NCBI GenBank assembly: GCA_035533095.1
Contig: DATLUM010000090.1
Location: forward strand, 1-57,885
Reading direction: 5' to 3'
Length of the DNA: 57,885 bases
Source: Acidimicrobiales bacterium
GTDB lineage: Bacteria > Actinomycetota > Acidimicrobiia > Acidimicrobiales > Palsa-688
The position numbers and the translations under genes were made by a program. The first letter of the stretch is position 1; the number at the start of each line of letters is the position of its first letter. The notes beneath the pieces were generated by a model, which saw only the letters and a list, made by a program, of their open reading frames with translations, had not been told where the DNA came from and made no database searches. Positions 1-57,885 of this stretch are shown piece by piece.

Positions 1-1023
1 CAGAGCGCTATAGGCGCCGCCGGCCCCGCAACAACGACCTTCGTCGTCCAACTCCACTATCTCCGCGTACCGGGCTAGCAGGGCGCGCACTGAGCCTTCG
101 ACCCTCTGGACGTGCCTCAGGTGGCAGGGATCCTGCACCGCGACACGCGGACGGGACCATCCGGGGCCGGCCGGAGGAAGCTCGTCAGCTCGGCGGGCAA
201 GCCACTCGTGTATGTCGAACACCCGATCCGAGAACCTCTGGGCTTCAGCGGTGCCGATCAACCGCCCGTAGTCCTTCATCGCCGCTCCGCACCCCGCGGA
301 GTCGACCAGTATCGGGGCTTCCCCGGGGAACGCGTGCATCACGCGGCGGGCGAGCCCCGATGCGCCGTCGTGAAGACCGGCGTGGGCGTGCAGAGCTCCG
401 CAACACGACGCCTCCGGCCCGGGAAGAGCCGTGCCGATGCCCGATGAACGCAGGACGTCGATCGCCGCCTGGTGGACCGGTCGCTGCCACGCGTCCATGA
501 TGCAGCCGGTGAACAGCCAGACGTCGGATCCCGTGGCCTCCATCGGTGCCTGGCGCAACGGGAGCCGTGGAAGTGACAGCCGGGATGTGAGACCCGGCGG
601 AACCAGGCGAAGACGCTGCAATACGGCGCCTGCGGTGGTCGCAGCGAGCAGGACACGGTGCCTTCCCAGCAGACCGTACGCTGCTCGCTGCCAGGCCGGA
701 AGCGAGCGGCGGGCGAGCACGGTGCGCGTTGCTTCCATCATCCGGCCGAACGGAACCGACGAGGGGCAAGCCGTCTCGCAGGCGCGGCACTGCACACACG
801 TCTGCATCATCTGATCGAAGGCGCCGTCGATCGGGGCGCCTGCCTCGACGGCGCGCATAGCCGCGATCCGCCCGCGTGGAGACAACCGCTCCTCTCCGCT
901 GACCCGATATGTCGGGCAGTGCGCCAGGCACAATCCGCACGCAACGCACGCAGCCAGGTCCTCGGGGTCTATCCGCAGGACACCGGTGACCGTGCTCCGT
1001 TCGCCGGTCGACGGCAAAGTCAT
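1..1023 (-). CDS. glcF: Glycolate oxidase iron-sulfur subunit GlcF (3' end cut by window edge)
   Basis: Electron-transfer subunit of the three-part glycolate/2-hydroxyacid oxidase, passing electrons from the FAD subunit towards the respiratory chain. The ATG start overlaps the glcE stop (ATGA). 341 codons are open to the window edge, so the C-terminus is missing. Two 4Fe-4S ferredoxin motifs are visible: C26-x2-C29-x2-C32-x3-C36 and C76-x2-C79-x2-C82-x3-C86. Two CCG-type cysteine motifs follow, CCGALHAHAG in the middle and CCGAGGAYSAL at the very edge, the second matching the usual CCGSAGTYN-like site of GlcF. It is the last gene of a glcD-glcE-glcF order on the minus strand. Identity as GlcF rather than another CCG-domain oxidoreductase rests on these motifs plus the neighbours. 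Confidence 0.92.
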   Translation of the reverse strand, partial: MTLPSTGERSTVTGVLRIDPEDLAACVACGLCLAHCPTYRVSGEERLSPRGRIAAMRAVEAGAPIDGAFDQMMQTCVQCRACETACPSSVPFGRMMEATRTVLARRSLPAWQRAAYGLLGRHRVLLAATTAGAVLQRLRLVPPGLTSRLSLPRLPLRQAPMEATGSDVWLFTGCIMDAWQRPVHQAAIDVLRSSGIGTALPGPEASCCGALHAHAGLHDGASGLARRVMHAFPGEAPILVDSAGCGAAMKDYGRLIGTAEAQRFSDRVFDIHEWLARRADELPPAGPGWSRPRVAVQDPCHLRHVQRVEGSVRALLARYAEIVELDDEGRCCGAGGAYSAL

Positions 1024-2006
1024 GCGACCACCCGGGCGTCGGGCAGGACGCACCTGCCGGGGTTGAGGCGACCCGCGGGATCGAAGTTCCGCTTGATCCG
1101 GCGATGAAGGTCGACCACACCCGAGGACGGCGCATCCGCCGGTGGCAGTACTGAGTCGGTCTCCGCGTCGCAATGCACGACGCCCACCCCTATCTCGCAC
1201 AACCAACCACCCGCATGACCGAGGGTGCCCGCGAGACTCTTCAAAGCCGCCGGCGAGAGCGACCTCCGGCCTCCGGCCGGCGGCTCCGGGGGACCGTCGA
1301 CCTGCACGAAACCGTCCCCGAGCGCCGTCCGTGCCTGTTCTGCGACGTCGACCTCGAAACCCGACAGGCCCACCCACGTGCGGCGACCGTCCCACAGCAC
1401 CGATAGGGGCCGGTACAGATCGGAGAAGACCCTGAACGGATCCTCCGGCTCTCCCAGGTACCAACGCTCGACCTCGGGTAGAGGAGTACACCTCAGCACG
1501 ACCTCGGCCAACAGGGCCAGAGTGCCGAGCGAGCCCGTGAGGAGCCGCGGGAGATCGTAACCCGTGACGTTCTTGACCAACGGCGCCCCGCTCCTTACCA
1601 GCTCACCCCGCGAGCTGACCGCCGTGACCTCCAGCACGGCATCTCGCACCGGTCCCAGCCCCAGCCGCCTGACCCCCGAACGACCGACCGCCACGACACC
1701 CCCCACCGTCGCCTCGCCCGGCCCTTCCAAAGCGGCCCGCTGGCCGCCCTCGGCAAGCGTGCCCTGCAGGACATCGAGCCGTGTCCCGGCTCTCACCCGG
1801 ACGATCATCTCGGCGGGCAGGTGCGCGACGACACCGGAGGGAGCGTTGATCTCCCGGGTTCCGGGTTCGGGTAGGCCGCCGACCGCCCAGCTGGTGCGCC
1901 CGCCCGCCACGCACACAGCGCCCTCGGTACCGACCTCGGCGGCAAACGACTCGAGTGAACCGGTCAAACCCAGACTCCCTCCGGGAACTCCGCCAGATCG
2001 CCGCAT
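1020..2006 (-). CDS. glcE: Glycolate oxidase FAD-binding subunit GlcE
   Basis: Shorter FAD-binding paralogue of GlcD in the glycolate oxidase complex. The N-terminal half carries a PCMH-type FAD domain (AGGRTSWAVGG, then GGVVAVGRSG and LVKNVTGYDLPRLLTGS), and the C-terminus ends in the family tail FDPAGRLNPGRCVLP. From the ATG it is 328 aa and overlaps the end of glcD by 43 bases. A TTG at 1967 that overlaps the glcD stop (TTGA) would give 315 aa and is equally plausible for a coupled gene. Its own stop overlaps the glcF start. Function follows from domain and operon order. Confidence 0.9.
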   Translation of the reverse strand: MRRSGGVPGGSLGLTGSLESFAAEVGTEGAVCVAGGRTSWAVGGLPEPGTREINAPSGVVAHLPAEMIVRVRAGTRLDVLQGTLAEGGQRAALEGPGEATVGGVVAVGRSGVRRLGLGPVRDAVLEVTAVSSRGELVRSGAPLVKNVTGYDLPRLLTGSLGTLALLAEVVLRCTPLPEVERWYLGEPEDPFRVFSDLYRPLSVLWDGRRTWVGLSGFEVDVAEQARTALGDGFVQVDGPPEPPAGGRRSLSPAALKSLAGTLGHAGGWLCEIGVGVVHCDAETDSVLPPADAPSSGVVDLHRRIKRNFDPAGRLNPGRCVLPDARVVA

Positions 2007-3394
2007 CGAGACCCGCCCTCGGGGAGGATCTTTTCGGGGTTGCAGAGACCGGAGGGGTCGAACGCCTCGCGCAGCCAGAGCTGCGCTTCGAGGTCCGCGG
2101 CGCCGAAGACCAGACCCATGTAGTCCCGCTTTTCCAAGCCGATGCCATGCTCGCCGGACAGGCTCCCGCCGGCCGCGACGCAGATCTCGATGATCCGCCG
2201 GCCGGCTTCGTGAACCCTTTCGAGCACCCCTGGCACCCGCTTGTCGAACACGATCAGCGGATGCAGGTTCCCATCCCCCGCGTGGAACACGTTGCCGAGG
2301 ACGAGATCGAGCTCCTCCGCGATGGCCGACACCGCGTCGAGCACCTCGACGAGACGCGTGCGCGGCACAACACAGTCGTGGAGGTAATAGTTCGGTGCGA
2401 TGCGCGCGACGGCGCCGAAGGCCGACTTCCTTGCCTTCCACCAAGCGGCTCGCTGCACCTCGCCTTCGGCCACCGCCACTGAGCGTGCACCGTTGGCCTC
2501 CAGCACCCCGCGCACTCGCCTCGCCTGTTCGGCCGCCCCCGCCGGAAAGCCGTCCACCTCGACGAGCAACACGGCCGCCGCGTCCAGCGGCAAGCCTGCA
2601 TGGACGTAGGCCTCGACGACCTCGACGATCGTCCGGTCCATCATCTCCAGTGCGGCGGGGACGATCCCGGCCGCAATGACGGCCGTAACGGCGCCCGCCG
2701 CGTCGTGCATCGTCGAGAAGTCCGCGAGCAACGTCGCGACGCTCGGCGGTAGCGGGGTCAGGCGCACGGCGATCCGCGACGCGATTCCCATCGTGCCCTC
2801 GCTGCCGACGAAGGCGCCGCGCAGGTCGAACCCGGGGGGCTCGGGGTCGATACCTCCGAGTAGCACGACGGACCCGTCGGGCAGCACTACCTCCATGGCG
2901 AGGAGGTGACCGTTGGTCACCCCGTAGAGCAGGCAGTGTGGCCCACCCGAATTGTTGGCCAGGTTCCCGCCGATGGTGCAGGATTGCTGGCTCGAGGGGT
3001 CGGGCGCGAAGTGAAGCCCGAGGTGGGCGACGGCGCGAGACAGATCGAGGTTCAGGACTCCGGGCTCCACCCATGCCAGGCGCTGCTCGGCGTCGACCTC
3101 GAGGATCCGGTTCATCCTGGTGGTGACGATCACGACCGGCGGCACGTCGCCCGCCGGTGTGGCGCCACCGGCAAGACCGGTGCCCGAGCCGCGCGGCAGG
3201 AAAGGACGGCCGTGTGCCGCGCACACTTTCACAGCCGCGGCCAGTTGATCCCCATCCGACGGGAAGCACACCACCGAAGCCCTTCCGGTGACCAACGAGG
3301 CGTCCCGCTCGTAGAGGGTCAGCTCGATGGGGTCGCAACGGACGGCCTCCTCCCCCAGCGCGCGCCGAAGGTCGGCAACCAGCTGATCCGTCAC
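1964..3394 (-). CDS. glcD: Glycolate oxidase catalytic FAD subunit GlcD
   Basis: FAD-linked oxidase of 476 aa, the usual length, that oxidises glycolate or a similar 2-hydroxyacid to the 2-oxoacid. An N-terminal FAD_binding_4 domain has the loop RGSGTGLAGGATP near residues 60-72 and the later NNSGGPHCLLYGVTNGH. The C-terminal oxidase domain has the signature HAGDGNLHPLIVFD and, near the end, GSLSGEHGIGLEKRDYM, followed by FDPSGLCNPEKILP. The GTG start lies 26 bases downstream of the secreted hydrolase gene on the same strand. A CAGACT box six bases before the GTG could be a weak leaderless -10, so the glc genes may have their own promoter. A second, unlinked GlcD-like oxidase lies at 28181. 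Confidence 0.93.
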   Translation of the reverse strand: MTDQLVADLRRALGEEAVRCDPIELTLYERDASLVTGRASVVCFPSDGDQLAAAVKVCAAHGRPFLPRGSGTGLAGGATPAGDVPPVVIVTTRMNRILEVDAEQRLAWVEPGVLNLDLSRAVAHLGLHFAPDPSSQQSCTIGGNLANNSGGPHCLLYGVTNGHLLAMEVVLPDGSVVLLGGIDPEPPGFDLRGAFVGSEGTMGIASRIAVRLTPLPPSVATLLADFSTMHDAAGAVTAVIAAGIVPAALEMMDRTIVEVVEAYVHAGLPLDAAAVLLVEVDGFPAGAAEQARRVRGVLEANGARSVAVAEGEVQRAAWWKARKSAFGAVARIAPNYYLHDCVVPRTRLVEVLDAVSAIAEELDLVLGNVFHAGDGNLHPLIVFDKRVPGVLERVHEAGRRIIEICVAAGGSLSGEHGIGLEKRDYMGLVFGAADLEAQLWLREAFDPSGLCNPEKILPEGGSRCGDLAEFPEGVWV

Positions 3395-3420
3395 GCAGCC
3401 AGTCTGGCCTACTCGGTGGT

Positions 3421-4935
3421 TCAGTCGCTGGCGCAGCGGGTCCCTGCTGGGGGGACGGTGAGGTTGATCAGGTAGGAGTCGGCCGCGGCGCGGATGCAGG
3501 AGCTGGAGCGGTACCCGGTGTGACCGTCGCCCACCCGGGTTAGAAGGACGCCGTTCTCCAGTTCCCCGGCGAGGGCCTGGGCCCATTGGTAGGGGGTGAT
3601 GGGGTCGCCGGTGCTGCCGACCACGACGATCGGTGCGGACCCGTTCGCGTGCAGAGGACCGACACGGCCCGTCGCCGGCACAGGCCACACCGAACAAGTG
3701 GCCTCGCTGTAGAGGTTCTGCAGCCCGAACACAGGAGCCATCGATTCCGCCTTGGGGGCTGCAGCCTGGATCGCCGAGATGCTCGGGGCCGCGGCGTCCA
3801 GGCAGTTCACGGCCGCGTTGGCCTCGAAGAGGTTGTCGTAGCTCCCGTCGCTCTGGCGGCCCGTGTACGCGTCGAACAGCTCGAGCATGTAGGTGCCGTC
3901 GCCGTGGCTCGCCGCGCCCAATGCGAGACCGAGATCCCCCCATGTGGTGGTGGAGTACAGGGTTACGGCGGTTCCGTAGGTCACTTCGGCCGGCCCGACG
4001 GTCCGTGCCGTCCCTTTCGCTGGCAACGGGGACGTCTTCACCTTCGCAAGAAGCGCTTCGAACGCTGCCCGCGGATCCCCCGCCGGGCTCCACCCGCAGC
4101 TCGGCCTCGCCCGGCACCAAGCGAAGAACTGCTGAAGCTGACCGTCCAGGCCGGCGGCCTGCTGGTCGAGCTCGTCGATCACCGGGAGCGCCGGATCCAG
4201 TGCTCCGTCGAGGACCATGGCCCGCACGTTCTTGGGGAAAAGATCGGCGTAGGTGGCTCCGAGGAGGGTGCCGTACGAGAACCCCATATAGGTGAGTTGC
4301 GGGTCGCCGAGATCGCGCCGCAACACGTCCATGTCCATCGCCGCATCGGCGGTGCTCACGTACGGCAGCTCCGCCCCGCTGCGGGATTCGCAGCCCGCGG
4401 CGAAGTTCCGGTCGGCGCTGAGCATGGCGTTGAAAGCGGATGGGGTCGTCGGCTCCGGATCGACGTGGTAGTAGCGCTCGAGTCCCGCGCTGTCGAGGCA
4501 GACGATCGGGGCGGTCCGCCCGACACCCGGCGGGTCGAACCCGACCACGTCGAAGCGCGCAAGGAGATCCGGGGGCATGCTCGAGATCAGCGTCGGTAGC
4601 GCGTCGACCCCCGAAGCGCCGGGCCCGCCGGGGTTCACGAGCAGAGACCCGATCTTCTGCCCGCTGGCCGGCCGCCTGTCGATTGCCATCCCGATGGTCC
4701 CATCGGACGGTTTCAGAGGGTTGCGCGGCACCTGGACCGTCGCGCACTCGTACTTCGCTGGGCCGGCGTTGCCGGTGCAGGGTTCCCACTGAACCGCTTG
4801 GACCGGCAACGACGTGGACGTAACCGCCGTCGTCGGACTCGCGCGGTTTGGCGAAGAGCTGCTCGAACAGCTCGCAACCACCCCCATCAGAACGGCACTC
4901 GCTGCCGTGACCAACCCTGCACGACCTGACCGCAC
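3421..4935 (-). CDS. Secreted lipoprotein alpha/beta-hydrolase, TAP (tripeptidyl aminopeptidase) type
   Basis: 504-aa exported serine hydrolase resembling the SlpD/SlpE and TAP proteases of actinomycetes, which release peptides from substrate N-termini; the true substrate is unknown. The N-terminus is a lipoprotein signal with a hydrophobic run ending in GVVASC (acylated Cys about residue 23) followed by a Ser/Pro/Thr linker. The oxyanion loop is NPGGPGASG, the nucleophile elbow is GFSYG (Ser about 220), and the C-terminal TAP-like domain carries GSTGDPITP (Asp) and GDGHTG (His). GTG is chosen because it directly precedes the signal peptide and has a TAACCT box eight bases upstream. It is divergent from the peptidase gene, which may act on related peptides. 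Confidence 0.88.
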   Translation of the reverse strand: MRSGRAGLVTAASAVLMGVVASCSSSSSPNRASPTTAVTSTSLPVQAVQWEPCTGNAGPAKYECATVQVPRNPLKPSDGTIGMAIDRRPASGQKIGSLLVNPGGPGASGVDALPTLISSMPPDLLARFDVVGFDPPGVGRTAPIVCLDSAGLERYYHVDPEPTTPSAFNAMLSADRNFAAGCESRSGAELPYVSTADAAMDMDVLRRDLGDPQLTYMGFSYGTLLGATYADLFPKNVRAMVLDGALDPALPVIDELDQQAAGLDGQLQQFFAWCRARPSCGWSPAGDPRAAFEALLAKVKTSPLPAKGTARTVGPAEVTYGTAVTLYSTTTWGDLGLALGAASHGDGTYMLELFDAYTGRQSDGSYDNLFEANAAVNCLDAAAPSISAIQAAAPKAESMAPVFGLQNLYSEATCSVWPVPATGRVGPLHANGSAPIVVVGSTGDPITPYQWAQALAGELENGVLLTRVGDGHTGYRSSSCIRAAADSYLINLTVPPAGTRCASD

Positions 4936-4943
4936 GGCCGCCG

Positions 4944-4949
4944 AGGTTA
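4944..4949 (-). promoter_or_regulatory. Likely -10 box (TAACCT) of the TAP hydrolase gene
   Basis: On the minus strand TAACCT lies eight bases before the GTG, with no Shine-Dalgarno between, which suggests a leaderless or near-leaderless mRNA. It faces away from the peptidase promoter about 35 bases off. Confidence 0.5.
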
Positions 4950-4983
4950 GAGCGTCGGCCAAAGAGCGCCAGTCGCCCTGGGC

Positions 4984-4989
4984 TACGGT
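4984..4989 (+). promoter_or_regulatory. -10 box (TACGGT) of a leaderless peptidase gene
   Basis: TACGGT ends six bases before the ATG at 4996. That is the distance expected between a -10 box and the transcription start, so the mRNA should begin at or beside the A of the ATG. Confidence 0.6.
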
Positions 4990-4995
4990 GCAGGG

Positions 4996-6372
4996 ATGGC
5001 CGAACTGGCGCTGGCGGGCTACCTGGACGCGCACCGGGACCGGATCGTCGACACCCTCTTCCAATGGCTGCGGATACCGTCCATCTCGGCGGACCCGGCG
5101 TGCTCGGCGGAGGTGCGTTCGTCCGCCGTGTTCTGCGCGGCCCGCCTCGCCGACGCCGGACTCGAGAACGTCGGGATCCTGGAGACCCCGGGGCATCCAG
5201 CGGTATACGCCGACTGGATGCACGCTGGTCCCGACGCACCGACGGTCCTGGTCTACGGCCATCACGACGTGCAGCCGGTGGACCCGCTCGACGAGTGGAC
5301 GTCCCCACCCTTCACCCCCACGATCGTCGACGGGCAGTGCCGGGCGCGCGGCGCGATCGACGACAAGGGCCAGGTCCTGTACGAGATCGAAGCGGCCAAA
5401 GGACTCCTGTCACGCGACGGCCGCTTGCCCGTGAACCTCAAGTTCCTCATCGAAGGAGAGGAAGAGGTCGGCAGCGTCCACTTCGAGTCGCTGCTGGTGT
5501 CGGAGCTGGACAGGCTCTCCTGCGACGTCGTCGTCGTCTCCGACACCGGGATGATTTCCCCCGACGTGCCGTCGTGCACGGTCGGGATGCGGGGATTGGT
5601 CGCCTTCGACGTCTCGTTGCGAACAGCCTCCATAGACCTTCACAGCGGGCTGTGGGGCGGGGCGGTACCCAACGCCGCCCACGTGGCCACCCGCCTCGTG
5701 GCCGCTCTGCACGACGCCGACGGTAAGGTCACACTGCCCGGGTTCTACGATCGCGTGCGGGACCTATCGCCCGTCGAGCACGCGTCGATGGACGCTCAAT
5801 CGTTCGACGAGGCGGAGTTCCGTGCCGCGGCGGGCGGTGTTCCCTACCTCGAGGGAGAAAAGGGGTACAGCTCGCTCGAGCGGGTCGGTGTGCGACCGAC
5901 CGCTGAGGTGGTGGGCATCCACAGCGGCTACGGGGGGCCTGGCATCAAGACGATCGTCCCGGCCACGGCCGGCTTCAAGGTCGCGTTCCGGCTGGTCCCG
6001 GACCAGCGCCCCGAAGAGGTCGAGCCGGCATTGCGGGCATGGTTGCAGCAGTGGGTGCCGGCCGGCATCGAGGTGGCGGTCACACCCGAAGGCGCCGTCG
6101 CTCCGGCGCTCACGCCCGTGGACCACCCGGCCGTCGGCGCGCTCTCGCGAGCGGTAAGAGCCGTCTGGGGCAAGGACCCGCTTTTCACCCGCGAGGGTGG
6201 CAGCGGTCCGGAAGAGGCGCTCGGGCGGGTCCTCGCCGCTCCGGTCCTCTTTCTGGGCGTCGGGCTTCCTGGTGATCGGATCCATGCCCCCAACGAGCGT
6301 ATGGTGATGGACCAGTTCTGGAAAGGTTTGCTCGCCGCCGGCGAGCTTCTACTCGAGCTCGGTGGCAGGTAG
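4996..6372 (+). CDS. M20-family metallopeptidase (dipeptidase-like)
   Basis: 458-aa cytoplasmic di-zinc peptidase of the M20/ArgE/DapE/carnosinase group, expected to cleave dipeptides or N-acyl amino acids. Metal and catalytic motifs are clear: VYGHHDVQP (His 89, Asp 91), RGAIDDKG (bridging Asp about 122), EGEEEVGS (catalytic Glu about 155-156), an acidic ligand in VVVSDTG, and a dimerisation lid beginning at HSGLWGG. A final His in the C-terminus (GDRIHAPNE) completes the site. No signal peptide is seen. The following gene starts on the base after its stop codon, so the two are cotranscribed. Confidence 0.9.
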   Translation: MAELALAGYLDAHRDRIVDTLFQWLRIPSISADPACSAEVRSSAVFCAARLADAGLENVGILETPGHPAVYADWMHAGPDAPTVLVYGHHDVQPVDPLDEWTSPPFTPTIVDGQCRARGAIDDKGQVLYEIEAAKGLLSRDGRLPVNLKFLIEGEEEVGSVHFESLLVSELDRLSCDVVVVSDTGMISPDVPSCTVGMRGLVAFDVSLRTASIDLHSGLWGGAVPNAAHVATRLVAALHDADGKVTLPGFYDRVRDLSPVEHASMDAQSFDEAEFRAAAGGVPYLEGEKGYSSLERVGVRPTAEVVGIHSGYGGPGIKTIVPATAGFKVAFRLVPDQRPEEVEPALRAWLQQWVPAGIEVAVTPEGAVAPALTPVDHPAVGALSRAVRAVWGKDPLFTREGGSGPEEALGRVLAAPVLFLGVGLPGDRIHAPNERMVMDQFWKGLLAAGELLLELGGR

Positions 6373-7143
6373 ATGACCGAAAGCAAGGCCGCCGCCAGGC
6401 GCGCTTACAAGAAAGTGCCCGAAGAGGCCCATGAATGGGTGAGCTTGGACGATCCCGAAGAAGAGCGCACATGGGTCTTCGACGTGACGTTCCTGCTCTC
6501 GGGATGGGAGTGCATATTCGGGCGTGGTTGCCAGGGGGTGCTCACCGGGCCAACGCCGGAGTTGGTGCAGGGGTGCTGCTCCTACGGGGCTCACTTCACC
6601 GACGATGACGACGTGGCTCGCGTCGAGGCCGCCGCGGCGACGCTCTCCGACGATGAATGGCAGTTCGCCAAAGCCGGTCGCAAACGAGGGGTCGCCAAGA
6701 CCCAGCGCGACGGAACCCGGATCAGCCGCCTCGTGGACGGCGCTTGCATCTTCTTGAACCGCCCTGGGTTCGCCGGCGGTCCGGGCTGCGCGCTCCACCG
6801 CGCGGCGATCTCTCGTGGCCAGGAGCCCCTCGAGCTCAAGCCTGATGTCTGCTGGCAGCTGCCGTTGCGCCGGGAGGACACCACGGCCGACGGCGGCAGG
6901 GTGACGTCGACGGTGAGCCAGTGGGAACGGCGTCACTGGGGCGACGGAGGGGCGGAGTTCCACTGGTGGTGCACCGAGGCCCCCGAAGCGTTTCGCGCCA
7001 AGCAACCCGTCTACAAGACGATGTCCGCCGAGCTGGAAGCGATGGTAGGCCCCGACGTCTACTCGCGCCTCACTGCGTATCTAGAAGCTCGCCAGTCCGC
7101 CGGCATTCCCCTGCCCCACCCGGTGGTGCGCACCAGGCGCTAG
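6373..7143 (+). CDS. Cysteine-rich protein of unknown function
   Basis: 256-aa soluble protein whose ATG immediately follows the stop of the M20 peptidase. It has about ten cysteines, spaced as CIFGRGC, a CC pair in QGCCSYGAHF, GACIF, GPGCAL, DVCWQL and WWCTE. That arrangement suggests a metal-binding fold loosely like the YkgJ/DUF3109 zinc- or iron-chelating group, but I do not recognise the family with certainty. It is rich in Trp and acidic residues and has no membrane segment. Coupling to a zinc peptidase is the only functional hint. The stop is followed by a short gap before the convergent small acidic gene. Confidence 0.8.
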   Translation: MTESKAAARRAYKKVPEEAHEWVSLDDPEEERTWVFDVTFLLSGWECIFGRGCQGVLTGPTPELVQGCCSYGAHFTDDDDVARVEAAAATLSDDEWQFAKAGRKRGVAKTQRDGTRISRLVDGACIFLNRPGFAGGPGCALHRAAISRGQEPLELKPDVCWQLPLRREDTTADGGRVTSTVSQWERRHWGDGGAEFHWWCTEAPEAFRAKQPVYKTMSAELEAMVGPDVYSRLTAYLEARQSAGIPLPHPVVRTRR

Positions 7144-7172
7144 TAACCCGCTATGGGCGGGCCCGGCGTCCG

Positions 7173-7355
7173 TCAGGCCCGGTGCGGTTCGGGGTCGGAG
7201 TACTCCTCTTCCTCCTCGTCCTCCATCGCCAGGCACCACGAGGCGTGGTCAGCGCCGGGAACGGCTCCGCACTCTGCGCAGGGCTCGACGAACTCTTCGG
7301 TCGAACGTTTGAGTGCCCGCGCCTCTTCGAAGCGCCGATGCCGTCCCTTTTTCAC
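7173..7355 (-). CDS. Small acidic CxxC protein, unknown
   Basis: 60-aa reading frame with a basic N-terminus (KKGRHRRFEE), a CAECG motif plus a later Cys (SWCLAMEDEEEEEY), and an acidic tail. The C-x2-C...C pattern may bind zinc. The GTG start has a GGGAG Shine-Dalgarno six bases upstream and a TACACT box at 7396-7401; longer in-frame versions would run over the divergent 75-aa gene. Convergent with the Cys-rich gene. Family not recognised. Confidence 0.55.
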   Translation of the reverse strand: MKKGRHRRFEEARALKRSTEEFVEPCAECGAVPGADHASWCLAMEDEEEEEYSDPEPHRA

Positions 7356-7395
7356 GTAGAGCTCCCGTGGATCGAGAATCGAGCGTGGGACAGAC

Positions 7396-7401
7396 AGTGT
7401 A
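7396..7401 (-). promoter_or_regulatory. Possible -10 box (TACACT) of the small acidic gene
   Basis: TACACT on the minus strand would give a leader of about 34 nt carrying GGGAG before the GTG at 7355. It is back-to-back with the promoter of the gene at 7465. Confidence 0.35.
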
Positions 7402-7451
7402 TCGCGCCCCGGAGCCGCTCGGGCCCCGGCTGCGCCTCCGGGCGCAGCCTC

Positions 7452-7457
7452 TAGAGT
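7452..7457 (+). promoter_or_regulatory. -10 box (TAGAGT) of a leaderless gene
   Basis: TAGAGT lies seven bases before the ATG at 7465 with no Shine-Dalgarno between, so the transcript probably starts at the ATG. Confidence 0.6.
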
Positions 7458-7464
7458 GCTCGGT

Positions 7465-7692
7465 ATGGCTGACGAACTGGACGCCGACGCCATGATCGAG
7501 CGCTTCAAGGCCAGGGCGAAGGCCGTACGCCAGAGGGGTATACCCCCGCTGGAAGGCCCTGAGCGCAAGCGCTTCATGGACCAGGCCCGTATCGACTTTC
7601 AGGACTACGCCATCATCGGTGACGCGACAGGGCGGATCGACGACGGGATCCTCACTCTGACCGTCGACCTCAGACCGCACGACGACGTTTGA
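7465..7692 (+). CDS. Hypothetical 75-aa protein
   Basis: Small, charged, soluble protein. The first half is helical and basic ([16 protein letters not shown], then [20 protein letters not shown]); the second half looks like two beta strands ending [13 protein letters not shown]. No Cys, no membrane segment. The leaderless -10 box fixes the start. Its TGA stop overlaps the TTG start of the GH13 gene, so the two are probably translationally coupled. Family not recognised. Confidence 0.7.
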
Positions 7693-9317
7693 GCCGGCGG
7701 GAGACCGCCGCTTGGTGGGAGACGGCGGTGATCTACCAGATCTACCCGCGGTCGTTCTGCGACGCATCGGGCGATGGGGTCGGCGACCTCGAAGGGATCC
7801 GCCGGCACCTCGACCACGTGGCTCGGCTCGGCACGGACGCCATCTGGCTCTCGCCGTTCTTCAAGTCCCCGATGGCCGACTTCGGCTACGACGTCTCGGA
7901 CTACTGCGACGTCGATCCGCTGTTCGGCGACATTGACACCTTCGACCGGCTGGTCCAGCAGGCCCACGAACGGGGGCTCAAGGTGATCGTGGACTTCGTT
8001 CCCAACCACACCAGCGATCGGCACCCCTGGTTCGAGGAGTCGAGGTCCTCGCGGGACAACCCGAAGCACGATTGGTACTACTGGCGGGACGGCAGGACCG
8101 ATGCCGAGGGCGGGTGGGGCCCGCCGGGGTCGGAGGGCAGGATGCCCAACAACTGGCGTGCCGCGTTCCCGGAAGTCGGTGGCAAGGAATTCCCGCCCGC
8201 CTGGACATGGGACCGGCGCAGGGACCAGTTCTACCTGCACCTCTTCTTGGAGGAGCAGCCGGACCTCAATTGGGGCAACCCGGGCGTGCGGGCGGCCATG
8301 GAAGACGTGCTCCGTTTCTGGATGGCCCGCGGCGTGGACGGGTTCCGCATCGACGTCATCCACGGCATCGGCAAGGACCCGGCCCTTCCTGACCTTCCAC
8401 CCAACCTGGCCCCTATCCCGGTGATCGCTCTCAACGACCACCCCTCCGCCCATCCCTACGTCTGCTCCTTGAGGTCGGTGGTCGATACTTGGGAGGAGCC
8501 GCCGCGCCGGATGCTCGTCGGCGAGGTGGTGCTGCCGACCGCCGGCCACACGCTCGCCTACTACGGGACCGCTGCTTTGCCGGAGCTCAACCTGGTGTTC
8601 AACTTCCACCCGCTGCGTGCGCCCTGGCAGGCGTCCGCCTGGCGCCGGCGGGTCCAAGAGGTCGAGGAGATGCTCGGCCCGGGTGGCTGGTGGCCGACCT
8701 GGGTGCTGTCGAACCACGACAATCCCCGCCACCGGACCCGCTACGGCAGCGAGGGGCGTGCCAGAGCAGCCGCGCTCTTGTTGCTGACCCTTCGCGGAAC
8801 GCCCTTCTTGTACGCGGGCGAAGAGCTCGGGCTCGAGGACGCCGAAGTACCGCCCCAACGGTCCGTCGACCCGGGTGGGCGTGACGGCTGCCGTGCACCG
8901 ATCCCGTGGGATGCGACTCCCGCCCACGGCTGGGCCGGCGGGCCGGACCCATGGCTGCCGTGGCCACCCGGTGCCGCCGCAGGAATGAATGTCGCCGACC
9001 AGATGGACGACCCTGACTCCGTGCTGCACCTCTACAGGCGCATCCTCGTGGCACGCAAGGCGTCCCCGGCGCTCCTTCACGGGACGTTTCGCTGGATCGA
9101 GTCCCCACAAGACACCCTCGCCTACACCCGGGAATCAGGCGGCGACACCCGCCTCGTGGTGATCAACTTCGGTGACCGAGAGGTGAAGGTCGGCCTCCCT
9201 GAGGGGTGCTGGAACCTACAGGTCCGTACCGGCCGCGGATCGGGTCCGGATGTCGCAGATCACCTCGTGCTTCGTGGCGAAGAAGCCGCTTTGCTGGTCG
9301 AGCGAACCGGCAGCTAG
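7689..9317 (+). CDS. GH13 alpha-glucosidase / oligo-1,6-glucosidase-type
   Basis: 542-aa cytoplasmic (beta/alpha)8 glycoside hydrolase releasing glucose from short alpha-glucans or sucrose-like oligosaccharides. The start is typical of the family ([15 protein letters not shown]). Conserved regions: DFVPNHTSD (region I), GFRIDVIHG with the nucleophile Asp about 222 (II), LVGEVVLP with acid/base Glu about 279 (III), and LSNHDNPRH with the transition-state Asp about 344 (IV). The TTG start overlaps the upstream stop. The stop overlaps the convergent rnd stop (shared CTAG). No sugar transporter or LacI regulator is nearby, so the physiological substrate is unclear. Confidence 0.93.
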
Positions 9318-10504
9318 GCCCGATCACTACCGGACGCGTCGCCCAACGGCCGGCCGGATCGCTCCTCGAGGACCAGGCGGCCGCCCCCGTCGAACGCCAA
9401 CGACGCCTCGCCCGCCATCAACGACCTCAGCCCTCGCGCCACCATCTCCCGCCTCCAACCTCTCGACAGCCGACCTTCAGGGTCGCCCCTGACCAACGCG
9501 GCGACGTCGCCTCGTGTGGCGACGAGCGTCGCGTCGATTCGCTGATCCCTTGCCACCTGCGCGATCCACGCCATGAGCAGCGAAACGGACGCTCGCACTT
9601 CCTTGGGCACGTCGTCAGCGGGCGGCAGCGCCAACCGGTCGGCGGGCAGCGACTTGCCGCGCTCGATCGCGTCCAATATCTCGGCCAGGACATCCTGGCG
9701 AAGGGTCCGCCCTTCCAGACCTCGCACCTCCGATAGTGCCTTGGCGTTGGCGGGCGGTCGGTGTGCGATCGCCGTGACGGCCAGGTCGGGCAGAACCGTT
9801 CGGACCGGGTGGTCGGTCGCCTGCGCTCGCCTCTCCCTCCACGCCGCCACCTCCTGCGCCACCCCGCGCGCTGACCCGCGCAACGACCTGGCATCGCGCA
9901 GCTTCCACCATGCCTTCGACGGATCGCCGGGGCCATGAGGCCTCGTTCTCAGCATCTCGCACTCCTCCTCCGCCCAAGCGAGCCGCCCGTCGCGGCGCAA
10001 CTCTCCGGAGATCGCGTCCGCCAGCTGGATGAGGTTCTCGACGTCAGCAGCCGCGTACGCGAGTTGCGAATCGGTAAGAGGTCGCCGGCGCCAGTCCGTC
10101 AACCGGTCGCCTTTCGGCACGTCGGCTCCGAGGAAGGTACGTGAGAGCGTGGCCAGGCTGGCCGATCCCTGTCCCGCGAAGCCGGCAGCCACCTGGGTGT
10201 CGAACAGGCGCGATGGCAGCCGGCCGCACGCCCGCTCGAGCACCTCGAGGTCCTGGTCGGCGGCGTGGGCGATCATGACGCCGGGGCCGGCCAGTACCTC
10301 GGCGAACGGGGCGATGTCCACTGCTTGAGGGTCGATCACGGTCACCCCTCCCGACGGCCCGTTCCAAGCGACCTGTACGAGAGCGAGTTGGGGCCAGTAG
10401 GTGCGCTCCCGGTGGAACTCGGTGTCGAGCGCATAGCGATCGGCGGTGCGCAGCCGAGAGACCGCCGACTCGAGATCCGTGGGGGTGGTGACGAGCTCGT
10501 GGAT
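9314..10504 (-). CDS. rnd: Ribonuclease D, apparent AUC start codon
   Basis: 3'-5' exoribonuclease of the DEDD group, about 396 aa, for tRNA and stable RNA 3'-end trimming. Exonuclease motif I (ALDTEFHRE, Asp27/Glu29), motif II (AHAADQDLEVL) and motif III (YAAADVENL) are present, followed by two HRDC-like regions. The first ATG/GTG/TTG in frame is GTG 10345, which would delete motif I. The frame is open upstream to a TGA beside the flavin reductase stop, and AGGAG (overlapping that gene's TAG) sits seven bases before an ATC codon at 10504-10502. I therefore place the start there, giving M-HELVTTPTDLESAV, the expected RNase D N-terminus. Confidence 0.85.
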   Translation of the reverse strand: MHELVTTPTDLESAVSRLRTADRYALDTEFHRERTYWPQLALVQVAWNGPSGGVTVIDPQAVDIAPFAEVLAGPGVMIAHAADQDLEVLERACGRLPSRLFDTQVAAGFAGQGSASLATLSRTFLGADVPKGDRLTDWRRRPLTDSQLAYAAADVENLIQLADAISGELRRDGRLAWAEEECEMLRTRPHGPGDPSKAWWKLRDARSLRGSARGVAQEVAAWRERRAQATDHPVRTVLPDLAVTAIAHRPPANAKALSEVRGLEGRTLRQDVLAEILDAIERGKSLPADRLALPPADDVPKEVRASVSLLMAWIAQVARDQRIDATLVATRGDVAALVRGDPEGRLSRGWRREMVARGLRSLMAGEASLAFDGGGRLVLEERSGRPLGDASGSDRA

Positions 10505-10514
10505 AGCGGAACTC

Positions 10515-11057
10515 CTAGCCGCCGTAGCTCATCCGGGTGTCCTCCATGCGGAGGATCTCGGTGCCGTCGCCGACGTCGCCACCGCAGTCGACTACCTCGC
10601 CGGCGAAGACCGTGTGACTCGTGAAGTCGAGCGTGCTCCTCACTTCGCAGTCGAGCCAGGCCGCCGCTTGCTCGAGGATGGGGGCACCGGTGGAGGCGGC
10701 GCGCACAGCGAACCCGGCAAGGTTGGCGGCATCGCCGCCGTCGTCGAGGGGCTTCACGAACTTGCGGACGATGGCACGGTCGGCGCGGCCGATGATGTTG
10801 AGGGAAAAGACGCCGCCGTCGCGCACGAGAGCGTGAGTCACGGCCTCATGCTCGATGCTCACAGCGACGATCTTCGGGTCGGTCGCGACTTGCATCCCCC
10901 AGTTCAGTGTCATCAGGTTGCGGCGCCCGGCATGGACGCTTCCCAGCACGAACAGCCCGCTCGGCATCGACCACAGAACCCGCCTGCGAACCCGGTCGTA
11001 CTCCTCGGGGTCGACGCCTCGGGGAAAGGGCCCGACGAGAGCGTGCTCATTTGCCAC
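10515..11057 (-). CDS. Flavin reductase-like FMN-binding protein
   Basis: 180-aa protein of the flavin reductase (split-barrel, flavoredoxin) family, probably binding FMN and reducing free flavin or acting as the reductase of a two-component monooxygenase. Typical features are the N-terminal VLWSMPSGLFVLGS strand, NLMTLNWGMQVATDPK, SIEHEAVTHALVRDGGVFSLN, and a C-terminal SHTVFAGEVVDC. The GTG start follows a TAGTCT -10 box by six bases. Its TAG stop contributes to the Shine-Dalgarno of rnd, so rnd is likely coupled to it. No monooxygenase partner is adjacent. Confidence 0.85.
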   Translation of the reverse strand: MANEHALVGPFPRGVDPEEYDRVRRRVLWSMPSGLFVLGSVHAGRRNLMTLNWGMQVATDPKIVAVSIEHEAVTHALVRDGGVFSLNIIGRADRAIVRKFVKPLDDGGDAANLAGFAVRAASTGAPILEQAAAWLDCEVRSTLDFTSHTVFAGEVVDCGGDVGDGTEILRMEDTRMSYGG

Positions 11058-11063
11058 CCGCAG

Positions 11064-11069
11064 AGACTA
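11064..11069 (-). promoter_or_regulatory. -10 box (TAGTCT) of leaderless flavin reductase gene
   Basis: TAGTCT on the minus strand ends six bases before the GTG at 11057. Its TAG is at the same time the stop codon of the upstream DUF3151 gene, so the promoter begins inside that gene's end. Confidence 0.55.
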
Positions 11070-11516
11070 CCGGTCCGAACTGGACCATTCCGGATCGAGC
11101 TGGCGCAGGAACAGCGAGCAGCGTTGCGCCTCTGGCTCCTCGCCGATGGATTCGGCAGCCGCCCTCAACGCATCGAGAGCGCTCAGGAACCCGCGGTTAG
11201 ATTCGTGCGTCCAGCGCACGTAACCGGACCCTTTCCATCCCGCAGCCCGTAGCGCGTCGAGACCGCGGTGGTAACCCACGCGTGCGTAGGCGTACGCCTC
11301 GACGTCGTCACGGGCGAGGCCGGCCAACGCAGCCCACCCGTCCAGGTACGTCGGATCGCTGGCGACGACAGCCGCGACCGCGGCGCGGCGCTCGTCCTCC
11401 GGGGATCCCAACGCCTGCAGCAACGACGCAACCTGCTCCGGAGAGCGCTCCGGAAGGACGGTCTCCGGGGGACCGGACGAGAGGTTCACTGGGGGATTGT
11501 CAGCCATGCCCTGCAT
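11067..11516 (-). CDS. DUF3151 family protein
   Basis: 149-aa soluble protein of an actinobacterial family of unknown function. Conserved stretches include PETVLPERSPEQVASLL, YLDGWAALAGLA, YAYARVGYHRGLDALRAAGW and GYVRWTHESNRGFLSALDALR, which read as TPR-like helices. A second ATG at 11507 (MADNPPVN) could be the real start. It is divergent from the HIT-GNAT gene with only about 20-30 bases between. Its stop codon lies within the promoter of the next gene. Confidence 0.85.
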   Translation of the reverse strand: MQGMADNPPVNLSSGPPETVLPERSPEQVASLLQALGSPEDERRAAVAAVVASDPTYLDGWAALAGLARDDVEAYAYARVGYHRGLDALRAAGWKGSGYVRWTHESNRGFLSALDALRAAAESIGEEPEAQRCSLFLRQLDPEWSSSDR

Positions 11517-11537
11517 CGTCGCGCGACGCTTGCGCCC

Positions 11538-12449
11538 GTGACCGAATCCCCGTGCCTGTTCGACCGGATACTCGACGGATCAGCCCCGGCTCATACGGTG
11601 CTCGACGAGGCGACCGTCGCCGGCTTCCTGGACGTGCGGCCGGTCTTCAAGGGTCACACCCTCGTGGTGCCGCGCACACACGTCGAAACGGTCGCCGACC
11701 TCGGCCGCGGCGTTCTCGGGGAACTGATGGAAGCCGGACGCCGCGTCGCAGCCGCGCAGCGGACCGCGCTCGGCTGCACCGGCACCTTGTTCGCCCTCAA
11801 CGACATCGTCAGCCAGAGCGTCCCCCACGTCCACCTGCACGTCGTTCCTCGAACCCGCGGGGACGGCCTTCGCGGGTTCATGTGGCCCCGCACCAAGTAC
11901 GCCGACGAAGCCGAAGCGGCTGCCACGGCTTCGAGCATCCGGCGGGCCCTCGATGCGGTTACGAGCACCCCGCAGCAGCCCGAGGAGCAGGTGGCGCCAG
12001 ATCAGGTTCTCGTGCGTGACGCCCTCCCCGTAGACACCGCGAGGTTGGCGCAGCTTCTCGCCGGCGGAACCCTGCGGGCCGTTGAGGACCCCTCGGACCC
12101 GGCGGCTTACGAGCCTGCCCTCGCGGAGATCTTGGCCGCTGGCAACGCCACGATCCTCGTCGCCGAAGTGGGTGGACGGGTGATGGGCATGTGCCAGCTG
12201 ATCTGGTTCAGGCACCTGCAGGAGAGGGGCGGGCTATGCGCCGAGCTCGAATCGGTGCACGTCGACGCGGCCATGCGAAGCCACGGCGTCGGGGGGATCC
12301 TCGTCGAAGCCGCGGTGAGCAGGGCCGAGGCACTGGGCTGCTACAGGATTCAGCTCACCAGCCACCGCTCCCGCGTGGACGCGCGCCGCTTCTACGAGCG
12401 TCACGGCTTCGAGCCGTCACACGTCGGGTTCAAGCGCTATCTACCCTGA
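11538..12449 (+). CDS. HIT-domain hydrolase fused to GNAT acetyltransferase
   Basis: 303-aa two-domain protein. Residues about 1-140 form a HIT nucleotide hydrolase/transferase of the Hint/Fhit type: CLFDRILDG start, KGHTLVVPRTHVET, and the catalytic triad HVHLHVV (His 97, 99, 101). After a Gln/Pro linker, residues about 157-303 form a GNAT N-acetyltransferase with the acetyl-CoA loop RSHGVGGILVEAAV and the closing RRFYERHGFEPS. Both domains look intact. The GTG start follows the DUF3151 promoter region directly. HIT proteins act on nucleoside phosphoramidates or dinucleotides and GNATs acylate amines, so a linked reaction is possible but inferred. Confidence 0.9.
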   Translation: MTESPCLFDRILDGSAPAHTVLDEATVAGFLDVRPVFKGHTLVVPRTHVETVADLGRGVLGELMEAGRRVAAAQRTALGCTGTLFALNDIVSQSVPHVHLHVVPRTRGDGLRGFMWPRTKYADEAEAAATASSIRRALDAVTSTPQQPEEQVAPDQVLVRDALPVDTARLAQLLAGGTLRAVEDPSDPAAYEPALAEILAAGNATILVAEVGGRVMGMCQLIWFRHLQERGGLCAELESVHVDAAMRSHGVGGILVEAAVSRAEALGCYRIQLTSHRSRVDARRFYERHGFEPSHVGFKRYLP

Positions 12450-12475
12450 ACGTTCTGCCACGGCGGAGAGGCGGC

Positions 12476-13753
12476 CTAGCTCTCGACCACGAGCACGTGC
12501 TGGTTGGCCTTGCCTTTGCGTATGACGATCCAGCGGCCGTGGAGCGCGTCCTTGACGCTGAGGGATCGCTCCTCGTCGATCCTGTGGCCGTTCACGTATA
12601 CCGAACCCTGCGACAACAGCTGGCGGGCTTCGCGGCGCGACGAGGCGAGGCCGGACTCGATCAGCGCGTCGACGACCGGCACTCCCGTTTCGAGGGTGGA
12701 TCCGGCGAGCGAAGTTGTCGGCGCGTCGGCGAGCACGCTGTCCAATGTCTTTGCGTCCAAACCTGAGATCGCGTCGGTGAATAGAACCGCCGCGGCCTCC
12801 TCGGCCCGCCGTGCCTCGTCTGGACCGTGGATCATCGAGGTCACCTCTCGAGCGAGCGCACGTTGTGCCTCGCGGCGCTCGGGATGATCGGTCGTCGCGG
12901 CGTCGAGCTCTTCGATCCGGGGGCGGGGCAGGAAGGTGAACCGCCGGAGGTAGTGGCCCGCGTCGGCGTCGCTGCTTCGAAGCCAGAACTGAAAGAAGGC
13001 ATACGGGGATGTCCGCTTAGGGTCCAGCCAGACGTTTCCCGACTCGGTCTTGCCGAACTTGGTGCCGTCGGCCTTGGTGACGAGAGGAGACGTCAGGCCG
13101 AACGCCTTCACGCCTCGCCGGCGGCGGATCAGGTCGACCCCTTCGGTGATGTTGCCCCACTGGTCGCTGCCGCCGAGCTGCATTTCGCAGCCGTACCGGT
13201 CGTGCAGTTCGAGGAAGTCCCACGCCTGGAGGAGCATGTAACTGAATTCGGTGAACGAGAGGCCTTGTTCGCGCCCTTCCAGCCGTTCCCTCACGGAATC
13301 CTTGCGCACCATCTCGTTGACGCTGAAGAGCTTCCCGACGTCGCGCAGAAAGTCGAGCAGGTTGGCTTGTCCAAGCCAGTCGGCGTTGTCCGCGAGGATG
13401 GCGCCGCTGTTTCCTCCCACGTCGAGGAATCGCCCCATCTGCTCGGCGATGCCCGCCTTGTTGGCCTCCAGCTCGTCACGACCCAGCAGCTGCCGTTCCT
13501 CGCTCTTCCCGCTGGGATCCCCGATCATCCCCGTCCCTCCGCCGAGCAGCGCGATCGGGCGATGCCCGGCCTCTTGGAACCGGCGGAGCATCGCGAGTTG
13601 CTGGAGGCTACCGACATGAAGGCTGTCGGCAGTCGGGTCGAAGCCGATGTAGAGGACGACAGGGCCGCCCTCCAGCCGTTGGGGGATCGCTTCGTGGTCA
13701 GTCAGCTGGTGGACGAGGCCGCGCCAGGCGAGGTCGTCTAGCAATGAGGGCAC
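12476..13753 (-). CDS. tyrS: Tyrosyl-tRNA synthetase
   Basis: 425-aa class I synthetase charging tRNA-Tyr. The Rossmann domain has IGFDPTADSLHVGSL (HIGH-like motif), GGGTGMIGDPSGKSEER, the tyrosine/ATP site EFSYMLLQAWDF and LGGSDQWGN, and the KMSKS-like KFGKT. The C-terminus is an S4 RNA-binding domain (SRREARQLLSQGSVYVNGHR). The GTG start places the conserved helix MPSLLDDLAWRGLVHQ at the N-terminus; CAGTCT six bases upstream may be a weak leaderless -10. It lies downstream of the GGDEF gene's stop region on the opposite side of a 45-base gap. Confidence 0.96.
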   Translation of the reverse strand: MPSLLDDLAWRGLVHQLTDHEAIPQRLEGGPVVLYIGFDPTADSLHVGSLQQLAMLRRFQEAGHRPIALLGGGTGMIGDPSGKSEERQLLGRDELEANKAGIAEQMGRFLDVGGNSGAILADNADWLGQANLLDFLRDVGKLFSVNEMVRKDSVRERLEGREQGLSFTEFSYMLLQAWDFLELHDRYGCEMQLGGSDQWGNITEGVDLIRRRRGVKAFGLTSPLVTKADGTKFGKTESGNVWLDPKRTSPYAFFQFWLRSSDADAGHYLRRFTFLPRPRIEELDAATTDHPERREAQRALAREVTSMIHGPDEARRAEEAAAVLFTDAISGLDAKTLDSVLADAPTTSLAGSTLETGVPVVDALIESGLASSRREARQLLSQGSVYVNGHRIDEERSLSVKDALHGRWIVIRKGKANQHVLVVES

Positions 13754-13798
13754 GATCTCAGACTGCCACGCCGGCAGCGAGGACCCTGTTCCTTTGCT

Positions 13799-15412
13799 TT
13801 AGTTGCCGCTCGCCAGCCTGTCCCCGTTGGCGTGGCGGTCCGAGAGCGTGTACCTGTCACGACCTGAGCGCTTCGACGTGAAAAGCGCGTCGTCAGCTGC
13901 GGCCACGAGCTCCATCGGGGAGGACGCGTTCGCCGGCAGCGACGCCACGCCGGCGCTCACCGTCATACCCTCCAACTCCGCGGAGGAACGCAACGCGGCC
14001 ATCACCCTGCTGACCACATGGACCGCGTCAGAGGCTTCGCAGCGCGGCAGGATCACAGCGAACTCCTCACCGCCATAGCGGGCGACGAGGTCCATGTCGC
14101 GCACCGCCTCGGACAGGACGCCGGCGAAGCCGCGAAGCACCTCGTCACCGGCCAGGTGGCCGCGGGTGTCGTTGATCGCCTTGAAGTGGTCGATGTCGAA
14201 GATCACGAGACTGAGTGGCTCCCTCGAGCGCTCGCTCCGGTTCACCTCACGTGTCAGCACAGCGTCGAATTCGCGACGGTTCGCAACCCCCGTGAGGCCG
14301 TCGACCGCAGCGAGGCGTTCCCGTTCTGCGAGGAGCCGGGCGTTGCGGACAGCCAGTTCTGCGTGCCAGACGAACTGTCCGAGCATGAGCACCACGCGCT
14401 TTGGTAGCCGCGAGGTGAGCGGATTGCCGCCGTGCTCGGCCATCACGATGCCCAACTGACCGCCGTCCAGGTGGGTCGGCACGACCACCACGTTGCGCGC
14501 ATTCGGCAGCAGGTACGCGGCAACCGGGTCGTCGTCGTGGCTCAGGTGGCGCACCAGCACCGGCTCCCGGGCGGACCACGCCGCGATCGCGACTGCGTCG
14601 GTTCGGGCGGCGTCGGGCACCTTGACGGGCAGCGGAGAAGACGACTGTGACGCGATGGTAAGCCCGGTGGGCCTGCTCCCCCTGTACCACCACACGGCTG
14701 CCCGCCGGAAGCCGAAGGCCTTCATCAAGGACCGCAGCAGAGCGGAGAAGATCTCGTCCTCACGCGAGAGAACTTCGATCTCACCCGCGAGCTCCGCCAG
14801 ATTGGCGAGCTCGCTCTTGCTGCGGCGAAGCTCCCGTTCGCTGACACTCGAGAAGAATGCGGTACACAGCGCCACGGCCCAGAAGCCCATGATGGCGAGA
14901 GCGGTTTGACCCGCGGGCGGCGCTGCGACGAAGCGAACGCCAAGCAGCGAACCGACCCTTCCCGACAGGGAGAGCGTCGGGATCAGCAGGAACAGGAACG
15001 AATCCCACAGCGCCATTCGCAGGCCTGCGCGTTCGCTCACCAGGAGCGTGACGGCGATCAGTTGGACCGCGAAAAGGATCACCAACTGGCTGCGGGGCCC
15101 ACCCGAGGGTGTGGTGACGATGGCCAGGTAGACGGCGTCGATCGGGAGGACCGCCCGCTGCAACTCCATCCTCCCGGTACGGCCTTTGCGCCGGTACCAC
15201 TCGGCACCGGCGACGATGCTCAGGTACCCGGCGCTGAAAGGCCCGACGTCGGCGATGTCGAACCCGACCTGCCCGGTCGAGAAGATGGCTGTGAGCAACG
15301 TGAACGCGATAATCCCGAGACGGACGAGCAGGAGCAGCCCGAGCCGTTCCTCGAGACTGGCAAGGTCCGTCGAAGACCTCTCGGTATGTGTCAGGTCGGG
15401 TCGGACGTTCAC
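13799..15412 (-). CDS. Membrane-bound diguanylate cyclase (6TM-GAF-GGDEF)
   Basis: 537-aa enzyme expected to make cyclic di-GMP. About six hydrophobic segments span residues 25-180, then a GAF-like region runs to about 355, joined by a coiled stretch (NARLLAERERLAAVDGLTGV) to a C-terminal GGDEF domain. The active site is GGEEF, with the upstream DIDHFKAINDTRGHLAGDEVL, so it should be catalytic. I do not see an RxxD inhibitory site at the usual position. Its GTG overlaps the stop of the upstream gene (GTGA), making the two translationally coupled. Cyclic di-GMP often controls type IV pili, and pilus genes lie at the far end of the window, but a link is only inferred. Confidence 0.92.
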   Translation of the reverse strand: MNVRPDLTHTERSSTDLASLEERLGLLLLVRLGIIAFTLLTAIFSTGQVGFDIADVGPFSAGYLSIVAGAEWYRRKGRTGRMELQRAVLPIDAVYLAIVTTPSGGPRSQLVILFAVQLIAVTLLVSERAGLRMALWDSFLFLLIPTLSLSGRVGSLLGVRFVAAPPAGQTALAIMGFWAVALCTAFFSSVSERELRRSKSELANLAELAGEIEVLSREDEIFSALLRSLMKAFGFRRAAVWWYRGSRPTGLTIASQSSSPLPVKVPDAARTDAVAIAAWSAREPVLVRHLSHDDDPVAAYLLPNARNVVVVPTHLDGGQLGIVMAEHGGNPLTSRLPKRVVLMLGQFVWHAELAVRNARLLAERERLAAVDGLTGVANRREFDAVLTREVNRSERSREPLSLVIFDIDHFKAINDTRGHLAGDEVLRGFAGVLSEAVRDMDLVARYGGEEFAVILPRCEASDAVHVVSRVMAALRSSAELEGMTVSAGVASLPANASSPMELVAAADDALFTSKRSGRDRYTLSDRHANGDRLASGN

Positions 15413-16110
15413 GAGAACCCCACGGTGTCGTCGTCGCCCCGTTCAGGGGCCCGTGACACCTTGGGGTCCCGCCGGTCGACCAGAGCCTGGAGAAGTACGA
15501 AGAGCAGTACCGCCGCCCCGAAGAGCATCGGGATGCGAAGATCGACCGCGGCCTGGAGGGAGACGCCCTGCCAGCCCCCGGACGACAGGATCATCGGTTC
15601 GCCTTCGATGGCCGCCGGTTGCGGCGCAGCTTTCGCCGGAGGAGATGCCGCCGGGAGCGCGACTGCGGGTAGAGACGTCTTATGGAAAAGCCCGGCCGCG
15701 GTCGCGACGACCTTCGACCCTGCTGCGACGGGCGGCAGGGGTTGCGGAGCAGGTGACGGTGCCGTGGTAGCGAGCATGGAGGCATCGCCTGGTGAGGGCG
15801 GGTTGGTCGAGTTCAGGCTGGCAGCGTGGACACCCTTGCCGGGACTCTGCACCCCAGCGTCTCCCGACCCTTGGGGCATGGTCGCGGCGCGTGTGGCGGT
15901 AGCCGAGTGGGGCGCCCCGTGACCCCGGCCGTGACCTTGCGCGTCGGCTCCGTGTGCCGCCCGAGGCCCTCCGTGAGGAGCCGCGAAGGCAGGCACACCG
16001 CCAAAGCTTGCGAGAGCGATCGACAAGGCCACAAAAGTGCCTGCTCCGACGCCGCGCCGCAGTACGGTCCGCGTGGAATGTCGTCCCCCCGGTGCAGAGA
16101 AAGACAGCAC
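15409..16110 (-). CDS. Exported Ala/Pro/His-rich protein with C-terminal anchor, unknown
   Basis: 233-aa protein. The N-terminus has a basic stretch and a hydrophobic signal (ALSIALASFGGVPAFA) with a probable AxA cleavage. The middle is low-complexity (His/Gly/Ala, then Pro/Ala/Ser). Near the C-terminus a single membrane helix, MLFGAAVLLFVLLQALV, is followed by a charged tail with RRDPKVSRAPERGDDD. So most of it would sit outside the membrane. It is coupled by a GTGA overlap to the diguanylate cyclase, suggesting an outside-facing partner of that enzyme. A GAGAG sequence eight bases before the GTG supports this start over longer versions. Family not recognised. Confidence 0.75.
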   Translation of the reverse strand: MLSFSAPGGRHSTRTVLRRGVGAGTFVALSIALASFGGVPAFAAPHGGPRAAHGADAQGHGRGHGAPHSATATRAATMPQGSGDAGVQSPGKGVHAASLNSTNPPSPGDASMLATTAPSPAPQPLPPVAAGSKVVATAAGLFHKTSLPAVALPAASPPAKAAPQPAAIEGEPMILSSGGWQGVSLQAAVDLRIPMLFGAAVLLFVLLQALVDRRDPKVSRAPERGDDDTVGFS

Positions 16111-16169
16111 TATCGGATCTCTCGGCAGCAGGAGCGGCGGACTTGAGCGCTTCCTGCCAAAATCTCCCA

Positions 16170-16760
16170 ATGGCAGCAGCCGGGCTCCTCCTCTGCGGGG
16201 GCGCCAGCCGGCGCATGGGTGAGGATAAGGCCAGGATTCGCTCGGGCTCTCATGGCAAGGGCCCCTCACTGGCCCAGCGGGCCGCCGACATCCTCCGCGA
16301 GGCTACCAGCCCGGTCCTGGAGGTGGGTCCGGGGTACTCCGGTCTTCCTCGAGTCGCAGAGCGGCCCCTCGGTGGCGGTCCGCTGGTCGCCCTCGCGGCG
16401 GGGGCGGCGGAGCTGCTCCGGGTCGGGTGGACCGGTGCCGCCGTCGTGATCGCGACCGACATGCCGATGCTGGAGGTCGCGGTGGTCGAATGGCTGGCCG
16501 GTTACCCCGATTCCCGGACGGTGGTGCCGGTGCTAGGCGATGTCCCCCAGCCACTGTGCGCCCGCTACGACCGCCGGGCTCTCGATTCGGCGATCGTGCT
16601 GGCCGAGGACGGGGCCCGATCCATGCGGGATCTCCTGTCGGTGGTGGATCACGTGCTCGCAGGTCCCGAGGAATGGCAGGCGGCCGGAATCGAACCGCGG
16701 TGCTTCGCCGATGTCGACACGCCCGGAGACCTGGCCGCCTACCGCTCGAAGGCCCCCTGA
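16170..16760 (+). CDS. mobA: Molybdenum cofactor guanylyltransferase
   Basis: 196-aa nucleotidyltransferase attaching GMP to molybdopterin to make the MGD cofactor. The signature GTP loop LLLCGGASRRMGEDKA is at the N-terminus, followed by PLGGGPLVALAAG, the metal-binding IATDMPML, and a closing FADVDTPGDLAAY. The length is normal. The gene is immediately followed by fdhD (two bases between stop and GTG), a pairing that makes sense because both serve formate-dehydrogenase-type enzymes. No molybdoenzyme structural gene is in the window. Confidence 0.92.
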   Translation: MAAAGLLLCGGASRRMGEDKARIRSGSHGKGPSLAQRAADILREATSPVLEVGPGYSGLPRVAERPLGGGPLVALAAGAAELLRVGWTGAAVVIATDMPMLEVAVVEWLAGYPDSRTVVPVLGDVPQPLCARYDRRALDSAIVLAEDGARSMRDLLSVVDHVLAGPEEWQAAGIEPRCFADVDTPGDLAAYRSKAP

Positions 16761-16762
16761 CG

Positions 16763-17599
16763 GTGGCGGCGCCGGTCAAGCCCGTCAACGCGATCAAGGT
16801 CCGGCCCGATCGGCACCTGAGGCTGCCAGAGCACGTCGTGACGGAGGAACCCCTCGAGATCAGGGTCGCCGCACCCGGCCGGCAGGCGTCCCCGCTCGCG
16901 GTAACCATGAGGACGCCCGGCCACGACTTCGAATTGGCCGCCGGTTTCGTCCTGACCGAAGGGATCGCCACGCGAGACGAGCTGGTCGGCATCGGGTACT
17001 GCGACGCGGTCCGCGACGACCCCGACCTTCGCTTCAACACCGTGACCGTCACGCTGTCAAAGGATCCGCCGAAGGGGCTTCCGGATCGTCGCTTCGCCGC
17101 GACCGCCAGCTGTGGCGTGTGCGGCAAGTCGCGTATCGAGGACGTCGCCGTCGCATGTCCCGTCGTGCCGGCGGCGGCGCCGGTACCCGCGTCGGTCGTG
17201 AGGTCTCTCCCCGGCTCGCTTCGAACGGCACAGAAGGCATTCGACAGGACCGGAGGTCTGCACGCGGCCGGCCTGTACAGCGGCACCGGTTCTCTCATCT
17301 GCGCCCGCGAGGACGTGGGGCGCCACAATGCCGTGGACAAGGTCGTCGGTCGCACCTGGCTGGATTGGGAGGACCCGGCGCAACTGGCCGGAACCGTTCT
17401 CATGGTCTCGGGGCGGGTCAGTTTCGAGATCGTCCAGAAAGCCGCTGCGGCCGGGATAGGGATGATCTGTGCTGTGTCAGCCCCGTCCAGCCTCGCCGTG
17501 GATGCCGCACACCGGTTCGCAGTGGGTCTGGCCGGTTTCGTGAGAGGCGAGACCTTCAACGTCTACAGCTGTCCAGAACGGTTCGTACTCGACGCCTGA
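16763..17599 (+). CDS. fdhD: Formate dehydrogenase sulfurtransferase FdhD
   Basis: 278-aa protein that carries sulfur from a cysteine desulfurase to the Mo-bisMGD cofactor of formate dehydrogenases. The sulfur-carrying cysteines are in SCGVCGK (Cys 117 and 120). Other family blocks are TPGHDFELAAGFVLTEGI, GGLHAAGLY, REDVGRHNAVDKVVG and VSGRVSFEIVQKAAAAGI. The GTG is two bases past the mobA stop. A strong stem-loop follows the stop and separates it from the convergent cold-shock gene. Confidence 0.93.
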   Translation: MAAPVKPVNAIKVRPDRHLRLPEHVVTEEPLEIRVAAPGRQASPLAVTMRTPGHDFELAAGFVLTEGIATRDELVGIGYCDAVRDDPDLRFNTVTVTLSKDPPKGLPDRRFAATASCGVCGKSRIEDVAVACPVVPAAAPVPASVVRSLPGSLRTAQKAFDRTGGLHAAGLYSGTGSLICAREDVGRHNAVDKVVGRTWLDWEDPAQLAGTVLMVSGRVSFEIVQKAAAAGIGMICAVSAPSSLAVDAAHRFAVGLAGFVRGETFNVYSCPERFVLDA

Positions 17600-17616
17600 C
17601 CGGTGCACGTCACGCG

Positions 17617-17644
17617 ACGAACCCCGCCGTGAGGCGGGGTTCGT
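17617..17644. terminator. Bidirectional stem-loop between fdhD and csp
   Basis: A perfect 12-bp stem (arms 17617-17628 and 17633-17644, GTGA loop) lies between two convergent genes. It is followed by TTC on the plus side. It likely terminates both transcripts, although the U-tract is weak, as is usual at high GC. Confidence 0.7.
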
Positions 17645-17665
17645 TCAGCGAGCTTGGTGAGGGTT

Positions 17666-17869
17666 TTACCCGATGCGTCGGACGTTGGCAGCCTGCAGCC
17701 CTTTAGGGCCCTGGTTGACCTCGAACTCCACCTTCTCGTTCTCCTCGAGGTTGCGATACCCATTGCCCTCGATCGCACTGAAGTGCACGAAGACGTCCGG
17801 CCCGCTCTCCTGGGAGATGAAACCGTATCCCTTCTCCGAGTTGAACCACTTCACGGTTCCTGTCGCCAC
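17666..17869 (-). CDS. Cold-shock domain protein (CspA family)
   Basis: 67-aa single OB-fold RNA/DNA chaperone. RNP1 (KGYGFIS) and RNP2 (VFVHFSAI) are intact, and the start [10 protein letters not shown] and end QAANVRRIG are standard for actinobacterial Csp proteins. GTG 17869 is chosen because GGAGGG lies seven bases upstream; the TTG six bases earlier would sit against the Shine-Dalgarno. About 160 bases of non-coding sequence precede it, room for the 5' leader that cold-shock mRNAs often have, but I could not define a promoter. Confidence 0.95.
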
Positions 17870-18030
17870 AAGCAATCCCTCCTTTCCTGGCCGGACCGGT
17901 CCTCTTCAACGACTGGAACGGCGGCCTCCGGCCGGAGCCGGGAGGGATCTGCTCTCGAATCCGATGCTGCACCCTCGTGGCCGGAAAAGGTAGCACCGCG
18001 AGCGCCCCGTTGCCTAGCTTCTGCACCTTC

Positions 18031-18036
18031 TACCCT
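18031..18036 (+). promoter_or_regulatory. -10 box (TACCCT) of leaderless alpha-mannosidase gene
   Basis: TACCCT ends seven bases before the ATG at 18044 and no Shine-Dalgarno is present. Confidence 0.5.
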
Positions 18037-18043
18037 TCGGGTG

Positions 18044-20683
18044 ATGCCCCGGGCCGTCGCGATCGTCCCTCACACCCACTGGGACAGGGAGTGGTACCGC
18101 CCGTTCGAGGGATTCCGGTCCAGACTTGTCGCAGTGCTCGATGAGGTGCTCGACACCTTGGAGACCGACGATCGATGGGAGGGCTTCCACCTCGACGGTC
18201 AAGTCGCCGCCATCGAGGACTACCTCGACGCCCGGCCGGAAGCGCGGGACCGTGTCCGCAAGTTGGTGGCCGCCGGACGGTTGAGCATCGGTCCCTGGTA
18301 CGTCTTGATGGACGAGTTCTGCGTGTCGGGCGAGACGATCCTGCGCAACCTGGAGATGGGCATCGAGTCCGCCGAGCATCTCGGCGGATCGTCCCGGGTG
18401 GGGTACCTCCCCGACATGTTCGGGCACGTCACGCAGATGCCGCAGATGCTGCGCCTCGCAGGCATCACCGACGCGGTCGTCTGGCGCGGAGTCCCGTCTG
18501 CGGTGAGGCGAAGCACCTTCGAGTGGAGCGCGCCAGATGGGAGCGCGGTCCGCGCGGAGTACCTCCCTGTCGGCTACGCGTCCGGCGCCTTCCTCCCCGA
18601 CGACCCGGTGGCGCTCGTCCGCAGGATCGATGCCCTGGCGGAGGAGTCCCGCCAGTTCGCAGGGGACCAGGACGAACCGTTGCTCGTCATGAACGGCACA
18701 GACCATCAGGCGATCCAGCGACACCTGCCGCGGACGGTGGAATCGGCCAACGAGGTGCAGGATCGGTACAGGTTTGAGCTCACGACGATCGCCGCGTACC
18801 TGTCGCTGAGATCGGTCGAGAACTTGCAGTGCTGGCAGGGGGAGCTGAGGAGCAGCGCCCGCGCACCGATCCTGATGGGCGTCCTCTCGAACCGGCGGGA
18901 CCTCAAGGTTGCTGCCGCCTCGTGCGAGCGAGCGCTGGAGCGCCTGGGCGAACCGATTGCCGCCCTCTGGCTGCCGCCGGAACTTTGGCCCACCAACACC
19001 CTGCGGCGCGCGTGGCTCGAAGTCGTGCGCAACTCCGCCCACGACTCGATATGCGGCTGCTCCACTGATGAGGTAGGCCGCGCCGTCCTGCACCGCTACG
19101 ACACCGCTCGTACCATCGCCGGCGACATCCTCGAAAGCGCCCTCGCGATCGCGGCCGTGGCGATGAGGACCGCAGGGCCCGTAGCGGTGAACCCGTCCCC
19201 TCGATCGCGGGCGGGCATCGTCGAGATGACCTTGCCGGGCGCCGAACCGCCGAGCGGGACCCAGCAGGTGGCGCTGGTACCGGCCGGCCGGACCGAGCGC
19301 GCCGGCACGGGCAAGGATCTCGCAGCGGTCCTCGGGGAACTCGCGCGCGACGGATGGCTTCCCGTCGGCACGACGCCGTCGTCGGCGCGCGTGTCACTCA
19401 CCCAAGGCCGAGTCGAGCTCTTCCTGGGCTGCGACGTTGCCGGCGCAGGCTCCCCGGCTGTCGCGCCGGTCATCGCGGAAGCGTGGGCTCTGGCGGGGGC
19501 CAATGCCGACGGGCCTCTGAAGGTGACCCTCGACCGAGAGGCCGCCCAGACCGTCCTCACACGGGTCACTGGCGTACCGGGGTTCGGCTGGTCCGCATGG
19601 ACTGCGGGAGCGCTCGGGTGCGCCCCGGTGGAGGCGGGACCCGACTGGATTCGCAACTCTCTGATCGCGATCGAGGTCGATCCGTCCACCGGCATGTTCA
19701 GTGTCGACGGGCACCGGGGCTTCGGCCGCCTCGTCGACGAAGGTGACGCCGGAGACAGCTACAACTACTGCCCACCCACGGATGACCGGAGGGTCGACTC
19801 CCCCAGCAAGGTCGAGGTGGACGTCATCGAGAGAGGCCCGCTTCGAGGCCGGCTCCGTGTGTCCTCCGTCTACACATGGCCGGCGCGGATCGAGAATGGC
19901 GCTCGTGCGGGGGCGGTGCCGATCGAGGTTGTGACCGATCTCGAGCTCCGGGCAGGTGAAGGCTTCGTAAGGATCACCGTGTCCTTCGAGAACCGTTGCC
20001 GCGATCACCGGGTGCGGACGGTCCTGCCGCTTCGGTCGCCTACGGACACGACAACATCGGAGTGCGCGTTCGCGACGGTCGAACGAGCCCGGGCAGAAGG
20101 CGGTCCGAGGGAGGAGGGCCTGGGAACATTCCCGTCACGTCGTTTTGTGATGGCGGGCGGTCTGACCTTCGTGCACGACGGCGTGGTGGAGCACGAGCTC
20201 GTCGACGACGGCCGCGCGCTGGCGGTCACTGTCCTGAGGTCCACCGGGGTGCTGTCCAAGCCCTTGCTGACGACGCGGCCGAACGCTGCGGGGCCGCCGA
20301 TCCCTGTGTCGGGCGCCCAGATGCTCGGCCCCGTCAGCTTTGCATACGCGATCGCGCTCGGCGAGGTGGATCCGTGGGCCCTCGCCGACGACTTCTTGCT
20401 CCCGTTGCTCGTGGTCCAAGGTGCAGGGACGGGACATCTTCCGCCGCGCGGATCCAGGCTGGAGGTTTCGGGAGCCGAGGTATCCGCCCTTCGACGCCGG
20501 CGAGGTTGCCTCGAGATGAGGGTGTTCAATCCGAGGCCCGAGACCGCCACCGTGCACGTCCCGGGGCACCGGGGCGCGCTGGTGGACGTCGAAGGCAACG
20601 AGCTCGGCCGTTGGGATGGCCGGTTCGAGCTTCGCGCGTGGCAGATCGCCAACGCGCGCCTCGATGCCCGCTCGTTGGATTGA
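18044..20683 (+). CDS. GH38 alpha-mannosidase
   Basis: 879-aa retaining alpha-mannosidase with a zinc-dependent GH38 catalytic domain in the first ~300 residues, a three-helix middle domain, and beta-sandwich C-terminal domains. Zinc/catalytic motifs: PHTHWDREW (His12, Asp14), the nucleophile Asp in GYLPDMFGH, NGTDHQ, and the zinc His in NSAHDSICGCS. No signal peptide is seen, so it probably works in the cytoplasm on mannosyl oligosaccharides or in polymannose turnover. An ATG fits the conserved N-terminus and the leaderless promoter. It stands alone, with no transporter or other mannosidase beside it. Confidence 0.92.
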   Translation: MPRAVAIVPHTHWDREWYRPFEGFRSRLVAVLDEVLDTLETDDRWEGFHLDGQVAAIEDYLDARPEARDRVRKLVAAGRLSIGPWYVLMDEFCVSGETILRNLEMGIESAEHLGGSSRVGYLPDMFGHVTQMPQMLRLAGITDAVVWRGVPSAVRRSTFEWSAPDGSAVRAEYLPVGYASGAFLPDDPVALVRRIDALAEESRQFAGDQDEPLLVMNGTDHQAIQRHLPRTVESANEVQDRYRFELTTIAAYLSLRSVENLQCWQGELRSSARAPILMGVLSNRRDLKVAAASCERALERLGEPIAALWLPPELWPTNTLRRAWLEVVRNSAHDSICGCSTDEVGRAVLHRYDTARTIAGDILESALAIAAVAMRTAGPVAVNPSPRSRAGIVEMTLPGAEPPSGTQQVALVPAGRTERAGTGKDLAAVLGELARDGWLPVGTTPSSARVSLTQGRVELFLGCDVAGAGSPAVAPVIAEAWALAGANADGPLKVTLDREAAQTVLTRVTGVPGFGWSAWTAGALGCAPVEAGPDWIRNSLIAIEVDPSTGMFSVDGHRGFGRLVDEGDAGDSYNYCPPTDDRRVDSPSKVEVDVIERGPLRGRLRVSSVYTWPARIENGARAGAVPIEVVTDLELRAGEGFVRITVSFENRCRDHRVRTVLPLRSPTDTTTSECAFATVERARAEGGPREEGLGTFPSRRFVMAGGLTFVHDGVVEHELVDDGRALAVTVLRSTGVLSKPLLTTRPNAAGPPIPVSGAQMLGPVSFAYAIALGEVDPWALADDFLLPLLVVQGAGTGHLPPRGSRLEVSGAEVSALRRRRGCLEMRVFNPRPETATVHVPGHRGALVDVEGNELGRWDGRFELRAWQIANARLDARSLD

Positions 20684-20693
20684 CAGCGCGCCT

Positions 20694-21740
20694 TCAACGT
20701 CCCGTGAGGACGACGACCACCGGTTGGCGCAGCGGGCCGGTGGCCCGAGAGCCCGCCCACGACGCGGCGGCCGTTGGCTCGACAACCACCCCCATGTGCC
20801 CCAGGTCTTCCTGCGCGGCGAGGATGGCCTCGTCCGAGATGCACACCACTCTCCCCGAGGACCCGACCAGCGCGGCCCGGACCTGACCGAGCCTTGCCGG
20901 CTCGGCGATCAGGATGCCTGTCGCCACCGTCGGCCGTCCGCCAGGGGGGCGGCCCGCGAGCGCCGCGAACTGCTCCGGCTGCACTGCCACAAGCTCCGGC
21001 ACGGGCCCGCCGTGGAACGCAGAGAGCTCCGAGAACCCGAGCCACATACCTTGTACCAGCGTCCCGTTGCCAGCAGGCACCACCACCGCCCCAGGCGACC
21101 TGCCGCCGAGCTGCTCGAAGATCTCGAACGCCATTGTCTTCACCCCGTGCACGAACGAACCCTGGTACACGTGGCTCGCGTACCAACCACCCTCACCCCG
21201 CACCCGGCTGATCGCCGCCCGCGCCACGGCCTGCCTGTCGCCTTCGACCTCCACCACCGTGGCACCGCTCGCCTTCGCAACTGAGATCTTGGCTTCGGGT
21301 GTTCCAGCAGGAACGAATATCTCCGCGCCCAACCCGGCCCGCGCCGCGTAGACAGCGACGGCTTTGCCGGCGTTGCCGCTGCTGTCGGCCACCGCCGTGC
21401 GCTCCCCCGCGCCGGCGGCAAGCGCAACCATCACGGCCGCTCCCCTGTCCTTGAACGACCCGGTCGGCGACACCTGCTCCATCTTGGCCAGCACGCCCGG
21501 GGCCAGTTCGACCAGAGGGGTCATGCCCTCGCCCAGGGTGGTCTTTTCCCACGGCAATTCGGTGCCGGCGTCGGGCAGGCTGCGCCGGTAGCGCCACATC
21601 GACCACGAGCCACCGGGATTCGAAACGGGGTCGCTCGCCGGGCCGACCAGATCGAACAGCCCACCGCACTCGCATCGCCATCTACCTGCCCGCAGCGGCC
21701 ATCCCCTCCCGCAGCGCCGGCAGACCTCGACCCAGCCCAC
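20694..21740 (-). CDS. PLP-dependent threonine synthase-like enzyme with zinc-ribbon N-terminus
   Basis: 348-aa fold-type II PLP enzyme. The N-terminus has a CRRCG...CECG zinc-ribbon-like motif within the first 30 residues. The PLP lysine is in PTGSFKDRGA, the phosphate-binding loop is SSGNAGKAVAVYAA, and the glycine loop is VPAGNGTLVQG. This fits the threonine synthase/threonine dehydratase group. No hom or thrB is nearby; instead it follows a hydroxyacid dehydrogenase and an enoyl-CoA hydratase in what looks like an operon. The reaction could therefore be threonine synthase, or elimination/deamination of another hydroxy-amino acid. Confidence 0.85.
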   Translation of the reverse strand: MGWVEVCRRCGRGWPLRAGRWRCECGGLFDLVGPASDPVSNPGGSWSMWRYRRSLPDAGTELPWEKTTLGEGMTPLVELAPGVLAKMEQVSPTGSFKDRGAAVMVALAAGAGERTAVADSSGNAGKAVAVYAARAGLGAEIFVPAGTPEAKISVAKASGATVVEVEGDRQAVARAAISRVRGEGGWYASHVYQGSFVHGVKTMAFEIFEQLGGRSPGAVVVPAGNGTLVQGMWLGFSELSAFHGGPVPELVAVQPEQFAALAGRPPGGRPTVATGILIAEPARLGQVRAALVGSSGRVVCISDEAILAAQEDLGHMGVVVEPTAAASWAGSRATGPLRQPVVVVLTGR

Positions 21741-21750
21741 GACGCTTCGT

Positions 21751-22671
21751 TCAGTAACCGTGCACCGGGTCGACGGGACCCACGAGAGGTTCCCCTGCGA
21801 CGAAGTGGGCGACGTTCTCCTCGATACGCGCGGCGAGCCGAGGCCACACCATCTCCCACGTGTCTGCCGTGTGCGGCGTGATGACGCAGTTGGGCATCCC
21901 CCAAAGCGGATGGCCGTCGGGCAGAGGCTCAGGGTCCGTCACGTCGAGCGCCGCTCCCGCGATGGTGCCGGACCGCAGAGCCTCGACGAGCGCTTCGGTG
22001 TCCACGTGACGACCTCGAGCGACGTTGACCAACCACGCGCGGTCCTGCATCGCCTCCAGTTGCCGTCGCGAGATGATTCGATCGGTCGCCGGGGTCAACG
22101 CGAGCGCGACGAACACGACGATCGCAGACCCGAGCGCATCCTCGAGCTTGTCGGATCCGACCGTGCGCGTCGCCATCTCCACAGGTTTCGATTGGCGGCG
22201 GACGACCGTCGACTCCACCCTGAACGGAGCCAGCAACCTCAAGAGCTCTTCCGTGATCCCTCCGCCGCCGAGGATCGTCACCGGTGCCCCGTACAGCGAC
22301 GTTCCCGCCGGCGACCCCCACGAGCGCGCACGAAGGCGCTCGGGCAGGCACCGCAAGCCGGCGAGCGCCAGAGCAAGAGCGTGCTCGGCTACCGGCTCTG
22401 CGTAGCTGCCCTTCGCGCAGCTCCATTGGCGCGAGGAGTCGATCACGCCGGACTCGACGGCCTTCTCGACCCCGGCGAACGGCAGCTGCACCCACCGTAT
22501 GCGCGGCTCGCGGTCGAGGACCTCCTTCAGAGCTTCCATGCGGTGCGCGGACAACCACACGAGCGCATCCGCCGGTTCGTCGACCTTGACCGGAACCCCA
22601 CCCCCTGCGAGCACGGCGTCCTCTGCGAACGGCGCGCTCCTCGGGCCTATCGCCACTCGCGGTGCGCTCAT
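21751..22671 (-). CDS. D-2-hydroxyacid dehydrogenase (NAD-dependent)
   Basis: 306-aa NAD(P)-dependent dehydrogenase of the SerA/GhrA family, reducing 2-oxoacids or oxidising D-2-hydroxyacids. The NAD loop is the somewhat unusual VTILGGGGITEELLR rather than GxGxxG-x17-D. Other parts are VFVALALTPATDRIISRRQLEAM, VNVARGRHVDTEALVEAL (catalytic Arg), LDVTDPEPLPDGHPLW (Glu) and ITPHTADTWEM (catalytic His). The ATG overlaps the stop of the enoyl-CoA hydratase gene (ATGA), so the two are coupled, and the threonine-synthase-like gene follows ten bases after its stop. Confidence 0.88.
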   Translation of the reverse strand: MSAPRVAIGPRSAPFAEDAVLAGGGVPVKVDEPADALVWLSAHRMEALKEVLDREPRIRWVQLPFAGVEKAVESGVIDSSRQWSCAKGSYAEPVAEHALALALAGLRCLPERLRARSWGSPAGTSLYGAPVTILGGGGITEELLRLLAPFRVESTVVRRQSKPVEMATRTVGSDKLEDALGSAIVVFVALALTPATDRIISRRQLEAMQDRAWLVNVARGRHVDTEALVEALRSGTIAGAALDVTDPEPLPDGHPLWGMPNCVITPHTADTWEMVWPRLAARIEENVAHFVAGEPLVGPVDPVHGY

Positions 22672-23450
22672 GGCTGCGAGAACTCGCCGTGGCGGCCGGC
22701 GCCCGAGCGGAACCGTCCCAACCCCTCGCCCAACTCGTCGCTGGCGAGCGACACCATCCCGTGGCGCAACTCCGCCGCGATGGCCTCCTCCTCGTCCAGC
22801 CCTTCCTGGTCCAGCACGGACATGCGATCGCGCCTCAGGCATGTCTGAGGAAACGACGCCAGCTGCTCTCCGAGCCGTTCTGCCTCCTCTCTGCACGTAC
22901 CGTTCGGAACGACACGGTTGGCAAGACCGATCCGTTCCGCCTCTCCCGCGTGGACGGGCCGGCCGGTGAGGATCAGGTCCATGGCGCGACCGGCACCGAC
23001 GATCCTCGGCAGCCGCACCGTGCCGCCGTCGATCAGGGGGACTCCCCAGCGCCGGCAGAACACGCCGAACACCGCGCCCTGCTCCACCACGCGGAGATCA
23101 CACCACAGCGCCAACTCGAATCCCCCTGCCACCGCGTAACCGCTCACTGCCGCGATCACCGGCTTCGACAGCCGCATGCGGGTGGGCCCCATCGGGCCGT
23201 CGCCGTCGGGTGCCACGCGGTTGTTCCGGTCCGTGCCCATCGCCTTCAGATCGGCGCCGGCGCAGAACGTCCCCCCTTCACCCCAAAGGACCGCGACAGC
23301 GGCTTCGGGGTCCGCATCGAACTGCCGGAATGCGTCAGCCAGGGCTTCCGCTGTCGGCCGGTCCACGGCGTTGCGTGCCTCCGACCTGGAGAGGATCACC
23401 GTGGTGACCGGACCACGCCGCTCGGAGCGGACAGGTGGCGACGTCGTCAT
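22668..23450 (-). CDS. Enoyl-CoA hydratase/isomerase family protein
   Basis: 260-aa crotonase-fold protein. The oxyanion-hole motifs are FCAGADLKAMG and AAVSGYAVAGGFELALWCDLRV, and the second half has RRWGVPLIDGGTVRLPRIVGAGRAMDL with Asp where hydratases usually have the second Glu, so isomerase or other crotonase chemistry is possible. It is the first gene of the three-gene minus operon and is coupled to the hydroxyacid dehydrogenase. ATG at 23450 lies eight bases after a TAGTCT box; a GTG three bases earlier is also possible. Confidence 0.88.
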   Translation of the reverse strand: MTTSPPVRSERRGPVTTVILSRSEARNAVDRPTAEALADAFRQFDADPEAAVAVLWGEGGTFCAGADLKAMGTDRNNRVAPDGDGPMGPTRMRLSKPVIAAVSGYAVAGGFELALWCDLRVVEQGAVFGVFCRRWGVPLIDGGTVRLPRIVGAGRAMDLILTGRPVHAGEAERIGLANRVVPNGTCREEAERLGEQLASFPQTCLRRDRMSVLDQEGLDEEEAIAAELRHGMVSLASDELGEGLGRFRSGAGRHGEFSQP

Positions 23451-23458
23451 CACTTCGC

Positions 23459-23464
23459 AGACTA
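23459..23464 (-). promoter_or_regulatory. -10 box (TAGTCT) of the enoyl-CoA hydratase operon
   Basis: TAGTCT on the minus strand lies five bases before GTG 23453 and eight before ATG 23450, without a clear Shine-Dalgarno. It would drive the hydratase-dehydrogenase-PLP enzyme operon. Confidence 0.5.
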
Positions 23465-23499
23465 CGTTGCCCGCTCGGGCGCCACATCCGACCGGACTG

Positions 23500-25239
23500 T
23501 CACATCCGGTCGGGAACCTCGATGCCCAGGACGGACAGCCCGGCCTCGAGCACCGACGCGGTCAGGGCGCACAGTCCGAGCCTGCTGTCGCGCACCGCGG
23601 GGTCGCCGGCCTTGAGAACCGGGCAAGTCTCGAAGAAGGTCGTGAATGCGCCGGCGAGGTCGAACAGGTACGAGCACAGCTTGTGGGGGCTCCACGTCTC
23701 GAGCGTCGCGACGACCGCGTGCGCGTAAGCGGTGAGCACGAGTGCCAGTTCGCGTTCGGCGGGCTCGGCGAGGAGGAAACTGACCTCGCCCGCTTGGTAG
23801 ACGCCCGCGTCGATACCACCCCTTCGGAATATCGACAGGCAGCGCACCCTCGCGTATTGGAGATACGGCCCTGTGTTGCCGTCGAACGCGAGCATGCGAT
23901 CCCAGTCGAAGACGTAGTCGCGTATGCGGTCGGTGGACAGGTCCGAGTACTTCACCGCGCCGATCCCGACCATGCGCGCGACCTCCGCGCGTTCCTCCTC
24001 GCCGAGCGACGGGTTCTTCTCTTCAACGGCAACCGCCGCCCGCTTGACTGCCTCGTCGAGCAACTCGATGAGCTTGACGGAATCTCCCGAGCGCGACCGA
24101 AGCATGCGCCGGTCGGAGCCGAGCACGCTGCCGAACGCCACGTGGACGGCGTCACCTCCAGGTGGGATCCACCCCGCTGCTCGTGCGACCGCGAAGCACA
24201 TCTCGAGATGTTGAGCCTGGGGCGATCCGACGACGTAGAGAGCGAGATCCGCACCCAAACGGCCGAACCGGTCGCGAAGAGTTGCGAGGTCGGTCGCCGC
24301 GTAGCCGTACCCGCCGTCGGACTTCTGCACGATGAGGGGAAGCGGTTCACCCTCACGATTGGTGAAGCCCTCCGGGAAGACGCAAAGAGCTCCCTCGCTC
24401 TCGCGCAGCAGGCCTTTAGCAGCGAGCTCGTCGACGATCGAGCGAAGCTGGTCGTTGTAGACGCTCTCGCCTGCCAGGTCCTGGCGCGTCAATAGGAGGC
24501 CGAGCCTGGCGTACACCTCCTCGAAGTAGGAGACGCTCTCGTCGACGAGTATCCGCCACAGACGCAGCGTCTCCGGATCCCCGGACTGGAGCAGGACCAC
24601 ACGGCGCCGGCTCCGCTCCTGGAATTCGAGGCTGGCATCGAACGCCGCCCGTGCCTGCCTGTAGAACGTGTCGAGGTCACCGACGGAAAGCTCTCGCGCC
24701 CCTTCCTCTTCGCCGAGGTCGATCAGGTGCTCGATGAGCATGCCGAACGGTGTCCCCCAGTCGCCGACGTGGTTCTCCTTGATGACCCTGGCACCGGTCA
24801 GCGTCAACATGCGGCACAGGGCGTCGCCGATAATGGAGGTCCGGAGATGCCCGGCGTGCATCTCCTTCGCGACATTCGGAGACGAGTAGTCGACGACGAC
24901 GGTCCTGGACTCTGAAGACAGAGAGACGCCGCGGCGGGGATCGCGCGCCTGCTCCTGCAGGCATGAGGCGAGGAAGGCGTCGTCGAGTACCAGGTTGACG
25001 AAACCCTGCGGCGTGGATTCGACCTTGGCGCAGATGCCGTCGAGGCGTGCTGCGGATACCACCGCCGCGGCGATCTCGCCCGGGGGACGGCCCTGCTTCT
25101 TGGCGAGCGCCATGGCCCCGTTCGCCTGGAAGTCCACTCCCGGCCTCGTGGAGGGCCGCAGGACGGGCTCGGAGCCCGGTTCGATCCGAGCGAAGGCCTC
25201 GCCCAGGCGCTCGTTCAACGTCTCTTGCGGTCCCGGCAT
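23500..25239 (-). CDS. argS: Arginyl-tRNA synthetase
   Basis: 579-aa class I synthetase charging tRNA-Arg. The HIGH signature is HAGHLRTSIIGD after SSPNVAKEMHAGH; the KMSKS region is degenerate (GSDRRMLRSRSGD), which is common in ArgRS. The N-terminal Add-1 domain (VDFQANGAMALAKKQG) and the DALR anticodon-binding domain at the C-terminus (ending GIEVPDRM) are both present. An ATG preceded by GGAGGG gives a normal start. It is divergent from the ABC ATPase gene with about 56 bases between. Confidence 0.96.
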   Translation of the reverse strand: MPGPQETLNERLGEAFARIEPGSEPVLRPSTRPGVDFQANGAMALAKKQGRPPGEIAAAVVSAARLDGICAKVESTPQGFVNLVLDDAFLASCLQEQARDPRRGVSLSSESRTVVVDYSSPNVAKEMHAGHLRTSIIGDALCRMLTLTGARVIKENHVGDWGTPFGMLIEHLIDLGEEEGARELSVGDLDTFYRQARAAFDASLEFQERSRRRVVLLQSGDPETLRLWRILVDESVSYFEEVYARLGLLLTRQDLAGESVYNDQLRSIVDELAAKGLLRESEGALCVFPEGFTNREGEPLPLIVQKSDGGYGYAATDLATLRDRFGRLGADLALYVVGSPQAQHLEMCFAVARAAGWIPPGGDAVHVAFGSVLGSDRRMLRSRSGDSVKLIELLDEAVKRAAVAVEEKNPSLGEEERAEVARMVGIGAVKYSDLSTDRIRDYVFDWDRMLAFDGNTGPYLQYARVRCLSIFRRGGIDAGVYQAGEVSFLLAEPAERELALVLTAYAHAVVATLETWSPHKLCSYLFDLAGAFTTFFETCPVLKAGDPAVRDSRLGLCALTASVLEAGLSVLGIEVPDRM

Positions 25240-25295
25240 CCCTCCATGGTCGCCTCATCGACGGAAAAAGAAAAACCGATACCTTGCAGCGACCC

Positions 25296-26090
25296 ATGCC
25301 AGGACCCACCCCATACGCGCTGCGGTTCGAAGCGGTCGACCTCGACAGGGTCGGGACCCCGGTCCTCTCCGGCGTCGAATGGTCGGTCCGGCGGGAGGAC
25401 CGATGGGTGATCCTCGGTCCGAACGGCTCGGGGAAGACGACCATGTTCGAGCTGGCGTCGGGTTACCTCCACCCCACTCGCGGCATCGTGGAGATACTGG
25501 GACACCGCCTCGGGAGTGTCGATGTCCGTCGATTGCGTGAACGGATAGGCCTGGTCTCCTCCGCTGTCGCCAAGAAGCTCCTGCCGGGGGTGACGGCCGA
25601 AGGCATCGTCGTGGCCGGCAGGCACGCCGCGCTCGAACCGTGGTGGCACTCCTACAGCCAGGCGGAGCACGACAAGGCCGCCTCGTTGCTGGCCGATGCC
25701 GGCTTCGCCGGCATCGCCGACCGTCCGTTCGGCGTCCTCTCAGACGGCGAACGCCAGCAAGTCCTCCTCGCCAGGGCCATGATGGGCGAGCCCGACCTGC
25801 TTCTCCTCGACGAGCCGGCGGCGGGGCTCGATATGGGGGGTCGCGAGCGCCTGGTCGCGCGGCTGTCCTCGATTGCGGCGGACGCGGCGAGCCCGCCGAT
25901 CGTCATGATCACTCATCACGTGGAGGAGATCCCTGCCGGGTTCACCCATGTCCTGCTGCTGCGGGAGGGCAGGATCGTGACGGCAGGGCCGATCTTTGAG
26001 GCCTTGAGCGCTGCGTCGTTGTCGGAGACGTTCGGCGTCGCGTTGGTCCTGGAAGGCACGAGCGGCCGGTGGCACAGCCGGGCCCGCTAG
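25296..26090 (+). CDS. ABC transporter ATP-binding protein without adjacent permease
   Basis: 264-aa single ABC ATPase. Walker A is GPNGSGKTT, the signature is LSDGERQQ, Walker B is LLLLDEPAAGLD, and the H-loop is MITHHVEEI. The shape and the long insert after Walker A (SGYLHPTRGIVEILGHRLGS) resemble YlmA/ModF-type stand-alone ATPases. No transmembrane or binding-protein gene is near, so the partner permease is elsewhere or the protein has a non-transport role. A TACCTT box ten bases before the ATG could be its -10. Confidence 0.88.
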   Translation: MPGPTPYALRFEAVDLDRVGTPVLSGVEWSVRREDRWVILGPNGSGKTTMFELASGYLHPTRGIVEILGHRLGSVDVRRLRERIGLVSSAVAKKLLPGVTAEGIVVAGRHAALEPWWHSYSQAEHDKAASLLADAGFAGIADRPFGVLSDGERQQVLLARAMMGEPDLLLLDEPAAGLDMGGRERLVARLSSIAADAASPPIVMITHHVEEIPAGFTHVLLLREGRIVTAGPIFEALSAASLSETFGVALVLEGTSGRWHSRAR

Positions 26091-26108
26091 GGATCGGCGC
26101 AATGTGGC

Positions 26109-26132
26109 AGCCGAGCCCGCTAGGGCCCGGCT
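26109..26132. terminator. Stem-loop between ABC ATPase and dienelactone hydrolase genes
   Basis: A ten-pair stem with one mismatch and a GCTA loop, followed by TTT on the plus side, lies between two convergent genes. The sequence GCCCGCTAGGG of this stem also occurs about 38 bases upstream across the ABC gene's stop codon, so the hairpin may have arisen by a short duplication. Confidence 0.5.
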
Positions 26133-26154
26133 TTGACGTGACAGCGCTCTTGTT

Positions 26155-26853
26155 TCAGGTGAGGTGCTCCCGGAGGAACTCGATCGTGCGGTCCCACGCC
26201 TTGATGGCCTGGTCGCGGTCATAGGTGCCGAGGAGGTTCTCGTCGTTGAGGAAAGCGTGGCCAGCGGGGTAACGCCGGACCTCCGGCTCCTTGCCGGTCG
26301 CGGCTGTGATCTTCGCCGAAACCTCGTCGGCGACGCTGATGGGCACGAAGTCGTCTCGTTCTCCGAAGTGGGCCAGGACCGCCGCCTGCAGCTTCGAGTA
26401 GTCGTCCGGCAGCTGCCCCGCGGGATAGAACGGGACAGCGGCGGCGATCTTGCCCCCCTCCTGCACCGCGAGGTTGAGGACGAACGATCCGCCCATGCAG
26501 AAGCCGACGAGCCCGACGCGCTCGCTGGTGACGTCGTCGCGCGCCAAGAGGAAGTCGACGGCCCCAGCCAGATCCCGGGCGGCCCGGTCGACGGGAAGCT
26601 CCTGCATGAGCCGGCCTGCTTCGTTGGCGTCGTGGGTCGTGGCCCCGCCGTAGAGGTCAGGGGCCAGCGCCACGAACCCAGCAGCGGCGAGCCGGTCAGT
26701 GATCGATGCGATGTGGGAGGTGAGTCCCCACCACTCCTGGATCACGACGACGCCAGGGCCGCTCCCCGCGCTCGGTACGGCGAGGTACCCGTGCGCTTGT
26801 CCGCCGTTGCTGGTGAAGGTTACGTTCTGGCGGGGATTCGAAGTCTCGTCCAC
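26155..26853 (-). CDS. Dienelactone hydrolase family protein
   Basis: 232-aa alpha/beta-hydrolase of the DLH group, which opens lactone rings in aromatic catabolism or acts as a general carboxylesterase. The nucleophile is cysteine in GLVGFCMGG, with Asp in GERDDFVP and His in PAGHAFLND, the complete DLH triad; the early oxyanion residue is in VVIQEWWGL. I chose GTG 26853 because AAGGAG sits six bases before it; a longer version begins at GTG 26874. No other aromatic-ring pathway gene is adjacent. Confidence 0.9.
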   Translation of the reverse strand: MDETSNPRQNVTFTSNGGQAHGYLAVPSAGSGPGVVVIQEWWGLTSHIASITDRLAAAGFVALAPDLYGGATTHDANEAGRLMQELPVDRAARDLAGAVDFLLARDDVTSERVGLVGFCMGGSFVLNLAVQEGGKIAAAVPFYPAGQLPDDYSKLQAAVLAHFGERDDFVPISVADEVSAKITAATGKEPEVRRYPAGHAFLNDENLLGTYDRDQAIKAWDRTIEFLREHLT

Positions 26854-26922
26854 GGTGCGCTCCTTGCCCGGCACGCGTCACTCGGCGCGCCGCGCCAAGG
26901 ACCGTACCCGGCAACGACGGAG

Positions 26923-27216
26923 TCAGTTGTTGCTGAAGACGCTCTCCAGCCTGGCGTCCACGTCAGAGACCGCGTAGAGGCTCCGCTCGAGCGTCTCGGT
27001 GAGCCAGCGCTCGACCTCGGTGCGCGGCTCACCCTCGGGGAGCTTGGCCCACAGGTCCAGCAGGCAGTCCTGGACCACCGAGGCCGGAACCGACACCTGG
27101 CCCTCCAGCTGGTTGCGGAACGCTGCGATGGCCACATCAGCGTCTTCTGGTGCTCCCGCCTCGCCTGTTATGGCGTCATGTTCGATCGCAGCAGGGGCTT
27201 GGGTCGCTTCAGTCAC
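26923..27216 (-). CDS. Hypothetical 97-aa acidic protein
   Basis: Small acidic soluble protein, helical in prediction by eye: VAIAAFRNQLEG, SVVQDCLLDLWAKLPEG and EVERWLTETLERSLYAVSDVDARL. It has one Cys and no membrane segment. The GTG start is six bases after a TAGGCT box, so it has its own leaderless promoter. I do not recognise the family. Confidence 0.65.
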   Translation of the reverse strand: MTEATQAPAAIEHDAITGEAGAPEDADVAIAAFRNQLEGQVSVPASVVQDCLLDLWAKLPEGEPRTEVERWLTETLERSLYAVSDVDARLESVFSNN

Positions 27217-27222
27217 TCCCCC

Positions 27223-27228
27223 AGCCTA
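27223..27228 (-). promoter_or_regulatory. -10 box (TAGGCT) of a leaderless hypothetical gene
   Basis: TAGGCT on the minus strand ends six bases before the GTG at 27216 with no Shine-Dalgarno. Confidence 0.55.
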
Positions 27229-27261
27229 ACGGCCAGATTTGGGTTTGGGGCCCCAATCGGC

Positions 27262-28095
27262 TCAAGAGTCGATCGGGTCGGTGAATATCGGTTGGCGCTT
27301 CTCGAACCAGGCTTTGACCGCCTCGATCTGGTTTGGGGTTCCGATGAGCGCACCCATCTCTTTCGACTCGTCCTGGAACTGCCTGGCGATGTCGACGAGG
27401 CCGGACTGGTTGAGCAGTCGTTTCCCGGCGCGGATCGCGTGCGGGTTGGACGCCGCGATCTGCCGGGCGAACTGCAGCGCCTCCGCTCTCGGGTCGGCGC
27501 ACACACGGGACGCCAGGCCGATGGCGACCGCCTCCTCGCCGGAGACCATCCTCCCGGTCCAGGTGAGCTCCTTCGCCACGTCGAGGCCGACCAGCCGGCG
27601 CAGGGTGTGGGTCCCGGTCATGTCCGGGATGAGACCCCAGCGGATCTCGAGGACCGACAGCTGGGCGTCGGGAGCCACGAACCGCAGGTCGGCGCCCAGG
27701 GCCACTTGCAGCCCGCCACCCAGCGCGACCCCGTGGACGGCGGCGATGACGGGTACCGGCAGTTCCGACCAGGTGTAGGCGGCCTGCTGGGCGTGGTTGG
27801 TTATGCGCCCGCCGGACCTGTCCCCCAACCTCGATGTGACGCCCGACCCGCGGTCGGTGGCCGCCATCGCCTGGAACGAACCGAGGTCCAGCCCGGCGCA
27901 GAACGCCCTCCCCTCGCCCGAGAGCACCACTGCCCGCACAGAGGTGTCGTCCGCGAGTCGTTCTCCGGCGGCGACGAGTGCGTCGAACATCGCCTGGTCC
28001 AAGGCGTTCAGCTTGTCGGAGCGGTTGAGCCTCACATCGGCTACGCCATCTTCGACGGCGATCGTCACCCTCTCGGCTTCTGGCTGATCTGGCAT
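27262..28095 (-). CDS. Enoyl-CoA hydratase/isomerase family protein
   Basis: 277-aa crotonase-fold protein. FCAGLDLGSFQAM and AAVHGVALGGGLQVALGADLR form the oxyanion hole, and LSVLEIRWGLIPDMTGT carries an acidic residue in the second half where isomerases of this type use Asp. The ATG has a GAGGAGG Shine-Dalgarno nine bases upstream, unlike many leaderless neighbours. It faces away from the FAD-linked oxidase gene at 28181. Confidence 0.9.
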   Translation of the reverse strand: MPDQPEAERVTIAVEDGVADVRLNRSDKLNALDQAMFDALVAAGERLADDTSVRAVVLSGEGRAFCAGLDLGSFQAMAATDRGSGVTSRLGDRSGGRITNHAQQAAYTWSELPVPVIAAVHGVALGGGLQVALGADLRFVAPDAQLSVLEIRWGLIPDMTGTHTLRRLVGLDVAKELTWTGRMVSGEEAVAIGLASRVCADPRAEALQFARQIAASNPHAIRAGKRLLNQSGLVDIARQFQDESKEMGALIGTPNQIEAVKAWFEKRQPIFTDPIDS

Positions 28096-28180
28096 GGGGG
28101 GCTTCCTCCTCGGTGGGCTACGCAATCGTAGGTGGCCGTGTCTTTTTCCTCCCGAGGCTCGCGTCAGCCAACATGGATCG

Positions 28181-29572
28181 ATGCCTGAGCCAACGGCAAC
28201 GCTGTCGACGCTTGCGGACGATCTGGCTCGGATCGTCGGCCCGTCGCAGGTGCTCGCGGACGAAGCGACCATGGCGCCCTACGAGACCGACTGGACCCGG
28301 CGCTTCACCGGTCGAGCGGCGCTGGTGGTTCGCCCGGCCACCACCTCGGAAGTCGCTGCGGTCATCCGGGCGTGCGGTGGCGCAGGTGTGTCCGTGGTCC
28401 CCCAGGGCGGCAATACCGGCCTCGTGGGAGGTTCCGTCCCGCCGGCGGGCGGCCCCCCTCCGGTCGTGCTCAGCACCCGACGGCTCGACCAGCTCGGCGA
28501 ACCCGATCCGGTGGCTGCCCAGATCACCGCCGGCGCCGGCGTGACCCTGGCGTCGCTGCAGGCGTCAGCCTCAGCGGCGGGCCTGGAGTTCCCGATCGAC
28601 CTCGCTGCACGGGACAGCGCAACGGTGGGCGGGATGATCGCGACGAACGCCGGCGGCCTGCACGTCCTTCGTTTTGGCTCTATGCGCGCTCAGGTGGTGG
28701 GTGTGGAGGCGGTGCTGGCAGACGGCAGCGTCGTGTCGAGGCTGGGCGGGCTCGTCAAGGACAACACGGGGTACGACCTTTCCCAGCTGCTGGTCGGCTC
28801 GGAGGGCACCCTCGGGATCGTCACCGCAGCGAGGTTGCGGCTGGTGCCCAGCCACCCTGCGAAGGTCGTCGCGCTGATCGGCCTGCCCGACGTCCGTGCC
28901 GCCCTGGCGGTACTGGAGGTGGTGCGCCGGCGGGTCGAGGGTCTCCAGGCCGCTGAGCTCTTCTTCGCCGACGGGCTGGAGCTGGTCCGGTCGCACGCCT
29001 CGCTGGCCGACCCTCTTCCCGCGAGTTGGCCGGTTTACGTCGTCCTCGAGTGCGCGGGTCTCGTGGACCCGAGCGACCAACTCTTCGCGGCTCTGAGCGA
29101 CCTCGACCTTCCCGACGACGCAACCGCCCTGGCCGACGACCCGGCCGGCCAGGCGAGACTGTGGTCCTACCGCGAGCGGCATACCGAGGCCGTCTCTGCC
29201 CTGGGAATTCCGCACAAGCTCGACGTGACCCTGCCGCTTTCGCGGCTGGCCGAGTTCTCCGACGCTGTCGGCAAGGTCGTCGCGGACTGCGATCCCCACG
29301 CCCGGATGGTCCTCTTCGGCCACGCCGGCGACGGCAACCTCCACGTGAACGTAGTGGGACCCGATCCCGACGACGAGGCTGTGGACGAAGCCGTCCTGCG
29401 GCTGGTGTCCTCGATGGGAGGCTCGATCAGCGCCGAGCACGGGATCGGCCGAGCGAAGGCCAGGTGGCTCGCCCTGTCGAGATCCGAGCCGGAAATCGCG
29501 GCACTCCGGGCGGTGAAGGCCGCTCTCGACCCTTCCGGGATGCTCAACCCAGGGGTCATTTTCGCACGATAA
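28181..29572 (+). CDS. FAD-linked oxidase, D-2-hydroxyacid (lactate/2-hydroxyglutarate) dehydrogenase type
   Basis: 463-aa flavoprotein paralogous to GlcD. The FAD loop PQGGNTGLVGGSVP, NAGGLHVLRFGSMRAQVVG and KDNTGYDLSQLLVGSEG lie in the N-terminal domain; the C-terminal cap has LFGHAGDGNLHVNV and SAEHGIGRAKARWL, the latter shared by D-lactate and D-2-hydroxyglutarate dehydrogenases. No iron-sulfur partner follows, unlike the glcDEF set, so electrons probably go to a quinone or ETF by another route. The substrate cannot be settled from sequence alone. Confidence 0.92.
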   Translation: MPEPTATLSTLADDLARIVGPSQVLADEATMAPYETDWTRRFTGRAALVVRPATTSEVAAVIRACGGAGVSVVPQGGNTGLVGGSVPPAGGPPPVVLSTRRLDQLGEPDPVAAQITAGAGVTLASLQASASAAGLEFPIDLAARDSATVGGMIATNAGGLHVLRFGSMRAQVVGVEAVLADGSVVSRLGGLVKDNTGYDLSQLLVGSEGTLGIVTAARLRLVPSHPAKVVALIGLPDVRAALAVLEVVRRRVEGLQAAELFFADGLELVRSHASLADPLPASWPVYVVLECAGLVDPSDQLFAALSDLDLPDDATALADDPAGQARLWSYRERHTEAVSALGIPHKLDVTLPLSRLAEFSDAVGKVVADCDPHARMVLFGHAGDGNLHVNVVGPDPDDEAVDEAVLRLVSSMGGSISAEHGIGRAKARWLALSRSEPEIAALRAVKAALDPSGMLNPGVIFAR

Positions 29573-29599
29573 GGCCATATACAGGGCTTGTGCACGAAA

Positions 29600-29613
29600 G
29601 TGACTCATGTCAC
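29600..29613. promoter_or_regulatory. CRP/GlxR-like palindrome upstream of the 3D-domain gene
   Basis: GTGACTCATGTCAC is a GTGA-N6-TCAC palindrome, the core recognised by CRP/GlxR-type cAMP receptors. It lies about 25 bases before a TTGACG -35-like sequence at 29638-29643. In mycobacteria CRP activates the muralytic gene rpfA, so a CRP site before a cell-wall gene fits. The binding protein itself is not in the window. Confidence 0.5.
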
Positions 29614-29663
29614 GGTTTCAGTCCCCCGAAATCTGGGTTGACGCCGTTATCCTTGGGTACCGA

Positions 29664-29791
29664 GAACGAACGACAAGGCCCCGGGCGACCGTCCCAGAGA
29701 CCGCTGACAGGGAGCCGTAAGCCAACCTCCGCCCTTCCCTTTCCGGCGGAGGCCCGCGCTGGTCCCGCTCCCCCATCTGCGATTCGCAGAG
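29664..29791 (+). ncRNA. Structured 5' leader of the 3D-domain gene (candidate riboswitch/attenuator)
   Basis: Non-coding stretch between promoter region and terminator. It holds a perfect 8-bp stem (CCTCCGCC 29726-29733 with GGCGGAGG 29745-29752) and a second stem TCTGCG/CGCAGA at 29776-29790 with loop ATT. A conserved-looking block GACAGGGAGCCGTAAGCC lies in front. It is followed directly by an intrinsic terminator. I compared it by eye with the c-di-AMP (ydaO) class that controls similar actinobacterial genes and could not match the consensus. Confidence 0.45.
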
Positions 29792-29832
29792 CCCTTTTCG
29801 TGGCCGGCGCGCCGACGAAAGGGTTTTCTTTC
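29792..29832 (+). terminator. Intrinsic terminator/attenuator just before the 3D-domain gene
   Basis: CCCTTTTCGT (29792-29801) pairs with ACGAAAGGG (29815-29823), one bulged T, around a GC-rich inner part, and is followed by TTTTCTTTC ending one base before the ATG. It is too close to the ATG to serve the upstream gene well, since the FAD oxidase stop is 220 bases away, so control of the downstream gene by attenuation is likely. Confidence 0.6.
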
Positions 29833-29833
29833 A

Positions 29834-30544
29834 ATGCTCTCAAAGCAAGGCTACACCCATGCCCCGAACGGGGGTCATCCCGTCCGGCCGACTCGAGACC
29901 GTCCCGCGGGTGGTCTCTCTCGCCGCTTCCGTCGTGGTCTCGGCCGCCGCTCCGCCGTCGCCGCAACAGGGCTACCACTCCTGCTCGTCGGTACTCTTTC
30001 GGTACCCGCAACCGCAGCGGCAAAAACCCCCGACTCGGGTGCCCCACCCGATTCCTCGGTGTCGCACCGTGCCACGACGCCCTTCCTACCGGCTGCCATC
30101 GGCTCCGGGGACCTGACGGCGTTCGACAACCGCCCCCGCCCATTCGGCGGTGATTGGGCCGCCGGCGCCACCTTTCCCGTCCCGGGCGCCGCGCAACCCT
30201 CGGTCGCGCAACCTGCGGGGGCTGCTTCCGCACCGGCGGCCCCGGCGGCGACCGGGTCCGCGCAGCTCGTCAGCTCCCGGGGGCGCTCCCTCGGCACCTT
30301 CGTGGTCACGTGCTACGACCTGCAAGGCCGCACAGCTTCGGGTGCGTCCACGAGTATGGAGACCGTAGCGGTCGATCCCCGCGTCATCCCGCTCGGAACC
30401 CACCTTTACATCTCCGGTGTCGGAGAGCGCGTGGCCCAAGACACCGGTGGCGCGATCAAGGGCAACAGGCTCGACATCTGGGAACCGACGTACGGGCAGT
30501 GCGCGGCGTGGGGTGTCGAGAATCGGCAGGTCTGGCTGGGCTGA
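29834..30544 (+). CDS. Exported 3D-domain (RlpA-like double-psi barrel) cell-wall protein
   Basis: 236-aa exported protein. After an Arg-rich N-terminus a hydrophobic segment (TGLPLLLVGTLSVPATAAA) acts as signal or anchor, followed by a Pro/Ala/Ser linker. The C-terminal domain from about residue 160 is a 3D domain: FVVTCYDLQGRTASG, VAVDPRVIPLGTHLYI, DTGGAIKGNRLDIW, with the three aspartates of the family. This fold is found in lytic transglycosylases and in Rpf-like/YocH muralytic proteins. The ATG is directly after the leader terminator. Regulation by CRP and an RNA attenuator is suggested by the upstream sequence. Confidence 0.88.
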   Translation: MLSKQGYTHAPNGGHPVRPTRDRPAGGLSRRFRRGLGRRSAVAATGLPLLLVGTLSVPATAAAKTPDSGAPPDSSVSHRATTPFLPAAIGSGDLTAFDNRPRPFGGDWAAGATFPVPGAAQPSVAQPAGAASAPAAPAATGSAQLVSSRGRSLGTFVVTCYDLQGRTASGASTSMETVAVDPRVIPLGTHLYISGVGERVAQDTGGAIKGNRLDIWEPTYGQCAAWGVENRQVWLG

Positions 30545-30608
30545 AGCCGGCGGGTCTGGCCGGGCTGATCTGTCCGGCAGACCCGTTCCGCAGCGGCCTG
30601 TCCGCCCG

Positions 30609-30614
30609 TAGTCT
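30609..30614 (+). promoter_or_regulatory. -10 box (TAGTCT) of leaderless hemH
   Basis: TAGTCT ends six bases before the GTG at 30621, no Shine-Dalgarno between. Confidence 0.6.
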
Positions 30615-30620
30615 GGGGCC

Positions 30621-31622
30621 GTGGGTGCAGGAGCAGGGTTCGATGGCGTCATCGTGGTGTCGTTCGGCGGACCAGAGGGGCCCGATGACGTCATGCCCTT
30701 CCTGGAGAACGTCGTCCGCGGCAGGAACGTCCCGCCAGAGCGGCTCGAGCAGGTCGCGGCTCAGTACCACCTCTTCGGTGGCGTGAGCCCCATCAACGAC
30801 CACAACCGCGCCCTCGTCACCGCCCTCCAGGCAGCGCTGGCGGAGAAGGGCAGGGACCTGCCCGTCTACTGGGGCAACCGCAACTGGCATCCCTACCTCT
30901 CCGACACGGTCGCGCAGATGAGCGACGACGGGATCGCAAGCGCAGCTGCTTTCGTGACCTCGGCCTATTCGTCCTACTCCTCGTGCCGCCAGTACATAGA
31001 GGACATCGAGGCGGCGCGGGCACTCGTGGGACCGCGGGCTCCGCGGATCGTCAAGCTCCAGCCGTACTTCGACCGTTCGGGGTTCGTCGACCCGTTCGTC
31101 GACGGCCTCAGGGTGGCCCGGGTCGAGGCAGGCCCGACGGCGCCTGTGGTCATGACCGCGCACAGCCTGCCCATCTCGATGGCGGCGACGTGCGACTACG
31201 AGTCGCAGCTTCGCGAAGTTGCCCGCACGGTCGCCGTCGATGCCGGGGAGCCCGAGGACGGCTGGACGTTGGCGTTCCAGAGCCGATCCGGTCCGCCCTC
31301 CGAACCGTGGCTGGGGCCCGACCTCAACGACGTCATCAGCGGGCTGCCCGAAGATTCCGGAGCGGTCATTGTCGTGCCGATCGGCTTCGTGGCCGACCAC
31401 ATGGAAGTGGTCCACGACGTGGATCAGGTGGCCGGGGCGATCGGGCGTGCGAGGGGCATCCGGATGATCAGGGTGCCGACGCCCGGCAGGAACCCCATGT
31501 TCGCCGCGATGGCGGCCGACCTGGTGCTCGAGACGGAGCACAAGATCATGCAAGGGCTGCCTGCCGGGCCGTGGTGCGGGCCCGGGTGCTGCCCGCCACC
31601 GCCGGCGAAGGGCGGCAGGTAG
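30621..31622 (+). CDS. hemH: Ferrochelatase (coproporphyrin type), iron-sulfur form
   Basis: 333-aa enzyme inserting ferrous iron into coproporphyrin III (actinobacterial pathway) or protoporphyrin. The N-terminus is VIVVSFGGPEGPDDVMPFLENV, the catalytic His is in MTAHSLP (His 181), and the acidic metal path is in the C-terminal half. Cys 122 (SSYSSCRQY) and Cys 319, 323 and 324 in CGPGCC near the C-terminus match the positions expected for the [2Fe-2S] cluster of actinobacterial ferrochelatases. The 333-aa length is normal. It is followed 21 bases later by an acyl-CoA dehydrogenase with its own -10 box, so they need not form an operon. Confidence 0.95.
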   Translation: MGAGAGFDGVIVVSFGGPEGPDDVMPFLENVVRGRNVPPERLEQVAAQYHLFGGVSPINDHNRALVTALQAALAEKGRDLPVYWGNRNWHPYLSDTVAQMSDDGIASAAAFVTSAYSSYSSCRQYIEDIEAARALVGPRAPRIVKLQPYFDRSGFVDPFVDGLRVARVEAGPTAPVVMTAHSLPISMAATCDYESQLREVARTVAVDAGEPEDGWTLAFQSRSGPPSEPWLGPDLNDVISGLPEDSGAVIVVPIGFVADHMEVVHDVDQVAGAIGRARGIRMIRVPTPGRNPMFAAMAADLVLETEHKIMQGLPAGPWCGPGCCPPPPAKGGR

Positions 31623-31629
31623 AGGTCAG

Positions 31630-31635
31630 TAGAGT
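31630..31635 (+). promoter_or_regulatory. -10 box (TAGAGT) of acyl-CoA dehydrogenase gene
   Basis: TAGAGT lies eight bases before the GTG at 31644, between hemH and the dehydrogenase gene, with no Shine-Dalgarno. Confidence 0.5.
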
Positions 31636-31643
31636 CGCCCTCA

Positions 31644-32897
31644 GTGGCCGAAGTACCCGATGACGCCGAAGTGGACGACGATCTGGACGTCGAAGTGCGG
31701 GATGACGACAGCCTGGAGAAGCTCCGGGCGGACACAGAGGCCGAGCTGTCCCGGCTGCTACCACGGAGGGATTCGACAGTCAGGGTCGGGGTGCTCGGCG
31801 CGGGGAGCGACGACCTCGAGTCGGGCCAGGCCTACCTCGGAGAGCTGGCCGCCGGCGGCTTCGCCGTGCCCACTTGGCCGGTCGAGTACGGGGGGATGGG
31901 TCTCGACAAGGCAGCCGCCGCGATCGTGCGGTCCGCCCTGTCCGAGTTCGAGGCGCCCGACCTGTACCCGTTCCTCGTGGGGGTCGACCTGATCGGCCCC
32001 ACCATCCTCGCCCACGCCGGCGACGAACAGAAGAAGCGCTGGCTGGCCAAGATCCGCAGCGGCGAGGAGATCTGGTGCCAGATGTTCTCCGAGCCCGACG
32101 CCGGGTCGGATCTCGCCGGGTTGAAATCCCGCGCGGTGCGAGACGGCGACGGATGGCGCATCAGTGGATCGAAGGTGTGGACGTCCCGGGCCCACTACTC
32201 GCAGTGGGGGCTCCTGGTCGCCCGCCACGACCCGTCCCTCCCCAAGCACGCCGGCATCACGGCGTTCGCCCTCGACATGTCCGCTCCGGGCGTCGCCGTG
32301 CGCCCCCTGCTCCAGATGAACCGCGACGCCCACTTCAACGAGGTGTTCCTCGACGACGCCTGGATCCCCGACCGGGACCGCATCGGTGCCGTAGGAGACG
32401 GTTGGCGTGTCGCCATCACCTGCCTTTCATTCGAGCGCGGGGCGCTCGGCGGCGGTCTGGGAACCCGCGTCGAACAGATCAAGGGGCTGGGCGACCGGAT
32501 CGGCTCGTCGGTAGCTCCCGCCGGCGCGGCGTCCGTGCTGCGTGACCAGTGGGCGGCCCGTTACGCCGATTTCGCCATCGCCGGCTGGTCCGCCTCCCGC
32601 GCCAGGGCGGCTCGTGAGGCCGGGCGGGCGCCGGGACCGGAGGATTCGCTGTCCAAGCTGGGGGGCACCGCCCTCATCAAGAAGCTCTCGGCGTTGGGGC
32701 TCGCTGCGGAGGGACCAGAGGCGACCGTCTTCGACGGTGACCCCGACGAGTGGCAGTCGATGTTCCTGATGAGCCCGTCGTTGTCGATCCGGGGCGGCAC
32801 CGACGAGATCCAGCACAACATCCTCGGCGAACGGGTCCTGGGCCTTCCCGCAGAGCCGAGGGTCGACAAGGACAAGCCGTTCTCGGAGACGGTCTGA
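31644..32897 (+). CDS. Acyl-CoA dehydrogenase family protein
   Basis: 417-aa FAD enzyme oxidising acyl-CoA to enoyl-CoA. The N-terminus is unusually acidic (PDDAEVDDDLDVEVRDDD). Domain marks are WPVEYGGMGL, the middle-domain FAD site MFSEPDAGSDLAGLKSRA and GSKVWTSRAHYSQWGLL, and the C-terminal FAD motif SIRGGTDEIQHNILGERVLGLP. The usual catalytic Glu region is not obvious to me. It resembles the dehydrogenase at 49457 in its C-terminal motif, both of the type found in steroid and branched acyl side-chain catabolism. Downstream is a repeat-rich non-coding region. Confidence 0.9.
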   Translation: MAEVPDDAEVDDDLDVEVRDDDSLEKLRADTEAELSRLLPRRDSTVRVGVLGAGSDDLESGQAYLGELAAGGFAVPTWPVEYGGMGLDKAAAAIVRSALSEFEAPDLYPFLVGVDLIGPTILAHAGDEQKKRWLAKIRSGEEIWCQMFSEPDAGSDLAGLKSRAVRDGDGWRISGSKVWTSRAHYSQWGLLVARHDPSLPKHAGITAFALDMSAPGVAVRPLLQMNRDAHFNEVFLDDAWIPDRDRIGAVGDGWRVAITCLSFERGALGGGLGTRVEQIKGLGDRIGSSVAPAGAASVLRDQWAARYADFAIAGWSASRARAAREAGRAPGPEDSLSKLGGTALIKKLSALGLAAEGPEATVFDGDPDEWQSMFLMSPSLSIRGGTDEIQHNILGERVLGLPAEPRVDKDKPFSETV

Positions 32898-32901
32898 CCC
32901 T

Positions 32902-33001
32902 TCGGAGGCGGCCGGCCGGCTGGCGCGACCGTGATCCGGTGCGACCGGCGTCCATCCAACGCCTCGGAGGCGGCCGGCCGGCTGGCGCGACCGTGATCCG
33001 G
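32902..33001. repeat. Tandem duplication, 38-bp identical core, 62-bp period
   Basis: The 38-bp core at 32902-32939 is repeated exactly at 32964-33001. The flanking parts (GTCCATCCA after each core) are also related, giving a roughly 62-bp period. The core contains GGCCGGCCGGC, a self-complementary stretch. It lies between two convergent genes; the acyl-CoA dehydrogenase stop is just before it. Confidence 0.85.
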
Positions 33002-33078
33002 CGCCACCAGAGGGTCCATCCACGTCATCTGGGTAACCTAAATATGCTGAGAGACCACTTAGCCTACCCACTTCCCCT

Positions 33079-33188
33079 AAAACACACCCGAAACGCCGGG
33101 ACACCCCGAGACGCCCCCGAAACATCCGAGACACACCCGAGACACACCCGAGACGCCCGGGACACCCGAGACACACCCGGGACGCCCC
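33079..33188. repeat. Low-complexity array of ACACCCGAGAC-like units
   Basis: About ten imperfect 9-12-bp units of the form ACACCCGAG/ACGCCCGGG run without interruption up to the end of the PIG-L gene. The units are not separated by spacers and vary freely, so this is a simple-sequence array and not a CRISPR. With the duplication before it, this explains the ~300 bases between the convergent genes, where I see no coding sequence. Confidence 0.7.
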
Positions 33189-33194
33189 TAGCCC

Positions 33195-33917
33195 CTACTC
33201 GGTAACGATCCGCCGGAAGCCCTCCGCCAGGCGCCCCGCGCCCCACCCCGCCCTCACCGCAGTCTCGGCCAACCAGGACCGGATCCACCCGTCCAGCTCC
33301 CCGCCCGAGTCGACCGACTGGCTGACGTGGCACCTGAGCGCCGACAGCTTGCGGTCGATGGTCCCCGTGACGTCGACGAAGACGTCGGGCGCCGGCGCGG
33401 CCATCAGCCACAGCTCGCCCACCGTGTGGGCCTCCAGGCCCTCTTCCAGCAGCTCGGGGAACGCGAAGGGGTTGCGGGCGTCGGGATAGACGGCGCAGGT
33501 AGCGGCTTCACCGACCGCCAGGTGGTCCGGGTGGCTAGCGAAGATCCGGTCCCACAGGCGGTCCGGGCTCTGGGTCACGACCCGCTGGGGCTGCACCTGC
33601 CGGATGACCCTCGAGATGTCCCTTCGCAGGTCGATCGAAGCCGCCACCCGTCCGTCGGGGTAACCGAGCCAGACCAGGTCCTTCACACCCACCTCGGCCG
33701 CAGCCGACTCCTGCTCGACCCGGCGGATCCGGCGCATCTCGTCCCGCGACACCGTCGGGTCCGAGCCGCCGGCGTCGCCGTCGGTCACGACGCAGTAGGT
33801 CACGTGAGCGCCGGCATCCGTCCACACCGCGACCGACCCCGCCACGCCGAAGTCCACGTCGTCGGGGTGCGCCGTCACAATCAGGATGCGCTCGGGAACC
33901 GGCATCTCGATCGACAC
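33195..33917 (-). CDS. PIG-L family zinc deacetylase (LmbE-like)
   Basis: 240-aa zinc-dependent N-acetylglucosamine or amide deacetylase, the family of MshB and Mca in mycothiol metabolism. The zinc motif AHPDDVDFG is at the N-terminus and the second ligand is in ASHPDHLAVG; TDGDAGGSD and VWLGYPDGRV are also typical. The GTG start is six bases after a TACTTT box; an ATG twelve bases in (MPVPER) is possible. The exact substrate (mycothiol precursor, conjugate or other) is not decided by sequence. It is divergent from ahcY. Confidence 0.88.
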   Translation of the reverse strand: MSIEMPVPERILIVTAHPDDVDFGVAGSVAVWTDAGAHVTYCVVTDGDAGGSDPTVSRDEMRRIRRVEQESAAAEVGVKDLVWLGYPDGRVAASIDLRRDISRVIRQVQPQRVVTQSPDRLWDRIFASHPDHLAVGEAATCAVYPDARNPFAFPELLEEGLEAHTVGELWLMAAPAPDVFVDVTGTIDRKLSALRCHVSQSVDSGGELDGWIRSWLAETAVRAGWGAGRLAEGFRRIVTE

Positions 33918-33923
33918 GAAACG

Positions 33924-33929
33924 AAAGTA
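33924..33929 (-). promoter_or_regulatory. -10 box (TACTTT) of leaderless PIG-L gene
   Basis: TACTTT on the minus strand ends six bases before the GTG at 33917; about 20 bases from the presumed ahcY -10 box, so the two promoters are back-to-back. Confidence 0.55.
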
Positions 33930-33948
33930 CCTCCCCGCGGCCGTCGCC

Positions 33949-33954
33949 TAAGCT
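33949..33954 (+). promoter_or_regulatory. Likely -10 box (TAAGCT) of ahcY
   Basis: TAAGCT would place the transcript start near 33961 and give a leader of about 135 nt, in contrast with the leaderless genes around it. Confidence 0.45.
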
Positions 33955-33960
33955 CTGACC

Positions 33961-34095
33961 TGAACCGGGCTGACCAGACGGGAAGGGCCTGAAGGCCCCA
34001 GCCTGGACGACTTGGCCGCTGCACGCCCCCGCGTCGGCAGGCCGGAAAACCCAGCCCTGTCCCGTCTCATCCCAACCAAAAAGGAGCGCCCTCCA
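33961..34095 (+). ncRNA. Structured 5' leader of ahcY with crossing complementarities
   Basis: AGACGGGA (33976-33983) can pair with TCCCGTCT (34060-34067), enclosing GGGCCT-GA-AGGCCC (33985-33998) and a GGCC.../...GGCC arm around 34014-34043. GGGCTG (33967-33972) can pair with CAGCCC (34052-34057), which crosses the first pairing, so it forms either a pseudoknot or an alternative state. The last 15 bases hold the AAGGAG Shine-Dalgarno. It does not match the SAH or SAM riboswitch consensus that I know. Confidence 0.5.
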
Positions 34096-35529
<1,434 letters not shown>

Positions 35530-35536
35530 CGCCTCG

Positions 35537-36082
35537 ATGCGCGTCGGGGCCTACCCGGGCACCTTCGACCCGCCCACTGTCGCGCACGTCGCGATCGCGG
35601 AGGCGGCGCGGCGCCAGGGAGGTCTCGACCGCCTCGAGCTGGTGATCTGCGAGTCTCCTCTGGGGAAGAAAGACGCTCGCGTCGCGCCCTTGGAGCACCG
35701 TCTCGAGCTCCTGGCCGCGCTCTGCCGGTCCCGGCCGTGGCTGGGGATCGCCGTCAACGACTCCGAGCTGATATGCGACATCGCTGCCGGCTACGACGCC
35801 GTCGTGATGGGCGCCGACAAGTGGGCGCAGGTAGTCGACCCCGCGTGGTACGGCGGGTCGGAATCCCGACGCGACGCCGCAGTCGCCCGGTTGCCTCAGG
35901 TCCTCCTGGCGCCCCGAGGCGCGGACGTCCCGGTGGACCTCCCGCCGGGTGCGGTGCTGCTCGACCTCGAAGCGGACCACGCATCCGTCTCGTCGACCGC
36001 TGTCCGCGGTGGGCGCGTCGAGTGGCTGGCCCCCGAAGCCGCCCCCCGCTGGACTCCGGCGGGGGGTGCTGGCCCCGCGTGA
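35537..36082 (+). CDS. NadD/CoaD-like nucleotidyltransferase
   Basis: 181-aa Rossmann nucleotidylyltransferase. The N-terminal PGTFDPPTVAHVAIAE corresponds to GSFNPPHxGHL of NadD with the second His kept (AHV), and SSTAVRGG near residue 155 corresponds to the ISST-R motif that binds the ATP phosphates. VMGADKWAQVVDPAWYGG is reminiscent of nicotinamide or nicotinate mononucleotide adenylyltransferases. It is short for NadD and lacks part of the C-terminus, so the substrate is uncertain. It follows ahcY closely on the same strand. Confidence 0.8.
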   Translation: MRVGAYPGTFDPPTVAHVAIAEAARRQGGLDRLELVICESPLGKKDARVAPLEHRLELLAALCRSRPWLGIAVNDSELICDIAAGYDAVVMGADKWAQVVDPAWYGGSESRRDAAVARLPQVLLAPRGADVPVDLPPGAVLLDLEADHASVSSTAVRGGRVEWLAPEAAPRWTPAGGAGPA

Positions 36083-36132
36083 TCGCACCCCGTTAGCCTC
36101 TGGCCGATGTCCGCCCGCTTTCTCCACCCCGA

Positions 36133-36300
36133 GTGAGCCTGTTGATAGCGGCGGGCATCTGTCTGGTAGCGGCGCAACTGGTGGGGATCTACGGCCTCAA
36201 GACGCGCAAGGCCGATCTGGTCTTCGCGATCGTGATGATCGCTCTCCTCGCCGCGGCGATCCTCATGGGCATCGAGTACGCCTACCACCGCGTCCACTAG
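36133..36300 (+). CDS. Small two-helix membrane protein, unknown
   Basis: 55 aa from GTG: SLLIAAGICLVAAQLVGIYG forms a first hydrophobic helix, KTRKAD a short charged turn, and LVFAIVMIALLAAAILMGIE a second helix, ending YAYHRVH. The compact hairpin with a positive loop looks like a real inner-membrane protein. There is no strong Shine-Dalgarno. Family not recognised. It lies 50 bases after the NadD-like gene on the same strand. Confidence 0.55.
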   Translation: MSLLIAAGICLVAAQLVGIYGLKTRKADLVFAIVMIALLAAAILMGIEYAYHRVH

Positions 36301-36472
36301 GCAACCGGAGCGATAGCCCTGTCGGATCGAATCGCCCGGCGGCCCCCTTCGGGGACAACGACCGGCCGCTTCGATCCACCAGCCCTCCACTCCGGATCGC
36401 TGCACGCCGCGGCAGCCGTCCTTTCGCGGGCAGGGCGCGGTCGAGAGCGGCGGGGCGACGGAAGACCGAGAC

Positions 36473-36492
36473 GGGCGGTCGTTGTGCCGCCC
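36473..36492. terminator. Weak stem-loop between convergent genes
   Basis: GGGCGG and CCGCCC flank an eight-base loop in the 230-base gap between the small membrane protein and the enoyl-CoA hydratase. There is no U-tract. I see nothing else in this gap. Confidence 0.25.
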
Positions 36493-36530
36493 GGATCGCG
36501 CTTCCGTCAGGCCCGTCGTCCCACGGCGAC

Positions 36531-37313
36531 TCAACGCCCGGTGAAGACGGGGTCGCGGCGTTCGAAGCTGGCCCGGGTCCCTTCGGCGAAGTCCGACGTC
36601 GACCGCAAACGGATCTGCTCGGCGTCCTCGCGGTCGGTCGCCTCCGCCACCAGGTCGGCGAGGTGGCCACGCATGGTCTGGCGGATCGAGCGGACGGCCA
36701 GCGGGGCTGACCCGGCGATCTCGCCGGCGAGCTCACGGGCGGCGCTGCGCACTTCGGACAGCGGGACCAACCGGTCCGCCAGGCCGATCCTGGACGCCTC
36801 CTCGCCGCCGATGCGCCGGCCTGTGTAGAGCAGCTCGAGCGCCCGCTGGTGACCGACTATCAGCGGGAGGGTGGCGCTGAGACCGAACCCCTGGTGGAAG
36901 CCCAGCCGGGCGAAATTGGCGGTGAAGCGGGCCTCCGGGGCGGCCACACGGAAGTCGGCCGAACACGCCAAGCCGAGGCCTCCGCCGACCGCTGCTCCCT
37001 GCACCGCGGCCACGACGGGAAGCGCTCCCCGAAGCAACCTGACCGCCTCGCTGTACAGGCTCGCGGCACCGTCCTCCGGCAATGGGGCGGCGGAGCTTTC
37101 CTGGTTGAAGTCGGCGCCGGCGCAGAAGTGCTTCCCCTCCGAGCACAGGACGATCGCCCGGCAGGTACCGCCTTCGTCGAGCCAGTCGTACGCCTCGGCG
37201 ATGGAGCGGATCAGCACGACGTCGAAGAAGTTGTTGGGTGGACGGTGGATCTCCACTTCCGCCACGAAATCGTCGCCTAGTTCCACTGTGACGTCACCGA
37301 AGCTCTGTGCCAT
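36531..37313 (-). CDS. Enoyl-CoA hydratase/isomerase family protein
   Basis: 260-aa crotonase-fold protein. HFCAGADFNQESS and AAVQGAAVGGGLGLACSADFRVA build the oxyanion hole; FARLGFHQGFGLSATLP lacks the acidic residue that hydratases use at the usual second position, so chemistry may differ (isomerase, decarboxylase or other). The ATG lies about 20 bases from the divergent Rrf2 regulator, which is well placed to control it. Confidence 0.88.
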   Translation of the reverse strand: MAQSFGDVTVELGDDFVAEVEIHRPPNNFFDVVLIRSIAEAYDWLDEGGTCRAIVLCSEGKHFCAGADFNQESSAAPLPEDGAASLYSEAVRLLRGALPVVAAVQGAAVGGGLGLACSADFRVAAPEARFTANFARLGFHQGFGLSATLPLIVGHQRALELLYTGRRIGGEEASRIGLADRLVPLSEVRSAARELAGEIAGSAPLAVRSIRQTMRGHLADLVAEATDREDAEQIRLRSTSDFAEGTRASFERRDPVFTGR

Positions 37314-37333
37314 GGGGCGCCATACTCGCGGAC

Positions 37334-37789
37334 GTGGAGATTTCCGCCAAGGGCGACTACGCCGTGAGGGCGCTGGCCGTGCTCGCCGCCGCCGGCGGCA
37401 ACTCCATGACGGTCGCCGAACTGGCCTCCGCGCAGGGGATCCCGGCCGGCTTTCTCCAGGGCATCCTCCAACGACTGCGCCAGCGCGGCATCCTCTCCAG
37501 CCACCGGGGCACCGATGGCGGCTACAGGCTTGCCCGGCCGCCGGCGGAGATCACCGTGGCGGACGTGCTCCGCGCCGTCGACGGCCCGCTCGCGGCGGTG
37601 CGGGGGCAACCCACCGAGGACATCGACTACCCGGGTGTGGCGGGGCCTCTCAAGGACGTGTGGCTGGCGCTGCGGGCCAGCATGCGGCGGGTGATCGAGC
37701 ACGTCACCCTGGAGGACATCGTCGAGGGACCGCTCCCCGGGTGCGTGACCGAGCTCAATGCCGACCCGGCCGCCTGGACGTCCGGCTAG
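37334..37789 (+). CDS. Rrf2 family transcriptional regulator lacking cluster cysteines
   Basis: 151-aa winged-helix DNA-binding protein. VEISAKGDYAVRALAVLAA starts the domain, TVAELASAQGIPAGFLQGILQRLRQRGIL is the helix-turn-helix and wing entry, and SSHRGTDGGYRLARPPAEITVADVLRAVDG is typical of the family. The three Fe-S cysteines of IscR/NsrR are missing; the only Cys is near the C-terminus. A longer version from ATG 37307 would overlap the divergent hydratase start. The stop codon falls within a 12-bp tandem repeat (37777-37800). Likely target: the adjacent hydratase and itself. Confidence 0.85.
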   Translation: MEISAKGDYAVRALAVLAAAGGNSMTVAELASAQGIPAGFLQGILQRLRQRGILSSHRGTDGGYRLARPPAEITVADVLRAVDGPLAAVRGQPTEDIDYPGVAGPLKDVWLALRASMRRVIEHVTLEDIVEGPLPGCVTELNADPAAWTSG

Positions 37790-37861
37790 ACGTCCGGCTA
37801 GACGTCAACCCCGCGATTTGGTGGACCCCTCCGGCGGGAGCCGCTAAGGTCACCCTCCGTC

Positions 37862-38836
37862 TTGAGTCTCATCGGGAAGCTCCTACGAGCTGCCTCCCAC
37901 CCCGGATTCTGGGGAGGCGGCCTCGTGAAGCGGACGATGGCCGGCATGAGTGTCGCCGTTGTCTTGTTCGGCGCGCCCGGTGCTCTGGTTGCGGTGACGG
38001 CCGGCAGGGCCGGGGCGGACGAGATCTCCACCACCCGGGCACAGATCACCGCCATCGAGTCCCAGGTATCCCAGGGGGCGAGCGCCATCCACGCCCTGAC
38101 CGTCGCGTACGACCAGGCCAACCTGGAGGCCGACGCCCTCGGACGCCAGGTCCGGGCCGACGAGGAGCAGCTGGTCCACCTGCAGCAGCAGGTCGCTACA
38201 AGCGAGCAGGCGCTGCGCCGCGAGGCCATCCTCAGCTACACCGGAGGCGTCGACCCCACGACGGCGCTCCCGCCCGGGACCGACCCTGCAGTCAGGGCCG
38301 GCTACCTCTCCATCGCCACGGGGAACGTCTCCGACAGCGTCGACCGGTACCGGACCGAGCAGTACCTGCTGAACGCCGCCGCCCAGAACCTCGAGCGGCA
38401 GCAGCAGGCCAGCCAGGCAGCGGCGCTGGAGGTGGAGGCCGCCCGGGCGACCGCCCTCGCCGAGGCCGCCTCCGAGCAGGGAAGACTGACCAGCCTGCAG
38501 GGGCGTCTCGACCACCTGCTCGCCGCCCGCACCCAGGGCATGCCGGTCAACAACGGCCTCGTCGCGGTCGTCCACTCCATAGTCTCCCCCGGCGGCGCCG
38601 GCGGCGTCTGGCTCCAGCTGCGCGAGTGCGAGTCGGGCAACAACTACCAGGCCGACACCGGGAACGGCTTCTACGGGGCGTACCAGTTCAGCCAGTCGAC
38701 CTGGACCAACCTCGGCTATCCGGGCCGACCCGACCTCGAGCCGCCGGCGATGCAGGACGCCGCCGCGCAGAAGCTGCAGTCGCAGAGCGGGTGGGGCCAG
38801 TGGCCGGCGTGCTCGGCGGCGCTCGGCCTCCGCTGA
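37862..38836 (+). CDS. Secreted coiled-coil protein with C-terminal Rpf/transglycosylase domain
   Basis: 324-aa exported protein. A hydrophobic segment at about residues 28-50 (MSVAVVLFGAPGALVAVTAG) is the signal. Residues about 58-220 are a long heptad-rich coiled coil of the PcsB/RipA N-domain type (ITAIESQVSQGASAIHAL, EEQLVHLQQQVATSEQAL). The C-terminal ~75 residues are an Rpf-like lysozyme fold: LRECESGNNYQ with catalytic Glu about 257, GFYGAYQFSQSTWTNLGY, and a Cys partner in WPACSAALGL. It should cut peptidoglycan glycan strands. The TTG start is tentative; a downstream GTG/ATG (VKRTMAGM) is possible. TAAGGT upstream may be its -10. Confidence 0.88.
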   Translation: MSLIGKLLRAASHPGFWGGGLVKRTMAGMSVAVVLFGAPGALVAVTAGRAGADEISTTRAQITAIESQVSQGASAIHALTVAYDQANLEADALGRQVRADEEQLVHLQQQVATSEQALRREAILSYTGGVDPTTALPPGTDPAVRAGYLSIATGNVSDSVDRYRTEQYLLNAAAQNLERQQQASQAAALEVEAARATALAEAASEQGRLTSLQGRLDHLLAARTQGMPVNNGLVAVVHSIVSPGGAGGVWLQLRECESGNNYQADTGNGFYGAYQFSQSTWTNLGYPGRPDLEPPAMQDAAAQKLQSQSGWGQWPACSAALGLR

Positions 38837-38880
38837 ACGCCTCCCGCTCCACCATCCCCGACGCCGCCTGCCGCCGCCGG

Positions 38881-38886
38881 TACTCT
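38881..38886 (+). promoter_or_regulatory. Possible -10 box (TACTCT) of the small zinc-ribbon gene
   Basis: TACTCT lies nine bases before the GTG at 38896, slightly further than at other leaderless genes here. Confidence 0.35.
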
Positions 38887-38895
38887 CGCCGAGCC

Positions 38896-39108
38896 GTGAC
38901 CGCCGCCGACCCCCTCCCGACCGCCACGTTCAACTGCCCGCGCTGCGCCACCGAGGTGACCGAGCGCTTCTGGGGACCCTGCACCGACTGCCGCCAGCAG
39001 CTCGCGCAGTCGACGATCGCGGCACAGCGAGACGCCGCCGGCTACGAGGCCACCAGGTTCGAGCCGGCGATGCACGTCACGCCCAACCACGTCGCGACGA
39101 AGGACTAG
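38896..39108 (+). CDS. Small zinc-ribbon-like protein
   Basis: 70-aa protein with two CxxC pairs (FNCPRCATEV and GPCTDCRQQL), 17 residues apart, the pattern of a zinc ribbon. The rest is charged and ends in PAMHVTPNHVATKD. It could bind RNA or protein. It converges on the helicase gene with four bases between the stops. Family not named with confidence. Confidence 0.7.
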   Translation: MTAADPLPTATFNCPRCATEVTERFWGPCTDCRQQLAQSTIAAQRDAAGYEATRFEPAMHVTPNHVATKD

Positions 39109-39112
39109 CCGC

Positions 39113-41143
39113 CTACCACAGCCCCCGGAGCGCGTCGTCGACGGCGGACGGCAGCGCCGCCGAGAGCGCCGGCAGAGCGACGTCGTCGCGCCGGCCGCGC
39201 ACGGCGCGGTGATCCAGCAGATCCTCTACCGACGGCGGCAGGAATCGGGTCCGCTGCCCGTAGCTGTGCGCGTCACCCCGCCCGAACGGCCCACCGTGGT
39301 GGTAGCGCAACGGGGCGTAGATGTGGAGGTGCTCGCAGGCGCGGGTCAGCGCGACGTAGAAGAGCCGGCGTTCCTCCTCTATCTCCTCCCTCGACCCGGT
39401 CGACATGTCCGAGGGGAACATCCCGTCGGCTGCGTGGATCAGGTGCACAACCCGCCACTCCCCGCCTTTCGCGGAGTGCACCGTCGACAGGATGACGTAG
39501 TCGTCATCCAGCAAGGGGGGTCCGGCAAGATCGGCGGTCGATGCCGGCGGGTCGAGCGTCAGCTCGGCGACCATCCGGGACCGGTCCTCGAACCCGCCGG
39601 CGACCCGCGCCAGCGCCTCGAGATCCCGCAGCCGCACATCAGCGTTCTCGTAGCGCCGGCGGATCATGGGCTCGAGCCCCGCCGCCAGCCTCTCCACCTG
39701 CGCCCCGGCCGCCAAAGCGGAAGTCACGCAGTCACGCAGCGCTGCCGCCAGCCTCTCCGCGTCGTTCGCGGCGCGCGCCGGCACCAGCCCCGCCGCGCCG
39801 TCGACAAAACGACCCAGCCCCTCCCCCTCCCCCACTCCCATCGCTTCCATCGCGCGGCGCGCGCCCGCCGGGCCGACACCGTCGAGCAGTTGCAGCAGCC
39901 GGTACCACGCCAGCTCGTCGCGGGGGTTGTCGAGCACGCGTAGCGCTGCGATCAGGTCCCGCACGTGGGCGGCTTCTAGGAATCGCAACCCGCCGTACTT
40001 GACGAACGGGATGTTCCGCCGGCGAAGCTCGACTTCCAACAGGTCGCTGTGGTGCGCAGTGCGGAACAGGACGGCCTGGTCGCGCAGCGCCACCCCGGCC
40101 TCGTGGTGTTCGAGGATCACGTCCGCTACAGCGTCCGCCTGCGACGCCTCGTCCGGGCATGTGGCGAGCACCGGCCGCAGGCCGCCGACCCGCTCTGTCC
40201 ATAGATGTTTGGCGTATCCCTCGGTCGCCTGCGCCAGCACGGCGTTCGCGAGGTCGAGGATCGGCTGCGTCGAGCGGTAGTTGCGCTCCAGTTTCACGAC
40301 GGTCGCGCCAGGAAAGCGGTCCGGGAAATCGAGCATGTTGCGGACGGTGGCCGCGCGGAACGCGTAGATCGACTGGGCGTCGTCGCCGACCGCCGTCAAC
40401 GGCCGTGCGCCGGCGCGCAGCGCTGCGACGATGTCGGCCTGCAACACGTTGGTGTCCTGGTACTCGTCGACGAGGATGTGGTCGTACGCGGCGGCGAGCA
40501 CGGGCCCCACCTGTGGGTCGGTCGCGGCCGCGCGCCAGTACAGGAGCATGTCGTCGAAATCGAGGACGCCCTGCGCGCGCTTGCGTTCGGTATAGAGGGA
40601 AAAGACCTGTCCGATCGCGGCTTCGTGCTCCTGTACCCAGGGAAAGTGTCTGCGCAGGACGGGCCGGAGCGGCTCCTGCGCGTTGACCACCCGCGAATAG
40701 ACGGCGACCAGCGTGTCCTTGCGGGGAAAACGACGCCGCTCCCCCTCCCCGACCTCCTGGCGCACCAGGTGCATCAGGTCGGCTGCGTCGCCCTGGTCCA
40801 TCACGCTGAAGCCCGCACCGAGGCCGAGCGCTTCGCCGTGCTGGCGCAGCAACCGGTGCGCCACGGAATGGAACGTCCCGGCGTGCACGCGGCGTGCAAC
40901 CTCCGGCCCGACCAGCGGGGCGAGCCGGCGGATCATCTCGTCCGCGGCCCGGCGGCTGAACGTCACCAGCAGCAGGCGTTCGGGAGCGGTCCCCCCCGAG
41001 ATGAGCCGGGCGAGGCGCGCCACGAGCGTCCTGGTCTTGCCCGTGCCGGCCCCCGCGACGATCAGGAGCGGGCCCCCGTCGTGCTCGACGGCCTCGCGCT
41101 GGGACTCGTCAAGGCCGGCCGACCACCGGGGCTCGTCGTGCAT
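39113..41143 (-). CDS. UvrD/PcrA-type superfamily 1 DNA helicase
   Basis: 676-aa 3'-5' helicase for repair or recombination. Motifs: Q-motif LDESQREAVEH, Walker A AGAGTGKTRT, TFSRRAADEM (Ia), VLDFDDMLLY, Walker B VDEYQDTN, GDDAQSIYAFRAA (III), RNYRSTQPIL (IV), STVHSAKGGEWRVVHL (V), and RRLFYVALTRACEHL (VI). The length is a little short of PcrA and the C-terminal DNA/RNAP-binding Tudor tail is absent, closer to UvrD2- or UvrD1-truncated types. The ATG is six bases after a TATTCT box. Confidence 0.93.
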   Translation of the reverse strand: MHDEPRWSAGLDESQREAVEHDGGPLLIVAGAGTGKTRTLVARLARLISGGTAPERLLLVTFSRRAADEMIRRLAPLVGPEVARRVHAGTFHSVAHRLLRQHGEALGLGAGFSVMDQGDAADLMHLVRQEVGEGERRRFPRKDTLVAVYSRVVNAQEPLRPVLRRHFPWVQEHEAAIGQVFSLYTERKRAQGVLDFDDMLLYWRAAATDPQVGPVLAAAYDHILVDEYQDTNVLQADIVAALRAGARPLTAVGDDAQSIYAFRAATVRNMLDFPDRFPGATVVKLERNYRSTQPILDLANAVLAQATEGYAKHLWTERVGGLRPVLATCPDEASQADAVADVILEHHEAGVALRDQAVLFRTAHHSDLLEVELRRRNIPFVKYGGLRFLEAAHVRDLIAALRVLDNPRDELAWYRLLQLLDGVGPAGARRAMEAMGVGEGEGLGRFVDGAAGLVPARAANDAERLAAALRDCVTSALAAGAQVERLAAGLEPMIRRRYENADVRLRDLEALARVAGGFEDRSRMVAELTLDPPASTADLAGPPLLDDDYVILSTVHSAKGGEWRVVHLIHAADGMFPSDMSTGSREEIEEERRLFYVALTRACEHLHIYAPLRYHHGGPFGRGDAHSYGQRTRFLPPSVEDLLDHRAVRGRRDDVALPALSAALPSAVDDALRGLW

Positions 41144-41149
41144 CCCACG

Positions 41150-41155
41150 AGAATA
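41150..41155 (-). promoter_or_regulatory. -10 box (TATTCT) of leaderless helicase gene
   Basis: TATTCT on the minus strand ends six bases before the ATG at 41143. It sits back-to-back with the maf promoter about 30 bases away. Confidence 0.6.
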
Positions 41156-41182
41156 CGCGCACTTCGAACACGTGTTCGGGAA

Positions 41183-41188
41183 TAGGCT
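41183..41188 (+). promoter_or_regulatory. -10 box (TAGGCT) of leaderless maf
   Basis: TAGGCT ends six bases before the GTG at 41195, with no Shine-Dalgarno. Confidence 0.6.
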
Positions 41189-41194
41189 GTTCGG

Positions 41195-41788
41195 GTGGGA
41201 CGCCGGCTGATCCTCGCCTCCGCCTCGCCGTCTCGGCTGCGCCTCCTCGAAGGCTCCGGCCTCCGCCCGGAGGTGATCGTCAGCCACGTATCCGAGGACG
41301 GAGTCGACCACCTCACCCCAGCCGAGGCCACCCTCGTCCTGGCGAGGCGGAAGGCCGAGTCTGTCGCAGAGAAGGTCGAGGGACCCGCGCTGGTGGTCGG
41401 CTGCGACTCGATGCTCGAGCTCGGGGACGCCACGTTCGGCAAGCCGTCGACACCCCAGGAGGCCCGCCGGCGGTGGCAGCAGATGCGCAACAGGGCCGGG
41501 ATGCTCCACACGGGTCACTGCGTCATCGACACGGACTCCGGCGCTCAGGCAGCGCACACCGACTCCGCGATCGTGCGCTTCGGCGACCCGACCGACGCCG
41601 AGATAGACGCGTACGTCGCGACGGGCGAGCCGCTGCGGGTCGCCGGCGCCTTCACCCTGGAGGGGATGTCCGCCCCGTGGATCGATTCGATCGACGGCAA
41701 CTACGGCACCATCACCGGGATCTCCATCCCCCTCCTGCGCCGGCTGCTCGCCGAGCTACGGGTGGAGATCGTCGACCTGTGGTCCTGA
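41195..41788 (+). CDS. maf: Maf family nucleotide pyrophosphatase
   Basis: 197-aa house-cleaning pyrophosphatase hydrolysing non-canonical or excess NTPs. ILASASPSRLRLLEGSGL is the N-terminal signature; VVGCDSMLELGDATFGKP carries the catalytic Asp and following Lys/Pro, and VAGAFTLEGMSAPWIDSIDGNYGTITGISIPLL is the conserved end. The stop lies 10 bases into the dus gene. Maf with a tRNA-modifying enzyme is a common housekeeping pair. Confidence 0.92.
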   Translation: MGRRLILASASPSRLRLLEGSGLRPEVIVSHVSEDGVDHLTPAEATLVLARRKAESVAEKVEGPALVVGCDSMLELGDATFGKPSTPQEARRRWQQMRNRAGMLHTGHCVIDTDSGAQAAHTDSAIVRFGDPTDAEIDAYVATGEPLRVAGAFTLEGMSAPWIDSIDGNYGTITGISIPLLRRLLAELRVEIVDLWS

Positions 41789-42894
41789 AGATCGGACCGA
41801 TAGAGGTCGGTCCCCCGGTCGTGCTCGCGCCCATGGCCGGCGTGACCAACCCCGCGTTCCGCGAGCTGTGCCGCGGGTTCGGCGGTGGTTTGTACGTCAG
41901 CGAGATGATCACCGCCCGCGCGCTCGTGGAACGCAACGACAAGACCTTCCGCATGGCCGCCCGCGCCCCGGGCGAACCCGTTCACAGCGTGCAGCTCTAC
42001 GGCGCGGATCCTCGCGTCATGCACGAGGCGGTGCGGATACTCGTCGACGAGATCGGCGTCGACCACGTGGATCTCAACTTCGGCTGCCCCGCTCCTAAGG
42101 TGACCCGCCAGGGCGGGGGTGCAGCGCTGCCCGCGCACCACGTCCTATACAGGTCGGTGGTCCGGGCCGCTGTCCGCGCAGCGCGAGCGGTGCCGGTCAC
42201 GGTGAAGATGCGACGTGGCATCGACGAGAGAACCCTCACGGCCCTAGACGCCGCGGTGATCGCGGAGGATGAAGGCGTCGCCGCGGTAGCACTGCACGCG
42301 AGGACCGCTGAACAGCGGTACCACGGACCTGCCGACTGGAATGCGATCAGCGAGCTCAAGCAAGCGGTCACGTCGATCCCCGTGCTCGGCAACGGCGACA
42401 TATGGGAGGCGGCCGACGCCACCGCGATGCAGGCGCTGACAGGATGCGACGGCGTGGTCGTCGGTCGCGGCTGCCTCGGCCGGCCATGGCTATTCGAGGA
42501 CCTCGAATCGATCTACGCCGGCCGGCCGGTGCCGCCGCCGCGAAAGCTCGGATTCGCCACGACGGTGATGGCACACCACGCCCGCTTGCTCGCCGAGCGC
42601 GCCGGGGAGCACGCGGCCGTACGCGACTTCCGCAAGCACACAGGCTGGTACCTAGCCGGGTTCCCGGTCGGCGCTGACACCCGCCGGCGGCTCGCGCAAG
42701 CGTGCACCCTCGCGGAGATCGACTCCGTCCTGGACGACCTCGATCCCCACACCGTGTTGCCCGACGCCGCCGTGCGCATGCCGAGAGGTCACACCGACGG
42801 ACCCAGGCCGGTCGCCCTTCCCGACCGGTGGCTGGAGACGCGCGACGATCCCCTACCGCCTGCGGGAGCGGACGTGTTCGCTTCGGGTGGCTGA
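41779..42894 (+). CDS. tRNA-dihydrouridine synthase (DusB-like)
   Basis: 371-aa FMN enzyme reducing uridines in tRNA. APMAGVTNPAFRELCRGFGG starts the TIM barrel; the catalytic Cys is in NFGCPAPKVTRQGGGAAL; substrate and FMN motifs include VTVKMRRGID, HARTAEQRYHGPADW, VLGNGDIWEA and VVVGRGCLGRPWLF. The C-terminal helical tRNA-binding domain is present. The GTG overlaps the last ten bases of maf. Actinobacteria normally have one such gene. Confidence 0.92.
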   Translation: MVLKIGPIEVGPPVVLAPMAGVTNPAFRELCRGFGGGLYVSEMITARALVERNDKTFRMAARAPGEPVHSVQLYGADPRVMHEAVRILVDEIGVDHVDLNFGCPAPKVTRQGGGAALPAHHVLYRSVVRAAVRAARAVPVTVKMRRGIDERTLTALDAAVIAEDEGVAAVALHARTAEQRYHGPADWNAISELKQAVTSIPVLGNGDIWEAADATAMQALTGCDGVVVGRGCLGRPWLFEDLESIYAGRPVPPPRKLGFATTVMAHHARLLAERAGEHAAVRDFRKHTGWYLAGFPVGADTRRRLAQACTLAEIDSVLDDLDPHTVLPDAAVRMPRGHTDGPRPVALPDRWLETRDDPLPPAGADVFASGG

Positions 42895-42943
42895 CGGTCC
42901 GAGGTCCGTCGCGCCCGCCGCGCGAGCGGGCAGAATCCCCGCC

Positions 42944-43717
42944 GTGGACTTCACCGACATGATGAAGCTCGAGGAGACGTCACCGGACCGGTTCATCGGG
43001 AGGGGGCCGCACTACCCGTGGGGCGGTCTGTTCGGGGGACAGATCGTGGCGCAGGCCCTGAGGGCGGCCGCGGCGACCGTCGACCCGGAGTACTCGGTCC
43101 ACTCGCTGCACGCTTACTTCATCCGCAAGGGCGACGCCGCCGAGCCGATCGTGTTCGACGTGGAGCGACTGCGCGACGGGCGCAGCTTCGTGACCCGAGC
43201 GGTCGTCGCTGCACAGACGGGCGGAGCGATTTTGAACATGTCGGCGTCGTTCAACAAGGGGACCGCGCAGCGTTACCGCCAGGCACTCTCGTTTCCGGCC
43301 GTCGCCCAGCCGAACGCCGCTCGGGACGACAGCTGGAGCCCGATGTTCTACCGGGACCACATCGCCGAGGGTCAGGGCCGCGCCCTCGCATGGCTGAGGA
43401 TCCCGGACGCGGCGCCCGACGACCGGGGCATCGCCGCGTGCGCGCTCGCGTTCCTTTCCGATGACCTCGCGACCGATGCCGTCCGGTCCCAGCAACAGCA
43501 CCTCGACGGCACGAAGGGCCGGCAGTGGAACGGCATCAGCCTCGACCACGCCATCTGGTTCCATCACGTCTTCGACGGAGCCGATTGGCAGCTGCACGAC
43601 TTCCGCTGCGAGGGCCTCGGTTTCCCAAGGGGTCTCGCAGTCGGGCACGTCTACGCGTCCGACGGCAGGCACCTCGCGACGGTGGCCCAGGAGGTCCTGC
43701 TGCGCCGCGCGACCTAG
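42944..43717 (+). CDS. Acyl-CoA thioesterase II (TesB-like)
   Basis: 257-aa double-hotdog thioesterase releasing CoA from medium/long acyl-CoA. N-terminal FIGRGPHYPWGGLFGGQIVAQAL, then VHSLHAYFIRKGDAAEPI and RDGRSFVTRAV are hallmark TesB stretches; the catalytic Asp/Thr/Gln positions of the second hotdog fall in SLDHAIWFHH and HDFRCEGLGFPRGLAVGHVY. GTG 42944 is chosen because the protein then starts VDFTDMMKLE; a longer GTG at 42887 overlaps the dus stop. CAGAAT seven bases upstream may be a weak -10. Confidence 0.9.
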   Translation: MDFTDMMKLEETSPDRFIGRGPHYPWGGLFGGQIVAQALRAAAATVDPEYSVHSLHAYFIRKGDAAEPIVFDVERLRDGRSFVTRAVVAAQTGGAILNMSASFNKGTAQRYRQALSFPAVAQPNAARDDSWSPMFYRDHIAEGQGRALAWLRIPDAAPDDRGIAACALAFLSDDLATDAVRSQQQHLDGTKGRQWNGISLDHAIWFHHVFDGADWQLHDFRCEGLGFPRGLAVGHVYASDGRHLATVAQEVLLRRAT

Positions 43718-43728
43718 CGAGCAGGGAA

Positions 43729-43734
43729 TAACTT
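43729..43734 (+). promoter_or_regulatory. -10 box (TAACTT) of leaderless nitroreductase gene
   Basis: TAACTT ends seven bases before the ATG at 43742. Confidence 0.5.
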
Positions 43735-43741
43735 CGGGTCC

Positions 43742-44437
43742 ATGGACCTCGAGCGCGCTCTTCAGACGACCGGTGCGGTTCGGGATTTCGCGGACCACCC
43801 CGTCCCCGACGAGGTGGTGTTCCACATCCTCGACGTCGCGCGTTACGCCCCCAGCGGGGGGAACCGCCAGGCGTGGAAGGTGATCCTCGTCAAGGATCAG
43901 TCGGCCCGCGAGAAACTGCGCGACCTGTACCTGCGCGGCTGGTACCGGTATCTCGCCATCCGCGCGGCCGGGCTCGTGCCGTGGGCGCCGATCACCGACC
44001 GCGCGGCCGAGGCCGAAGCGGAGCGCGCCGCCGAGAATCTCGCAGCGGAAGCCGCGAAGGGGCCCGGCGGGATGGCGGAGAACCTGGACAAGGTCCCGGC
44101 CCTTCTCGTCCTCCTGGCGGACCTGAAGGGCCTGGCGGCGGTCGACCGGGACATGCCCCGCTACACGATGGTCGGCGGGGCGTCGATCTACCCGTTCGCG
44201 TGGAGCATCCTCCTGGCAGCCCACAACGTCGGGATCGGTGGGGTCTTCACCACGATGCTCGTCAGCGCGGAGCAAGAGGTCCTCGACATCCTGGACGTTC
44301 CCGAAGGATGGGCTCTCGCCGGCGCCCTCGCGCTCGGCTACCCCGAGGGCGGGAGAAGGCCTACGAAGTTGAGCCGCGCGGAGGTCGCGACGTTCGCGAC
44401 CGTCGACCGCTTCGACGGCCCCGTTCTCGAGGGGTAG
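43742..44437 (+). CDS. Nitroreductase family protein
   Basis: 231-aa FMN-dependent NAD(P)H oxidoreductase. The N-terminus ALQTTGAVRDFADHPVPDEV and RYAPSGGNRQAWKVILV bind FMN phosphate; the C-terminal half has SIYPFAWSILLAAHNVGIGGVFTTML and a final ALALGYPEGG. A helical insert rich in Ala/Glu around residues 90-115 (RAAEAEAERAAENLAAEAA) is extra to the short forms. The substrate (nitro-compound, quinone or F420-like) is not decided. It converges with the beta-lactamase-fold gene. Confidence 0.9.
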   Translation: MDLERALQTTGAVRDFADHPVPDEVVFHILDVARYAPSGGNRQAWKVILVKDQSAREKLRDLYLRGWYRYLAIRAAGLVPWAPITDRAAEAEAERAAENLAAEAAKGPGGMAENLDKVPALLVLLADLKGLAAVDRDMPRYTMVGGASIYPFAWSILLAAHNVGIGGVFTTMLVSAEQEVLDILDVPEGWALAGALALGYPEGGRRPTKLSRAEVATFATVDRFDGPVLEG

Positions 44438-44442
44438 CCCCG

Positions 44443-45582
44443 CTACACCGACCCGACAGCCTCGTAGGCCGCCATCCCGAGCGCGAACCCTCGGATGTCA
44501 CCTACGAGGCCGGACTCCATGCGGTTCATCATGTACGCGAATGTCATCCGGGCGTCCAGGTCCACGACGATCACCGACCCTCCCCAGCCGCCCCAGTAGC
44601 AGGCATTGGCGTTGGGGCTGACGGGTGTCTCCTCGGCGGTGAGGCCGTAGCCGATCCCGAGCCGCATCGGCACGTTGAGCACGAGGTCCGTCCCGCGAGC
44701 CTGCTCGTCGAAGATGCGCCGGCATCCCGCTTCCGAGAGGAGCTTCACGCCGGCGACCTGGCCCCCGTTCGCGACAGCCGCCTGAATGAGCGCGACGGAC
44801 CTTGCGTTGCCGTGGCCGTTGGCGGCGGGTATCTCGGCTCGCCGCCAGGCCGCTGACTGGGGCTCGGTGCCGTCCAGCGGCGGGTTGGCCAGTGCCCGCT
44901 GGGCGGTCGGCGTCGCGTCCACACCGGTGAGGTCGATGTTGGGCGGGATCACGTACGACACGCGGCCGTCCTCGCCGGCGGGAAGCCCGATGTGGAAGTC
45001 CGCGCCCAACGGCCCAGTGACCTCGTCGGCGAAGAACCGGCCGAGGGTGGCGCCGCTGATCCGCCGTACCACCTCCCCGACGAGGTAACCCTGGGTCACG
45101 GCGTGGTAACCCGAAGCCGTTCCGGGCTCCCACCAGGGCTCCTGCGCGGCGAGCAACGAGGTGCACTTCTCCCAGTCGTACAGATCCTCGAGCTTCATCG
45201 GCTCGTCCCAGCCGGGCAGCCCGGCAGTGTGCGACATGATGTGGCGGACCAGCACCCTGTCCTGCTTGCCGCCGGCGGCGAACTCCGGCCAGTAGCGCGA
45301 CACAGGAGCGTCGAAGTCCAGCTCTCCTCGGTCGGCGAGGATCAAGGCGCACAGGGCCGTCATCGTCTTGGTGGTCGACCAGACGTTGGTTATGGTGTCG
45401 CGCTCCCAAGGTCGCGTCTTCTCCTCGTCCGCCCACCCGCCCCAGATGTCCACGACGAGTTCCCCCTCGACAGTGACCGCGAACGAGGCCCCGAGGTCGG
45501 CTCCGCTGTCGAGACTTGCGGCGAGAATGTCCTTGACCGCCGAGAAGCGGTCGTCGCACGTGCCCTGCACTTGAGCTGTCAC
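44443..45582 (-). CDS. Serine hydrolase of the beta-lactamase/EstB family
   Basis: 379-aa penicillin-binding-protein-fold hydrolase, more likely esterase than beta-lactamase. The catalytic SxxK is STTK in NVWSTTKTMTALCAL, the second motif is the Tyr in GYHAVTQGYLVGEVV, and the third-strand motif is in ACYWGGWGGSVIVVDL, where the usual HxG is replaced by WGG as in EstB-like proteins. There is no signal peptide. The start is seven bases after TAGCTT, which lies across the putA stop. Fatty-acid-type genes surround it. Confidence 0.88.
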   Translation of the reverse strand: MTAQVQGTCDDRFSAVKDILAASLDSGADLGASFAVTVEGELVVDIWGGWADEEKTRPWERDTITNVWSTTKTMTALCALILADRGELDFDAPVSRYWPEFAAGGKQDRVLVRHIMSHTAGLPGWDEPMKLEDLYDWEKCTSLLAAQEPWWEPGTASGYHAVTQGYLVGEVVRRISGATLGRFFADEVTGPLGADFHIGLPAGEDGRVSYVIPPNIDLTGVDATPTAQRALANPPLDGTEPQSAAWRRAEIPAANGHGNARSVALIQAAVANGGQVAGVKLLSEAGCRRIFDEQARGTDLVLNVPMRLGIGYGLTAEETPVSPNANACYWGGWGGSVIVVDLDARMTFAYMMNRMESGLVGDIRGFALGMAAYEAVGSV

Positions 45583-45589
45583 GACGGCA

Positions 45590-45595
45590 AAGCTA
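45590..45595 (-). promoter_or_regulatory. -10 box (TAGCTT) of leaderless serine hydrolase gene
   Basis: TAGCTT lies seven bases before the GTG at 45582 on the minus strand, and its TAG is the stop codon of putA upstream. Confidence 0.55.
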
Positions 45596-48500
45596 GCCAG
45601 GCGCGCCGGGCAGCGCCCGGGCGGGTGCCGGCACGAGGCCGGGCCTGCGGCCCGTGACGTTCCCGTGCCGGTGTCTCGTCTCGGTCACCGACTGCTCCCG
45701 TACCCAGCGCAGCACCTCGCGCTCCGGGTTCTCCGCGACGGCCGTGTCGTCGACCCACAGGCCGGCGTCGTGCGCGCCTAGCCGCAAAGCGTCGTCGATG
45801 CGCCCGAGGACACGGAGCTTGTCGAAAGCACCGTCGGGAACCGAACCGTACGAGACAGTCGCCTCCGCCCCGACAGCCGAAGCAGCCGCGAGGGCCAACC
45901 GGACGTCGCCTTCCCCGGCGCCCTCGCCGACGAACACACCCACACGCTCCAACGGCATGAAGCGGAATGCGTTCGACTCCGCCACGAGGCCGGTCTCGTC
46001 AACCGGTTCCGCCATCGCGGCCCACGCGCGACGGCAACCCTCCGCGTACTCGCCGGCTTCGGGCGATGCATGATCGGCGACCGGCCAGCAACCGAGGCTC
46101 GCGACGTAGTCGGGGCCACCTGCCTTCGCGCCGGGGCCGACGACCGAGCGCTTCCAGCCACCGAAGGGTTGCCGGCGCACGATCGCGCCGGTTATGCCGC
46201 GGTTGACGTAGAGGTTCCCGGCGTGGACCCGTTCGCGCCAGTACTCGATCTCGGACGGATCGAGCGCGTGGAGGCCGGCGGTGAGACCGTACGCAGGCGC
46301 GTTCTGCAACTCGATCGCATCGTCGAGGTCGCGGGCGCGCATCACCCCCAGCACCGGCCCGAAGCATTCGGTGAGGTGGAACATCGACCCCGGCGAGACG
46401 CCGGCCTTCACGCCGGGGCTCCACAGGTATCCCAGCTCGTCCAGCCGCCGCGGCTCGACGAGCCAGCTCTCCCCCGCCTCCAGACGAGTCAGGGCCGCCA
46501 GCAGCGGGCCTTCCGGCGGGCGAATCACCGGCCCCATCGCGGTCGACAGATCCCACGCCGGTCCGACCCGGAGCGTCGCGACCATGTCCGACAGCCGTCT
46601 CAGGAACCTGGGGTCGTCGTGCACTGCGGCCTCGACTATCACCAGGCTCGCCGCGGAGCACTTCTGCCCCGCGTGCCCGAACGCGGACCTGACCACGTCG
46701 GCCACAGCCTCGTCCACGTCCGCGGTGGCCGTCACGACGATCGCGTTCTTGCCGCTCGTCTCGGCGTGCAACTTCAACCCTGGCCGCCAACCGAGGAACA
46801 TCCGCGCCGTCTCCCACGAACCTGTCAGCACAACCGCGTCGACGCGGGGGTCGGTGATCAACTTCCGGCTCGCTTCGCCGTCAACGCAAGGGGCGAACTG
46901 CAGCACCTCGCGCGGAACGCCGCCTTCCCACAACGCCTTCACCAGTTCGCCCGCCACCGCGACGGCCTCGGGCGCCGGCTTCAGGATCACCGCGTTCCCG
47001 GCCGCCAACGACGCCAGCACCCCGCCCGCCGGTATCGACAACGGGAAGTTCCACGGCGACGCCACCACGACCGTCCCGTGCGGCTCGAACCCGCCGCCGT
47101 CGGGAACCTTCGACGCGTAGTACGAGGCGAAATCGACCGCCTCCGACACCTCCGGGTCGCCCTCCCGGATGGTCTTGCCGGTGTCGTAGGCCATCACCGC
47201 CAGCAGGCGGCCCCGGGCGCTGGCAAGGGAGTCGGCCGCACCGAGCAGCACCTCACGCCGGCGCGCCGGCGCCAACGCGGCCCACTCCTGCTGCGCTACC
47301 GCAGCCGACGACAGAGCGACCTCGACCGCGGCGTCATCAGCCGAGAGCCATCTGTACGCCGGGCGTTCCGGCCGGCTCGGATCTGTTCCGTCGACAGCCT
47401 CCAGGTTGCCGCCGAAGATGGTCCCGCCGACGACGGGCCGGTAGTCAGGCAGGCCCGACGACGCGACCGCCCCCAGGCACGACGTCACCCACCGGCGGTT
47501 CGCTGTGACGGTGAAGTCGGTGTCCGGCTCGTTGGCGAAGCCGAGAGTGGACACCGCCAAGCGCCCCGGCTCCGACGACCGGTCCTGCACCCGCTTCGTC
47601 GCCGGCGGCCGCTCACTACGCGCCGCGACCGACCGCCGGAACCGCTGCTCCTCCTGCATCCACGCCGGCGAACCGACTTCCAGATCGAACTGGTGGGCCA
47701 GGAAGTTCTGCGGGCCGGTGTTCTCGTCGAGGCGCCGCACCAGGTAAGCGATCGCCGACTCCATCTCCTGCTCGTCCACCACGGGCGCGTACAGCAGCAA
47801 CCCGCCGAATCGTTGCGCCGCGGCCTCCGCCACGGCGGGTGCCATGCCCTCGAGCATCTCGAACTCCACCCGATCCAGCGCGCCCAATCGATCGGCGCGT
47901 GCGTGCGCCCATCCGATCTCGAAGAGGTTGTGCGAGGCGACGCCGACGCGGACCGCCCCGTCGTTCGCCGGGTCCAGGGCCACGTCGAGCATGCGCTTGT
48001 AGTTCGCGTCGGTCTCGTCTTTTTCCAGGAACGTAGCCTGCGGCCAACCGTGCAGCTCGGCCTCGACGCGCTCAGCCGCCAGGTTGGCGCCCTTGACGAT
48101 CCGCACCTTCACCCAGCCGCCGGCGCCGTCGCGCCTCGCGCGCGCCCACCCGCACAACTCTTCCAGCGCCGGCAGCGAGTCGGGCAGGTACGCCTGCAGC
48201 ACCACGCCGGCGCCCAGGCGCTCGTAGCGCTGCTCGTCGAGCACCCTGCGGAACACCGCGAGGGTCAGATCGAGGTCGCGGTACTCCTCCATGTCGAGGT
48301 TGACGAACTTCGCCGGCGTGAACCTCGCGGCCGTGTCGTACAGGTCCCTCAGATGGGCGGCGATGCGCTCCACCTCGAAGTCGAAGCGCAGCACGTCGAT
48401 CTGCGCGCAGATCGACGAGATCTTCACCGAGACGTAGTCGATGGAGGGGTGGGTGAGGGCCGCCTTCACCTGCTCGAGCCGGCGTGCGGCCTCACGGTCG

Positions 48501-48946
48501 CCGAGGATGGCCTCGCCGAGGACGTTGACGTTGAGCCGGATGCCCTGGCGGCGCCGGTGCCGCGCGTGGCGCGCCAGCTGGTCCTCGGCGGCCGGGAGGA
48601 TCACGGCGCCCATCTCCGCGCGCACCCGGCGCCGCGCGGCGGGCACGACGAGCCCCGGCGCGAACGGCGCGACCCGGGCGCCGGCGGTCAGGGCGAGACG
48701 GTCGAGCAGCCCGAGCGCAGCCGTGTTCTCGCCGGCGAGCTCCGCCAGGACGCGCGCTGCACGCCTTGGCTCGCGGATGCGAAGCACCTCGTCGGTCAAC
48801 GCGAGCAGCAGGTCGAAGCCTCCGGGTGTCGACAGGATGCGGCTCATCCGCCGGGCCTGCGCCGCCTCGCGCCACCCCCGGCGGGCGCCGGCCGCGGCCA
48901 GCAGATCCGACGCGACGCCGACCGCGGCGTCGATCTCCGAGGTCAC
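45593..48946 (-). CDS. putA: Bifunctional proline dehydrogenase / pyrroline-5-carboxylate dehydrogenase PutA
   Basis: 1117-aa enzyme oxidising proline to glutamate in two steps. Residues about 1-430 are the FAD proline dehydrogenase (QGIRLNVNVLGEAILG, IDYVSVKISSICAQ, VNLDMEEYRDLDLT, VRIVKGANLAAE, QAYLPDSLPALE). Residues about 530-1000 are the aldehyde dehydrogenase: VASPWNFPLSIPAGGV, catalytic Glu in LHAETSGKNAIVV, catalytic Cys in GHAGQKCSAASLV. The N-terminal DNA-binding domain of some PutA proteins is lacking, so it does not regulate itself. Its GTG overlaps the thioesterase stop. Confidence 0.94.
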   Translation of the reverse strand: MTSEIDAAVGVASDLLAAAGARRGWREAAQARRMSRILSTPGGFDLLLALTDEVLRIREPRRAARVLAELAGENTAALGLLDRLALTAGARVAPFAPGLVVPAARRRVRAEMGAVILPAAEDQLARHARHRRRQGIRLNVNVLGEAILGDREAARRLEQVKAALTHPSIDYVSVKISSICAQIDVLRFDFEVERIAAHLRDLYDTAARFTPAKFVNLDMEEYRDLDLTLAVFRRVLDEQRYERLGAGVVLQAYLPDSLPALEELCGWARARRDGAGGWVKVRIVKGANLAAERVEAELHGWPQATFLEKDETDANYKRMLDVALDPANDGAVRVGVASHNLFEIGWAHARADRLGALDRVEFEMLEGMAPAVAEAAAQRFGGLLLYAPVVDEQEMESAIAYLVRRLDENTGPQNFLAHQFDLEVGSPAWMQEEQRFRRSVAARSERPPATKRVQDRSSEPGRLAVSTLGFANEPDTDFTVTANRRWVTSCLGAVASSGLPDYRPVVGGTIFGGNLEAVDGTDPSRPERPAYRWLSADDAAVEVALSSAAVAQQEWAALAPARRREVLLGAADSLASARGRLLAVMAYDTGKTIREGDPEVSEAVDFASYYASKVPDGGGFEPHGTVVVASPWNFPLSIPAGGVLASLAAGNAVILKPAPEAVAVAGELVKALWEGGVPREVLQFAPCVDGEASRKLITDPRVDAVVLTGSWETARMFLGWRPGLKLHAETSGKNAIVVTATADVDEAVADVVRSAFGHAGQKCSAASLVIVEAAVHDDPRFLRRLSDMVATLRVGPAWDLSTAMGPVIRPPEGPLLAALTRLEAGESWLVEPRRLDELGYLWSPGVKAGVSPGSMFHLTECFGPVLGVMRARDLDDAIELQNAPAYGLTAGLHALDPSEIEYWRERVHAGNLYVNRGITGAIVRRQPFGGWKRSVVGPGAKAGGPDYVASLGCWPVADHASPEAGEYAEGCRRAWAAMAEPVDETGLVAESNAFRFMPLERVGVFVGEGAGEGDVRLALAAASAVGAEATVSYGSVPDGAFDKLRVLGRIDDALRLGAHDAGLWVDDTAVAENPEREVLRWVREQSVTETRHRHGNVTGRRPGLVPAPARALPGAPG

Positions 48947-49365
48947 AGGGCCCCGAGAGCCTTGCCGAGGATCTCGGGGATGGGCCGCTTGCCCGACCCG
49001 TCGGTGGCGACGACCACGTACACGGTGCGGCCTGCGGCCACCTTCTCGCCGCCGGCGCAGACGTCGAAGCTGAGGGAAAAAGAGGTCGTCCCACGCTCGG
49101 CCAGCCCCACGCACACTTCCGCCTCGTCGCCCCAACGCAGGGAGGACCCCCAGTCGATCTCGCTGTGCACGAGCTGCACATCGAAGCCTGCGTCGAGCAT
49201 CTGCTGGTACCCCAGGCCGCCTTCCTCCAGGAACGTCGTCATGGCCTCGTCGAAATATCCGAGGTACCACATGTTGAACACGACACCCTGCTGGTCCGCC
49301 TCGAAGTATCGGACCTTGTGCCGGTACACGGTCACACGGCCCCCACGCCGATCATGAGCGGCCAT
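48943..49365 (-). CDS. 4-hydroxybenzoyl-CoA thioesterase-fold protein
   Basis: 140-aa hotdog-fold acyl-CoA thioesterase. VRYFEADQQGVVFNMWYLGYFDEA is the catalytic stretch (Asp in DQQG); SEIDWGSSLRWGDEAEV and GGEKVAAGRTVYVVV complete the fold. The ATG has a TATGTT box six bases upstream; an internal GTG ten codons in (VTVYRHKVRY) may also serve. Its stop TGA overlaps the putA GTG, so a thioesterase and the proline-oxidising enzyme are made from one mRNA. Confidence 0.88.
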   Translation of the reverse strand: MAAHDRRGGRVTVYRHKVRYFEADQQGVVFNMWYLGYFDEAMTTFLEEGGLGYQQMLDAGFDVQLVHSEIDWGSSLRWGDEAEVCVGLAERGTTSFSLSFDVCAGGEKVAAGRTVYVVVATDGSGKRPIPEILGKALGAL

Positions 49366-49371
49366 GGGAAC

Positions 49372-49377
49372 AACATA
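49372..49377 (-). promoter_or_regulatory. -10 box (TATGTT) of the thioesterase-putA operon
   Basis: TATGTT on the minus strand ends six bases before the ATG at 49365. Confidence 0.6.
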
Positions 49378-49385
49378 CGCAGCGG

Positions 49386-49433
49386 AACCCGCCGGTCGAA
49401 AAACCTTACGCGAACTGGCCTATATGGCGGGTT
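49386..49433. promoter_or_regulatory. Inverted repeat in the divergent thioesterase-putA / acyl-CoA dehydrogenase region
   Basis: AACCCGCC (49386-49393) and GGCGGGTT (49426-49433) are exact inverted repeats 32 bases apart between the two divergent genes. This could be an operator bound by a dimeric regulator on two half-sites, or a looped pair. No regulator gene is adjacent. Confidence 0.4.
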
Positions 49434-49456
49434 GCTTGTAGCTTCGAGAGGGATAG

Positions 49457-50794
49457 ATGGAGGGCATGAGGACGATGCAGGCCGCTGACACCACCAGTTC
49501 GCACACCGCAGGTGACCCGGTAGCGGAAGTCAAGCAATGGCTCTCCGAGAACTGGGACCCCGACCTGACGGTGCGCGACTGGTGGGCACGCCTGGGCGAG
49601 TCAGGCTGGGCCGCGCCCTCCCTGCCGGACAACGCCTACGGCAAGGGGCTCTCGCGCGCCGAGGCCGTCCGCGTCCAAGAGGCGATCGTCGAGTTCGGAG
49701 CCCTGCCCGCCCCCGGCGGCCTCGGCCTGCTCCTCGCCGGGCCGACCATCGCCACCCACGGCGACGCGGACCAGATCGAACGCTATGTCAAGCCGATAGT
49801 GACCGGCGCCCAGGGGTGGTGCCAGCTCTTCAGCGAGCCCGGCGCCGGCTCGGACCTCGCCGGCCTTCAGACCAAGGCCGAGCGCGATGGCGAGGAGTGG
49901 ATCATCACCGGCCAGAAGGTCTGGACCTCCGGCGGCCAGGTGGCCGACATGGGCATGCTCCTCGCCCGCACCAACCCCGAGGTGCCCAAGCACCAGGGCA
50001 TCACCTACTTCGCGTTCGACATGCGCCAGCCCGGCGTCGAGGTACGGCCGCTCCGGGAGATGACCGGCCGGGCCCTGTTCAACGAGGTCTTCATCACCGA
50101 GGCCCGGGTCGGCAACGACGCGATCATCGGCGGGCTCAACAACGGCTGGGCCGTCGCCAACACCACCCTCGCCTTCGAACGGGCCGGGCTCGGCGCCGGC
50201 GGGGGTTCCGCGGGTGCGAGCACCGCGGTTCCCGGGACCATTGCCGGGGACCTGGACAAGCGAGCAGGCGACCTCGTAACGGGGCGAACCCGGGGCGGCT
50301 CGGGTGGCCCAGGCGGCGTCGCCGGCACCTCCAGACTCCTCCAGGCGGTCGCCAAGGAGACGGGTCTCAACGGTGACCCGCAGGTGCGCCAGGACCTGGC
50401 GAAGCTGTACACGCTGACGGAGATCGGTCGTTATCTGACCTTGAGGCAGAAGGCGCTGCGTACCACCGGTGGCGACATCCCCGGGATCGGCAACATCGCC
50501 AAGCTGTCCATGAGCATCATCCTCCGCCTGTCGCGCGACCTCGGCCTCCGGCTTCTCGGGCCCCGCGGCATGCTCCACGCCTACGACAGCGCCGGCGAGA
50601 AGTCCCTCGAAGGCCTACCGGCCGGCGGGCTCGGGGGGGCCGTGACCGAGATGTCGCTGTTCGCCCAGGCGCCGCAGATCTACGGCGGCACCGACGAGAT
50701 CCAGCACAACATCATCGGCGAGCGGGTCCTCGGCCTGCCCAAGGAGCCCAACAACGACAAGGTGACCCCTTTCAAGGATCTCCCGCGTAACTAG
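49457..50794 (+). CDS. Acyl-CoA dehydrogenase family protein
   Basis: 445-aa FAD enzyme. LFSEPGAGSDLAGLQTKAERDG and GQKVWTSGGQVADMGMLLAR form the middle FAD domain, and IYGGTDEIQHNIIGERVLGLPKEP closes the C-terminus, nearly as in the dehydrogenase at 31644. A Gly/Thr/Ala-rich insertion (GLGAGGGSAGASTAVPG and GRTRGGSGGPGGVAG) sits in the third domain. Three ATGs are available (49457, 49466, 49475); GGAGGG is ten bases before the last, so MQAADTT may be the true start. A duplicated hairpin region follows the stop. Confidence 0.9.
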   Translation: MEGMRTMQAADTTSSHTAGDPVAEVKQWLSENWDPDLTVRDWWARLGESGWAAPSLPDNAYGKGLSRAEAVRVQEAIVEFGALPAPGGLGLLLAGPTIATHGDADQIERYVKPIVTGAQGWCQLFSEPGAGSDLAGLQTKAERDGEEWIITGQKVWTSGGQVADMGMLLARTNPEVPKHQGITYFAFDMRQPGVEVRPLREMTGRALFNEVFITEARVGNDAIIGGLNNGWAVANTTLAFERAGLGAGGGSAGASTAVPGTIAGDLDKRAGDLVTGRTRGGSGGPGGVAGTSRLLQAVAKETGLNGDPQVRQDLAKLYTLTEIGRYLTLRQKALRTTGGDIPGIGNIAKLSMSIILRLSRDLGLRLLGPRGMLHAYDSAGEKSLEGLPAGGLGGAVTEMSLFAQAPQIYGGTDEIQHNIIGERVLGLPKEPNNDKVTPFKDLPRN

Positions 50795-50879
50795 GGGCTC
50801 AGGACCAGCCGGGAGGAGAGGAAGCGGGACCGGGGGATAGGGCTCAGGACCAGCCGGGAGGAGAGGAAGCGGGACCGGG
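50795..50879. repeat. Tandem duplication of 40 bp, 45-bp period
   Basis: A 40-bp unit at 50795-50834 recurs exactly at 50840-50879, separated by GGATA. It begins two bases after the acyl-CoA dehydrogenase stop. Second copies of the GGAGGAGAGG part form the hairpin below. Confidence 0.85.
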
Positions 50880-50946
50880 CCCGTCCGGGTCGCTCCGCTG
50901 CGCTTCGAACGACCCGGCCGTTTCCCGGCTCCCGCCCCTCTCCTCC
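50857..50946. terminator. Long hairpin after acyl-CoA dehydrogenase gene
   Basis: GGAGGAGAGG (50857-50866) pairs with CCTCTCCTCC (50937-50946), GCGGGA (50869-50874) with TCCCGC (50930-50935), and CCGGGTCG (50885-50892) with CGACCCGG (50910-50917), giving a long nested stem. It has no U-tract. It may end the upstream transcript. The rest of the gap to 51012 shows nothing else. Confidence 0.5.
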
Positions 50947-51011
50947 TATCCAGCCCTTCGCTTGATGGGCGCCTGGGGTACAGCGTCACTGGGGGGTGGG
51001 AACATCTGCAC

Positions 51012-51644
51012 ATGAGACCGAAGCTGCTGATCTCAGGGGTCCTGATGGCGCTGGCCACCGGCGGGTGCCTTTCGACGTCGGTGACAGGGACGCTCCGGAC
51101 GCTGCCGCCGCAGACCACCTCGACCACGGCCACGGGCGGGCCCGGTACGGCGGCGTCCCCCGCGACGACAGCGCCGGCGGGGATCAGCGTGATGGCGGGA
51201 GGGGCGCAGTGCTCCTACCGCCAGCAGTACGGGTACGTGTTGCCCGACCCGGCATGCACGCCCGGAGTGACGAACCCGTCGGTCAGCCAGGCGAACATCG
51301 ACCAGACGATCTGCACGCGGGGGTGGACGTCGACCGTGCGCCCGCCGGAGTCGTACACCGAGAAGCTGAAACGGGAGCAGATGGACAGCTACGGGGACCC
51401 CGGGTCGATGTCCGGCTACGAGGAGGACCACCTGATACCCCTCGAGCTTGGCGGGTCGCCTGCCGATCCCAAGAACCTGTGGCCCGAACCCGGAGCTTCC
51501 CCGAACCCCAAGGACGACGTCGAGTACGCGGCGAACCGTGCGGTGTGCCGCGGGGAGATGCCGCTCGCCCAGGCGCAGCGAGAGATCGCCACCGACTGGG
51601 TGTCCCTGGGCCGGAGTCTGGGAGTTCTCGAAGGCACCAATTAG
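51012..51644 (+). CDS. Secreted lipoprotein with HNH-like DH...NLWPEP motif
   Basis: 210-aa protein. MRPKLLISGVLMALATGGC is a lipoprotein signal with lipobox ATGGC (Cys 19), followed by a Thr/Pro/Ala linker. The mature part has ICTRGWTSTVRPP, YEEDHLIPLELGGSPADP and KNLWPEP plus a later KDDVEYAANRAVC. The DHLIPLELGG...NLWPEP core resembles an HNH/ββα-metal nuclease-like motif seen in actinobacterial secreted proteins. Three to four Cys could form disulfides. Whether it is a nuclease is unproven. It lies upstream of the hybrid kinase. Confidence 0.75.
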   Translation: MRPKLLISGVLMALATGGCLSTSVTGTLRTLPPQTTSTTATGGPGTAASPATTAPAGISVMAGGAQCSYRQQYGYVLPDPACTPGVTNPSVSQANIDQTICTRGWTSTVRPPESYTEKLKREQMDSYGDPGSMSGYEEDHLIPLELGGSPADPKNLWPEPGASPNPKDDVEYAANRAVCRGEMPLAQAQREIATDWVSLGRSLGVLEGTN

Positions 51645-51690
51645 TCATCGGTGCTCGTACTGGACGTTTCGCGCTGCTAGCGTCTCCGGG

Positions 51691-54228
51691 GTGCCAGCCG
51701 GGCCGGGGCGCCGCGGCGGCGAAAGGCACCAGTATGACGATGCACGCAGCGAGGCCCTGTTGACCGATCGCGATGGCCTGAGTGCTATCGAAGTCGCCAT
51801 CCTCGGCGAGCAGGAGGCGCTCGCGCGCCTGGAGCTGCTCGCCACCACGAGCCGCATCCTCGACGCGACGCTGGAGGACTTCGAGGAGGCCGTCGCCCAG
51901 GTCGCCGACGCGTGCGTGCCGGACTTCGCCGACCTCTGCGCGGTCGAGGTCATCGGGCCCAACGGCGAGGTCACATGCTCCGGATACCGCGTCGCCAGGA
52001 CGAGCGGACTGAACGCCCCCGTCTCCTGGGGCCCCGTGGGCCGGCTGTGTGCGCCGGACCGGCGCCCCGTCCTCGCCTGGGGCGACGTCGACGAGCCCCC
52101 CAACGCCAAGCTGGTACGTGAGCGTCTCGAGGCGCAGTCCCTGGTCGTCGCCCCGATCACCGGTGGCGGGATCACCCTCGGATGGTTCGTGGTCGCCACC
52201 GGCCGGTTCCGCAGGGGGTTCCGGCCCTCGGCTCTGCGGATAGGTGCAGAGCTTGCGACCCGCCTCGGCACAGCCATCCAGCGGGTGATGCTGCACAAGG
52301 ACATGCAGGCGTCGGCACGGGACCAGAGCAGGACGGTCCGGCGTCTCCGCCGCCTCGCTACCGCGGCCACCAACCTCGCGGGCGCCGGCACCGCCCGGGG
52401 CGTGCTGCAAGTCGCCTGCGTCGAGGCGTGCGTCATCCAAGAAGCGGATGGCGCGATCGCCCGCTGGTGGATGGGCGACGGGTCGATCATGGAGGCCGAG
52501 GCCGGCGACGTCGACCGGGCGACGGCGGAGATCGCCTTCGACGCGGTGTCGAACCACCGTTCCGCCAGGGGCGAGGGATGGGTGTCGTATCCGCTGCCGA
52601 GCAGTGACCCGTGGCAGCGAGCGGCACTTGTGGTGTTCGTCGGTGACGACTTTTCCTCGGACGAGGAGCTGGTGCTGTCGTCGCTGGCGTCGTTGATACC
52701 CGTAGCGTTCGAGCGGGCGCTGGGGACCGAGTCGACGGTGCTGCACGAGGCCCGCCTCCGGGCGGTCGTCGAATCGTCGCCGGTGGCGCTGGTGGGCCTG
52801 CGCGAGGACGGGACCGTCACCTCGGCGAACCCGGCGGCTCAGCGGCTCTTCGGGTGGGGTCCGGACCCCAGGGACTGGAACCTGGAGCAGGCCTTGCAGC
52901 CGGTCATGATCGGGCTGACGGATTCGGTGCGCGAGCGAGCCGGTCCGGTCACCCGGACGGTGTCGGTCGGCCAGCACGAGCTGTCGCTCTCGGCGGCCCC
53001 AATGCCGGCCACCTCGTCGGCGGACGACGAGTCCGTGCTCGTGGCCGGGATCGACCTCAGCGAGATCCGGCGGGCCGAGCGCGCCCTGGTCCAGGCGCAG
53101 CGCCTCGAAGCCATGGGCCAGGTAGCCGGCCGCGTCGCGCACGACTTCAACAACCTGCTCACCCTGATCATCGGCTACTCGGACGTGCTGCGCCGGACGG
53201 TCACGTCCGAGCAGCAGTCGAGCCTGCTCGACAACATCACAGGCGCGTCGAAACGGGCCGCGGCCCTGACCCAGCAGATGCTCGGGATGACCCGCCGGCA
53301 GCTCGACTCCGGCGTAGTGATCGACCTCGCCAGCGAGATCGCCAACCTCGAAGCGGTCCTCCCCCGGGTCGCCGGTCCCAACGTCTCGCTGACCGTGGAC
53401 CGCCCGGCGGACACGGTCAAGGTCCGTCTCGATCCGAGCGAGATGGAACAGATAGTCATGAACCTCGTCATCAACGCCTGTGACGCGATGGAGAATGCCG
53501 GCAACATATACATTTCCTTGGATTCGGACCTGCCGGGTGACGAGGAACGGTGGCAGCACGAGCTCCCGGACGGGCAGCTGGCCATCCTGACCATCGCCGA
53601 CGACGGGCCGGGGATGAGCGAGGACGTGCAGGCGCGTTGCCTGGAGCCGTTTTTCACGACCAAGGAGCGCGGGCACGGCACCGGCCTCGGGCTCTCGACC
53701 GTCTACGGCCTGGTCAAGGACCGGGGTGGGCAGCTGCGGGTCTGGTCGACACCTGGGCAGGGCACATCGATCCGGATCTGGCTGCCGATGGCCCAGGACG
53801 CGGCGCTGTCGAGCGGCACCGAGGAAGACGAAACGTGGCCGCCAGGCCGCAGGGTGTCCGGGAGGGTGCTCCTGGTCGAGGACGAGGACGAGCTGCGGAC
53901 GATCGCCGAAGCGGCCCTGGGGAGCATCGGGCTAGAGGTGGTCGGGGTGTCGAGTGCCGAGGAGGCGATGATCAAGCTTGCCCGCTCCGGCACGTTCGAC
54001 GCCCTCGTCACTGACATCCGCCTGCCCGGTCTGTCGGGCATCGACCTGGCGACCCAGGCGCGGGTTTCCCAGCCCGACCTGCCCGTTCTCTATATGACCG
54101 GCTACTCGGAGACGCAGATCCCCGACCACCGCGACCGGGTGGTCAGGAAGCCGTACAAGCCGGACACGCTCCGGCTACGGGTTGCGGAGCTCCTCGAGGA
54201 ACAGGCGCTTCAGGGTTCGAAGCGGTAA
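51691..54228 (+). CDS. Hybrid sensor histidine kinase with C-terminal receiver
   Basis: 845 aa from GTG 51691 (a TTG at 51760 is also possible). No membrane segment is seen, so the sensor is cytoplasmic. Two GAF-like regions span about residues 30-215 and 225-370, a PAS domain about 370-470 (RLRAVVESSPVALVGLREDG), then the histidine kinase: H-box GRVAHDFNNLLTLIIGYSDV, N-box MNLVINACDAME, G1 DDGPGM, G2 GTGLGLSTVYG. A REC domain follows (VLLVEDEDELR, phospho-Asp in VTDIRLPGLSG, Lys in VRKPYKP). Its stop overlaps the convergent regulator gene by 19 bases. Confidence 0.9.
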   Translation: MPAGPGRRGGERHQYDDARSEALLTDRDGLSAIEVAILGEQEALARLELLATTSRILDATLEDFEEAVAQVADACVPDFADLCAVEVIGPNGEVTCSGYRVARTSGLNAPVSWGPVGRLCAPDRRPVLAWGDVDEPPNAKLVRERLEAQSLVVAPITGGGITLGWFVVATGRFRRGFRPSALRIGAELATRLGTAIQRVMLHKDMQASARDQSRTVRRLRRLATAATNLAGAGTARGVLQVACVEACVIQEADGAIARWWMGDGSIMEAEAGDVDRATAEIAFDAVSNHRSARGEGWVSYPLPSSDPWQRAALVVFVGDDFSSDEELVLSSLASLIPVAFERALGTESTVLHEARLRAVVESSPVALVGLREDGTVTSANPAAQRLFGWGPDPRDWNLEQALQPVMIGLTDSVRERAGPVTRTVSVGQHELSLSAAPMPATSSADDESVLVAGIDLSEIRRAERALVQAQRLEAMGQVAGRVAHDFNNLLTLIIGYSDVLRRTVTSEQQSSLLDNITGASKRAAALTQQMLGMTRRQLDSGVVIDLASEIANLEAVLPRVAGPNVSLTVDRPADTVKVRLDPSEMEQIVMNLVINACDAMENAGNIYISLDSDLPGDEERWQHELPDGQLAILTIADDGPGMSEDVQARCLEPFFTTKERGHGTGLGLSTVYGLVKDRGGQLRVWSTPGQGTSIRIWLPMAQDAALSSGTEEDETWPPGRRVSGRVLLVEDEDELRTIAEAALGSIGLEVVGVSSAEEAMIKLARSGTFDALVTDIRLPGLSGIDLATQARVSQPDLPVLYMTGYSETQIPDHRDRVVRKPYKPDTLRLRVAELLEEQALQGSKR

Positions 54229-54914
54229 CCGACGCCCCTCACGGTGGTGATCCACCGCGGCTTCTCGGGGTCTTTTTCCACCTTGTGACGGACACGGCGC
54301 ACGTGCTCGGTGACCGTCGCCTCGTCCTGCCATTCGGAGCGGGAGGACCACACGTGCTCCAGCAGCTGCCCCCGGCTGAACACCTGGCGGGGTGAGCGGA
54401 TCAGGAAGGCGAGAAGGTCGAACTCCTTGGCCGTGAGCTCGACGCCACGCCCCTCCACGACGACCTCCCGGGTGAGCTCGTTGAGCACCAGCCCATCGGC
54501 GACCTCGGATCCCCCCGCCGGGACCGGGTCGACCCGGGGCACGGCCCGGCGCAGGACCGACTCGATGCGGGCGACGAGCTCCACGGGCGAGAACGGCTTG
54601 GCGATGTAGTCGTCCGCCCCCAGGCGCAGCCCCAAGACCCGGTCCGCGGTGTCCCCCTTCCCGCTGATGAAGATCACCGGAAGCTCGCCCTTCTCCCGGA
54701 TCTTGGCGAGCACTATCCGCCCGTCGTCACGCCCCAGGGTGATGTCCAGTACCACCAGGTCTGGTGACTCGCTGTCCACCTTGGAGATGGCCCCTTCAGC
54801 GTCGGAAGCCACCGACACCGAGTAGCCCTCGCCTTCAAGTACCAGCTTGAGCAGCGAGCTGAGTTCCTGGTCGTCGTCGACGACGAGTATCCGGTTGTTG
54901 CCTGTCGCAGCCAT
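54210..54914 (-). CDS. OmpR/PhoB-family response regulator
   Basis: 234-aa regulator: REC domain with ILVVDDDQELSSLL, phospho-Asp in LVVLDITLG, ISGKGDTADRVLGLRLGADDYIAKPF; winged-helix domain in the C-terminus (ELTAKEFDLLAFLIRSPRQVFSR, TEHVRRVRHKVEKD, TTVRGVGYRFEP). The ATG follows a leader of unknown length; a TATGTT box lies eleven bases before it. The gene is on the opposite strand to the hybrid kinase and the two 3' ends overlap. They may be partners, but a convergent arrangement is unusual for a pair. Confidence 0.92.
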   Translation of the reverse strand: MAATGNNRILVVDDDQELSSLLKLVLEGEGYSVSVASDAEGAISKVDSESPDLVVLDITLGRDDGRIVLAKIREKGELPVIFISGKGDTADRVLGLRLGADDYIAKPFSPVELVARIESVLRRAVPRVDPVPAGGSEVADGLVLNELTREVVVEGRGVELTAKEFDLLAFLIRSPRQVFSRGQLLEHVWSSRSEWQDEATVTEHVRRVRHKVEKDPEKPRWITTVRGVGYRFEP

Positions 54915-55030
54915 GGCCGCCCAAAAACATACTCCGGGCGAGTTGGGATTCCGTTGATGCACCGGAGGGTGCCGGGTGACGCTGGTGGTCGACACTCATC
55001 GACGTGCAGCGAGTGGTGCCACGATCAGAC

Positions 55031-55447
55031 ATGTCCGGCGGCGGCTCGGACGACCGTGAGGCGGTAACGAAGGCCGCCCAGGTGCTGGTCGTCGGCAGCG
55101 AGGAGTGGGCGATCGCCGACGCCTCCGCCCAGCTGCGATCTGCCGGCCGGAAGGTGCACAGGTGCAGCGACAACGCCGGCTCGCCATTTCCGTGCAACGG
55201 GATGATCCCGGGGCGAGGATGCCCGCTGGACAAGCACGACGTCGACGTAGTCGTGACGATCCGCAGCCGAGCGGACTCGGAGCCTGCACTTTCGGAGATG
55301 GGTGCCGTGTGCGGATTGCGCGACGGCCTTCCGTTGGTGATCGGGGGCTTGGCTGACATGTCGCCGTTTGCGCAGTTCGGAGACAAGATCCCCACCAAGG
55401 GTGACGTGGTCTCGAGCTGTGACGACGCGGTTAGGAGGCACGCGTAA
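55031..55447 (+). CDS. Cysteine-containing protein coupled to pilB, unknown
   Basis: 138 aa from ATG 55031 (GTG 55004 adds nine residues). AAQVLVVGSEEWAIADASAQLRSAGRKVHRC and DVDVVVTIRSRADSEPAL look like alternating strands and helices of a receiver-like Rossmann fold, but no phospho-acceptor Asp is at the expected place. Five Cys (RCSD, PCNG, GCPL, VCGL, SCDD) are unusual. Its stop overlaps the ATG of pilB (TAATG), so it is made with the pilus ATPase. Family not recognised. Confidence 0.7.
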   Translation: MSGGGSDDREAVTKAAQVLVVGSEEWAIADASAQLRSAGRKVHRCSDNAGSPFPCNGMIPGRGCPLDKHDVDVVVTIRSRADSEPALSEMGAVCGLRDGLPLVIGGLADMSPFAQFGDKIPTKGDVVSSCDDAVRRHA

Positions 55448-57435
55448 TGGCCCGCCTGTTCGGTCGCGGCAGCGAACCACCTCCCCCTCCCGAGCCCAAC
55501 CCTTGGGAGAAGGAGTGGAAAGGCACCGGGCCACGCCCGGTGCCCAAGCCCGAGCCAGTGCTCGTTTCCGCTTCTGCCGCTCCGGCCGCGCCAGAAGCAC
55601 CCACCTCCTACGAGTTCGAGCCGATCATCGTCGGTGACGACCCTGCCGGTCCCGGTGACGGCGACCGCCGGCCCCGCCGGCCTCTGCGCGCGCGCCGTCC
55701 TGAGTCGACCGAAGACGACGAGTCCATGGTGTCTGCGCCGGATGGCGCGCCTGAGCCGCCCACCGCGATGCTCGGCGACCTGCTCGTTGCGCAGGGCCTG
55801 CTCACCCCCTCCCAGCTCAAGCAGGCGTTAGAGGAGCAGAAGAAGACCGGCCAACGCCTCGGCGAGGTACTCGTCCGGCTCGGTTTCATAGACGAGCGCC
55901 GCCTCACCAATGTCCTGGCCGGCCAGTTCGGCGTCGGCGTCGGCGACCTTTCGCACCAGGCCCCCAACCCGCAGATCACCGGGAAATTCGACGAGAAACT
56001 CGCTCGCGAGCTCAACGCGCTGCCGCTCCGCGACATCGACGGCGTGATCGAGGTCATCGTCGGCGACCTACGCCCCGGCCTCGAGGAACGTCTACGCGAG
56101 GCCTTGGGTGGCGCGCCCGTGCAGCTGCTTGCCGTGCCGCCGACCATCGCCCGCCAGGCGATCGACCGCGCGTACCGGGCCCTCGCCGACGTCGACCGCC
56201 TCGTCAGCGCGTACGTCGCGACCGAGACGCCCAAGACCGGTCCGACCATCGGCACCGAAGAGAAGATCGCGGCCGACTCCCCCGTCGCCAAAGTGGTCAA
56301 CACCATCGTCACCGAGGCATTGCGCGACCGTGCCTCGGACGTCCACCTCGAGCCGAGCGACAATCAGCTGCGGGTTCGGTTCCGCATCGACGGTGCCCTC
56401 CACGACGTCCTGAGCCTCCCGATGGCCATGTCGTCGCCGCTGACCTCGCGCATCAAGATCCTCGCCGGCATGAACATCGTCGAGCGCCGAAAGGCGCAGG
56501 ACGGTCAGTTCGCGATGGAGGTCGACGGGCGGGGCATCGACGTCCGCGTTTCGACCATGGCGACGGTGTTCGGCGAGAAGTGCGTGATGAGGATCCTCGA
56601 CAAGAGCCGGTCGCTGTACAAGCTCAGCCAGCTCGGCATGCCGACGGACACCCAGACCGAGTTCGACAAGATGGTCCGCTCACCGTTCGGAATGGTGCTC
56701 TGCGCCGGCCCCACCGGTTCCGGTAAGACGACGACCCTCTACGCGACGCTCAACGAGATCGACGAGCGGTCCCGCAACATCGTCACCATCGAGGACCCGG
56801 TCGAGTACGTGTTCCCATCGATCAACCAGATCCAGACCAATGACCAGGCGGGCATCACCTTCTCCGAAGGCCTGCGCGCGATCCTCCGTCAGGACCCCGA
56901 TGTGATCCTCGTCGGCGAGATCCGAGATATCGAGACTGCACGCATCGCGACCCAGGCGGCTCTGACCGGTCACTTCGTGTTGTCGTCCCTGCACGCGACG
57001 GACTCTGTCGCTGCGCTCCATCGTTTCCTGGACATGGGCATCGAGGCGTTCCTCGTCGCATCGTCGGTCCTCGGTGTCGTCTCACAGCGCCTGGTGCGCC
57101 GCATCTGCCAGTCCTGCGCCGCCCCCTACGAGCCCACCGCGGAGGAGCTCGCCTTCTACAAGGACGGCGGCGGCTCCGAAAAAGAGTCCTTCGTCCGTGG
57201 TACGGGATGCGAGATCTGCTCACACACTGGCTACCAGGACCGAATCGGGGTGTATGAGTTCTTGAAGATCACCCCGGAGATCCGCCGCCTGCTCGTCGGC
57301 TGGGCCACCCAGGACGAGCTCCGGCGCGTCGCCATCAACCAGGGGATGCGCACGCTCCGCCAAGAAGGGCTCGAGCTGGTCCACCAGGACGTCACCACCA
57401 TCTCCGAAGTCGTCCGCTCCATCTACGCCCTATAG
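55447..57435 (+). CDS. pilB: Type IV pilus assembly ATPase PilB (GspE family)
   Basis: 662-aa hexameric secretion/extension ATPase. An Arg/Pro-rich N-terminus is followed by an MshEN (T2SSE_N) region: MLGDLLVAQGLLTPSQLKQAL and GQRLGEVLVRLGFI. The ATPase core has Walker A GPTGSGKTTT (Lys 427), Asp box NIVTIEDPVEY, Walker B ILVGEIRDIETA and the His box LHATDSVAALHR. The C-terminal zinc site is C554-x2-C557 and C588-x2-C591. The MshEN domain often binds c-di-GMP, which would link it to cyclases such as the one at 13799, though this is inferred. pilC follows after 20 bases. Confidence 0.95.
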   Translation: MARLFGRGSEPPPPPEPNPWEKEWKGTGPRPVPKPEPVLVSASAAPAAPEAPTSYEFEPIIVGDDPAGPGDGDRRPRRPLRARRPESTEDDESMVSAPDGAPEPPTAMLGDLLVAQGLLTPSQLKQALEEQKKTGQRLGEVLVRLGFIDERRLTNVLAGQFGVGVGDLSHQAPNPQITGKFDEKLARELNALPLRDIDGVIEVIVGDLRPGLEERLREALGGAPVQLLAVPPTIARQAIDRAYRALADVDRLVSAYVATETPKTGPTIGTEEKIAADSPVAKVVNTIVTEALRDRASDVHLEPSDNQLRVRFRIDGALHDVLSLPMAMSSPLTSRIKILAGMNIVERRKAQDGQFAMEVDGRGIDVRVSTMATVFGEKCVMRILDKSRSLYKLSQLGMPTDTQTEFDKMVRSPFGMVLCAGPTGSGKTTTLYATLNEIDERSRNIVTIEDPVEYVFPSINQIQTNDQAGITFSEGLRAILRQDPDVILVGEIRDIETARIATQAALTGHFVLSSLHATDSVAALHRFLDMGIEAFLVASSVLGVVSQRLVRRICQSCAAPYEPTAEELAFYKDGGGSEKESFVRGTGCEICSHTGYQDRIGVYEFLKITPEIRRLLVGWATQDELRRVAINQGMRTLRQEGLELVHQDVTTISEVVRSIYAL

Positions 57436-57455
57436 GAAGTCAGGAAGTAAGCATC

Positions 57456-57885
57456 GTGCCCAAGTATCGCTTCAGTGCGGCCGCAGCCGACGGCACTGTC
57501 ATCAACGGGATCGAGCAGGCGGCCGGCATCACGCTGGTGCGCGACAACCTTCTTGACCGTAACCTCCAGCCGATCTCGATCGCGGAGAAGAAGGGCTTCC
57601 TCCAGTTCGAGATCACGAAGAAGACGGTCAAGAAGCGTGAGCTCATGCACCTGTGCCGCCAGCTTGCTGTGTTCGTGCGTTCGGGCGTATCGGTCCTCGA
57701 AGCGCTCGCCGTCATTGCCGACGAGACAAGTGACAAGCTCCTCAAGTCGGCCCTGGAAGGAATGCGCGTCAATCTGGAGTCCGGGTCACGCTTCTCGGAG
57801 GCAGCGGCACTGCACCCCGAACTCTTCCCGAATTACTCTGTCGAAGTTCTCCGTTCGGCCGAACTCACCGGCAATCTCGACGTCG
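57456..57885 (+). CDS. pilC: Type IV pilus inner-membrane platform protein PilC (5' part)
   Basis: The first 143 codons of a GspF/PilC protein are present; the rest lies beyond the window. The N-terminal strand PKYRFSAAAADGTVINGIEQ and the GspF start KKRELMHLCRQLAVFVRSGVSVLEALAVIADE followed by LESGSRFSEAAALHPELFP are typical. Start GTG has AGGAAG upstream (twice). The C-terminal membrane segments are not visible. It follows pilB closely, as in T4P operons. Confidence 0.92.
   Translation, partial: MPKYRFSAAAADGTVINGIEQAAGITLVRDNLLDRNLQPISIAEKKGFLQFEITKKTVKKRELMHLCRQLAVFVRSGVSVLEALAVIADETSDKLLKSALEGMRVNLESGSRFSEAAALHPELFPNYSVEVLRSAELTGNLDV

Follow-up and report, generated by a model that had tools for sequence, protein, structure and literature searches.

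Few bacterial genes that start with AUU, AUC or AUA (AUH) have been characterised. The product of one of them, pcnB, adds 3' nucleotides where RNase D trims them, and pcnB is dose-sensitive. AUU starts are reported for both infC and pcnB of E. coli (PMC4245954); infC is described as starting with ATT in E. coli but with ATC in Streptomyces, and Streptomyces sigR as having a GTC start that is repressed by IF3 (PMC5472188). In a reconstituted system, IF3 accepted no pairs other than Watson-Crick ones at the first two codon positions and disfavoured weak pairs at position 3 (PMC10158994). An AUC codon paired with a CAU anticodon is mismatched at position 3 only. The rnd gene of E. coli has a TTG start in its annotated record.

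We analyzed a 57,885-nucleotide stretch of an Acidimicrobiales genome (hereafter the window) that carries an rnd-like gene on its minus strand. The features of the locus are listed in Table 1. We consider it very probable that this gene is translated from the AUC codon at 10504-10502, yielding a full-length RNase D-family exonuclease. The resemblance to infC lies in an AUH codon at the start position behind a Shine-Dalgarno (SD) sequence; however, the protein encoded by infC regulates its own gene, whereas the gene of the window encodes an RNase D, which is not known to have a role in start-codon selection. E. coli rnd belongs to the same enzyme family and also has a weak start, whereas the ATC of the window lies outside the standard codons. 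E. coli pcnB likewise places an RNA 3'-end enzyme, poly(A) polymerase I, behind an AUU start (PMC4245954), although that protein is unrelated, comes from another phylum and catalyses the opposite reaction. Streptomyces sigR is an Actinomycetota gene whose non-canonical start was missed by annotation and is lowered by IF3 (PMC5472188); it differs in having GTC rather than AUH, in encoding a sigma factor and in being experimentally proven, whereas the AUC start of rnd in the window is a prediction from sequence.

Table 1. Coordinates of the features at the rnd-like locus of the window
Feature	Position	Strand	Remarks
Flavin reductase-like gene, GTG start, possibly co-transcribed	10515..11057	-	Same neighbour in relatives; name taken from the preliminary description
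AGGAG, Shine-Dalgarno-like, 7-nt spacer	10512..10516	-	Overlaps the stop of the upstream gene
ATC, proposed initiation codon	10502..10504	-	AUH behind AGGAG core; homologous ATT/ATC/ATA in relatives
rnd-like CDS, proposed extent from AUC to TAG stop, 396 residues	9314..10504	-	RNase D family, exonuclease and HRDC
Exonuclease motif I ALDTEFHRE, with D35 and E37 of the open frame	10406..10432	-	D35-E41 invariant, 14 sequences
GTG, first standard start; 343-residue product without motif I	10343..10345	-	Codon 62 of the open frame

The rnd frame comprises 404 codons; it opens at 10528, directly behind a TGA, and its stop lies at 9314. The ATC is codon 9 of this frame and the first ATG, GTG or TTG is the GTG at 10345 (codon 62), 53 codons farther on; motif I, at residues 33-41, lies upstream of it, and the three standard codons are absent between the upstream stop and motif I. 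The AGGAG shares bases with the TAG of the flavin reductase gene (10517-10515) and is followed by the 7-nt spacer and the ATC. An earlier, preliminary description had stated that a start at GTG 10345 removes motif I, that the frame remains open for 53 codons upstream without a standard codon, and that the AGGAG formed with the flavin reductase TAG lies seven bases from the ATC. These coordinates and counts proved right. In a codon-usage scan trained on the long ORFs of the genome, the maximal coding segment of rnd began exactly at 10504, and the coding potential, the AlphaFold2 model and the similarity to relatives each started at the ATC or at most two residues from it. The energy of the duplex with the anti-SD was -6.8 for the ATC, -6.2 for a CTG at 10453 and -4.5 for an ACG at 10525-10523; with duplex energies so nearly equal, the ATC and the CTG were told apart solely by the AGGAG core. 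In the predicted RNA fold, computed for this one sequence with no shuffled controls, the AGGAG and the ATC were each partly base-paired. The N-terminal peptide predicted for the AUC start is (M)HELVTTPTDLESAVSR or HELVTTPTDLESAVSR.

The preliminary description had also recognized the encoded N-terminus as that of RNase D, and the domain searches agreed. PF01612, the DEDD 3'-5' exonuclease domain that includes motif I, matched residues 12-177 (105.2 bits), and PF00570 (HRDC) matched residues 222-288 (40.9 bits), after the exonuclease domain. Residues 13-370 matched positions 2-360 of the 363 in TIGR01388 with 281.6 bits; since this is below the equivalog cut-off of 298.95, we name the protein 'RNase D family' rather than a strict equivalog. 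The best PDB match was E. coli RNase D (1yt3), whose residue 3 aligned with residue 10 of the query; the ATC (residue 9) therefore falls at residue 2 of the E. coli enzyme. D35 and E37 aligned with the catalytic residues D28 and E30 of E. coli RNase D, and D35, T36, E37, F38, H39, R40 and E41 were invariant in an alignment of the window with 13 relatives (14 sequences). An AlphaFold2 model built from 14 sequences (model A1, mean pLDDT 83.8) had pLDDT below 50 at residues 1-7, at residues 41-44 and at the C-terminus, and predicted a strand at 10-13, a helix at 16-26 and a strand at 31-39 that carries D35 and E37.

We searched 32 genomes of the window's family and found an rnd match in 28 of them. 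The closest relative (G014) has ATT at the homologous codon, behind AGGAG with a spacing of 8; G001 (Acidimicrobiaceae bacterium palsa_688; loci L006/L124) has ATC behind AAGGAGG with a spacing of 5, and G029 (L015/L114) has ATA behind AGGAGG with a spacing of 7. These three represent genera other than that of the window and were separately assembled, and all three lack an ATG, GTG or TTG 20 or more codons upstream of motif I; in G001 a GTG that has no SD occurs 12 codons upstream of the motif. The AUC start put forward in the preliminary description gains support from these three codons, each with an SD 5-8 nt upstream. Since a canonical start is absent, the SD spacing is suitable and homologous AUH codons occur in relatives, we regard rnd as a new candidate for an AUH-start gene. 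Relatives with ATG or GTG at this position had been named beforehand as evidence against the AUC, and here the outcome was divided: G007 has a GTG at -27, one codon away from the AUH position and behind AAGGAGG, and G006, G020 and G027, of one genus, have a GTG at -31, whereas G014, G001 and G029 have AUH. Judging by these codons, the AUH start of rnd is neither universal nor obligatory in the family, and GTG states occur in sister lineages, from which the window gains no start. In G009 an ATC at -25 with a weaker SD (GGAG, spacing 9) may be the start; two GTGs and a CTGA lie farther upstream.

We computed N-terminal identity and dN/dS against four of the relatives. Over the 8 codons upstream of the ATC, identity was 0/8 with G014, 12% with G007 and 0% with both G001 and G009; over the 25 codons after it, identity was 56% with G014, 44% with G007, 44% with G001 and 40% with G009. 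The dN/dS of the latter 25 codons was 0.36 (G014), 0.64 (G007) and 1.07 (G009), and saturated for G001; constraint on the N-terminus is therefore only moderate. The motif I block had 91% identity and a dN/dS of 0.04 against G014, and a dN/dS of 0.14 against G007. In a protein tree of 27 proteins out of 32 rows (five were lost in the deduplicated set), the AUH genes sat in a group of 8 rows (support 90/83, not starred), three of which lack AUH, and the window paired with G014 (support 100/98). The ATC label required 2 changes on the tree, a value matched by 500 of 500 shuffles. A single ancestral gain of the AUH start with later losses and multiple gains would both fit this pattern.

A wider survey located 183 rnd loci, 129 of them distinct, with motif I positions taken from alignments; the loci were the top-scoring ones in this order and in a named collection rather than a random sample. 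Of the 129, seven lacked a canonical codon 20 or more codons upstream of motif I, namely the window, G014, G001, G029, L046, L187 and L089; Acidiferrimicrobium (L113), by contrast, has canonical GTG candidates. We looked 20-45 codons upstream of motif I for an AUH codon preceded at 4-10 nt by an SD core of at least 5 nt, and 4 of these 7 loci had one vs 2 of the 122 others (Fisher p 4.6e-5, a post hoc value for rows related by descent and uncorrected for it). As a crude control, we looked in the flavin reductase-like gene for a standard codon no later than its N-terminal motif; 30 of 31 readable loci had one, and the lone exception runs off its contig. The survey also brought up other arrangements at rnd. 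In five loci outside the window's family (L046, L144, L187, L063 and L068), rnd lies downstream of a gene that is rhodanese-like by its motif; the two genes meet in frame at a CTGA, and from this junction to 20 codons before motif I there are no standard codons. This suggests a CUG restart of rnd in those loci; GC-rich DNA can yield CTGA by chance. L169 and L104 have GTAG/GTAA in place of the CTGA junction. For rnd of L118/L021 (G012), the homologous start position, 25 codons before motif I, holds a GTA behind GGAG (spacing 8), while a GTG lies 57 codons upstream of the motif.

We also scored infC in the same family, in L214 (G000:C136:30941-31147, plus strand, with flanks) and in L188-L213; a 28th locus, L215, was unreadable at a contig end. 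The start position of infC was ATA in 27 of the 28 loci, including the window's genome, and an AGGAG core preceded the scored ATA in 24 of the 27. Standard codons occurred farther upstream in frame in 5 of the 27 and 6-8 codons downstream in 6, one locus having both. In 17 of the 27, the window's genome among them, there was no standard codon upstream or within 14 codons after the ATA. An Rfam search of the infC locus returned no match at the gathering cut-offs. With AUA so widespread at infC, initiation at AUH codons is probably a normal part of the biology of this family. The window's genome has a tRNA-Met with anticodon CAU and an anticodon stem of the initiator type; no special tRNA is therefore needed.

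To place rnd within its genome, we ranked ORFs by how much of their coding signal preceded the first standard start and would thus be lost. The rnd gene ranked first in 285,100 bases (161 non-overlapping coding ORFs) and sixth in a larger scan of 685,100 bases (523 ORFs). For one of the five ORFs above it, the Pfam domain lies well past the first standard codon; three others match no Pfam family and are possibly antisense shadows, and one, which was not among the Pfam-tested ORFs, overlaps a Maf-like gene on the opposite strand. Of the 523 ORFs, 22 (rnd included) were flagged as losing 12 or more codons and 2 or more score units upstream of the first standard codon. A Pfam check of ten ORFs (nine of the 22 and one just under the threshold) gave four without a family, five with the domain after the first standard codon and one with a domain start before it. 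The scan is noisy, because many flagged ORFs resemble antisense shadows. A genome-wide habit as the sole cause was rejected; among the ten ORFs checked with Pfam, only an acyltransferase was truncated into its domain. This acyltransferase-3 gene (L230:17957-19117, minus strand; orthologue L259) has no standard start before its domain and has an ATA behind GGAG (spacing 7) that overlaps the stop of a tiny ORF (ATAA); among the 6 of 10 loci that were readable, the G001 orthologue has ATC behind AGGGAGG and G014 has GTG. Elsewhere in the window (39119-41755, minus strand), the open frame of a UvrD/PcrA-like helicase extends well upstream of where the protein probably starts and lies opposite a Maf-like gene on the other strand, both genes being named by their motifs; this upstream frame is a shadow and not a missing start.

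The strongest rival to the AUC is a start at another near-cognate codon, above all the CUG at 10453-10451 (residue 26), which is in frame, lies 9 codons before the motif I Asp, retains motif I, is also CTG in G014 and nearly equals the ATC in duplex energy. Nevertheless, neither this codon nor the ACG at 10525-10523 (residue 2) is preceded by an AGGAG-type core. The CTG position reads CTC in G001 and G007, CTA in G029 and GCG in G009, so that G014 alone of the five relatives shares the codon, and a start there would cost the predicted fold its first strand and first helix. The ACG has the weaker duplex and falls within the stretch that is unconserved with G014. We consider both codons unlikely starts. 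A genuine start at GTG 10345, with the upstream frame a relic and the product truncated, inactive or re-purposed, is what a gene caller restricted to ATG, GTG and TTG would report. Such a start would remove strands 1-3 (residues 10-13, 31-39 and 47-55 of the model), helix 1 (residues 16-26) and the invariant D and E of motif I, a block that the dN/dS values place under strong purifying selection. We rejected a pseudogene or truncated protein on the invariant motif I and the fold, and we give this reading very little credence.

The adjacency of the two genes, with the TAG 10 nt from the ATC, could be taken to mean that RNase D is made as a fusion from the flavin reductase by frameshifting or read-through. 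However, frame and distance vary among relatives: the gap from the flavin reductase stop to the AUH is 24 nt in G014 (same frame, TGA), about 130 nt in G001 and 102 nt in G029, and the residues between the genes are unconserved with G014, G001 and G009. The fusion was rejected on this inconsistency of frame and gap and appears highly improbable. Because the gap varies in this way, coupling of rnd to the flavin reductase gene, suggested along with a limited RNase D dose in the preliminary description and possible in the window with its 10-nt gap, does not appear to be a conserved feature. An assembly or base-call error hiding a true ATG is the least probable reading of all. The window is one of the 142 contigs of an assembly with 96.79% completeness, and one base change gives ATG, but three relatives from other genera, each assembled separately, have ATT, ATC and ATA at the homologous codon, which makes the base-call error raised in the preliminary description very unlikely.

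For an AUC start, the AGGAG would position the 30S subunit at 10504-10502, and the ordinary initiator tRNA (anticodon CAU) would read the AUC mispaired at the third codon position. IF3 would discriminate against AUC-type codons, so that initiation would be weak, lower IF3 activity would allow more initiation on rnd, and weak initiation would keep RNase D scarce. We infer use of the AUC in vivo and selection for weak initiation and, by analogy with infC, pcnB and Streptomyces sigR, a weak, IF3-sensitive translation of rnd and a small RNase D dose. It is possible, if rather doubtful, that rnd (AUC, AUU or AUA) and infC (AUA), perhaps with the acyltransferase (AUA or AUC), form a small IF3-governed set in which the third base shifts between C, U and A but avoids G, and in which RNase D output tracks IF3 and ribosome status; the avoidance of G in the Acidimicrobiaceae-like clade is seen in four to five lineages only, below statistical proof. 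If true, an IF3-governed rnd would parallel the weak starts of other RNA 3'-end enzymes (pcnB with AUU and E. coli rnd with UUG).

A non-canonical start of rnd was not found among the matches listed in a search of titles and abstract openings of the open literature, in which most subscription journals are not covered. The rnd gene of the window is a likely addition to the short list of bacterial genes with AUC, AUU or AUA starts. In several genera, a gene caller limited to ATG, GTG and TTG would leave a housekeeping RNase without its catalytic motif, and a conserved AUH start in an enzyme of RNA processing would point to control by IF3-sensitive initiation beyond infC.
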